A stretch of 32,979 nucleotides of DNA from Magnetococcales bacterium (GTDB lineage: Bacteria; Pseudomonadota; Magnetococcia; Magnetococcales; UBA8363). The stretch is from positions 1-32,979 of the forward strand of contig JADGCQ010000039.1 in assembly GCA_015228925.1 (NCBI GenBank), written 5' to 3'. The notes below the pieces were generated by a model. That model did not search any database. It had not been told where the DNA came from and was given only the letters and a program-made list of their open reading frames with translations. Each line of letters starts with the position of its first letter. Within the stretch, counting starts at the first letter, position 1. This document shows positions 1 through 32,979 of the stretch, in pieces. The translations under genes were made by a program, and so were the position numbers.

Positions 1-7
1 CAAAACC

Positions 8-36
8 CTGGGGGCAATCCCCCAGACCCCTTTTTT
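8..36. terminator. Bidirectional intrinsic terminator
   Basis: Perfect 7-bp stem (CTGGGGG at 8-14 and CCCCCAG at 19-25) with a 4-base loop. On the plus strand it is followed by CCCC and six T; on the minus strand by GGTTTTG. It lies 43 bases past the pdxA stop and so probably ends the minus-strand operon. It could also serve a plus-strand gene left of the window. Confidence 0.6.
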
Positions 37-67
37 CTTTCAATAATTTTCTAGGAGGGGTAAACGG

Positions 68-1051
68 TTACTTCTTCCGGTTCCTCCCCATCTCCTCAGC
101 CAAAGCCAAAGCGTGATGAAAAGAACGGCAATCAGCTACCCCCTGACCGGCAATATCATAAGCGGTGCCGTGATCGACACTGGTTCGGATAAAAGGGAGA
201 CCCAGCGTACAATTGACCGCCTCACCAAAAGCCAACATCTTGATGGGGATGAGGGCCTGGTCATGATACATCAAGACCACCGCATCATAGGTTGACCGCA
301 TCCGATCATGAAACAAGGTATCCGCAGGCAAAGGACCAACAAGCCCCGGACCATAAACACCACGCAATGCCGCACAAACCGGGGCGATGATCTCACCTTC
401 CTCTTGACCAAAAATCCCCCCCTCGCCCGCATGCGGATTCAACCCCGCAACCGTCACACGCGGCGACGAAATCCCAAAATCCTGCACCAACGCCTCCCAG
501 GTCGTCACAATAACCCGATGCAACCGCTCCTGCGTCAGCGTCGATGACACACTCGCCAAAGATTGGTGAATGGTGACCGGAACCACCCGCAACCCCTTTC
601 CCGTCAACATCATGACCGGTTGCGCCACCTCCGCAAACGAACCAATCAATTCCGTATGTCCCGGAAACGTATATCCCGCCGTATGCATGACCCCCTTGTT
701 GATGGGCAAAGTCACCATGGCATCCACGCGCCCCGCTTGCGCCAAACGACAACACGCAAGAATGCTGTTCACCGTCGCCGCAGCAAACCGTGGATCGGGC
801 AAACCAAACACAATATTTTCAAAAGGAACCGTCTCTTCTACCGGAATGACACAAAAACAAGAGGCCAGCACCCCCACCACCATCTCTGGGGATTCAACCT
901 CCCGGATAGGGCAATCAAGATTCAGATGCCGCGCCGTCATCCGAAAAACTTCGGGATCCCCCACATACACACGCCTGGGAACCGGCGAAAATCCCCGGAG
1001 AGCAAGCTCCGGCCCAATACCCGCCGGATCCCCCATGGTGACTGCGATCAA
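68..1051 (-). CDS. pdxA: 4-hydroxythreonine-4-phosphate dehydrogenase PdxA
   Basis: NAD-dependent cytoplasmic dehydrogenase of the deoxyxylulose-5-phosphate-dependent vitamin B6 (pyridoxal phosphate) pathway. Visible family motifs are the N-terminal MGDPAGIGPEL, the metal-binding stretch around PGHTELIG, NPHAGEGG and YHDQALIPIKM. I chose a TTG start whose last two bases are also the first two bases of the surA stop codon (TTGA overlap). It has GGAA five bases upstream and gives 327 residues, close to the usual length near 330. The alternative ATG at 1093 would add 14 residues (MAAGSSPTRF...) unlike the family N-terminus and overlap surA by 46 bases. The surA-pdxA order is common in proteobacteria. 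Function is secure; the start is inferred. Confidence 0.95.
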   Translation of the reverse strand: MIAVTMGDPAGIGPELALRGFSPVPRRVYVGDPEVFRMTARHLNLDCPIREVESPEMVVGVLASCFCVIPVEETVPFENIVFGLPDPRFAAATVNSILACCRLAQAGRVDAMVTLPINKGVMHTAGYTFPGHTELIGSFAEVAQPVMMLTGKGLRVVPVTIHQSLASVSSTLTQERLHRVIVTTWEALVQDFGISSPRVTVAGLNPHAGEGGIFGQEEGEIIAPVCAALRGVYGPGLVGPLPADTLFHDRMRSTYDAVVLMYHDQALIPIKMLAFGEAVNCTLGLPFIRTSVDHGTAYDIAGQGVADCRSFHHALALAEEMGRNRKK

Positions 1052-2538
1052 GGAAATTCCACAAAAGCGCGTAGGCGAAGATCCCGCAGCCATTGCTTGT
1101 AACGATCCTTGATTTTAGTCCCCATCAACCGCTGCTCCAACATCGATTTTTGCGCTTCAAATGAGTTGGGACTCAAAGATTCCTTGTCTTCCAGCAGAAT
1201 CAAATGCCAGCCAAATCCGGTTCTCACCGGCTCGCCAACCTCCCCCTTTTTCAAAGCATTCATCGCATTATCAAACGCTTCGACCATGACACCCTGTTCA
1301 AACCATCCAAGGCTTCCCCCATCCTTGGCGGAACCTTCATCTTCGGAAACCTCACCGGCCAATTGTGCAAACGGTGTCCCTTTCCTGATTTTTTCCCAAT
1401 ACTCCTTGATTTTCTCCAAAGCCTCCGCCTCGCTCCGGTTTTCGCCAACCTTGACGAGAATATGGCGTGCCTTATAACGATAGCGCGCAGGCATGGCATC
1501 CTGGGAGACCTCCTTGGACCTCCGCTCGATCATCTTGAAGATGTGAAATCCATCCGGTGAACGCAACGGTTCCGAAATCTCCCCTTTCTGCATGTGAAAA
1601 ACCACGCCCTCCAATTTTTCCGGCAACTCCCCCTTTTTAAACCAACCCACATCGCCACCCTTCAAACCGGATGGATCGATGGAATACTGGCTGGCAAGCG
1701 ATGACAGACTCTTCCCCTCGCGTAACGATGCCACCAACTTACTCGCCTTCTCCTGCAACCGTGCCACCGCATCCGCGCTGCTGCCCGCCGGAATATCCAA
1801 CAAAATCTGCCCCAAATGAACCTCTTCCTCCCGCGTCTGATCGGTGGGAGTCTGATTGAAAAGAATTCGCAATTCCTCGTCAGTCACCGTCACCAGCGGC
1901 GCAATAATTCTTTTCTGCAACCGGTTTTCCAACAATTGATCGTTGAGTTGCAAACGATACCGATCATAATCGACGCCATCTCGCCTCAAGGCGGCAGGTA
2001 ATCCGCCCCGTGGCAAATTATTTTTCCGCTCCACCTGCGCAATGATCTCGTCAACGTCTTCGTCCGTCACCGTCACACCCAATTGCGCCGCTTTCTGATC
2101 ACGCAATTTGCGAACGATCAACTCCTCCAAACCACGCTTGCGTAACGCCTCCAGATCAAAGTCATCCCCCTTCTTCCGCATCTCCTCCATAGCGGGTCGG
2201 ATCAGTTCGTCCACCTCCGACTGCGTGATAATCTTTGGCTGCACCGGTTGATCGCTGATGACCTGGGCTTCGACGATCGCCACAATTTTATCCAACGTTC
2301 CCGCCCGGACAAACGGTTCACTTAGGGGTTGGGCCGGAATGATTTCCGCATCAGGCCCAGAAACCATCCGCTTGGAAGCCTTGTCCGAAGTCGCCTTGGA
2401 AGATTTTTCCATCAACGGCTGCGCCCAAGCCAAGTTTGCCCCCCAAAGCCCCCCCCCAACGCCAAGGACCAGCATGAACAGCACGCCCACGCCATGGATA
2501 CCATTCCCCCCGCGCCACCTATCTTTCACCGTTGCCAT
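1048..2538 (-). CDS. surA: Periplasmic peptidyl-prolyl isomerase/chaperone SurA
   Basis: Periplasmic chaperone and peptidyl-prolyl cis-trans isomerase that escorts outer-membrane proteins to the BAM complex. From the chosen ATG, residues 1-39 form a signal peptide (basic start, hydrophobic stretch, cleavage after AWA). A SurA N-terminal helical domain follows at about 75-230. Two parvulin domains lie at about 238-340 (GGDVGWFKKGELP) and 355-453 (ARHILVKV, GGSLGWFEQG), and a C-terminal helix ends the protein. The frame is open upstream to a TTG at 2592 and an ATG at 2583. The ATG at 2538 gives a normal-length signal peptide and has GGAGG 12 bases upstream. It directly follows lptD, a major SurA client, and its stop overlaps the pdxA start. 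Confidence 0.93.
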   Translation of the reverse strand: MATVKDRWRGGNGIHGVGVLFMLVLGVGGGLWGANLAWAQPLMEKSSKATSDKASKRMVSGPDAEIIPAQPLSEPFVRAGTLDKIVAIVEAQVISDQPVQPKIITQSEVDELIRPAMEEMRKKGDDFDLEALRKRGLEELIVRKLRDQKAAQLGVTVTDEDVDEIIAQVERKNNLPRGGLPAALRRDGVDYDRYRLQLNDQLLENRLQKRIIAPLVTVTDEELRILFNQTPTDQTREEEVHLGQILLDIPAGSSADAVARLQEKASKLVASLREGKSLSSLASQYSIDPSGLKGGDVGWFKKGELPEKLEGVVFHMQKGEISEPLRSPDGFHIFKMIERRSKEVSQDAMPARYRYKARHILVKVGENRSEAEALEKIKEYWEKIRKGTPFAQLAGEVSEDEGSAKDGGSLGWFEQGVMVEAFDNAMNALKKGEVGEPVRTGFGWHLILLEDKESLSPNSFEAQKSMLEQRLMGTKIKDRYKQWLRDLRLRAFVEFP

Positions 2539-2572
2539 CACCCCGAAAAACCTCCGAAAGGTTTCGTGAAAC

Positions 2573-4759
2573 TCAAACGCCATAGTCGCCAATACCCTTC
2601 AGACCCAAAAACAATCCGATAAAACCGCCCCCATGGTTATCGGTATCATGAGCCAAGTTACGCCCCCCCTCCACACTCACCGTCCAACATTGATGAATAT
2701 AGGCCAGACCCGTCCTCCAACTTTTGATGTTACTCTGATTCAGGGAATAATTCGCCTCCTGACTCCAAGACCATTGCTCGTTCAGCCCCACCCGGGAATC
2801 CACCACGGCATCTTCCAACAACGCCCCGTTATTTTCCATCATGTTTCCCACCGCAGAGGGTTGATTATAATGATAACCTACCGAAATACTGTCCCGTTTG
2901 GTTGGAGAAAGCGACACACGCACCGCCGTGTTTTCCAATTCCACCTCATAAGGATCATAACGATTGGCGGCACTGACTTCCAATCCCCCCGACAGTTGCA
3001 CGGACACGTTGGAAACAATGGGTGAGAATTCATAGCCTTGCTGGTATTCCTGAGAACCTTCCGGTGCCCACCTTTGGCCCACAGACCATTCCATACTCCG
3101 CAAAAACGGATCCTCAGATCCATGATCGAGGAGCCGCGTCGTCAAGGCATAACCGACGCGATGACCGACACTGATGCGGTCAAGTCCCGAATACAACGAA
3201 TCACCAAACAGATTGGAAAATGCAAAATATCTTTGGGTGGCATCATAGTTGGGCAACAAGCTTTGATCGGTGGCGGCATTGTGGGCATATTCAATTCTGG
3301 GTTCCAGGGTATGGGTCGCAAAACCTGGATAATACTTGAATAGCTGACTGGTGAGTCCGACGCTGACCATGGAGGACTCCCGATGTTGGGTACTATCGAG
3401 ATCGGTTCCGGTTTGATCGGGATCCCCTTGAATGGCATACGCGGTTTCGCGCACTTGACCCCGCATGGTCAACCGTGTCACCCCCAGTGGCCGGGTATAT
3501 TCCAACGTTGGGGCGGCATCGATACGTTGTACCGCATCGCCCGACATTTGGTAAAAATGATCCAGGTGAAATTCGCGCTGCAACCGCCAGCGGTCATGAT
3601 CCCACCCCTCAAAAAACATCCCCTCTGGGAGTGCATTCAAATTTTGGCTGTCGGAATAGGCCATGAACGGGAGACTTTGGACGGTAAATTGATCATCGGC
3701 GGCTTCCAAATCCTGGTTCCACCGCCCCCCTGCCCGGAAGGTGGTATACCCGTCTTCACGAATTCCAGAGCGATTGGCGACCACGGTGGATTCCAAGCGG
3801 CGCGCCGTGGAATCCACCAACGTTTGATGAAAATCGTTAATGTAATCGCGGGTCTGACTGAGTTCTCCCCTGGCTACAAGATCCCATCCCCACAACCGCC
3901 CTTTATGATCCAGGGTAGACAACCCCCGCCACCGATCTTCCAAGGTGTCCTGAATCTGTTGCGTTTGCAGTGTCCCTTCATACCCCAGCCCCAGATAACG
4001 GTATTGCATTTTTCCCATAACCCCCCGTCGGGTAATGGGACGGATCCCCACCGTAAGATCCCGGTCTGGTGCCAGGTTGAAAAAATAGGGAACTTCAAAT
4101 TCCAAACCATTGCTGTCCCCCGTGCGAATATCGGGGGTCAAAAAACCACTCTTTTTTTGCTTGCCCACCGGCTGTTCCCACCAGGGCAACCAAGCAACCG
4201 GCGTCTCCCCCAGGTAAAACCGAACATCCTTGGCAATCATGGAATTTTCCTGGCGATCAATATCAATCGTCCCGGCAGACAGTTTCCATGGAGGCGGATC
4301 ACAATCACAGTGGGTAAACCAAGCGTCCGTCAGGGTCATGTTATCCGGGCCGAGGAGTTCCACCGCCTGGGCACCCCCCCGCCCCCCTTCTCCCTTCAGA
4401 TGTAACTTAACTTGGTCCAAATGACCCACTTTGGTATCGGTATTGATGACGACCCGATCACCTTCAAACTGATCACCCTGGTTCAGCAAGCGAATGTTCC
4501 CTTTCGCCTGAATTTCCTTGGTTTTTCCCGAATAGCCCACCTCATCGGCTTTCAGATCCATCTCTTCGCCCCGAACAATCTGGACATTGCCCTTGGCTTT
4601 GATCCCTTGATTATCCCGATCCATCTCTAGGTCATCGGCATGAACATCCATGGGCAAATCCCCTCCTCGCGCCAGGGAGGGATCAACCGCAAACAGCATC
4701 GCCAAAGCCAACGTGAAACCCATCTTGGTGAATCGGCAGGTACACAGCGGAGAATACAT
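2573..4759 (-). CDS. lptD: LPS-assembly outer-membrane protein LptD
   Basis: Outer-membrane translocon component that, with the lipoprotein LptE, inserts lipopolysaccharide into the outer leaflet. The chosen ATG (AAGG seven bases upstream) gives 728 residues with a signal peptide ending in PSLA at about residue 30. An OstA/LptA-like beta-jellyroll follows (KGNVQIVRG, KGNIRLL), then the LptD beta-barrel with many amphipathic strands. The frame is open to 4858, but the extra N-terminal residues have no signal-peptide character. Cysteines occur as CDC after the jellyroll domain and as a single Cys in HQCW near the C-terminus, where E. coli has a CC pair, so the disulfide pattern may be simpler. 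The neighbours folC (upstream) and surA (downstream, 34-base gap) suggest cotranscription. Confidence 0.94.
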   Translation of the reverse strand: MYSPLCTCRFTKMGFTLALAMLFAVDPSLARGGDLPMDVHADDLEMDRDNQGIKAKGNVQIVRGEEMDLKADEVGYSGKTKEIQAKGNIRLLNQGDQFEGDRVVINTDTKVGHLDQVKLHLKGEGGRGGAQAVELLGPDNMTLTDAWFTHCDCDPPPWKLSAGTIDIDRQENSMIAKDVRFYLGETPVAWLPWWEQPVGKQKKSGFLTPDIRTGDSNGLEFEVPYFFNLAPDRDLTVGIRPITRRGVMGKMQYRYLGLGYEGTLQTQQIQDTLEDRWRGLSTLDHKGRLWGWDLVARGELSQTRDYINDFHQTLVDSTARRLESTVVANRSGIREDGYTTFRAGGRWNQDLEAADDQFTVQSLPFMAYSDSQNLNALPEGMFFEGWDHDRWRLQREFHLDHFYQMSGDAVQRIDAAPTLEYTRPLGVTRLTMRGQVRETAYAIQGDPDQTGTDLDSTQHRESSMVSVGLTSQLFKYYPGFATHTLEPRIEYAHNAATDQSLLPNYDATQRYFAFSNLFGDSLYSGLDRISVGHRVGYALTTRLLDHGSEDPFLRSMEWSVGQRWAPEGSQEYQQGYEFSPIVSNVSVQLSGGLEVSAANRYDPYEVELENTAVRVSLSPTKRDSISVGYHYNQPSAVGNMMENNGALLEDAVVDSRVGLNEQWSWSQEANYSLNQSNIKSWRTGLAYIHQCWTVSVEGGRNLAHDTDNHGGGFIGLFLGLKGIGDYGV

Positions 4760-4844
4760 GGACGAACCTTTTGAATAACAATAGGATACCATCATGAAAC
4801 CACGATACGAGATTGGGAGGCTTCCAAAGCTTACCAAAAAATTC

Positions 4845-6161
4845 TCACCGCTGCCCAATCCCCAGGGAGTCTAGCAGGGAACACGCCTGTCCCACCAGAT
4901 ATAACGAACCTGAGACCAATATTTGTCCATGGTCTGGCGTGATCGCCAAGGCCAGATCCCAGGCTTCCTGGAAAGATACGGCGCACTGGGTCGGTTTGCC
5001 GATATTCTGCCAGCAAGTCTGAAGATCTTCGGTGGAACGCCCCCGATCACCACCCACGGTTACGACGATAACGTGGTTGACCCAAGGGGCCAAAATCTGG
5101 GCCATGTCGCAAACATCCTTGTCTTTCAATGCAGAAAAAACAAGGGTACGGTCATGGGGATCATAACGCTCTTCGGCCAGGGCGTGCGCCAACGCCACCA
5201 TCCCCAAGGGGTTGTGCGCACCATCGAGGACCATGGCGGGTTTCCCCGCAACGTGTTGCAGACGGCCCGGCCAGTGAACCTCTCGCAATCCACGGGATAG
5301 GCTCGACTCCGAAACAGACCAACCATCACGCGCCAGACAGCGGATGGCCGCCACCGCCAAAGCGGCATTTTCACGCTGATGCGGTCCGGCCAAACCGGGA
5401 GTCGGCAACCGCAGAGACCCCCAAGCATCCGCAAACGCCCACCCTCCCCCTGGCCCTGCGTGGTGATAGCGGAAATCCCGCCCCAGGCATTGCAACGATG
5501 TACCCACCGTCTGTGCCTGCGCCATCAGCACCTCCCATGCCGCACCAGAACCACAACTGGTGAGGGCCGGGACACCCCTTTTTAAAATCCCCCCTTTTTC
5601 CCAAGCGATGGTAGCGATATCCGATCCCAGATAGTCCCTATGATCCAGTCCAATGGCGGTAATGAGGGTCATCAACGGACGGGCGACAACATTGGTCGCA
5701 TCCAAACGCCCCCCCATCCCCGTTTCCAAAAGGACCACATCGGGATTTTCCCCCCCGATGACACTGCCCAGGTTGGCAAACAACCACAGTGCGGCAACCG
5801 TAATCTTTTCAAACCAAGTCGAAGCGATCCCTGCCGCGCTCCCAAGGACCATCTCCAATGCCTCGGCAATGGCATCATCCCCCAATTCCTGTCCCTGGAA
5901 CCGTATCCTTTCGTTGAATCGCACCAGATGGGGGGAGGTATAGGCGGCCACCGCCACCCCTTGCGCCCGTAAGATCGCTTCCAAAAAGGCGATGACAGAC
6001 CCTTTGCCGTTGGTCCCCGCCACATGGATGACCCGCAATTGCCTCTCTGGGTGCCCCAACCGTTGGAGCATCGCCTCCACCCGCTCCAAACCCAGGTGAA
6101 TCCCTGGAGGGGTCGCCAAGGCCATGGCATCGAGGACTTGATTTAACCTATTTTTTTTCAT
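4845..6161 (-). CDS. folC: Dihydrofolate synthase / folylpolyglutamate synthase FolC
   Basis: Cytoplasmic Mur-ligase-type enzyme that adds glutamate to dihydropteroate and then to tetrahydrofolate. Motifs are the P-loop AGTNGKGS, TSPHL, LETGMGGRLDATN, the GLDHRDYLG / EKGGILK pair typical of FolC, and DGAHNPLG in the C-terminal domain. The length of 438 residues from the ATG at 6161 matches the family. The open frame upstream of this ATG runs into trpF and shows no FolC similarity. The gene starts 23 bases after the trpF stop. In many proteobacteria trpF and folC flank trpBA and accD; here those genes are absent and the two are adjacent. Confidence 0.94.
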   Translation of the reverse strand: MKKNRLNQVLDAMALATPPGIHLGLERVEAMLQRLGHPERQLRVIHVAGTNGKGSVIAFLEAILRAQGVAVAAYTSPHLVRFNERIRFQGQELGDDAIAEALEMVLGSAAGIASTWFEKITVAALWLFANLGSVIGGENPDVVLLETGMGGRLDATNVVARPLMTLITAIGLDHRDYLGSDIATIAWEKGGILKRGVPALTSCGSGAAWEVLMAQAQTVGTSLQCLGRDFRYHHAGPGGGWAFADAWGSLRLPTPGLAGPHQRENAALAVAAIRCLARDGWSVSESSLSRGLREVHWPGRLQHVAGKPAMVLDGAHNPLGMVALAHALAEERYDPHDRTLVFSALKDKDVCDMAQILAPWVNHVIVVTVGGDRGRSTEDLQTCWQNIGKPTQCAVSFQEAWDLALAITPDHGQILVSGSLYLVGQACSLLDSLGIGQR

Positions 6162-6184
6162 GCGTATTTTGCAGTTCCGATCTA

Positions 6185-6829
6185 TCACGACCAACCCATG
6201 GCACCATGGACCTCCCGGACAAACCGCTTCATGAGCGCGTGATCCTTGACACCTGGGGACGATTCGACGCCACTGGAGACATCCACCGCATAGGGACGGA
6301 CCTGGGTGATGGCATGGGCGACATTGCCAGGGTGCAACCCACCCGCCAATATCAACGGAGCATTTCCCGGATGATGGGCCAACAACGACCAATCAAAACT
6401 GCGCCCACTCCCCCCCTGCACCCCAGAAACCTTGGCATCATACAGGATGCCAGCGACCCGATAATCCGACGCGGCCTGCATGTCTCCGTGACCTGCCACC
6501 CGCAACGCCTTGATGATCCGGTTTGAGAACTGTGCGCAAAACTCTGGGGTTTCATCACCATGAAACTGTAGCAGATCCAAACCGACCCGACTGGCGGTGG
6601 TTTCAATGTCCATTTTGCTCGCGTTGACGAACAAGCCGGTGACCGTCACAAACGGCGGGAGGGCAGCGACCAATTCCACCGCCCTGGCCACGGTCACCGC
6701 ACGGGGTGATCGCTCATAAAAGACCAAACCAATGGCATCCGCCCCGGCATCGATGGCCGCCAGGGCATCTTCGCGGCGGGTGATGCCACAGATTTTAACC
6801 CGCACACGCGGCGTCTCATTCGGTGCCAT
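6185..6829 (-). CDS. trpF: Phosphoribosylanthranilate isomerase TrpF
   Basis: Catalyses the Amadori rearrangement of N-(5-phosphoribosyl)anthranilate in tryptophan synthesis; a single TIM-barrel enzyme. The N-terminal VKICGITRREDA contains the catalytic Cys, LQFHGDE is the usual mid-barrel strand, and DVSSGVESSPGVKD near the C-terminus carries the catalytic Asp and the phosphate-binding loop. The ATG at 6829 gives 214 residues. A GTG three codons upstream (6838) is an equally possible start. Neither has a clear ribosome-binding site, so translational coupling to the upstream small gene, which it overlaps, is likely. Confidence 0.94.
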   Translation of the reverse strand: MAPNETPRVRVKICGITRREDALAAIDAGADAIGLVFYERSPRAVTVARAVELVAALPPFVTVTGLFVNASKMDIETTASRVGLDLLQFHGDETPEFCAQFSNRIIKALRVAGHGDMQAASDYRVAGILYDAKVSGVQGGSGRSFDWSLLAHHPGNAPLILAGGLHPGNVAHAITQVRPYAVDVSSGVESSPGVKDHALMKRFVREVHGAMGWS

Positions 6830-7211
6830 GGGAGGCACCGGAGGGCGAAGGGGAATCCTTGAGGTTGGTGCTGTCAGGCTGGGGATTCGTGGCTGTCCGG
6901 TCCATCATTTCGGCCTGGAGTTGCCCCTGGATGGTGTCATACATCCGGCGATGCGCCTGGATGACATAATCTCGCTTCCGATTGAGATATTCCCGTTCCA
7001 GTTCGGCATTCTTTTTCTCGACATGGCCGCTGAGGTACATGTAGCCCACGACGATCACCGCACCGATGCCAATCAGAATCGCCATCAGCGTCTGGGACAT
7101 CCCTTTCTTCTCAGGGACTTCCGCAGCTTTTTCCGCCGGTTTTTCAGGTTCGGTAACGGGGTCACCCCCTTGGACGATGGTATCAAGCTCAGACTCGGAA
7201 TCTTCGGCCAT
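6816..7211 (-). CDS. Small single-pass membrane protein of unknown function
   Basis: 131 residues, not recognised. The acidic N-terminal tail (about residues 1-38, rich in Glu, Pro and Ala) should face the cytoplasm. It is followed by one hydrophobic segment (about 40-60, LMAILIGIGAVIVVGYMYL) and then a charged, probably coiled-coil helix (about 63-100, EKKNAELEREYLNRKRDYV). The C-terminus is a disordered Ser/Pro/Thr-rich tail. It heads the trpF-folC-lptD-surA-pdxA run and overlaps trpF by 14 bases. The architecture resembles bitopic scaffold or cell-envelope proteins, but no family can be named. The weak GGAACC seven bases before the ATG is the only ribosome-binding candidate. Confidence 0.7.
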   Translation of the reverse strand: MAEDSESELDTIVQGGDPVTEPEKPAEKAAEVPEKKGMSQTLMAILIGIGAVIVVGYMYLSGHVEKKNAELEREYLNRKRDYVIQAHRRMYDTIQGQLQAEMMDRTATNPQPDSTNLKDSPSPSGASHGTE

Positions 7212-7426
7212 GGCAACGGTTCCAACTTGCGCTGTGGATAGAAAGAATAGTCTTGTCGGTAGAGACCCGGTTCACTGCTCAAAGCAAGGATCGAACCATC
7301 CGGGAAATTTTCCCAAGATTCTTGACATCCTTTCAATAACACACCCCACCCACCTCTGTCAGCAGACAATACACCGCACCCATCAGGCGAAAATATCCGT
7401 CAGAAAGTTGCTCCCGGCGTTGAAGG

Positions 7427-8782
7427 CTAGCCTGGAATAGATGGCGATGTTTCTGGAGCAGACAAAAAAGCACGCACCTGACCCTCCAGGGAGGCAAAAA
7501 GCTCCTGTAACGTATTTGGCCCCTTCTCTTCAGAGAGAATATAGCCGAAGTCTTTCTTTGCAAAAGAGAGTCCCCGGATCATACACTCTTCAATCTCAGT
7601 ACCCTCTTGCTTGTTCGGTAGTTTTTTAAAAAATAGGAGTACACTGGGATAGACAGGACCCTTGAAAAAATCATCTGGGTCCGACCCAAGTTTGACCTGA
7701 CAATGGTGACCAAAGGCAACGAGATAATTGACCATGGCCCAAAATGAATGGGGGATGTAGTGTTTTCCATCTCCCGTCTCATTACGCTTGGCATCCCCCA
7801 GGATACTGATTGTTTTGTTTGAATCATTTGAGCAAAATTGCAACCAGATGTCTGGATCCTTGCCAATTGCCTTGTACCCCAAAGATCCCAGATGCCTGAT
7901 GCTGCGGTCATTCACCTTGTTGGATCCCTTGAAGGGGCATCCCTTGCCAACTTTCAAGGTGAAACCATCCTTGACCAAAGAAGAATGACCTTTCGCGTCA
8001 GGAGAACTTTGCGGAACCGGTTTCCATCCATTTCTAAAAGCGGCGTGCAACAAAGAAATGGTGGCGATGATCTCCAGGGCGGTATCGGCATTTTCTGGAT
8101 GAGATTTTTTACTGGCGATGACATTAAAAAGTATGTCGGCGTGTTTTTCTGGCTCGTAGGGGCGTTCCAACAAAAACATCTGTTTTTGCAGAAGTTCTGC
8201 CAGCCTGACGCCATTGTCATGATTGCGAATCCTGTGGAGAATGTTAGCGTCCAGTCGCGTGGGCTGCACAGCCAGATGCCAGTTGTTGCATGCCCTTTCC
8301 AATTTGCGGGCACGTTCTTGGAAACGATCCCCAACGCCATTTCTCAGCGCGGCAAAGGCATTCAACTCTTCCGACCACAGGCGTGCAAGCTGCACCAAGG
8401 CAGAGAGCAATTGGGTATCTGGAGAGGAAACAACACTTCGTTCCCAATAGTGCAGGGGGGTGCTGCCGAGACTCTCCGCAAGCGTCCTCGCCCAATCCGT
8501 CCTACGACCAATGGATGAACTTCGGAGAAGTTTGGACGTGGTGAGCGTTTTTTGTGTCTTGAGAAACGCACTCAAGGCATTCTCCGCAGCCATGCGATCC
8601 GAATGTTCCAATCCCAGAAGTGTTTCCAGTTCCGCGATCCCGTTGTCATCGACATATTTTCTCAAAAACAAAACAAGATCGATCAAGCGGTTATGGAAAA
8701 ATTGGCCAACCTTCCATACCAACAAACTGCCCAGGGATTCTTGTTCCCCGTCGGACAGATTTCTATCATGATTGTTTGTCAT
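7427..8782 (-). CDS. McrC-like PD-(D/E)XK nuclease partner of the AAA+ ATPase
   Basis: 451 residues, probably the nuclease subunit of a two-gene modification-dependent restriction or related defence system. Residues 1-250 are predicted mostly helical and are not recognised. The C-terminal half carries PDIW (310-313) followed 16 residues later by GDAK (329-332). This PD...DxK spacing is that of a PD-(D/E)XK core and resembles the PDI...DAK signature of McrC-type nucleases. The start overlaps the stop of the upstream ATPase gene by 4 bases (ATGA), implying translational coupling. What is seen is the motif and the gene pairing. The McrC role is inferred, since the N-terminal half does not look like a classical McrC. 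No terminator is obvious downstream; a 10-bp palindrome (AGGCTAGCCT) sits at the stop. Confidence 0.65.
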   Translation of the reverse strand: MTNNHDRNLSDGEQESLGSLLVWKVGQFFHNRLIDLVLFLRKYVDDNGIAELETLLGLEHSDRMAAENALSAFLKTQKTLTTSKLLRSSSIGRRTDWARTLAESLGSTPLHYWERSVVSSPDTQLLSALVQLARLWSEELNAFAALRNGVGDRFQERARKLERACNNWHLAVQPTRLDANILHRIRNHDNGVRLAELLQKQMFLLERPYEPEKHADILFNVIASKKSHPENADTALEIIATISLLHAAFRNGWKPVPQSSPDAKGHSSLVKDGFTLKVGKGCPFKGSNKVNDRSIRHLGSLGYKAIGKDPDIWLQFCSNDSNKTISILGDAKRNETGDGKHYIPHSFWAMVNYLVAFGHHCQVKLGSDPDDFFKGPVYPSVLLFFKKLPNKQEGTEIEECMIRGLSFAKKDFGYILSEEKGPNTLQELFASLEGQVRAFLSAPETSPSIPG

Positions 8783-10938
8783 GGGCCATCGCTGCCGTTT
8801 TCACCCAACAGTGACGAGAGATTCACAAATGTAGGTTTGAGCAGGCGTTCCAACTCGATTCTCAGGAAAGCCGAAAAAATATCCTTGTCGCTGGATTCTG
8901 ACTGATTATCACTGTTGATGACACGATAGAAAGCTTCATTGTCATTCTCGGTGATCCTGTAGAAAGTATCCTTGGAAAAAACACTCTGAATGATCTTTAA
9001 TGCTGAGACAAGCGTTTCCTGTTCGGAAGGTCCGGTGAAAGCCGTCAGTTGCGGGAAAACGGACATGACAACACCAATGGCCGTATAGGAAAAGACAATA
9101 TGGCGAATGATTTCTTCATCCATTTTCTTTCCTTTCCAAAGTTTCAACAATTTATCCGGTTCCGAGCAGGAGATCCCTTCAAAAAGCAGATCAATGATAT
9201 CTTTGACTTGGGCAATGCCAACAACACGCATCTGTACCAAATCGCTGCCCTTCTTGCTGACTGCAAATAATGCGTTCAGGCAAGCTATAGCACTTTCTTC
9301 CAATTTTCCTTCCGTATCTTTGAAAAAATGCCTCGTGTTTGAGTCTTTAATCATCTTGGAAGCATGTTTGACAGCACGCTCTATGATTTCCTGAACGATA
9401 TCTGGGCCAGGTGCCTCGACACGAATGATGTTGAACCGACGCTGGAATGCATAAGAAAGCTGGTGCAACCTTGAGGCATCGGCATCGTTCATGGTGCCGA
9501 TGATCCGAAAGGTGTTGTCAACAGGATAAACCTGATAATCGCTGTACTCACTGGAAGCTGCACCACCCTGTGGAAGGATGATGATCGGTTTGACCACGTA
9601 AGTCACGTCCTCTTCGCTACCCGATTCTCTCTCCTCGTCGGCGACCCGTTCCTCAAAGGGGAGGATGGAGGGTTGACCAGAGAGAACTGTGAAAAGCTCA
9701 CCAAAACATGCGTCAATATCAGCCCGGTTCAACTCATCGATAATGAGCCAAGTTCCCTTCTGAATGGCACTCAAAAAAAATCCAGGACGAAACGTCAGCA
9801 TGCCAAGTTTTGAATCACCCATGGAGGGCATGTAGCGTCCGATCAGTTCGTTGGTGGTCCAAACAGGGGAGGCGGTAACGGCAACGGGCGTTGCGTAACC
9901 AGCTTCCTTGGCGAGACACATCGCCAATTCGGTTTTTCCGCATCCAGGCGGACCGGTGAAGATAACATTTTTTTTGGCGTTGAGAGATGAGCAAGCCGCT
10001 TCCAAAACATACCATGGAAGCGTTATTCCCTTATTCTTAAGACTCTCCATCACTTCATTGGGCTTAAGATCGATGGGCCTTTTGGGGATGTAGGAATCGT
10101 GACGGAAAAATTGGGATTCTTCCAGGGATTTATTGGTCTTGTTTCTATAGGAGCATTCGAGAATGATGCGGATAGACGCCAATGCAACGCAAAAAGCGGC
10201 CCATTGGCATTGCCATTCCTGGAGTGACTCTTTATCTGGCAGGATCAGGGGTGGTGTATGTATCGTCCATTTTTTGGATTTGGCAACATATCGCGGCCAA
10301 AATTTAGCATAAGGGGCACCAATGGCCAGTTTAAATTCGTCATGAACATGCCCTTGAGAACCGCTCTTGCGTTCGTTAGAAAACCAAGGGTTGGCAATAA
10401 AATCGATATCGGAATAGTCTCTGGGGGTAGGAAGGGCCAACGGATCTGCCAACTCCATTGACAATTGCGTACCACCGGATTGATCTGAGGTTTCAATAAG
10501 TTTGAGAAACCACACGGTAAGGAGCGGAAGTGCTTCAGCTTTCTCATCAGTCGATTTAGTCTCCGGGGTAATGGCAAACCGAAGACCAACCTCCATGGGC
10601 ACATCTACATAACCACCACTCAAAGATTTCTTCTCTTTCGAAGTCAGGCTAGAGATAGATGTATGAAAACCAAGATTCCCCGCCTTTATATTAAAATCTT
10701 TGTTGCTCTTCTTGTTGCCAGCATCCACAAATGCAAGCACATTCGGATTGACCTCCCCTTCCACGGGATTTTTATCTGCGACCTTTTTGAGGCTAGCGAT
10801 TTCGCCCGGATTTTTGGATAAAATTTCAATACCTTCCCCGATGGCACCCACTATTTTTATTATTAGTTTTCTATAATTTTCTCCCTCTTCGATGATATAT
10901 CTATAACCATAGTTTGCGCCATCAAAAGATGTATCCAA
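8779..10938 (-). CDS. McrB-like AAA+ NTPase (restriction/defence)
   Basis: 719-residue motor subunit, probably working with the adjacent nuclease gene in defence against foreign DNA. Residues 1-300 form an unrecognised N-terminal region, expected to recognise the target. The AAA+ module begins near 320 with Walker A GPPGCGKT (329-336). Walker B is LIIDELNRA (398-406), sensor 1 is GTMNDAD (481-487), and an arginine-finger region FQRRF (498-502) follows. The MNxxD...RRF pattern is characteristic of McrB GTPases, although MoxR-type ATPases look similar. The start is TTG with a strong AGGAG five to six bases upstream. Codon use and base composition are more AT-rich than the flanking housekeeping genes, which suggests horizontal acquisition. 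Confidence 0.78.
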   Translation of the reverse strand: MDTSFDGANYGYRYIIEEGENYRKLIIKIVGAIGEGIEILSKNPGEIASLKKVADKNPVEGEVNPNVLAFVDAGNKKSNKDFNIKAGNLGFHTSISSLTSKEKKSLSGGYVDVPMEVGLRFAITPETKSTDEKAEALPLLTVWFLKLIETSDQSGGTQLSMELADPLALPTPRDYSDIDFIANPWFSNERKSGSQGHVHDEFKLAIGAPYAKFWPRYVAKSKKWTIHTPPLILPDKESLQEWQCQWAAFCVALASIRIILECSYRNKTNKSLEESQFFRHDSYIPKRPIDLKPNEVMESLKNKGITLPWYVLEAACSSLNAKKNVIFTGPPGCGKTELAMCLAKEAGYATPVAVTASPVWTTNELIGRYMPSMGDSKLGMLTFRPGFFLSAIQKGTWLIIDELNRADIDACFGELFTVLSGQPSILPFEERVADEERESGSEEDVTYVVKPIIILPQGGAASSEYSDYQVYPVDNTFRIIGTMNDADASRLHQLSYAFQRRFNIIRVEAPGPDIVQEIIERAVKHASKMIKDSNTRHFFKDTEGKLEESAIACLNALFAVSKKGSDLVQMRVVGIAQVKDIIDLLFEGISCSEPDKLLKLWKGKKMDEEIIRHIVFSYTAIGVVMSVFPQLTAFTGPSEQETLVSALKIIQSVFSKDTFYRITENDNEAFYRVINSDNQSESSDKDIFSAFLRIELERLLKPTFVNLSSLLGENGSDGP

Positions 10939-10996
10939 TAGTTTCTCCTCTATATTAAAAGATATTGTTTTTTATTAAAATAATGATTACAGAATC

Positions 10997-11042
10997 TTTG
11001 ATCATAGGCAATATTTTGATCATAATCAGGTTATTATGTCAA
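10997..11042 (-). promoter_or_regulatory. Promoter with tandem operator-like repeats before the McrBC-like cassette
   Basis: Reading toward the cassette, TTGACA (11042-11037) is an exact -35 box. CAAAAT lies 18 bases further and matches the -10 consensus at 4 of 6 positions. A 10-base direct repeat TTTGATCATA occurs at 10997-11006 and 11015-11024 with an 18-base period, each copy containing the palindrome TGATCA. One copy overlaps the -10 box and the other the expected start site, which fits a repressor site. Both boxes were found by eye; the regulator is unknown. Confidence 0.45.
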
Positions 11043-11127
11043 GTCTTCGCATCCAGAAAATCTGCTTGATTGGTTATCAGAGTTAAAAATATGTAAAGTT
11101 TAATATTATTTAATTCTTTTATTATTA

Positions 11128-11454
11128 ATGGATTATGATGTATTTCACCTGCCTGAAGAGACCAACAGTTGGCAGTGGAAAGAAATTTTTGCTTTTGAGG
11201 AGAGCCAAAAAATGCCCACCATTTCGAGCGTCGAACGGATTGGACGACAAGCTGGAGAAGAAAAAGGTATCCAAATCGGCGAGGCAAAGATTTTGACGCG
11301 CCAGTTACATCGTCGCTTTGGCCCCCTGCCCGACTGGGCCAATCAAAAAATCGCCGAAGCCAAACCACCCTCCTTGGAAGCGTGGAGCCTTCAATTTGTA
11401 GATGCCCAATCATTGGATGAGGTCTTTTCTGATACGGAAACGTCGCCTTCTTAA
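11128..11454 (+). pseudogene. Truncated Rpn/PD-(D/E)XK family protein with DUF4351-like C-terminus
   Basis: Remnant of the C-terminal third of an Rpn-type (recombination-promoting nuclease / PDDEXK transposase family) protein. The 108 residues show the typical linker FEESQKMPTISSVERIGRQ, a short charged repeat GEEKGIQIGEAK, and then a DUF4351-like domain (RQLHRRFGPLPDWANQKI...LDEVF). The N-terminal nuclease domain, usually about 200 residues, is missing. Upstream DNA is very AT-rich and reaches an in-frame stop at 11101-11103 without restoring it. The ATG at 11128 has no convincing ribosome-binding site. It lies at the edge of the McrBC-like island and supports a history of mobile-element traffic there. 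Confidence 0.65.
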
Positions 11455-11466
11455 ACGTGAACAGAC

Positions 11467-11498
11467 AAAAAAATGGCCGAAGCAAAGCCTCGGCCATT
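11467..11498 (-). terminator. Intrinsic terminator of the MFS transporter gene
   Basis: Inverted repeat AATGGCCGA (11472-11480) and TCGGCCATT (11490-11498) with a 9-base loop. On the minus strand the stem is followed by seven consecutive T. It lies 20 bases beyond the transporter stop codon. Confidence 0.8.
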
Positions 11499-11518
11499 CT
11501 CACCAAAAATCGGGCAAG

Positions 11519-12835
11519 CTATTTCTTGATTTCGTGATCAAACACATGCAACTGGTGGAGGAAGCCATGCATACTCAACGGCTTGTGCGCTTCTTCGACA
11601 TGCGGTGGAAAAAGAATGGCCGTACACCCCGCCCCCATGATACACGCCATGCCGCAAATGGAAAATGCCAGGGGAAAATCGCCCATGTCACCCAAAAGAC
11701 CGCCTAAAATGGGAAACAAAATACCCCCAACACCATACGAAAGGAAAATCAGTGGATAATTCTGACCGATGGTTTTGTTGCCAAACTCATCCGCCGTAAT
11801 GGCCGGAAACAACGCAAAATTACCGCCAAAATTAAAACCAATGAGCGTCGCACCCAAATAGAGCAGGGCTTCATTGCCCGCCATGGATGAAAAAGCAAAA
11901 AACACCGCTCCCTGAGATAACGTCATCAACACAATCGAACGTTTCCGACCCAATAAATCGCTGAGTATCCCCCACACAATGCGACCCACACCATTGGCAA
12001 GGCTGAAAAAAACCGCCATCGCCGTGCCCGCGATGGCACTGGCCTGCACAGAATCATAACCCGCCGCCTGCAACGCCTCCATGGGATACAACTTCATCAA
12101 ACCAATCGCCATGAGACCCGCCCCGGCACTGACAGTAAACGTGATGAAAATCAGGTAAAACTGCGGCGTATGCAGCATCTCGGTCATGGAAAAATTCTCC
12201 CCCCCTTCACCCGACTGAACCGGCGGCGGCGTATAACCCGCAGGGGACCATTGCGCCGAAGGCATGTGCATCCATAACGAACCTAAAAAAATCAATCCGG
12301 TAAACGCAACACCATAAATCATGAATGTTTTGGCCAACCCCACGCTCTCGATCAAGTGGCCCCAGTCGCCCGCGATCTTGACCCAACCCAACGCACCAAA
12401 CCCAAAACCGGCAACCGCAAGCCCAGTAATCAACCCCTTACGGTCGGGAAACCAACGCATCCCGACGGCAATGGGGACGACATAGCCCATACCGATACCT
12501 GCCGAGCCAATCAGACCGACGCCAATGAGAACCGGCCAAAATCCATCCCCACCCAGCACCCCCGTGAGAACATATCCCAAACCCAACGTCAATCCCCCCC
12601 ACCGGGCCAGCCGATGCGGTCGCCAAATGGGAAGTTTCTTCCCTGAAAAAGCCATCACCAACGCGAAGGTCGCCAAACCAACCGAAAAAACAATCTGCGT
12701 ATCCAACTTGCTCCAACCAGCCGCCCGCAACGCCGGTGTAAACACCGACCAGGCATAGATAGCCCCCAAAGATAGCTGGATCAAAACAGCACCAACAACA
12801 ACCAACCAACGGTTACTGACCTTTTCTTGCGACAT
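11519..12835 (-). CDS. OFA-family major facilitator transporter (oxalate/formate antiporter-like)
   Basis: 438-residue inner-membrane carrier with about 12 hydrophobic segments. The N-terminus NRWLVVVGAVLIQLSLGAIYAW and the following SVFTPAL are the signature opening of the OFA (oxalate:formate antiporter) branch of the MFS. The second half repeats the pattern (GIGFNFGGN-like stretch as LIGFNFGGNFALFPA). The substrate cannot be read from sequence; OFA members move small carboxylates such as oxalate, formate, lactate or pyruvate. Translation starts at an ATG with CAGGAG six bases upstream. The gene is monocistronic: the terminator lies directly downstream and the toxin-antitoxin pair diverges on the other side. 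Confidence 0.88.
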   Translation of the reverse strand: MSQEKVSNRWLVVVGAVLIQLSLGAIYAWSVFTPALRAAGWSKLDTQIVFSVGLATFALVMAFSGKKLPIWRPHRLARWGGLTLGLGYVLTGVLGGDGFWPVLIGVGLIGSAGIGMGYVVPIAVGMRWFPDRKGLITGLAVAGFGFGALGWVKIAGDWGHLIESVGLAKTFMIYGVAFTGLIFLGSLWMHMPSAQWSPAGYTPPPVQSGEGGENFSMTEMLHTPQFYLIFITFTVSAGAGLMAIGLMKLYPMEALQAAGYDSVQASAIAGTAMAVFFSLANGVGRIVWGILSDLLGRKRSIVLMTLSQGAVFFAFSSMAGNEALLYLGATLIGFNFGGNFALFPAITADEFGNKTIGQNYPLIFLSYGVGGILFPILGGLLGDMGDFPLAFSICGMACIMGAGCTAILFPPHVEEAHKPLSMHGFLHQLHVFDHEIKK

Positions 12836-12926
12836 GGGGTTCTCCTGACAAAAAGGACATGCCGTGCCATCGGCATTTTACGTCGTCAACACAGTCCAAT
12901 TGTGCTGGAAAACCGTAAGAAGGTAA

Positions 12927-12955
12927 AGCATATCTGATTAACGTGGACTAAACAA
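12927..12955 (-). promoter_or_regulatory. Weak sigma-70-like promoter candidate for the transporter
   Basis: On the minus strand TTGTTT (12955-12950) and TATGCT (12932-12927) are separated by 17 bases and would give a leader of about 85 bases. Both boxes are imperfect, so this is only a candidate. Confidence 0.25.
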
Positions 12956-13062
12956 ATTCATGCCCGCCCCGTAAACCCGCTAGGTTCATGGTTCATCGGG
13001 ATTGAATTCCAGATTCAATCCAAAGTGCCACCGAAAAAATCGTGCAAGAATCGGATCTGGCG

Positions 13063-13090
13063 TGCGTCAATAACGCAACTTTGGTATAGT
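13063..13090 (+). promoter_or_regulatory. Promoter/operator candidate of the VapBC-like pair
   Basis: Perfect inverted repeat TGCGT-CAATA-ACGCA (13063-13077), followed by a -10 like TATAGT (13085-13090). The palindrome covers the place where the -35 box should be. That is the usual geometry for autorepression by a toxin-antitoxin complex. It lies 36 bases before the antitoxin start. Confidence 0.45.
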
Positions 13091-13125
13091 CGTTGCCGAG
13101 TTCAAAACCATACCAGGAAGAATCC

Positions 13126-13377
13126 ATGCTGCACGCCATAGAAGAAGAGGTACTCCTGCCCGCCGATGGCAAATTGCCGGAAACATTCCATGCCGCCTTC
13201 GGACGCAGGGCCAGGGTCATCGTGCTGTTGCCAGAACCCATAGAAAACGCAGAGCCTGACCAGGATGATGCGCAACGGTTGATGGCGTTCGCCGGCACAA
13301 TTGACTGGCCCATGGACGATCCCGTGACTTGGCAACGGCAACAACGCCATGAATGGGAACGGTCATGGGATCGCTGA
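13126..13377 (+). CDS. VapB-like antitoxin
   Basis: Short 83-residue protein beginning MLHAIEEEVLLPADGKLPE. This is a swapped-hairpin (AbrB/VapB)-like opening followed by a stretch with RRARVIVLLPEP, and an acidic tail rich in Trp and Arg. Antitoxins of this style bind their own promoter with the N-terminus and the PIN toxin with the C-terminus. The start is supported by AGGAAG five bases upstream; the frame is open 11 codons further up without a better site. It overlaps the PIN-domain gene by 13 bases. Assignment rests on size, N-terminal style and the toxin next door; the exact antitoxin family is uncertain. Confidence 0.72.
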   Translation: MLHAIEEEVLLPADGKLPETFHAAFGRRARVIVLLPEPIENAEPDQDDAQRLMAFAGTIDWPMDDPVTWQRQQRHEWERSWDR

Positions 13378-13775
13378 ACTTCCTGCTCGACACCAACGCA
13401 GTCATCTATCTTCACAAAGGATTATTGAAGGATCCTTTACCCCCAGGCCGCATGGCGATTTCATTCATCACCGAAATCGAATTGCGCAGCTTCCCCGGCT
13501 TGTTGGGCGAACAGGAAGCTTGGTTAGCGCGATTCCTTGCCAACGTTCAACATATTGGTTTATCCCACGAAATCAAGGAAACCGCCATCAGGTTCCGTCG
13601 CACCTACCGACTCAAGATTCCAGATGCCCTCATTGCCGCCAGCACCACCCTCCACGGCGCGATATTGCTGACCAATGACGATCAACTTCATAAAGTACCC
13701 GAGTTAATCTGCCGTAGATTGGAATTGACCGCCCCGACACCCGGACTGGGAAAACACATCGCCGCAAGTACCTGA
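13365..13775 (+). CDS. PIN-domain ribonuclease toxin, VapC-like
   Basis: 136 residues forming one PIN domain, an Mg-dependent endoribonuclease that acts on RNA when the antitoxin is lost. The expected acidic residues are visible: D9 in LLDTNAVIY, a Glu in FITEIEL (about 37-39), D87 in IPDALIAAS and D105/D106 in LLTNDDQL. The chosen ATG lies inside the antitoxin end, in another frame, and gives an N-terminus that starts directly at the PIN beta-strand. An ATG four codons upstream is possible. The active site looks intact, so the toxin is probably functional. The gene converges with exbD after 16 bases. Confidence 0.88.
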   Translation: MGSLNFLLDTNAVIYLHKGLLKDPLPPGRMAISFITEIELRSFPGLLGEQEAWLARFLANVQHIGLSHEIKETAIRFRRTYRLKIPDALIAASTTLHGAILLTNDDQLHKVPELICRRLELTAPTPGLGKHIAAST

Positions 13776-13791
13776 CTCGATGGATCATCGC

Positions 13792-14214
13792 TCACCGTAC
13801 AGCACTGGGCGGTGCTGTGGCAAAAGCGATGCGGCGAAAACCGACTCCTTGCGCCAAGGACAACAACTCGGCAATTTTCCGGTACGGGGTGGCCGCATCG
13901 CCACCCAAACGCAATACCGCATCGGGCCGCTGTTCCCGTCTGTTCTTCAACCAATCCCCAAGCTGCCCCTCCTCGGTCACCTTCCCATCCACCAACACCC
14001 TCCCCGTGGCATCCACAGACAGTTCCACCACCGTTTGTTCACCATCCGGGAGTGCCCGAACTTGGGGAAGATCCACCTTGAGTGCCTGGGCCATCAACGG
14101 AGCGGCAATGATAAAAATAACCAAAAGAACCAACATCACATCCACCAACGGGGTCACGTTGATTTCCGACAAAGGCTGATCAGGGTCCGTTTCGCCCATG
14201 GGTCCGCTGGCCAT
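13792..14214 (-). CDS. exbD: ExbD/TolR-family biopolymer transport protein
   Basis: 140-residue inner-membrane protein of the proton-driven ExbB-ExbD motor that energises TonB. The N-terminal cytoplasmic stretch ends in EINVTPLVDVMLVLLVIFII, which contains the single transmembrane segment and the conserved membrane Asp that carries protons. The rest is a periplasmic domain (VELSVDATGRVLVDGKV). It follows exbB after 4 bases and is the last gene of the receptor-tonB-exbB-exbD run. TolR is the alternative family label; the tonB context favours ExbD. The last codons overlap a small hairpin shared with the converging toxin gene. Confidence 0.9.
   Translation of the reverse strand: MASGPMGETDPDQPLSEINVTPLVDVMLVLLVIFIIAAPLMAQALKVDLPQVRALPDGEQTVVELSVDATGRVLVDGKVTEEGQLGDWLKNRREQRPDAVLRLGGDAATPYRKIAELLSLAQGVGFRRIAFATAPPSAVR
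13799..13818. other. Short hairpin at the vapC/exbD convergence
   Basis: ACAGCAC (13799-13805) and GTGCTGT (13812-13818) form a 7-bp stem with a 6-base loop. It lies inside the last codons of exbD and 24 bases past the vapC stop. No T-run follows on either strand, so any termination role is doubtful. Confidence 0.3.
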
Positions 14215-14218
14215 GATC

Positions 14219-14917
14219 TTACCTCGGCATCCATGGCATCATGATGGAGACTGAAGTCTCCCCGTCAGAATCCAGTTCCGGGGACGCAAGCGGGCGATTG
14301 GCGATATGGAGTGCGTTACTCTCCACGATGGTCATGATACGGCGCAGATAGCGAATGAGAAAATTATAACCCATCACGGCAGGAATGGCGGCAAACAGCC
14401 CCACAGCCGTGGCCACCAAGGCTTCCGCCACAGGGCCGGCCACCAAATCCATCGTCACAAGTGCCTGTTTTCCAAGGGCCTCCAAGGCGTGCATAATGCC
14501 CCAAACCGTCCCCAAAAGACCAACAAAAGGGGAGGCACTACCAATGGTGGCAAGGACGGAAAGACCGTTCTCCAAAATAATCCGTTGTTCCCGTACCGTC
14601 TGCGCCAAGTTGGATTCCATGTCATGGCGCGTCTGGAAAATCCCCACAGACACCCCCTGCTTAAACCGCTCCAAAAGAACCATCGTCGGTGACGGCGATG
14701 ATCCCGCCGTCCCCAAAGAATCCAGCCCCCGGAAAGGATCAACCAAACAACGGTTTAACTTTCTTTCACGCCGGATAACCTGGGAAAATTGCCACACCTT
14801 TGCTAAAATGATCGTCCAACTCCAAAGAGATGCCAAAGCAAGAAAAATAAAGACAAACCGCACAATCCTGTCCGCGCCATCATACCATTGAATCCAGGTC
14901 CATACCGATTCATCCAT
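14219..14917 (-). CDS. exbB: ExbB/TolQ-family proton channel protein
   Basis: 232-residue inner-membrane subunit that forms the pentameric proton channel around ExbD. There is one hydrophobic segment near the N-terminus (VFIFLALASLWSWTIILAK, about 22-40). A large cytoplasmic loop follows, then two C-terminal membrane segments in the MotA/TolQ/ExbB domain (LATIGSASPFVGLLGTVWGIM and the later VAEALVATAVGLFAAIPAV). Those two motifs are diagnostic for the family. It lies between tonB (16-base gap) and exbD (4-base gap). The start MDESVWTW is the only good one. Confidence 0.92.
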   Translation of the reverse strand: MDESVWTWIQWYDGADRIVRFVFIFLALASLWSWTIILAKVWQFSQVIRRERKLNRCLVDPFRGLDSLGTAGSSPSPTMVLLERFKQGVSVGIFQTRHDMESNLAQTVREQRIILENGLSVLATIGSASPFVGLLGTVWGIMHALEALGKQALVTMDLVAGPVAEALVATAVGLFAAIPAVMGYNFLIRYLRRIMTIVESNALHIANRPLASPELDSDGETSVSIMMPWMPR

Positions 14918-14933
14918 CGCTCTTCCTGATCCC

Positions 14934-15707
14934 TCACGTCAACCGAAATTGAACAGGCACATCCACCCAACCCCCAACGGCTACCCCTCCCCGCCGGGCA
15001 GGAACAAACTGCCAACGATTCACCGCATCCACTGCGGCACGGTCCAGAATGGGAAAACCGGAACTTTGTTTAATCTCCACTCGCTGCGGATGACCCATCT
15101 CATCCACCTCCACATGCAACAACACCAGCCCCTCCCATCCCCGCCGCCGCGCCAAAGAGGGATAAACCGGCTTGGGATTATTCTGCACAGCACCCCCAAC
15201 ATACGGCGGAGAAAAAACTGCGTCCGCCGTCGTAGCGGCAACCGTTGGCCGGTTCCAAACGCCATCATCCCGATGAGAAACAGGCACCTCCTCCTCCTCA
15301 CCATCATCGGGCGGGATAAGAACTGGAGCAGGTTTTGCCAATACCTTGCTTTTCTTCTTATGCGGCGATGAACTCACCTTGGGCGATGGTTTGGGTGGCG
15401 GAGAAACCGAACGCTGTAAAACAGGAGCTTCCGTCGGTACAGGATCCCTGTCCGGTGCCGAAACGGGCGAAATTTCCTCTTTTTCATCCGGTGGCGGTAA
15501 CGGTTTTGCTGCCTCAGGATGGGGTCCAACTACCGGCTCTTTCGGCTCCGGCAACACCACCATTTCAAAAAGCCCTGTCGGCACAAGCTTGGGAGGGCGG
15601 TCTGGGGGGTGCCGCACCATCCCCCAGACTGCGGCCCCATGCAACACCATGGCCAGCACAAACGCCAAGATACGAATCGTTGAACCATTCTCCATGGCTT
15701 CAGCCAC
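14934..15707 (-). CDS. tonB: TonB energy transducer
   Basis: 257 residues. An N-terminal anchor (RILAFVLAMVLHGAAVWGMV, with the conserved His facing ExbB/D) is followed by a long Pro/Glu/Lys-rich periplasmic spacer (PEPKEPVVG, PPPKPSPKVSSSPHKKKSK). The globular TonB C-terminal domain (YPSLARRRGWEGLVLLHVEVDEMGHPQRVEI...AVDAVNRWQFVPA) contacts the TonB box of receptors. The given start is a GTG with GGAGG only three bases upstream; an ATG four codons later is the alternative. It starts 15 bases after the receptor gene, so this TonB is probably dedicated to that receptor. Confidence 0.92.
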   Translation of the reverse strand: MAEAMENGSTIRILAFVLAMVLHGAAVWGMVRHPPDRPPKLVPTGLFEMVVLPEPKEPVVGPHPEAAKPLPPPDEKEEISPVSAPDRDPVPTEAPVLQRSVSPPPKPSPKVSSSPHKKKSKVLAKPAPVLIPPDDGEEEEVPVSHRDDGVWNRPTVAATTADAVFSPPYVGGAVQNNPKPVYPSLARRRGWEGLVLLHVEVDEMGHPQRVEIKQSSGFPILDRAAVDAVNRWQFVPARRGGVAVGGWVDVPVQFRLT

Positions 15708-15722
15708 GGCCCTCCGTGATCA

Positions 15723-17834
15723 TCAAAACGCCATGCTCGCCGTCAACCAAAAGCTGCGCCCCGGTTCATCCACCTGGACCTGGGTGCTGTCAAAAGTATT
15801 GCTCAGATTCAGATGCTCCGCATAATCTTCGTTCCACACATTATTGACGCCCAGTTTCACATGAATACCGCTGTCATGCAGATAACCGGCATAAAGGTCG
15901 GTGGTCTGAAATCCTGCCGTCTTCCCGACATCGACACCACTGCCGGTGGTCGAATCGGCGTCAACCCGATTTTGTCGCGCTGCCAATCGCAACTTTGCCC
16001 CAACATTCCACACCCCATCGTCATAATCGGTGGTCAACGCCCCTTCCAAGGGGGGCGTCTGGGCCATAGGGCGATTGTCGCTATCATTGTCCGCATGGAC
16101 ATAGGCCACAGTGACCCCACTGGTCCATTGGGGTGCCCAATGGCGATTGAGAGACATCTCACCACCATAGAGCGTCGCCTGAACGTTGCGGTAGATGGTG
16201 GCATTTCCAGCACCATGGGCATTGTGATCCCGATCACGCAGAATATAGTCGGCCACATCGTTATAATAAACGCTCGTATCCAAATCCCAGGGGTTATGCT
16301 TCCTATGCAGACCCACTTCCAACTGGTGATGTTTTTCCGGTTCGAGAAAGGGGTTACCCACCCAACGGCTGCTGGTGCTGGAATTATTGTTGGATGCCAA
16401 ATAGCGTTCCGTGGCATCGGCGGTACGGACACTGCGGCTGAATGACAGATACACCATGCCAAGATCACCAGGCATGTCCCGCTCCAAACGCACCAGCCCG
16501 CCCAGATTATTTTCCGCATCCGACGATGACGCGGCACCATAATAGGTCGTGTAAAGATTGGCCGCACTCAGTTTGGCCACACTGCCCATGGTGTCGTTGG
16601 GGACCAGATTGATCTTATCGGCATCCACCTCGACACGATCATACCGCAAACCAACCTTGATACGCTCCGCTGGGCTGACACGCCATTGCGCTTCGGAAAA
16701 AACACCCACATCGGTCAACGTGACATCGGGCCATAGATAGGATTGAACGGCGTTGACCGACGCCGTGGTCCCCCGATAACGGACAGCATCGCGTTGATTA
16801 TCCTGGATATCCACCCCCAGCGTGGAAGAAAAAAGCCCCTTTTCCAAATCCACGCTCATCCTGCCGCTCCAGGTGTCGGACGTGGAGGGGGCACGCATGG
16901 CCATCGTCGCGGATGGGGGTGTCCGCAAGCTGTAATTATCCATCAAATGCTCGATGGCCGAATAGGAAATCTGCCCCTGGACCTTTTTCAAGATCGTTCC
17001 GCCCACATGATGGCCAAACTTCATCCGATAGGCATCATGATCCGTCTGCGGCGTATCCATGCCGGCACCGGCATACAGGACATCCCTGGCCCGTGTCGCT
17101 TCATAGCCCAATTCCAACAGGGAGGTGTTGGACGGCGTTAGGCCAACCAAAAAATTACCGGTCCGTTCATCATAGGCCGAACGGACGGCATGACCATCAC
17201 CATCTTCATAATCATCCCCAACACTGACGTTGCTGATGGCGCGGAGATAACCCGTCGGATTGCCCACAGCCAGATCGAAAAATCCTTCCCGAATATTGGC
17301 ATTGCCCTGATAGCCGCCACCCGCCCGACCACGATACCAAGCATCATCGGTAAACCGTTCGGTCTGTCGTTTGAATAACACCGTCCCCCCACTCCCCCCA
17401 CTTCCCTGGGTCACCGTCTGCGATCCCTTGATGACCTCCACTTCATCGTAAGTTTCCGACGTACCATAAGAACTGGGAGGATCCATCCGGTTGGGACACC
17501 CCCCGTGAACAAAGGATCCATCCAAAAGCACGTTCAGCCGCGATTGATTCTGACCTCGGATCGTCGGTTCCATCCCATGCCCCCCCATGCGTCCACCCGA
17601 AACGCCAGGAAAGGTTTTCAGAAGATCGCCACCATCGGTCACCGGCCCCTTACGCCGATCCTCCAAAATCAGTGTCGATTGGGAGGGGACCACAATCCGG
17701 GTATCCTCAACAAGAATGGGAGCCATGATATGGGATTGTGTTTCGGAGGAAGCGGCGGGATCGGACGACTCGGCTGCATGAACCGGAACGGCCCACAATG
17801 CGCAGAGCGCAGACAACACGAGCAGATTTTTCAT
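15723..17834 (-). CDS. oprC: TonB-dependent copper receptor, OprC/NosA type
   Basis: 703-residue outer-membrane receptor. Signal peptide residues 1-20 (cleavage after VHA); plug domain about 45-160 (LLKTFPGVSGGRMGGHGMEPTIRGQ, DEVEVIKGSQTVTQGSGGSGG); 22-strand barrel to an aromatic C-terminus ending MAF. Residues C113-P-N-R-M117 in GGCPNRMDPP and H296-L-M298 in EHLMDN reproduce the CxxxM and HxM copper ligands known from Pseudomonas OprC. The sequence is also Met- and His-rich elsewhere. I use the ATG at 17834 with GGAAAG five bases upstream; an ATG seven codons earlier has no such site. It leads the tonB-exbB-exbD run. The ligands are seen; copper uptake is inferred from the family. Confidence 0.9.
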   Translation of the reverse strand: MKNLLVLSALCALWAVPVHAAESSDPAASSETQSHIMAPILVEDTRIVVPSQSTLILEDRRKGPVTDGGDLLKTFPGVSGGRMGGHGMEPTIRGQNQSRLNVLLDGSFVHGGCPNRMDPPSSYGTSETYDEVEVIKGSQTVTQGSGGSGGTVLFKRQTERFTDDAWYRGRAGGGYQGNANIREGFFDLAVGNPTGYLRAISNVSVGDDYEDGDGHAVRSAYDERTGNFLVGLTPSNTSLLELGYEATRARDVLYAGAGMDTPQTDHDAYRMKFGHHVGGTILKKVQGQISYSAIEHLMDNYSLRTPPSATMAMRAPSTSDTWSGRMSVDLEKGLFSSTLGVDIQDNQRDAVRYRGTTASVNAVQSYLWPDVTLTDVGVFSEAQWRVSPAERIKVGLRYDRVEVDADKINLVPNDTMGSVAKLSAANLYTTYYGAASSSDAENNLGGLVRLERDMPGDLGMVYLSFSRSVRTADATERYLASNNNSSTSSRWVGNPFLEPEKHHQLEVGLHRKHNPWDLDTSVYYNDVADYILRDRDHNAHGAGNATIYRNVQATLYGGEMSLNRHWAPQWTSGVTVAYVHADNDSDNRPMAQTPPLEGALTTDYDDGVWNVGAKLRLAARQNRVDADSTTGSGVDVGKTAGFQTTDLYAGYLHDSGIHVKLGVNNVWNEDYAEHLNLSNTFDSTQVQVDEPGRSFWLTASMAF

Positions 17835-17951
17835 GGCATCTTTCCTTAGTGGCAAACAAAATCGGTATCTGGAACCTCGGCTATCGCAAAAGATGATCCA
17901 ATTAAAATTTGTATTTATTCAATGATATTCATAGAAGACAATCCACTGATC

Positions 17952-17967
17952 TGTGTTAAATGACACA
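17952..17967. promoter_or_regulatory. Inverted repeat in the divergent promoter region
   Basis: TGTGT-TAAATG-ACACA, 5-bp arms with a 6-base spacer, in the 216-base divergent region between the copper receptor and the SafE-like gene. It could bind a CRP/FNR-type or metal-responsive regulator controlling both directions. No defined promoter boxes could be placed next to it, so the role is open. Confidence 0.3.
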
Positions 17968-18050
17968 CCATCTAAGTCAAAAGACGTGAAATGGGTTCAC
18001 ACCCCAAAATACTTTGCCATGGGACCATGATTCTGAAATGATGCCCCACC

Positions 18051-18791
18051 ATGCATACCTCTTCTCAATGGATTGGCTTTTTCATCGCCGGATTGTTCAG
18101 CAGTGCCCACTGCTTGGTCATGTGTGGAGCCATTGTCGGCGCATTGACCATGAGTCTCCCCCTGTCAATTCGTGAACAACCCCGGACCCTGTTGGGATAT
18201 CTGGCCGCCTACAACAGCGGTCGCATCCTCAGTTATGCCCTCGCCGGTTTCCTGGCCGGAAGTTTCGGCGAAATGGTGGTGCGCAGTTTTGGCCTGGACC
18301 ATGGCCATTCAAATGTTTTATTATGGATAAGCTTTTTATTCCTGGTGGGGATCGGTCTCTATATCGCCGGATGGTTGCCAGGAGTCGCCCTGTTGGAAAA
18401 AACAGGAATCGGTCTGTGGAACCGCATTGACCCTCTGGCCCGGTCGTTGTTGCCGGTGAATTCACTCACTCGTGCCATGGTCTTTGGAATGTTGTGGGGA
18501 TGGTTTCCCTGTGGATTGACCTATACCGTTCTCATCTGGTCGGCCACTACCGGAAATGCCATCCAGGGGGCTGTCGCCATGATGGCGTTTGGTGTGGGGA
18601 CGTTACCCGGCATTTTTGCGGCAGGTTTTTTTTCCGGGCGCATGTTTTTGTTCCGCCGTTCCTTGAAACTCAAACGAGGTCTGGGAATTCTGATCATTCT
18701 CTCTGCCGCGCTCATTGTTTTTCAAAATCTGGGACATGAAACAAACGCGCATCCATCCCATGTAAAACCGGTTGAAATGTGTGTCGAATGA
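18051..18791 (+). CDS. UreH/SafE-like (DsbD_2) membrane protein, likely metal handling
   Basis: 246-residue polytopic inner-membrane protein with about six hydrophobic segments. The first helix contains SSAHCLVMCG (His20, Cys21, Cys25), a motif typical of the UreH-like transmembrane domain proteins (annotated sulfite exporter TauE/SafE or DsbD_2). In several bacteria these sit beside copper and cytochrome-oxidase assembly genes. A second half repeats the fold (FGMLWGWFPCGLTYTVL, with a GxxPCG motif), as in DsbD-type thiol or metal carriers. It diverges from the copper receptor operon and overlaps the sigma-54 activator by 4 bases. Transport or maturation of copper is the best contextual guess; the substrate is not proven. 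Confidence 0.75.
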   Translation: MHTSSQWIGFFIAGLFSSAHCLVMCGAIVGALTMSLPLSIREQPRTLLGYLAAYNSGRILSYALAGFLAGSFGEMVVRSFGLDHGHSNVLLWISFLFLVGIGLYIAGWLPGVALLEKTGIGLWNRIDPLARSLLPVNSLTRAMVFGMLWGWFPCGLTYTVLIWSATTGNAIQGAVAMMAFGVGTLPGIFAAGFFSGRMFLFRRSLKLKRGLGILIILSAALIVFQNLGHETNAHPSHVKPVEMCVE

Positions 18792-19753
18792 AAAAACTGG
18801 AACCACAACTGCTTGGTGAATCCCCGGAATTTCTCGCGGTTCTCAGAACGGTAGGGTTGCTCGCCCCCACGGATGTGACCGTATTGATTACCGGGGAGAG
18901 TGGTACCGGCAAAGAACTCATCGCCCATCACATTGCCGCCAATAGTCGCCGCGCCCAGGGTCCACGGGTTTCCATCAATTGCGCCGCCCTCCCCGAAACC
19001 CTGGCGGAATCCGAACTGTTCGGGCATGGCAAAGGGGCATTTACGGGTGCTATAGAGCGGCGACCGGGGCGCGTCCAAAGTGCCTCTGGCGGCACCCTGT
19101 TTCTCGATGAAATCTCCGAACTCCCCCTCTCCATTCAACCCAAACTCCTCAGGCTCTTGGAAAATGGAGAATGTCAGGTGGTGGGACAACCCCACGTGTC
19201 TCGTGCCGATGTTCGGATCGTGGCCGCCACCAACAAAGACCTGTCCGAAATGGTGCGACAAGGGACATTTCGCGCCGATCTTTTCTTCCGCTTGAACATT
19301 GTCCCCTTGGAACTCCCCCCACTGCGACAACGCCAGGGGGATATCCCGCTGTTGCTGGAAGCCTTCCTCCAAAATTTTTCCAAGCAGCACAACACCCCAT
19401 CGCCCGTGATCAGTCGGCCAGCCCTTCAGATCCTTCAATCCTACCTCTGGCCTGGCAATATTCGAGAATTGCGCAACTGGTGCGAGCGGACGTGCATCCT
19501 CCACAGGGGTGAAACAATCGAATCCCATCATCTCCCCAAAGAAATCCTGGCCAAAGAATCCTGGAACGATGAACGGGGAAACGTGTTACTTCACCTCCCG
19601 GAAAAGGGAATCAATCTGGCCAATCTGGAGCAAAACCTGATTCAGCAGGCACTGCAACGATCCTCGGGAAACAAAAGTCGCGCCGCCCGGCTGTTGGGGC
19701 TTACCCGGGATACTTTCCTTTACCGACTCAAGAAAGTCGCAGTCTCCCTGTAA
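18788..19753 (+). CDS. Sensorless sigma-54-dependent transcriptional activator (PspF-like layout)
   Basis: 321-residue bacterial enhancer-binding protein without any N-terminal receiver, GAF or PAS domain. The AAA+ domain starts at once: Walker A GESGTGKE (36-43), the sigma-54 contact loop GAFTGA (83-88), Walker B GGTLFLDE (101-108), arginine fingers in FRADLFFRL (161-169), and WPGNIREL (221-228). A Fis-type helix-turn-helix closes it (about 290-318, [23 protein letters not shown]). The layout and length match PspF. The ATG overlaps the stop of the SafE-like gene (ATGA), so the two are cotranslated. Activity must be set by expression level or a partner protein. Targets could be the copper locus or the sigma-54 flagellar promoters in this window; neither is shown. 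Confidence 0.88.
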
Positions 19754-19760
19754 AAGAAAC

Positions 19761-19813
19761 CCAGGGCGTTGGGGTACGGATTTCTTTCTCCGTACCCCAA
19801 GTGCTATCCCTGG
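19761..19813. terminator. Long hairpin terminator between activator and hsp20
   Basis: A perfect 12-bp stem TTGGGGTACGGA (19769-19780) / TCCGTACCCCAA (19789-19800) is extended by CCAGGG (19761-19766) / CCCTGG (19808-19813). On the minus strand it is followed by GTTTCTTTTAC, a T-rich tract, so it suits the end of hsp20. For the converging activator gene it may act as a stem without a T-run. Confidence 0.65.
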
Positions 19814-19835
19814 TGCGTCTTGATCGGATGATCCC

Positions 19836-20273
19836 TCAATGGACCTGCACCTGAATCGCCCGCGGTTTGGCCTCCTCCAATTTGGGAAGCACAATCTCCA
19901 GGACACCATTCTTGTAAGACGCCGCAATCTTGGACACGTCGGTGGTGTTGGTCAGTTGGAAAGTTCGGCTAAAACGACCAAAAGGTCTCTCCACCCGCTG
20001 ATAATGGTCCTTGTGCTGTTCATCGTCAAACATCCGTTCGCCGGAAATCGTCAAGCGACCGTTATCCACATTGACCTTGATATCTTTTTGCTCCATCCCC
20101 GGAACATCCGCCTTGAGAACGATCTGATGCTCATCCTCACGAATATCCACCCGCAGAGGCCATTGCGTCATCTGTCCCGCAGCATCATCCAAGTCACGAT
20201 CAAACAACCGGTTGATCTCATTTTGCAGAACACGAAAATTACGGAAAGGATCATAGTGAACAAGTGTAGACAT
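19836..20273 (-). CDS. Small heat-shock protein, Hsp20/alpha-crystallin family
   Basis: 145-residue ATP-independent holdase that keeps unfolding proteins soluble. The N-terminal MSTLVHYDPFRNFRVLQNEINRLF is typical of the bacterial class. The alpha-crystallin domain follows at about 40-135 (VDIREDEHQIVLKADVPGM, KVNVDNGRLTISGER, FGRFSRTFQL, ASYKNGVLEIVLPK). The C-terminal tail ends AIQVQVH with an I-x-V motif used for oligomer contacts. Strong ribosome-binding site GAGGAGG before the ATG. It is a single gene with its own heat-shock-like promoter and terminator. Confidence 0.95.
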   Translation of the reverse strand: MSTLVHYDPFRNFRVLQNEINRLFDRDLDDAAGQMTQWPLRVDIREDEHQIVLKADVPGMEQKDIKVNVDNGRLTISGERMFDDEQHKDHYQRVERPFGRFSRTFQLTNTTDVSKIAASYKNGVLEIVLPKLEEAKPRAIQVQVH

Positions 20274-20341
20274 TTTGAGCCTCCTCTTTAGGAAATATTT
20301 ACCGCTTGTCTTGACATGACGGCGATCCCGTCTTGCCCAAA

Positions 20342-20371
20342 CAGATAGGAAATGTTATTTCGTTTTACAAG
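20342..20371 (-). promoter_or_regulatory. Sigma-32-like heat-shock promoter candidate for hsp20
   Basis: Reading toward hsp20, CTTGTAA (20371-20365) and CCTATCT (20349-20343) are separated by 15 bases, close to the sigma-32 pattern CTTGAAA...CCCATnT. The leader would be about 60 bases and contains a perfect GACGG-CGATC-CCGTC hairpin at 20318-20332, a possible thermosensitive element. Found by eye only. Confidence 0.4.
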
Positions 20372-20425
20372 AGGGAGGAGCAAAAAAATATTGCGAGGAG
20401 ATACACCCATTCACACAAAAACGCA

Positions 20426-20779
20426 TCAAGCCTGCTGGCGCAACAAAGAGAGCTTACCCACCGAACCGCCATACCCCCGGCGTGTGGATTGCATTTTCCG
20501 ATTTTGCGCCATCAACTGTCCCGCGATCTCGGTTTTATGCGCCAACAAACCCACGTTGACCTCCGCCAAACGTTCCACCAAAAGCTTAAGGCGTGGCTTC
20601 AGGAAAGGGTTTACAGCCACGGCACTTTTCAGTTCCCTTTCCGACAGGGCATCCAACGCCGCCGTCGCCGCAAGCCAGTCACGATTGAGTTCCGCAAGCT
20701 CCGGCGATTCCAACCCTTGAGGAACCCCCAAACGCTTAAAAATAGTCTCCAGTTGCGCGATGATGGTTTCCGTAGACAT
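20426..20779 (-). CDS. Putative FliT-like flagellar protein
   Basis: 117 residues, predicted almost entirely helical and Leu-rich (IIAQLETIFKRL, LKPRLKLLVERLAEVNVGLL), ending in a basic Gln/Arg-rich tail. No family motif is decisive. The ATG shares one base with the fliS stop (TGATG), so it is translationally coupled to fliS. In many bacteria fliT follows fliD and fliS and encodes the FliD export chaperone of similar size and helical make-up. FlgN-type chaperones are similar too. The flagellar role is inferred from position; homology is not demonstrated. Confidence 0.55.
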   Translation of the reverse strand: MSTETIIAQLETIFKRLGVPQGLESPELAELNRDWLAATAALDALSERELKSAVAVNPFLKPRLKLLVERLAEVNVGLLAHKTEIAGQLMAQNRKMQSTRRGYGGSVGKLSLLRQQA

Positions 20780-21252
20780 CAGTAGGCCCCCCCGGCAAGG
20801 CGTCGCGTGACTCTGGGATTGGGGGAATTCGGCAAATCGGGTGGAGCGACCGCAGCGGCAACCGCCGACGCCGCTGCCTGACCTTGCACCTGTTTGACCG
20901 CCTCACGCCAACCTTCCAACAACGTACCCAGGTTGCGGATGACGATACGAATCTGCTCCATATCCTGTTTGATATTGGCCTCGGTCAGACGATCCATCAT
21001 ATAGCTGTACAGTTCAAATAATTGAACCGCCAACTCACCCCCTTTTTGAAAATCAAGGGTAGCCTGCAATTCAGCGACGATGGCCAACCCCCGACGTAAA
21101 TACATTTTATGCTCACTCAGGTTTTTCCCTTCCTTCTCCTTGATGGAGCGTTCCAGAAAGCGGATCGCACCCTCGTAGAGAAGAATGAGAAGATCTTCCC
21201 GAGAAGCGGTATTGGCCTGTGACGTTTTATAGCGCTTCAAACCATAAGACAT
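20779..21252 (-). CDS. fliS: Flagellin export chaperone FliS (copy 2)
   Basis: 157-residue cytoplasmic helical-bundle chaperone that binds the flagellin C-terminus and keeps it from polymerising before export. Family features are the N-terminal YKTSQANTASREDLLILLYEGAIRFL, a central ATLDFQKGGELAVQLFELYSYMMDRL and the C-terminal IRNLGTLLEGWREAV. It carries an extra Ala/Pro-rich tail of about 35 residues (AAASAVAAAVAPPDLPNSPN) that the other copy lacks. It follows the first fliS by 18 bases and is coupled to the FliT-like gene downstream. Confidence 0.92.
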   Translation of the reverse strand: MSYGLKRYKTSQANTASREDLLILLYEGAIRFLERSIKEKEGKNLSEHKMYLRRGLAIVAELQATLDFQKGGELAVQLFELYSYMMDRLTEANIKQDMEQIRIVIRNLGTLLEGWREAVKQVQGQAAASAVAAAVAPPDLPNSPNPRVTRRLAGGAY

Positions 21253-21270
21253 GGGGTTGGGCCTCGATGA

Positions 21271-21642
21271 TCAGGAGAGAGTCGATGGCCGGGCACCACG
21301 CCACCCATCCAACAATATTTCCAGTTGCTCCACAACCCGCTGGATATAATCGGTGTCATGCGTCAAACTCGATTGCGTCAAACTATCCAGCATGAAGGTA
21401 TAGAGTTCATTCAACTGTTTGGGAACTTGGCCGCCCTGCTCATAATCCAACGTTTTTTGAAAATGTTCGATGATCCTCCGTCCCCGCAGCAAGCGGTCTT
21501 TAAAATCATCGACCCGTCCATTCTCACACGCTTCTTCCGCCTCTTTCAAGAAAATGATGCAGCCTTCGTAAAGTTGAATGAGAATATCCAATCCTGAAGG
21601 GATTACCGGAGTTCTCTGAGTTTGGGCCAATTGCATATTCAT
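21271..21642 (-). CDS. fliS: Flagellin export chaperone FliS paralogue (copy 1)
   Basis: 123 residues with the FliS layout: LDILIQLYEGCIIFLKEAEEA, FQKTLDYEQGGQVPKQLNELYTFMLDSL and VEQLEILLDGWRGA. It is clearly related to, but strongly diverged from, the adjacent FliS copy. The N-terminal 14 residues are short and Gln/Thr-rich, lacking the usual Tyr-containing cap. It lies 62 bases after fliD. Two FliS copies next to each other, in a locus with two very different flagellins, suggest client specialisation (inference). The start may be the second Met two codons in. Confidence 0.87.
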   Translation of the reverse strand: MNMQLAQTQRTPVIPSGLDILIQLYEGCIIFLKEAEEACENGRVDDFKDRLLRGRRIIEHFQKTLDYEQGGQVPKQLNELYTFMLDSLTQSSLTHDTDYIQRVVEQLEILLDGWRGARPSTLS

Positions 21643-21704
21643 TCGGATGGTCTCGCTTTGTGCATCTGGTTGTTGTTCAAAACAATCCCCATGATCATCC
21701 CCGA

Positions 21705-23516
21705 TCAGCCAAGCTTGCTCAGGGCCGATGTCAAGGCACTCCCCTGGCTGTTTAAGCTGCTGACCAATTGTTCCAGATTGGAAAATTTCTTCGTCAACCT
21801 GTCGCGCACCTTTTCCAAACGCGCCTCCTCACGTTCGATACTCTTGTCCAGACTGGTCAAACGGGCCTCTTGACTGTTCTTGACCCCAGTAAGCGCACCA
21901 CTGGTGCTGTTGGTCAGATTATCCAGCAAATCCTCAAGCCTGTAAGCCAATCCCGCTTTGTTGGCGGCACCAACTTCCGTCTGGGTATTGGTAAAAAGAT
22001 CGGACAAAACGGTAAAATTGGTCGAAAGGGCCGTATCCAACTCGGTACTGCTGAAGCTAATTTTCCCCGTTTTCTGATCCGTTCTGAGTCCCAGTTCGGC
22101 CAAGATGGAAAACGGACTCAACAAATCGCCCGAAGCATCATTCTTCGCCGTGGAAGTGTTCAACTCATTACGCATTTGGGAAATGATGCTGCGTGCAATG
22201 GTCGAACCATACAACGATCCCGTTTTATTGGTATTGATATAATCGATGACATCGTTAAACGCCGTGGTAAACGAATTAAGAGTCGTCTTCAAAGTGCTGG
22301 TATCATCCGTCACCGTCACCGTAATGGCCGAGGAGGTCGTCTCCTTCAAGGTCATGGTGACCCCAGGCAACACGTCCGTGACGCTGTTGGTGTGGCTGTA
22401 GATGTTACTCAAGCCATCCACCTTCAACTTGGCATCCTCACCCTTCGCCGTTTGGAATACCCCAAATTCCACCGTACTCAGGGTTGAACTGCCAAAAACC
22501 AGGGCGGATGTCAGCCCAGAAATGGGGGTAGCACCATCAATGACCAAACGATTCTCATAGCCATCATTAACAACGCTTGCTTTGAGACCAGAGATGTTCT
22601 GGTTTGTAATGGCATCGGCAATCTCGGAAAGCGTCGGCTTATCCCCTGCGACGAAACCAAAGCTGCTTAAAGTATAAGGATCTTCAATGCCATTAATATC
22701 AGGATCATAGCCATTATAGTAGAAACCAAACTCTGTAGGATCGGTAGGGTCGTTCAGCCCGGCCAGCCCGTTGACGGTCACGGTCGCATCGGTTAAAGGT
22801 GTGGCAGCGGAAATCGCAACGGTATTGCCCGTCGCAGCCGTCGTATCCCAGATCGCACCGCCTGTCCAGGTCATGTTGAAACTAACTCCCGTCAACCGCT
22901 CGGTAGCCGTCGTACCATCCGAGTTGCGGGTAACGGCCCCCTGGTCCTTGGCAGTGAGGGCCAAGCGATAGTTCGTCCCATCATAAAGAACGCTGGCACT
23001 GACCCCTTTTTCACCATCCTGGTAGGTGTGGTTATTGATTTTGGAAGCGATATCGGCCAGGGTGTCCCCATCGGCAATCGCAAAATCAGTGTTGTCATAG
23101 GCGGTACCGTTATAGGTGAATCCGAACGAGGTAATACCGCCAACGGCAATGGTATCCGCAGAATCGGTCACCCCCCCCGCACTCATCTTCGTCTGGCTGC
23201 TGGCCAAACGGATCACCTCCAGAGAGTGGGTTCCTGCCACCGCTTCATACGAGGCGGAAACAGCCACTTTGTCCGTATCGGAACTGGTTGCCGTATGGGG
23301 CGACCAGGAGGATTCTGATTGCAACGTCGTGGCGGTGCTGGCCAATGCGGAAAGTTTCGATCCCAGTTGGTCCAGGGCAGAGGTCTTTTTGGATTCCGCC
23401 GTCCTGGTGTTCTGAAGGGTAGTCAACCGTTTCTGTTCGACCGACATGAGCTGATCAACCATGTCCGATGGCAACCCGCTGGCCAGTCCTCCAAAAGAGA
23501 TATTTCCAATAGCCAT
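21705..23516 (-). CDS. fliD: Flagellar hook-associated protein 2 (filament cap) FliD
   Basis: 603-residue secreted protein forming the cap at the filament tip under which flagellin polymerises. The N-terminal FliD domain reads ISFGGLASGLPSDMVDQLMSVEQKRLTTLQ (about 5-34), with coiled-coil heptads on both ends. The middle contains repeated Thr/Gly-rich beta segments (IAVGGITSFGFTYNGTAYDNTDF and similar). The C-terminal domain ends in KSIEREEARLEKVRDRLTKKFSNLEQLVSSLNSQGSAL, the usual FliD coiled coil. Start supported by GGAG seven to eight bases upstream. The gene precedes two fliS copies and follows an orphan 95-residue gene. Confidence 0.95.
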   Translation of the reverse strand: MAIGNISFGGLASGLPSDMVDQLMSVEQKRLTTLQNTRTAESKKTSALDQLGSKLSALASTATTLQSESSWSPHTATSSDTDKVAVSASYEAVAGTHSLEVIRLASSQTKMSAGGVTDSADTIAVGGITSFGFTYNGTAYDNTDFAIADGDTLADIASKINNHTYQDGEKGVSASVLYDGTNYRLALTAKDQGAVTRNSDGTTATERLTGVSFNMTWTGGAIWDTTAATGNTVAISAATPLTDATVTVNGLAGLNDPTDPTEFGFYYNGYDPDINGIEDPYTLSSFGFVAGDKPTLSEIADAITNQNISGLKASVVNDGYENRLVIDGATPISGLTSALVFGSSTLSTVEFGVFQTAKGEDAKLKVDGLSNIYSHTNSVTDVLPGVTMTLKETTSSAITVTVTDDTSTLKTTLNSFTTAFNDVIDYINTNKTGSLYGSTIARSIISQMRNELNTSTAKNDASGDLLSPFSILAELGLRTDQKTGKISFSSTELDTALSTNFTVLSDLFTNTQTEVGAANKAGLAYRLEDLLDNLTNSTSGALTGVKNSQEARLTSLDKSIEREEARLEKVRDRLTKKFSNLEQLVSSLNSQGSALTSALSKLG

Positions 23517-23554
23517 TTTATTTCTCCTTCCACCGACGCCCTCTCAACCGGGCT

Positions 23555-23842
23555 TCAACTGCACCGGTCATACAACATATTTTCCAGCAACCGCACTTTG
23601 TACGCCAAATCCAACATTTCATCACCCTGCAAACGACGAACCTCAATATCCCTGTCCGAATCCATAACCTTCACCGGCCCTTCCATCACCCGCTCATCCA
23701 AACTGAGAATCAAGCTCGATATGGAACTCAAAGACCGATTGGCCTGCCCAATCAAGGATTCAATGTCCCCCATATCTCCAAAACCATAACCGATCTCCGG
23801 CACTGGCCGCATTTCGTGTTCCGCAATCATTGTCTCACGCAT
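23555..23842 (-). CDS. Small protein of unknown function in the fliD operon
   Basis: 95 residues, not recognised. The N-terminus is acidic with Gly and Met (EIGYGFGDMGDIESLIG). The rest is likely helical (QANRSLSSISSLILSLDERVMEG and MLDLAYKVRLLENML). No signal or membrane segment. It begins about 35 bases downstream of a good sigma-28-type promoter and 38 bases before fliD, so it is transcribed as a late flagellar gene. Size and position recall FlaG or FlgN-type accessory proteins, but the sequence does not let me choose. The start may also be Met5 or Met11. Confidence 0.65.
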   Translation of the reverse strand: MRETMIAEHEMRPVPEIGYGFGDMGDIESLIGQANRSLSSISSLILSLDERVMEGPVKVMDSDRDIEVRRLQGDEMLDLAYKVRLLENMLYDRCS

Positions 23843-23884
23843 GGCTGGCTCACTTTTCCCAGCCGAAACCGACTATTCTATCTC

Positions 23885-23911
23885 TTATCGGACGATTTCG
23901 GCGAAACGTTC
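23885..23911 (-). promoter_or_regulatory. Sigma-28 (FliA) type promoter for the fliD operon
   Basis: On the minus strand GAACGTTT (23911-23904), an 11-base spacer, then TCCGATAA (23892-23885). The consensus is TAAAGTTT-N11-GCCGATAA; the match is 5 of 8 plus 7 of 8 with exact spacing. It sits just after the small flagellin stop codon and inside a partly paired hairpin (GCCGAAACCG / CGATTTCGGC at 23862-23871 and 23893-23902). The same bases may therefore also act as a terminator-like stem for flagellin mRNA. Confidence 0.7.
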
Positions 23912-23922
23912 ATCTATATTAA

Positions 23923-24762
23923 TTATCCCAACAACTGCAATGCCAACTGAGGCTGTTGATTGGCCTGGGCCAACACAGCGGTTCCCGCCTGTTGCAAAAT
24001 GGCATTGCGCGTCAACGTCGCCGTTTCCGCAGCGATATCGGCATCCATGATCCGTGAACGGGCCGCCGACATGTTTTCCACCACGTTGGACAGATTGGCA
24101 ATCACCGCTTCAAACCGATTCTGCGCCGCGCCAAGAATGGAACGTGTGTGTGAAACTTTCTCCAATGCAATGTCAACCCGTTGCAAGGCACTGTTGGCCA
24201 AAGCCACCGTGGAAATGGTAATCTTGCGGGTTCCCAATGTCGCCGTCCCCAAACTTAAGTTGGCGACGCTCATGGCCGAGATGGTCACCGCGATGGTTTG
24301 GCCAACATTGTTACCAACCTGGAACGCCACACCCACCATCGACCCATTCAACACACCCTTCTCGTTAAACTTGACATCTTTCGCAATTCTTTGAATTTCC
24401 TCAACCAGTTGGCTCACTTCCAGATCCAAGCTTTGCCGATCTTTCAGTGTATTGGTGCCATTGGCCGCCTGGACTGCAAGCTCCCGAATCCGTTGCAAAG
24501 CATTGGTGGTTTCCTCCAACGCCCCCTCGGCCACCTGCGCCAGGGAAATACCATCGTTGGCGTTGCGACTCGCCTGGGTCAAACCGCGAATCTGAGAAGT
24601 CATCCGTTGAGAAATCGCGAGTCCCGCAGCATCATCCTTGGCGGAATTGATCCTGAGACCCGACGCCAACCGGGCAAAGGTCTTACCCAAAGCATTGGTG
24701 GAACGGTCCAGGTTACGCTGAGCGTTCAATGAAGCAACATTGGTATTAATAAAAAGTGGCAT
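23923..24762 (-). CDS. fliC: Flagellin, short form
   Basis: 279-residue filament subunit made almost only of the conserved D0/D1 parts. The N-terminus is MPLFINTNVASLNAQRNL with [24 protein letters not shown] and [19 protein letters not shown]. The C-terminus has [70 protein letters not shown]. Only about 45 residues replace the surface domains D2/D3. It lies 262 bases downstream of fliW1. I see no clear sigma-28 promoter of its own, so read-through from the sigma-54 promoter before fliW1 is possible. Confidence 0.97.
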   Translation of the reverse strand: MPLFINTNVASLNAQRNLDRSTNALGKTFARLASGLRINSAKDDAAGLAISQRMTSQIRGLTQASRNANDGISLAQVAEGALEETTNALQRIRELAVQAANGTNTLKDRQSLDLEVSQLVEEIQRIAKDVKFNEKGVLNGSMVGVAFQVGNNVGQTIAVTISAMSVANLSLGTATLGTRKITISTVALANSALQRVDIALEKVSHTRSILGAAQNRFEAVIANLSNVVENMSAARSRIMDADIAAETATLTRNAILQQAGTAVLAQANQQPQLALQLLG

Positions 24763-24854
24763 GGTTCATTCCCCTTTGCCTGGGAGGCTTTCACCCAGTT
24801 CAACCCGGTCGGATCGGTCCTTATTGTTGCTGATGAAGCCGGGCCTCTTGCCCG
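24763..24854 (-). promoter_or_regulatory. Structured leader before the short flagellin
   Basis: On the transcript strand two hairpins precede the start: CGGGC-CTCTT-GCCCG (24840-24854) and CTGGG/CCCAG (24780-24784 with 24794-24798). Directly after the second lies AAGGGGAA as ribosome-binding site. The A-GGA-like core beside a hairpin is what CsrA sites look like, which fits FliW control of flagellin translation. This is suggestive only. No promoter was found in the rest of the 262-base gap. Confidence 0.3.
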
Positions 24855-25024
24855 TCGTGATTCATTTTCCCAACGTACCGGGAAAAACCCTGGAGATAGC
24901 ATTCAAGATTCGTCTCTCAAATCCTCTCCACCGGGAGATCACCCCACCAAACCCTCACACCGAAGTTCCGAAATGATAGAAATTACAATATCCTGTCCTG
25001 TCGTCCCGCTTCATTCTTTCTCGT

Positions 25025-25513
25025 TCATACCGCCACCATCCTCTGCCTTCGTGTTTCCTGTAACGCATCCTCCCTGGCCTGAACCCTGTACTCCTTGGGA
25101 ATCAAAGGCTGGCGTGCCGAATAGTCACTCAACAATACCTGCTTACCCAATCGCGTCCTGGTATTGACCACAACCGGACCGGCCAAATTGGTCCGCATAT
25201 CCTCAGGCTTCCCCTCGGGAATGGTCACCAGGGAAAAAATTTCCACATCCTCACTTTTTTCCAGACCAATATCGGCGGAGTCCTCATCGGAGACCTCGAA
25301 TTCCAAGTCCGTAAAAAAGTCAAACGGATTGACGACAATGAAGGATATCTCCGGCTCATCCACCGATTGCAGCCAAAAAAATGAGGAATCATCCGAATAA
25401 GGAAACATGATGTAGCGCTTACTCATGGGAAACCCCAGCAAGCCATTTTCCACCTGGATGATGTCATCCGGATCAAAACTCAGGGTTCCAAAACGGGTTC
25501 CATGAATCTCCAT
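25025..25513 (-). CDS. fliW: Flagellar assembly factor FliW (copy 1)
   Basis: 162-residue cytoplasmic protein that binds flagellin and, when flagellin is exported, releases to antagonise the translational repressor CsrA. The family pattern is complete: MEIHGTRFGTLSF...IIQVENGLLGFP, DSSFFWLQSVDEPEISFIVVNPFDFF and VTIPEGKPEDMRTNLAGPVVVN. I start at the ATG with AAGG five bases upstream, matching the second copy. The open frame extends to 25750 and includes Met at 25615. The 25750 start is excluded if the sigma-54 promoter at 25711-25726 is real, since transcription would begin downstream of it. No csrA gene is visible in the window. It precedes the short flagellin. Confidence 0.93.
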   Translation of the reverse strand: MEIHGTRFGTLSFDPDDIIQVENGLLGFPMSKRYIMFPYSDDSSFFWLQSVDEPEISFIVVNPFDFFTDLEFEVSDEDSADIGLEKSEDVEIFSLVTIPEGKPEDMRTNLAGPVVVNTRTRLGKQVLLSDYSARQPLIPKEYRVQAREDALQETRRQRMVAV

Positions 25514-25710
25514 CATCGCCTTCTCCCTGTCATTGGGCATCACATCATCGTTTTGCCGAGTCGTCCCTGGAAAGGCCCAACCCGTCTTGTTTGAAGATCC
25601 CATCTGTTGAATCATCTCGGTTATCCTTGGCTCTGAACACGGTGCAAACACACAAAAAAGCCTTAAAGAATTCGTTGTTTCCCAATCCGATGAAACCTTA
25701 AAATAGATAA

Positions 25711-25726
25711 TGCATTCGTCGTGCCA
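25711..25726 (-). promoter_or_regulatory. Sigma-54 promoter before fliW1 and the short flagellin
   Basis: On the minus strand TGGCACG (25726-25720), four bases, then ATGCA (25715-25711). The consensus is TGGCACG-N4-TTGCW. The invariant GG and GC and the spacing are all present, with one mismatch. The start would be near 25700, giving a leader of about 185 bases before fliW1. Confidence 0.75.
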
Positions 25727-25851
25727 AGTTCTTTTCCATTGTATTCTCAAGCCTTACCCACCCCACCCTCCTCTTACTCAACCCCTTCAGGGGTCATTGT
25801 TGCCCATCTAAGGCGGCAAACTTTGCTCTCTCGTCCTGGCCAAGTGTGCAT

Positions 25852-25914
25852 TAGGCCAGGGGAAATCCGTTTGCCTGGGAGTGGGGTGGCAACACGGATT
25901 CCCCCGATGGCCTA
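25852..25914 (-). repeat. Imperfect inverted repeat after the giant flagellin
   Basis: Left arm at 25852-25870 (starts TAGGCCA, ends AAATCCGT) and right arm at 25894-25914 (starts ACGGATT, ends TGGCCTA), with small bulges and a 23-base loop. It lies 5 bases past the flagellin stop. No T-run follows. It may terminate or stabilise the abundant flagellin mRNA. Confidence 0.5.
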
Positions 25915-25919
25915 GGGCC

Positions 25920-27980
25920 TCAACCGCGCAGCAGTTGCAGTGCCAATTGCGGTTGTTGGTTGGCTTGGGCCAGAATCGCCGTTCCCGCCTGCTGCATGAT
26001 GGACATTTTGGTCAAATTGGCCGTTTCCGCAGCGATGTCGGCATCAAGAATTCGGGAGCGTGCGGCGGAAACATTTTCCACAACGCTGGAAAGGTTCTTG
26101 ATATTGGATTCAAACCGATTTTGAATCGCACCCAGCTCGGCCCGCGTCGAAGAGACCCGATCAATGGCCTCCTTGACGATGGCGATCATCCGACCTGCCG
26201 CTTCCTGACCCGCCAACGGTGGGTTGGAGGCGTCGGTGGTCGGCGGATTAAACGGCAGCGTCGGGTCGGTGGGAATCGTCATGCCGGTGATATCGACCAG
26301 CGGCACCGGGGGAAACTTGTTGGCTCCCGAAGTATCCAGCAACCAGTCGGGAACCGTGATATATTCACCACCCGTGGGTTGGGAAGCTGCCGTCACCGCA
26401 GTGTCGCGCGCAGCGATGACCAGTGCCATGTTTTTGCCTGCATCCGTCGCCGCCGCAACGGTTCCACCCGGCTTGGCCGCAGCCAGACCCGCCGCCGCAA
26501 TGATTTTGGCTTCCGATACGGTTAATTTTTTGGATTGATCGGCTGCTACCGCTGCTTTGGCGACGCTATCAATATCCTTGTTTTGGCTGATATAGGCATC
26601 GAACGCCTTGATCACCGCGATGATATTGCCGACCGGAACATCCTCAACGTTGGTCCCCTTGACCACGGCATTGTCCACCACATCGGCAGGGGCCGCGACA
26701 TTCTTGGTAATCGCCCCGTTGGTCGTCCCTGCCAAAGCGGTGTAGGCGGCGGGAACATTTTCGGTGGCGGTGTAACTGCGCGTCGCAGCATACGTGGCCG
26801 AGGCCAAAACCCGCGCCTGATCGGAATCGATGGTCGGATCGTTCGGTTTTACCGTCGCTTCCGCCACCCAGGCACCGATGATATTAGCTTTAAGACCCGG
26901 TCCACCTGTTAACTTGGTCACCCCATCACCAGCGCGTCCGAAAGCCGCCAGTGACGCCGCAGCCAAAGCCGCCGCATCAGTTCCCGATATCAGCCCATTG
27001 GCCGCCGTGATGGCAGTAGCCATTTCCTCCATGGTGCTGCCATTGGCGATGCCCGTGGCAATTGCCGTATTGACAGTAGCATCGTAATTTCCCTGCCCCA
27101 GAATCCCGGGTAAAATGGTTAACACCGTTTGGTCCACAGTGGCACCATCAGCAATTCCTGTCTCCAGAAGATTAACAACACCAGTCGGAGTTGCATTGAT
27201 CACGGCGGCATTAACCGCCGTAGAGACCGTCGTGATATTTTTATTATCGATGGCGGTCAACATGTTTGTGGAAACATCGGTGGTCAACGTGGTCGCAGGG
27301 GGCTTACCCAGGGTATTACCGTTGGCCAACGTCCCCACCATCGTCGAAGCCTTGGAGCTGAACAACTTGGACCCTTCCAACTGTGGAAAAGGAGCCTTGA
27401 TGGTCATCCCACTGATCTTGGGATTGAGCACACTCTCTTTGGCATTTGGATTGGCCAGCTTGGGAGCTGCCAGGAGTACCTGAGCGCGGGCATCGGCCAG
27501 GGTGACGACGACGGTTTGATTTTCCTTGGCCCCCACCTGAAAAACCAACGGATCGGTCTTGCCATTCAACATGGGCCAACCGTTAAACTCGGTCTCATTG
27601 GCAACCCGCTCGATTTCCGCCAAAAGTTGCCCAACCTCCTGTTGGAGACTGGCCCGATCTTCGGGACTGTTGGTGGCGTTGGCCGCCTGCACCGACAGTT
27701 CATTGATCCGTTGCAGCATGTTGGAATGTTCTTCCAAAGCACCTTCAGCCACCTGCGAGACGGAAATGCCATCGTTGGCGTTGCGCACCGCTTGGTTCAA
27801 CCCACGAATCTGCGAAGTCATGCGATTGCTGATGGCAAGACCAGCCGCGTCATCACCGGCGGTGTTGATGCGCAGACCCGAAGAGAGTCGTGCGAAAACC
27901 TTGTTCAGCTCTCCCGTCGATCCCAGCATGTGGCGTTGGGCATTGAGGGAGGCGATATTGGTATTGATATAAAGTGGCAT
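25920..27980 (-). CDS. fliC: Giant flagellin with large Ala/Thr-rich insert
   Basis: 686 residues from the second Met of the frame (MPLYINTN). The N-terminal D0/D1 is standard to about residue 170 ([50 protein letters not shown]). The C-terminal D1/D0 occupies about the last 95 residues ([52 protein letters not shown]) and ends LALQLLRG. Between them lie about 420 residues of low-complexity, Ala-, Thr-, Val- and Asn-rich sequence with degenerate repeats (AAx[19 protein letters not shown]). These would form a large surface domain. The gene follows fliW2 by 42 bases and shares its sigma-54 promoter unit with flgK and flgL. The insert is not recognised. Confidence 0.95.
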
Positions 27981-28022
27981 GGTCATTTCCTCTCGTTACT
28001 GATCTTCAGACCCCTCAGGGGA

Positions 28023-28562
28023 TCATCCAGCCGCGGCAACCTTCAGCGACTTTGGTTTATCCAACTGACGCACACGTCGCCGCGTCCCCCTGTTCACGGG
28101 TTTTTTCCTGTCCGTTTCCTTCAGATACTTGGCGCGCAGCTCCTTGGGAATCAGCGGCTGCCTCGGTGACAGCTCCTTGATCAGAATCTGTCGCCCCCTG
28201 CGGTTACCGGTGTTGACCACCACAGGCCCTGCCAGATTGGTCCGCATCTCCTCCGGTCGCCCCTCTGGGATCGTCACCAGAGAAAAAACCTCCACATCCT
28301 CGCTGTTTTCCAACCCCAGGGCACTGGCATCCTCATCCTGAATGGAAAACTCCAGATCCGCGAAAAAGTCGAAGGGATTGACCACGATGAACGCTATCTC
28401 GGGTTCATCCACCGACTGAAGCCAGAAAAAGGAGGAATCCTGCCCGTAAGGAAATAACAAAAACTTTTTACTGAGCGGAAATCCTAGGAGACCATCCGCA
28501 ATCTCAATGATCTCATTTTCCTCGAACTCCAGTACCCCAAACCGGGTTCCTTGAATCTCCAT
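28023..28562 (-). CDS. fliW: Flagellar assembly factor FliW (copy 2)
   Basis: 179 residues, very similar to copy 1 through most of its length (MEIQGTRFGVLEF, DGLLGFPLSKKF, SSFFWLQSVDEPEIAFIVVNPFDFF, EEMRTNLAGPVVVN, SPRQPLIPKEL). It differs by a basic C-terminal tail of about 30 residues (KETDRKKPVNRGTRRRVRQLDKPKSLK), which might contact RNA or another protein. Start supported by GGAG seven bases upstream. It lies 24 bases after flgL and 42 bases before the giant flagellin. That places it between the hook-filament junction genes and the flagellin it probably serves. Confidence 0.94.
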   Translation of the reverse strand: MEIQGTRFGVLEFEENEIIEIADGLLGFPLSKKFLLFPYGQDSSFFWLQSVDEPEIAFIVVNPFDFFADLEFSIQDEDASALGLENSEDVEVFSLVTIPEGRPEEMRTNLAGPVVVNTGNRRGRQILIKELSPRQPLIPKELRAKYLKETDRKKPVNRGTRRRVRQLDKPKSLKVAAAG

Positions 28563-28586
28563 GTTTTTTCTCCACTCCCAAAGAAA

Positions 28587-29777
28587 CTACCGTATAAAAT
28601 CGATTAACGATGTATTAAGAACTTGGCGCTCGCTGATGGTCATGACCTGCATGGCCTGAGTTGTTTGTTCCAACCGTGACATCACTTCCAAAATGTCCGC
28701 CTCAACGTTGGTCGCCTTGGCCGTTTGCAGCGCCTGTTCATCTATTTCCAAAGTGCTTCCAACCGCATCCACCTGCGTCACCCGAACCCCAGTGACCGCT
28801 TGCAAATCCGAGACCTGCGCCCCCGCCTCCTGAAGTCGATTCAACTGAAATGAAACTTCATCCGGGTCACTCCTGAGCAAGGCACCGCGCAATGCGGCAA
28901 CCGCCCCCAGGACATTGACGTTACGCCCGATAGGCCCCGACCCCTCCAGCAACTCCTTACCGCTGACGACACCCGGCAGAGTTTGCCCATTCAACACCTT
29001 GGTGGGCCGGTCCGCAGCACCCCCCTGATACTTGGGTACCACTTCAAAGTAATACACATCCCCCACATTCGGTTGGGCACCCAACGTCATTTTGACACCC
29101 TGACCCAAATCCAACACCGGAGGGGTTCCCACCGGATTTTGCGCTAAACTTTTAATCCCATTGATGTCCGCCTCGTACTGCCCGGACGATGCCAGGTAGG
29201 TAACTTTGACACTCAGGGGCAAATTGGTGACACTATGGTCATCGGCAACACTTGCGGTAATTCCCGTCTTTGCCGGTGCGTGTGGTCCCCGACCATTGGC
29301 CCTGACCTGGACGCTGGTGGCCTGCAAATGTTGGGCGTCAAACGGGGCACGGGTGCGACTGCCACCAAAAATCGGTATCTCATCCAGTTCGGCATTGGCA
29401 CTGCTGAGAATTTGCTGATAGATCGCCTTGGCCTCTTCGGCGGTCGCCTTCATGATCTCGGGATCACCACCTACGGAACTGTTGGCCATCTTCATGGCCA
29501 AATCCTTGCCATCCAACAACCGCTCATAAACCTGATTGACGTGGCTATCGGCCAAATTCAACCGTTCCGAGGCAAAAGCCGTTGTCTTTTTCAAGCTTTG
29601 CACACCCGTGAGATCCGCCGAAAACAACATGTGCCGATAGATTCCCGTGGGATCATCCGAGGGGCGATTGGTACGGTTGCCCGACAGTGAACTCTCCTGG
29701 ATCTTTTGAATGTCCTGCTGTTGCGCTTGCAAAGCACCCGTACCGGACTTGAACATCATATTTTGGGTAACACGCAT
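28587..29777 (-). CDS. flgL: Flagellar hook-associated protein 3 FlgL
   Basis: 396-residue hook-filament junction protein, exported through the flagellar secretion system. The flagellin-like N-terminus is MRVTQNMMFKSGTGALQAQQQDIQKIQESSLSGNRTNRPSDDPTG. The C-terminal helix is AKATNVEADILEVMSRLEQTTQAMQVMTISERQVLNTSLIDFIR. The middle carries an insert of beta character (KVTYLASSGQYEADINGIKSL). Ribosome-binding AGGGGAAG precedes the ATG. It follows flgK by 22 bases, the usual flgK-flgL order. Confidence 0.93.
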   Translation of the reverse strand: MRVTQNMMFKSGTGALQAQQQDIQKIQESSLSGNRTNRPSDDPTGIYRHMLFSADLTGVQSLKKTTAFASERLNLADSHVNQVYERLLDGKDLAMKMANSSVGGDPEIMKATAEEAKAIYQQILSSANAELDEIPIFGGSRTRAPFDAQHLQATSVQVRANGRGPHAPAKTGITASVADDHSVTNLPLSVKVTYLASSGQYEADINGIKSLAQNPVGTPPVLDLGQGVKMTLGAQPNVGDVYYFEVVPKYQGGAADRPTKVLNGQTLPGVVSGKELLEGSGPIGRNVNVLGAVAALRGALLRSDPDEVSFQLNRLQEAGAQVSDLQAVTGVRVTQVDAVGSTLEIDEQALQTAKATNVEADILEVMSRLEQTTQAMQVMTISERQVLNTSLIDFIR

Positions 29778-29799
29778 TTTCTTCCCCTTAACGCGACGA

Positions 29800-31611
29800 C
29801 TAGACCATGGAAATCAGGGTTTGCATCAACTCGTCCGCAACGTTGATCATCTTGCTTGAAGCTTGAAAGGCCCTCTGGAACCGCATGAGATCGGTCAGTT
29901 CTTCCTCCAGCGAAACACCGGAGATGGATTCCCGCATGTTGCTGATAAAATCCTGTGCCGATTTCTGCGCCTGAAGGCTATCCTTGTCCTGGTTGATCAT
30001 CGATCCCAGGTTCCCCACCAGCGTTGCATAATGGCTGGTCAAAGAGGCATTCTGGCCATCGATCACAAACTTTGAAGTCCTCAGATTACCCAGGGCGATG
30101 GCCCCCAGGCTGTTGCCATCATCAAAGGTCGGCACCACCTTGCCGCTCGAGCTGTCCATGCCAAACCGAGCCACGGCAACCAGCTTGGAATCGTTCATCA
30201 AGTTCTTGCCGACGGCGATACTCTCCGCATTCGATCCCCCGAAGATGCCGCCGATACCCAAGGCAGCCAAAATGCCACTGGTATCTTCGACGACACCAAA
30301 AACCCCACCCGATTTGGCGGCAGAAATTTCCAGGTACCGTTTATCGCCGTTGGCCACAAACCGGGCAGAAACAACACCAACCTTCTTGGTCGTATCCGTC
30401 GGATCTTCAGCGAATGAGGCATTGATAGCTTTTTGAATATCACTCAAGGACATGTCCCTGGTGATGGTGATGGGTGCCCCAAGATGCAGATTATCGGTCG
30501 TATCCCCAAAGGCAAAGCTGATGGTCCCATTGACAACCCGGCTTAAATCTTCGGGTGACTTTTGATAGTTGGGATTTTTTGCATCGGTCACCAGATTTTT
30601 GATGGGTGTGGTCAAATCCGCCCCCAAGGGGATGATCCCTTGCGTGGACTTGAGCATTGCCTTGTTCACCGACTGGCTGCTGACGCGATTGACCTGCCAG
30701 CGCAATTCATCGGTAATCGATTCCAGGCGGGTCAAAACCCCTTTGTTGCCGTTGATGATCTGGTCACGAACCTGGAGTAAACCGCCCAACTTGCCCCCTT
30801 GAATGCGACCCGTGGCACTGAATTCCTGGCCGTTGATCTTGATTCCCAAGAATCCGTCCGCATTCGTCTTCGCACTGCGCTCCAGGGTGGCGGAGAATAC
30901 CGAATCGGCAAGAACTTCCTGCCCCCTGGAGGTCATGATGCGCAATCCATCCCGATCCATGGGCAGGGTTTGAATATCGATCAACCCACCCAGTTCCAAA
31001 ACCATCTGCCGCCGTTGATCCTTAAGATCCAAAGCCGGATTGGTATTTTCATTGGCGACAATCGTTTCATTGATTTTTTGAATTGCTTTCAGCCGGTTAT
31101 TGATGTCCTCGATGACAACATTGACCTCTTTGTCCACCGGCAGGGTCATTTCCGTCAGAGAACGGTGCATATCCTGGATCGTCCGGGCCAAGGCATCGGC
31201 TTGGACAACCAATTCTTCACGACCCACAGGATTGGCCGGGTTATCGGCTACGGCATCGGCGGCAGAGAAAAACGCTTCCAAGCGATGGGAAAATCCATCC
31301 CCATCCATATCGTTGAACACATCCTCCACCATGGTCAGGTAATGACCGCGGGTTTCCAAGCGGCCCAACTCACCCGTTCCCATCTCCACCCGACGATCCA
31401 CCAACTGGTCGAAACTTCTCGTGATATCGCCGATCGTAACCCCACCACCGCTGGGATCGGTCAAGTCTCCCGAAGCACCTTCCTGGTTGAGGATCTGCCT
31501 GGAATACCCAGGGGTGTTGACGTTGCTGATGTTGTGAGAAACCACCTGCAACGAACCCTGAGAGGCGTAGATGCCTTGCTTGGAAATGTTCAGAATGTTG
31601 GCGATGGACAT
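29800..31611 (-). CDS. flgK: Flagellar hook-associated protein 1 FlgK
   Basis: 603-residue junction protein next to the hook. The N-terminal rod/hook motif is complete (LNISKQGIYASQGSLQVVSHNISNVNTPGYSRQ, about 7-39, with the NxNTPGYSRQ box). It is followed by a helical region (MGTGELGRLETRGHYLTMVEDVF) and a long beta-rich middle. The C-terminal coil is DSLQAQKSAQDFISNMRESISGVSLEEELTDLMRFQRAFQASSKMINVADELMQTLISMV. It is the first gene of the flgK-flgL-fliW2-flagellin unit and lies about 60 bases downstream of a sigma-54-type promoter. Ribosome-binding GGAACGGG precedes the ATG. Confidence 0.96.
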   Translation of the reverse strand: MSIANILNISKQGIYASQGSLQVVSHNISNVNTPGYSRQILNQEGASGDLTDPSGGGVTIGDITRSFDQLVDRRVEMGTGELGRLETRGHYLTMVEDVFNDMDGDGFSHRLEAFFSAADAVADNPANPVGREELVVQADALARTIQDMHRSLTEMTLPVDKEVNVVIEDINNRLKAIQKINETIVANENTNPALDLKDQRRQMVLELGGLIDIQTLPMDRDGLRIMTSRGQEVLADSVFSATLERSAKTNADGFLGIKINGQEFSATGRIQGGKLGGLLQVRDQIINGNKGVLTRLESITDELRWQVNRVSSQSVNKAMLKSTQGIIPLGADLTTPIKNLVTDAKNPNYQKSPEDLSRVVNGTISFAFGDTTDNLHLGAPITITRDMSLSDIQKAINASFAEDPTDTTKKVGVVSARFVANGDKRYLEISAAKSGGVFGVVEDTSGILAALGIGGIFGGSNAESIAVGKNLMNDSKLVAVARFGMDSSSGKVVPTFDDGNSLGAIALGNLRTSKFVIDGQNASLTSHYATLVGNLGSMINQDKDSLQAQKSAQDFISNMRESISGVSLEEELTDLMRFQRAFQASSKMINVADELMQTLISMV

Positions 31612-31669
31612 GAAACCCGTTCCTTAAGTCAAAGGAGGCGTCGTATAAAACGCCGTTGCTTTGCTATCT

Positions 31670-31685
31670 TGCATCTGACGTGCCA
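31670..31685 (-). promoter_or_regulatory. Sigma-54 promoter before flgK
   Basis: On the minus strand TGGCACG (31685-31679), TCAG, then ATGCA (31674-31670). It is identical in both boxes to the promoter before fliW1, with the invariant GG and GC correctly spaced. It would start transcription near 31658, about 47 bases before flgK. Confidence 0.78.
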
Positions 31686-31935
31686 GTCGTAACTTTCATG
31701 TTTTTCTTTCCTGTTTCCCCAGCCTGTTCTTTTTCGGATGATTGATCTGCAACATCTTTTTAGTGAACCTTACACACATTCCCTGGACTGGATGGAAACG
31801 AGAACGCCTGATGCAAGATATGCACCATGACACCATTTTTCAAAATCAAGGCAAATTCCCCCTGTCTCCTCATCCTAAGGTCGGCAAATGTTTCCCCGGA
31901 TCGAAAACCAGCAAGCCCATGGAAAACGCCCCAGG

Positions 31936-31965
31936 GTGACGCAACCTGAGTGACCGTGGTAGAAT
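31936..31965 (+). promoter_or_regulatory. Sigma-70-like promoter candidate for the inositol monophosphatase gene
   Basis: GTGACG (31936-31941) and TAGAAT (31960-31965) are separated by 18 bases and match 4 and 5 of 6 consensus positions. The leader would be about 57 bases. Confidence 0.4.
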
Positions 31966-32028
31966 CAACCATGGGCCGTTTCTCATATGTGGCCTCCTTT
32001 TCCTTCAGCCCACCTGAGCAAGGCCCTT

Positions 32029-32820
32029 ATGGACACATCTCCCGCCGTCAACGTTGCCACACGCGCCGCCCGGGCAGCGGGTCGCGAAGCCATGAAGTTT
32101 TTCGCGCACCGCCATGAACTCGCCATCGATTCCAAGGGAAAGAATGATTTTGTCACCCAGGCCGATATCACCGTCGAAAAAGAGATCATCCGCCAACTGC
32201 ACAAGGCCTATCCCGACTATGGCATTCTTGCCGAGGAGAGTGGCCGCAAGCAGGTACAACCGGGTTGGCGTTGGATCATCGATCCCATCGATGGCACCAC
32301 CAACTTTATTCACGGCCTGCCGCACTTTGCCATTTCCATCGCCCTAGCCCATGACAATGAACTCCATGGGGCCGTCGTCTTCAACCCAGCCAGCAACGAG
32401 CTATTTACGGCGGAACGGGGGCGCGGGGCTTTCCTCAATGGCCAACGGATGCGGATCAACCCCAGCCAGCGTCTCGAACAATGTCTTTTGGCCACCGGAT
32501 TTCCAGTGAACAAGCCCGACGTATTGCGACGCCACATGCGCACGGTGGAAGAATTAACCATTGGTTCCCGGGGAATCCGCCGACTGGGCAGTGCCGCTCT
32601 GGACCTTGCCTTTGTCGCTGCCGGGCGTTATGACGGATTTTGGGAGTCGGCGTTGCAGCCTTGGGATATTGCTGCCGGGATTCTACTGGTGATGGAAGCG
32701 GGGGGACTGGTCACCGATTTTGCAGGTAACAAAGGTTTTCTGGACTCCGGCAATGTACTCGCCGCCCCCCCCTTGATCCATCGCCTCATGCTGGAGGTTA
32801 TCCAGCCAACGTGGCAATGA
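32029..32820 (+). CDS. suhB: Inositol-1-monophosphatase family protein (SuhB-like)
   Basis: 263-residue Mg-dependent phosphatase that hydrolyses inositol phosphate and related sugar phosphates; in E. coli SuhB also associates with transcription complexes. The metal-binding set is visible: Glu70 in ILAEES, the DPIDGTTN box (85-92), and WDIAAG near residue 223. SKGKNDFVTQADITVE is the typical N-terminal lead-in. The ATG at 32029 has AGG five bases upstream and starts just before the first conserved helix; an ATG 14 codons earlier lacks support. Which substrate it uses cannot be read from the sequence. A short gene fragment follows after 30 bases. Confidence 0.93.
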   Translation: MDTSPAVNVATRAARAAGREAMKFFAHRHELAIDSKGKNDFVTQADITVEKEIIRQLHKAYPDYGILAEESGRKQVQPGWRWIIDPIDGTTNFIHGLPHFAISIALAHDNELHGAVVFNPASNELFTAERGRGAFLNGQRMRINPSQRLEQCLLATGFPVNKPDVLRRHMRTVEELTIGSRGIRRLGSAALDLAFVAAGRYDGFWESALQPWDIAAGILLVMEAGGLVTDFAGNKGFLDSGNVLAAPPLIHRLMLEVIQPTWQ

Positions 32821-32850
32821 ACGCTGGACGAGTGGAAGAGGCCATGTTCC

Positions 32851-32979
32851 ATGCCTGACATCATTCCCCTGTCCGCCGACTACGCCCCCTGGCTTGCCGA
32901 ACTCAAAGCGCGTATCCACACCGCCGCAAAAACCGCGAAAGAAGGCAAACCAAGGCGCGCGCCTGCGCATTTTTCCCTT
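32851..32979 (+). CDS. Unidentified gene, 5' part, cut by the window edge
   Basis: An ATG with GGAAGAG about 10 bases upstream opens a frame of 43 codons that runs off the window without a stop. The start MPDIIPLSADYAPWLAELKARIHTAAKTA looks like the opening helix of DUF1016/YhcG-type PDDEXK nuclease proteins, which begin with a Tyr...L-KxRI-x-A pattern. The next residues (KEGKPRRAPAHF) do not continue that match, so a truncated or different protein is equally possible. Too short for an assignment. Confidence 0.4.
   Translation, partial: MPDIIPLSADYAPWLAELKARIHTAAKTAKEGKPRRAPAHFSL

Follow-up and report, generated by a model that had tools for sequence, protein, structure and literature searches.

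A horizontally acquired gene pair, probably a divergent McrBC-type restriction cassette, in a Magnetococcales genome

Two overlapping genes at a housekeeping locus

The window, that is, the whole stretch of 32,979 nucleotides that was analysed (contig JADGCQ010000039.1 of a Magnetococcales bacterium), carries two overlapping genes on its minus strand, the first encoding a McrB-like ATPase and the second a partner protein with a nuclease signature. An earlier, sequence-only reading of this DNA had described both open reading frames, their 4-base overlap and their main motifs, and all of these were found where it had placed them. The features are as follows, with the evidence in brackets.

7403..11139, no strand assigned: acquired block, approximate limits (the sister genome G042 aligns at 14000-11140, and at 7403-7372 and below)
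7427..8782, minus strand: McrC-like partner, 451 aa, PD-(D/E)XK signature (open reading frame, alignment, profile comparison)
7757..7855, minus strand: predicted nuclease core of the partner, P310-D311...D330-A-K332-R333-N334...G339, Y342 (invariant in seven aligned members)
8072..8074, minus strand: E237 of the partner, invariant, probably in a conserved helix before the predicted nuclease strands (alignment, profile comparison)
8779..8782, minus strand: 4-base overlap of the ATPase and partner genes (open reading frame coordinates)
8779..10938, minus strand: McrB-like AAA+ ATPase/GTPase, 719 aa, TTG start (open reading frame, AAA_5 match, pairing kept in eight loci)
9433..9969, minus strand: AAA_5 domain, ATPase residues 324-502, with Walker A K335, Walker B D401/E402, N404/R405, sensor-1 NxxD N484/D487, and R500/R501 (Pfam, alignment)
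10069..10938, minus strand: N-terminal ~290 aa of the ATPase, unrecognised and fast-evolving (Pfam scan, alignment)
10945..10950, minus strand: GAGGAG, ribosome-binding-like, just 5' of the TTG start (read directly in the sequence)
11128..11454, plus strand: DUF4351 C-terminal remnant, 108 aa, of a longer Rpn-type gene (DUF4351 E 1e-6, comparison with G042)

The ATPase gene starts with the TTG at 10938, closely preceded by GAGGAG, and the 4-base overlap likely couples the translation of the two genes. The GC content of the pair is 42-49% compared with about 52-59% in its surroundings, which bears out the AT-rich composition reported earlier and agrees with transfer. The sister genome G042 matches both flanks at 93-94% identity but lacks the pair and has other sequence in its place. 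The cassette was thus gained at the window locus, or is absent in the sister lineage, and its absence from an otherwise near-identical locus indicates that it was acquired horizontally. As G042 is split into contigs, the position of the junction towards trpF is an approximation. G042 also carries a 330-aa DUF4351 (Rpn-type) gene of which the window retains only the C-terminus, the Rpn remnant of the sequence-only reading; the 5' part of that gene would fall where the cassette now stands. The cassette-free genome is a natural comparison for the timing and mode of the gain.

The sequence-only reading had suggested a transferred defence island. Transfer stood, but an island in the window was rejected since the flanks are housekeeping genes: Pfam identified pdxA, surA, lptD, trpF, an MFS transporter, Tol/Ton and flagellar genes. 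The open reading frame at 4845-6392 is presumably folC.

The ATPase and its partner

The ATPase carries the motifs GPPGCGKT, LIIDELNRA and GTMNDADASRLHQLSYAFQRRF, and Pfam matched residues 324-502 to AAA_5 (E 1.3e-17). K335, D401/E402, N404/R405, N484/D487 and R500/R501 are invariant in all seven aligned ATPases of the family, and correspond to the Walker A Lys, D279/E280, N282/R283, N333/D336 and R348/R349 of McrB, residues whose roles are known from cryo-EM studies (PMC6624300, PMC7680126). R500/R501 is thereby the equivalent of the McrB Arg finger/sensor-2 pair. The sensor-1 NxxD signature, in the form NDAD, is present in 8/8 members. The following position, 488, is the equivalent of McrB R337; it is Arg in the other seven members and Ala only in the window, so that the window ATPase differs from McrB in lacking this residue. 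In McrB itself, guanine contacts are largely main-chain (PMC6624300). Alignment of the ATPase with E. coli McrB spans the AAA domain (probability 99, E 4.6e-19), and in a small tree of AAA domains, with moderate support and small sampling, the family grouped with McrB-type proteins, far from the MoxR and CobS-like outgroups. The family sensor 1 reads GTMNDAD[RA], whereas that of MoxR reads ATQNPxE. The AAA_5 match, the invariant catalytic residues, the tree and sensor 1 together uphold the McrB-style assignment made earlier.

Outside the AAA domain, Pfam gave no informative match in the seven members scanned, and none of the known kinds of reader (DUF3578/ADAM, EVE, YTH, DCD) was found in their N-termini. 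Between the window and the other members, identity is only 16-22% over the N-terminal 290 residues, compared with 51-80% in the AAA core blocks, as expected for a variable recognition module. We infer that these ~290 residues are the target-recognition domain.

In the partner, PDIWLQF...GDAKRN lies at residues 310-334. Although the seven aligned partners are only 22-25% identical to the window protein, P310, D311, F316, D330, K332, R333, N334, G339, Y342 and E237 are invariant in all of them, and the eighth partner shows the same PD...DxK pattern. Nine of the 31 invariant residues fall within the 33-residue stretch 310-342 (hypergeometric P about 1e-4, seven aligned sequences). This clustering, together with the recurrence of the pairing in eight genomes or replicons, shows that the signature in the C-terminal half, which the sequence-only reading had pointed out, is beyond chance. 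E237 is a candidate for the motif-I acidic residue.

The domain databases miss this protein. The window partner had zero matches at E up to 10 in Pfam, PADLOC and NCBIfam; a Pfam scan of the seven aligned partners returned one weak, uninformative match in one member and no McrC, DUF2357 or PDDEXK_7; and the PF10117, PF09823 and PF04411 models did not match the partner. Because Pfam, NCBIfam and PADLOC overlook the nuclease subunit entirely, the group is invisible to annotation of that kind.

AF2 models built on three-sequence alignments reached a mean pLDDT of 55 for the partner and 34 for the ATPase. Foldseek with the low-confidence partner model returned no significant match, and as models this poor make Foldseek matches meaningless, these were not used. 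In the same low-confidence model, helices extend to about residue 250 and strands follow, with PD before one strand and DxK after the next, and then a helix and a strand, an order that would be compatible with a PD-(D/E)XK fold.

Relatives of the pair and the link to McrC

Searches for co-occurrence of the two genes turned up seven more loci that keep the pair, one on plasmid pSR116 of Salinibacter ruber and six on Myxococcota contigs (L013, L034, G641, G434, G429 and G772), which makes eight with the window. The seven further pairs have the same gene order, their genes overlap or abut, and the ATPase gene is upstream in 8/8 loci. On pSR116, the ATPase (35% identity) and the partner (27%) are encoded by adjoining genes (tblastn). 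The Polyangiaceae contigs L013 and L034, which also have the 4-base overlap, came from a motif scan of an 84,980-genome collection, in which a hand-made pattern, DAK[R/K]NxTGD, gave 46 matches on genome contigs, only these two of them real; G641, G434, G429 and later G772 came from a profile search of sampled Myxococcota genomes. The parts and the operon are thus conserved across at least three bacterial lineages, and the outcome that the sequence-only reading had named as telling against it, MoxR clustering with no conserved nuclease neighbour, is the opposite of what was found, since the ATPase groups with McrB and the neighbour is kept in all eight loci.

The spread of the pair is patchy, as it was present in one of 48 genomes of the window's class and in five of 379 sampled Myxococcota genomes. 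No relative was found in the 47 other genomes of the class or in a 399-genome sample of the phylum, both with early profiles built on few sequences, nor did single-protein and first-alignment scans of the genome_contigs and viral_contigs sets give a match. Among viral contigs, a pattern akin to the one above had zero matches, and the ATPase profile retrieved mostly generic AAA proteins, with only the IMG/VR contig L067 being informative. Classical McrC (DUF2357 and McrBC Pfam models applied to the genus and the order, DUF2357 used without a positive control) was detected in 2 or 3 genomes of the order and not in the window genome.

Proximity to defence genes was seen in two relatives and not in the window. 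The gene next to the pair on pSR116 is annotated as an anti-phage dGTPase, and the L065 pair has a BrxHI-type helicase (E 3.6e-272) and other nuclease and helicase genes as neighbours. A crude regex scan for methyltransferase motifs was negative for the window and for the six Myxococcota loci, covered over 13-20 kb each; in Salinibacter, one candidate (NPPF motif) lies about 7 kb downstream, among genes resembling another system.

The nearest relatives found are pairs from haloarchaea, Priestia and L067, in which the ATPase core is up to 45% identical and whose partners are annotated as 'hypothetical proteins' encoded after McrB-type ATPases. The profile of the partner family matched that of these McrC-like partners with an hhalign probability of 96 (E 1.6e-9) over about 285-344 columns; the score was 79, whereas 40 column-shuffled controls reached 20 at most, and both halves contributed signal. 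Judged from these profiles, the partner is convincingly homologous to these McrC-like proteins. Both N-terminal regions had earlier been called unmatched; this holds for the ATPase but not for the helical half of the partner, which is covered by this match. The two sets of partners share the 'W..T' and PD...(E/D)xK positions, and their genes overlap or abut in nearly all cases. They differ in motif III, which is E-x-K in the haloarchaeal, Priestia and L067 partners versus [GA]D[AP]KRN in the window family, and the ATPases of the former have different, often longer N-termini, one with an EVE domain (EVE-McrB proteins have been described in PMC7641849). Several of these pairs also adjoin DNA methyltransferases, unlike the window family by the regex scan.

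The McrC-like partners in turn matched classical McrC with a score of 36 versus a shuffle maximum of 19 (probability 20-57%, E 1e-3 to 1e-4), the match lying within the part of the N-terminal domain that holds the G-R/PEN motif; this further link is weak. Direct hhalign of the window partner family gave no significant match to E. coli McrC or to McrC sets, which leaves a stepwise rather than a direct chain to McrC. These data suggest that the partner connects a new branch with the McrC-like proteins that accompany other McrB-type ATPases.

A McrBC-type reading and its alternatives

The layout of the pair resembles that of McrBC, a type IV system known from E. coli K-12 and T. gammatolerans, which is also a two-gene operon with the motor gene first. 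Both have an ATPase with a variable N-terminus and an AAA_5 domain carrying NxxD and the equivalents of N282/R283 and R348/R349, and a partner with a helical N-terminal half (in our case in the low-confidence model) and a PD-DxK C-terminus. The family differs in that no DUF3578, EVE or YTH reader was detected in its ATPase, in a variable insert of about 35-40 residues before sensor 1, and in a partner that is neither matched by McrC models nor directly alignable to McrC. The best reading is that the pair is a variant of the McrBC-type NTP-driven nuclease, and its function is probably defence.

We consider it likely that the cassette is a horizontally acquired, divergent McrBC-type restriction system directed against phages or plasmids. 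The variable N-terminal ~290 residues of the ATPase would recognise the DNA target, and the AAA+ domain would assemble into a ring and hydrolyse NTP, GTP by analogy with McrB. By the same analogy, the partner may dock on this ring with its helical N-terminal half and stimulate the ATPase, and its C-terminal PD-(D/E)XK domain would cut the DNA following translocation. Several observations count against this reading: the direct McrC profile match was not significant, no McrC/DUF2357 Pfam match was obtained and the AF2 models were of low confidence; the window also has A488, no identified reader domain and housekeeping flanks.

LlaJI suggests another mode of action. Its R1 and R2 subunits, which act on unmethylated DNA, combine a unique N-terminus and a McrB-like GTPase with a separate PD...D/ExK subunit (PMC1459862). 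The family shares this layout and the long spacing between motifs, there are weak matches to PADLOC type II REase models in the AAA region of the ATPase, and, as noted, several McrC-like relatives adjoin methyltransferases, so that the pair might be a McrBC-like machine acting on an unmethylated sequence, with the self-protecting methyltransferase encoded elsewhere. However, LlaJI has its own methyltransferases, whereas the regex scan, crude and local as it is, found none beside the family pair apart from the Salinibacter candidate, which sits among another system's apparent genes. We regard sequence-specific restriction of this kind as unlikely. Modification dependence, as in type IV systems, is plausible and the likelier target mode, given that the regex scan detected no methyltransferase-like gene in the window or in the flanks of six of the seven relatives. 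The target might also be something other than modified DNA. RNA has been proposed as the target of CoCoNuTs; a DNA structure or a state of replication is another candidate, and the pair might act through abortive infection. Such a target would fit an N-terminal region that matches no known DNA-modification reader. CoCoNuTs also combine a McrB-like motor with a McrC-like partner, and McrBC relatives with predicted RNA targeting do exist (PMC11090510). But CoCoNuT GTPases belong to the NxD branch of McrBC and have long coiled coils and extra nucleases such as HEPN, whereas the family has NxxD and is a conserved pair with no HEPN or other extra nuclease gene and with its PD-(D/E)XK residues intact; we give such a target little credence.

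The Ala at position 488 raises the question of whether the cassette is decaying and inactive in the window genome, where the MNxxDR motif has lost an Arg that every other member keeps. Neither gene is truncated or interrupted, every other catalytic residue is intact, and in E. coli McrB the R337A change raises basal GTPase activity about threefold rather than abolishing it (PMC7680126), which makes inactivity improbable. Even less probable is that the ATPase is a housekeeping or co-opted AAA+ chaperone, a MoxR/midasin-like protein or a PcdA-like McrB relative, with an incidental neighbour. Midasin is among its best PDB sequence matches, and for S. aureus the recruitment of a restriction-system protein to cell division has been reported (PMC10602043). 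The different sensor 1 of MoxR and the distance of the MoxR branches speak against this, the patchy distribution and the absence from G042 argue against a core function, and the conservation of the nuclease-signature neighbour at every locus largely excludes it.

With the McrBC-type reading preferred, the group may further be a distinct, unnamed subfamily. The papers searched gave neither a name nor a description for it; the large McrBC census (PMC11090510) may contain the proteins. That its ATPase carries a reader which is neither DUF3578, EVE/YTH nor DCD, and which senses a modification or DNA state beyond those of known type IV systems, is a possibility that we put forward tentatively and with some doubt. 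The unrecognised reader would then be a candidate new DNA-modification sensor, of use in phage-defence biology and as a tool.

Residue 488 of the ATPase

Within the McrB signature motif, the arginine next to NxxD is absent from just one of the eight members, the window ATPase, in which an alanine takes its place.

9475-9477 (-): A488 of the ATPase, replacing the arginine after NxxD

Other features of the window

The sister genome carries a DUF4351 (Rpn-type) gene of 330 aa (L114:2537-3529, -), whereas only the C-terminus of this gene is left in the window, at 11128-11454. At 13093-13775 (+), a 94-aa ORF and a 140-aa PIN-domain protein (PF01850 match in Pfam, E 1.1e-11) have overlapping reading frames, and this two-gene unit is a possible VapBC-type toxin-antitoxin pair. 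The sequence of about 50 bases at window 1-50 is a dispersed repeat, with further copies in both orientations in several genomes of the genus: G042 (at a contig end), G045 and G043 (several copies).

Gene neighbourhoods in relatives

Genes for a BrxHI-type helicase, a second helicase, a DpnII/MboI-type nuclease and HNH proteins adjoin the pair on a Polyangiaceae contig (L065:718-9073), and this cluster is a candidate defence island. In the Myxococcota genome G434, a VWA protein and a RavA-like MoxR ATPase are encoded close to the pair (L063:2693-5771). On the IMG/VR contig, consecutive genes encode an McrB-type ATPase, an McrC-like partner and a DNA methyltransferase-like protein (L067:402-4619), possibly an LlaJI-like system on a mobile element.
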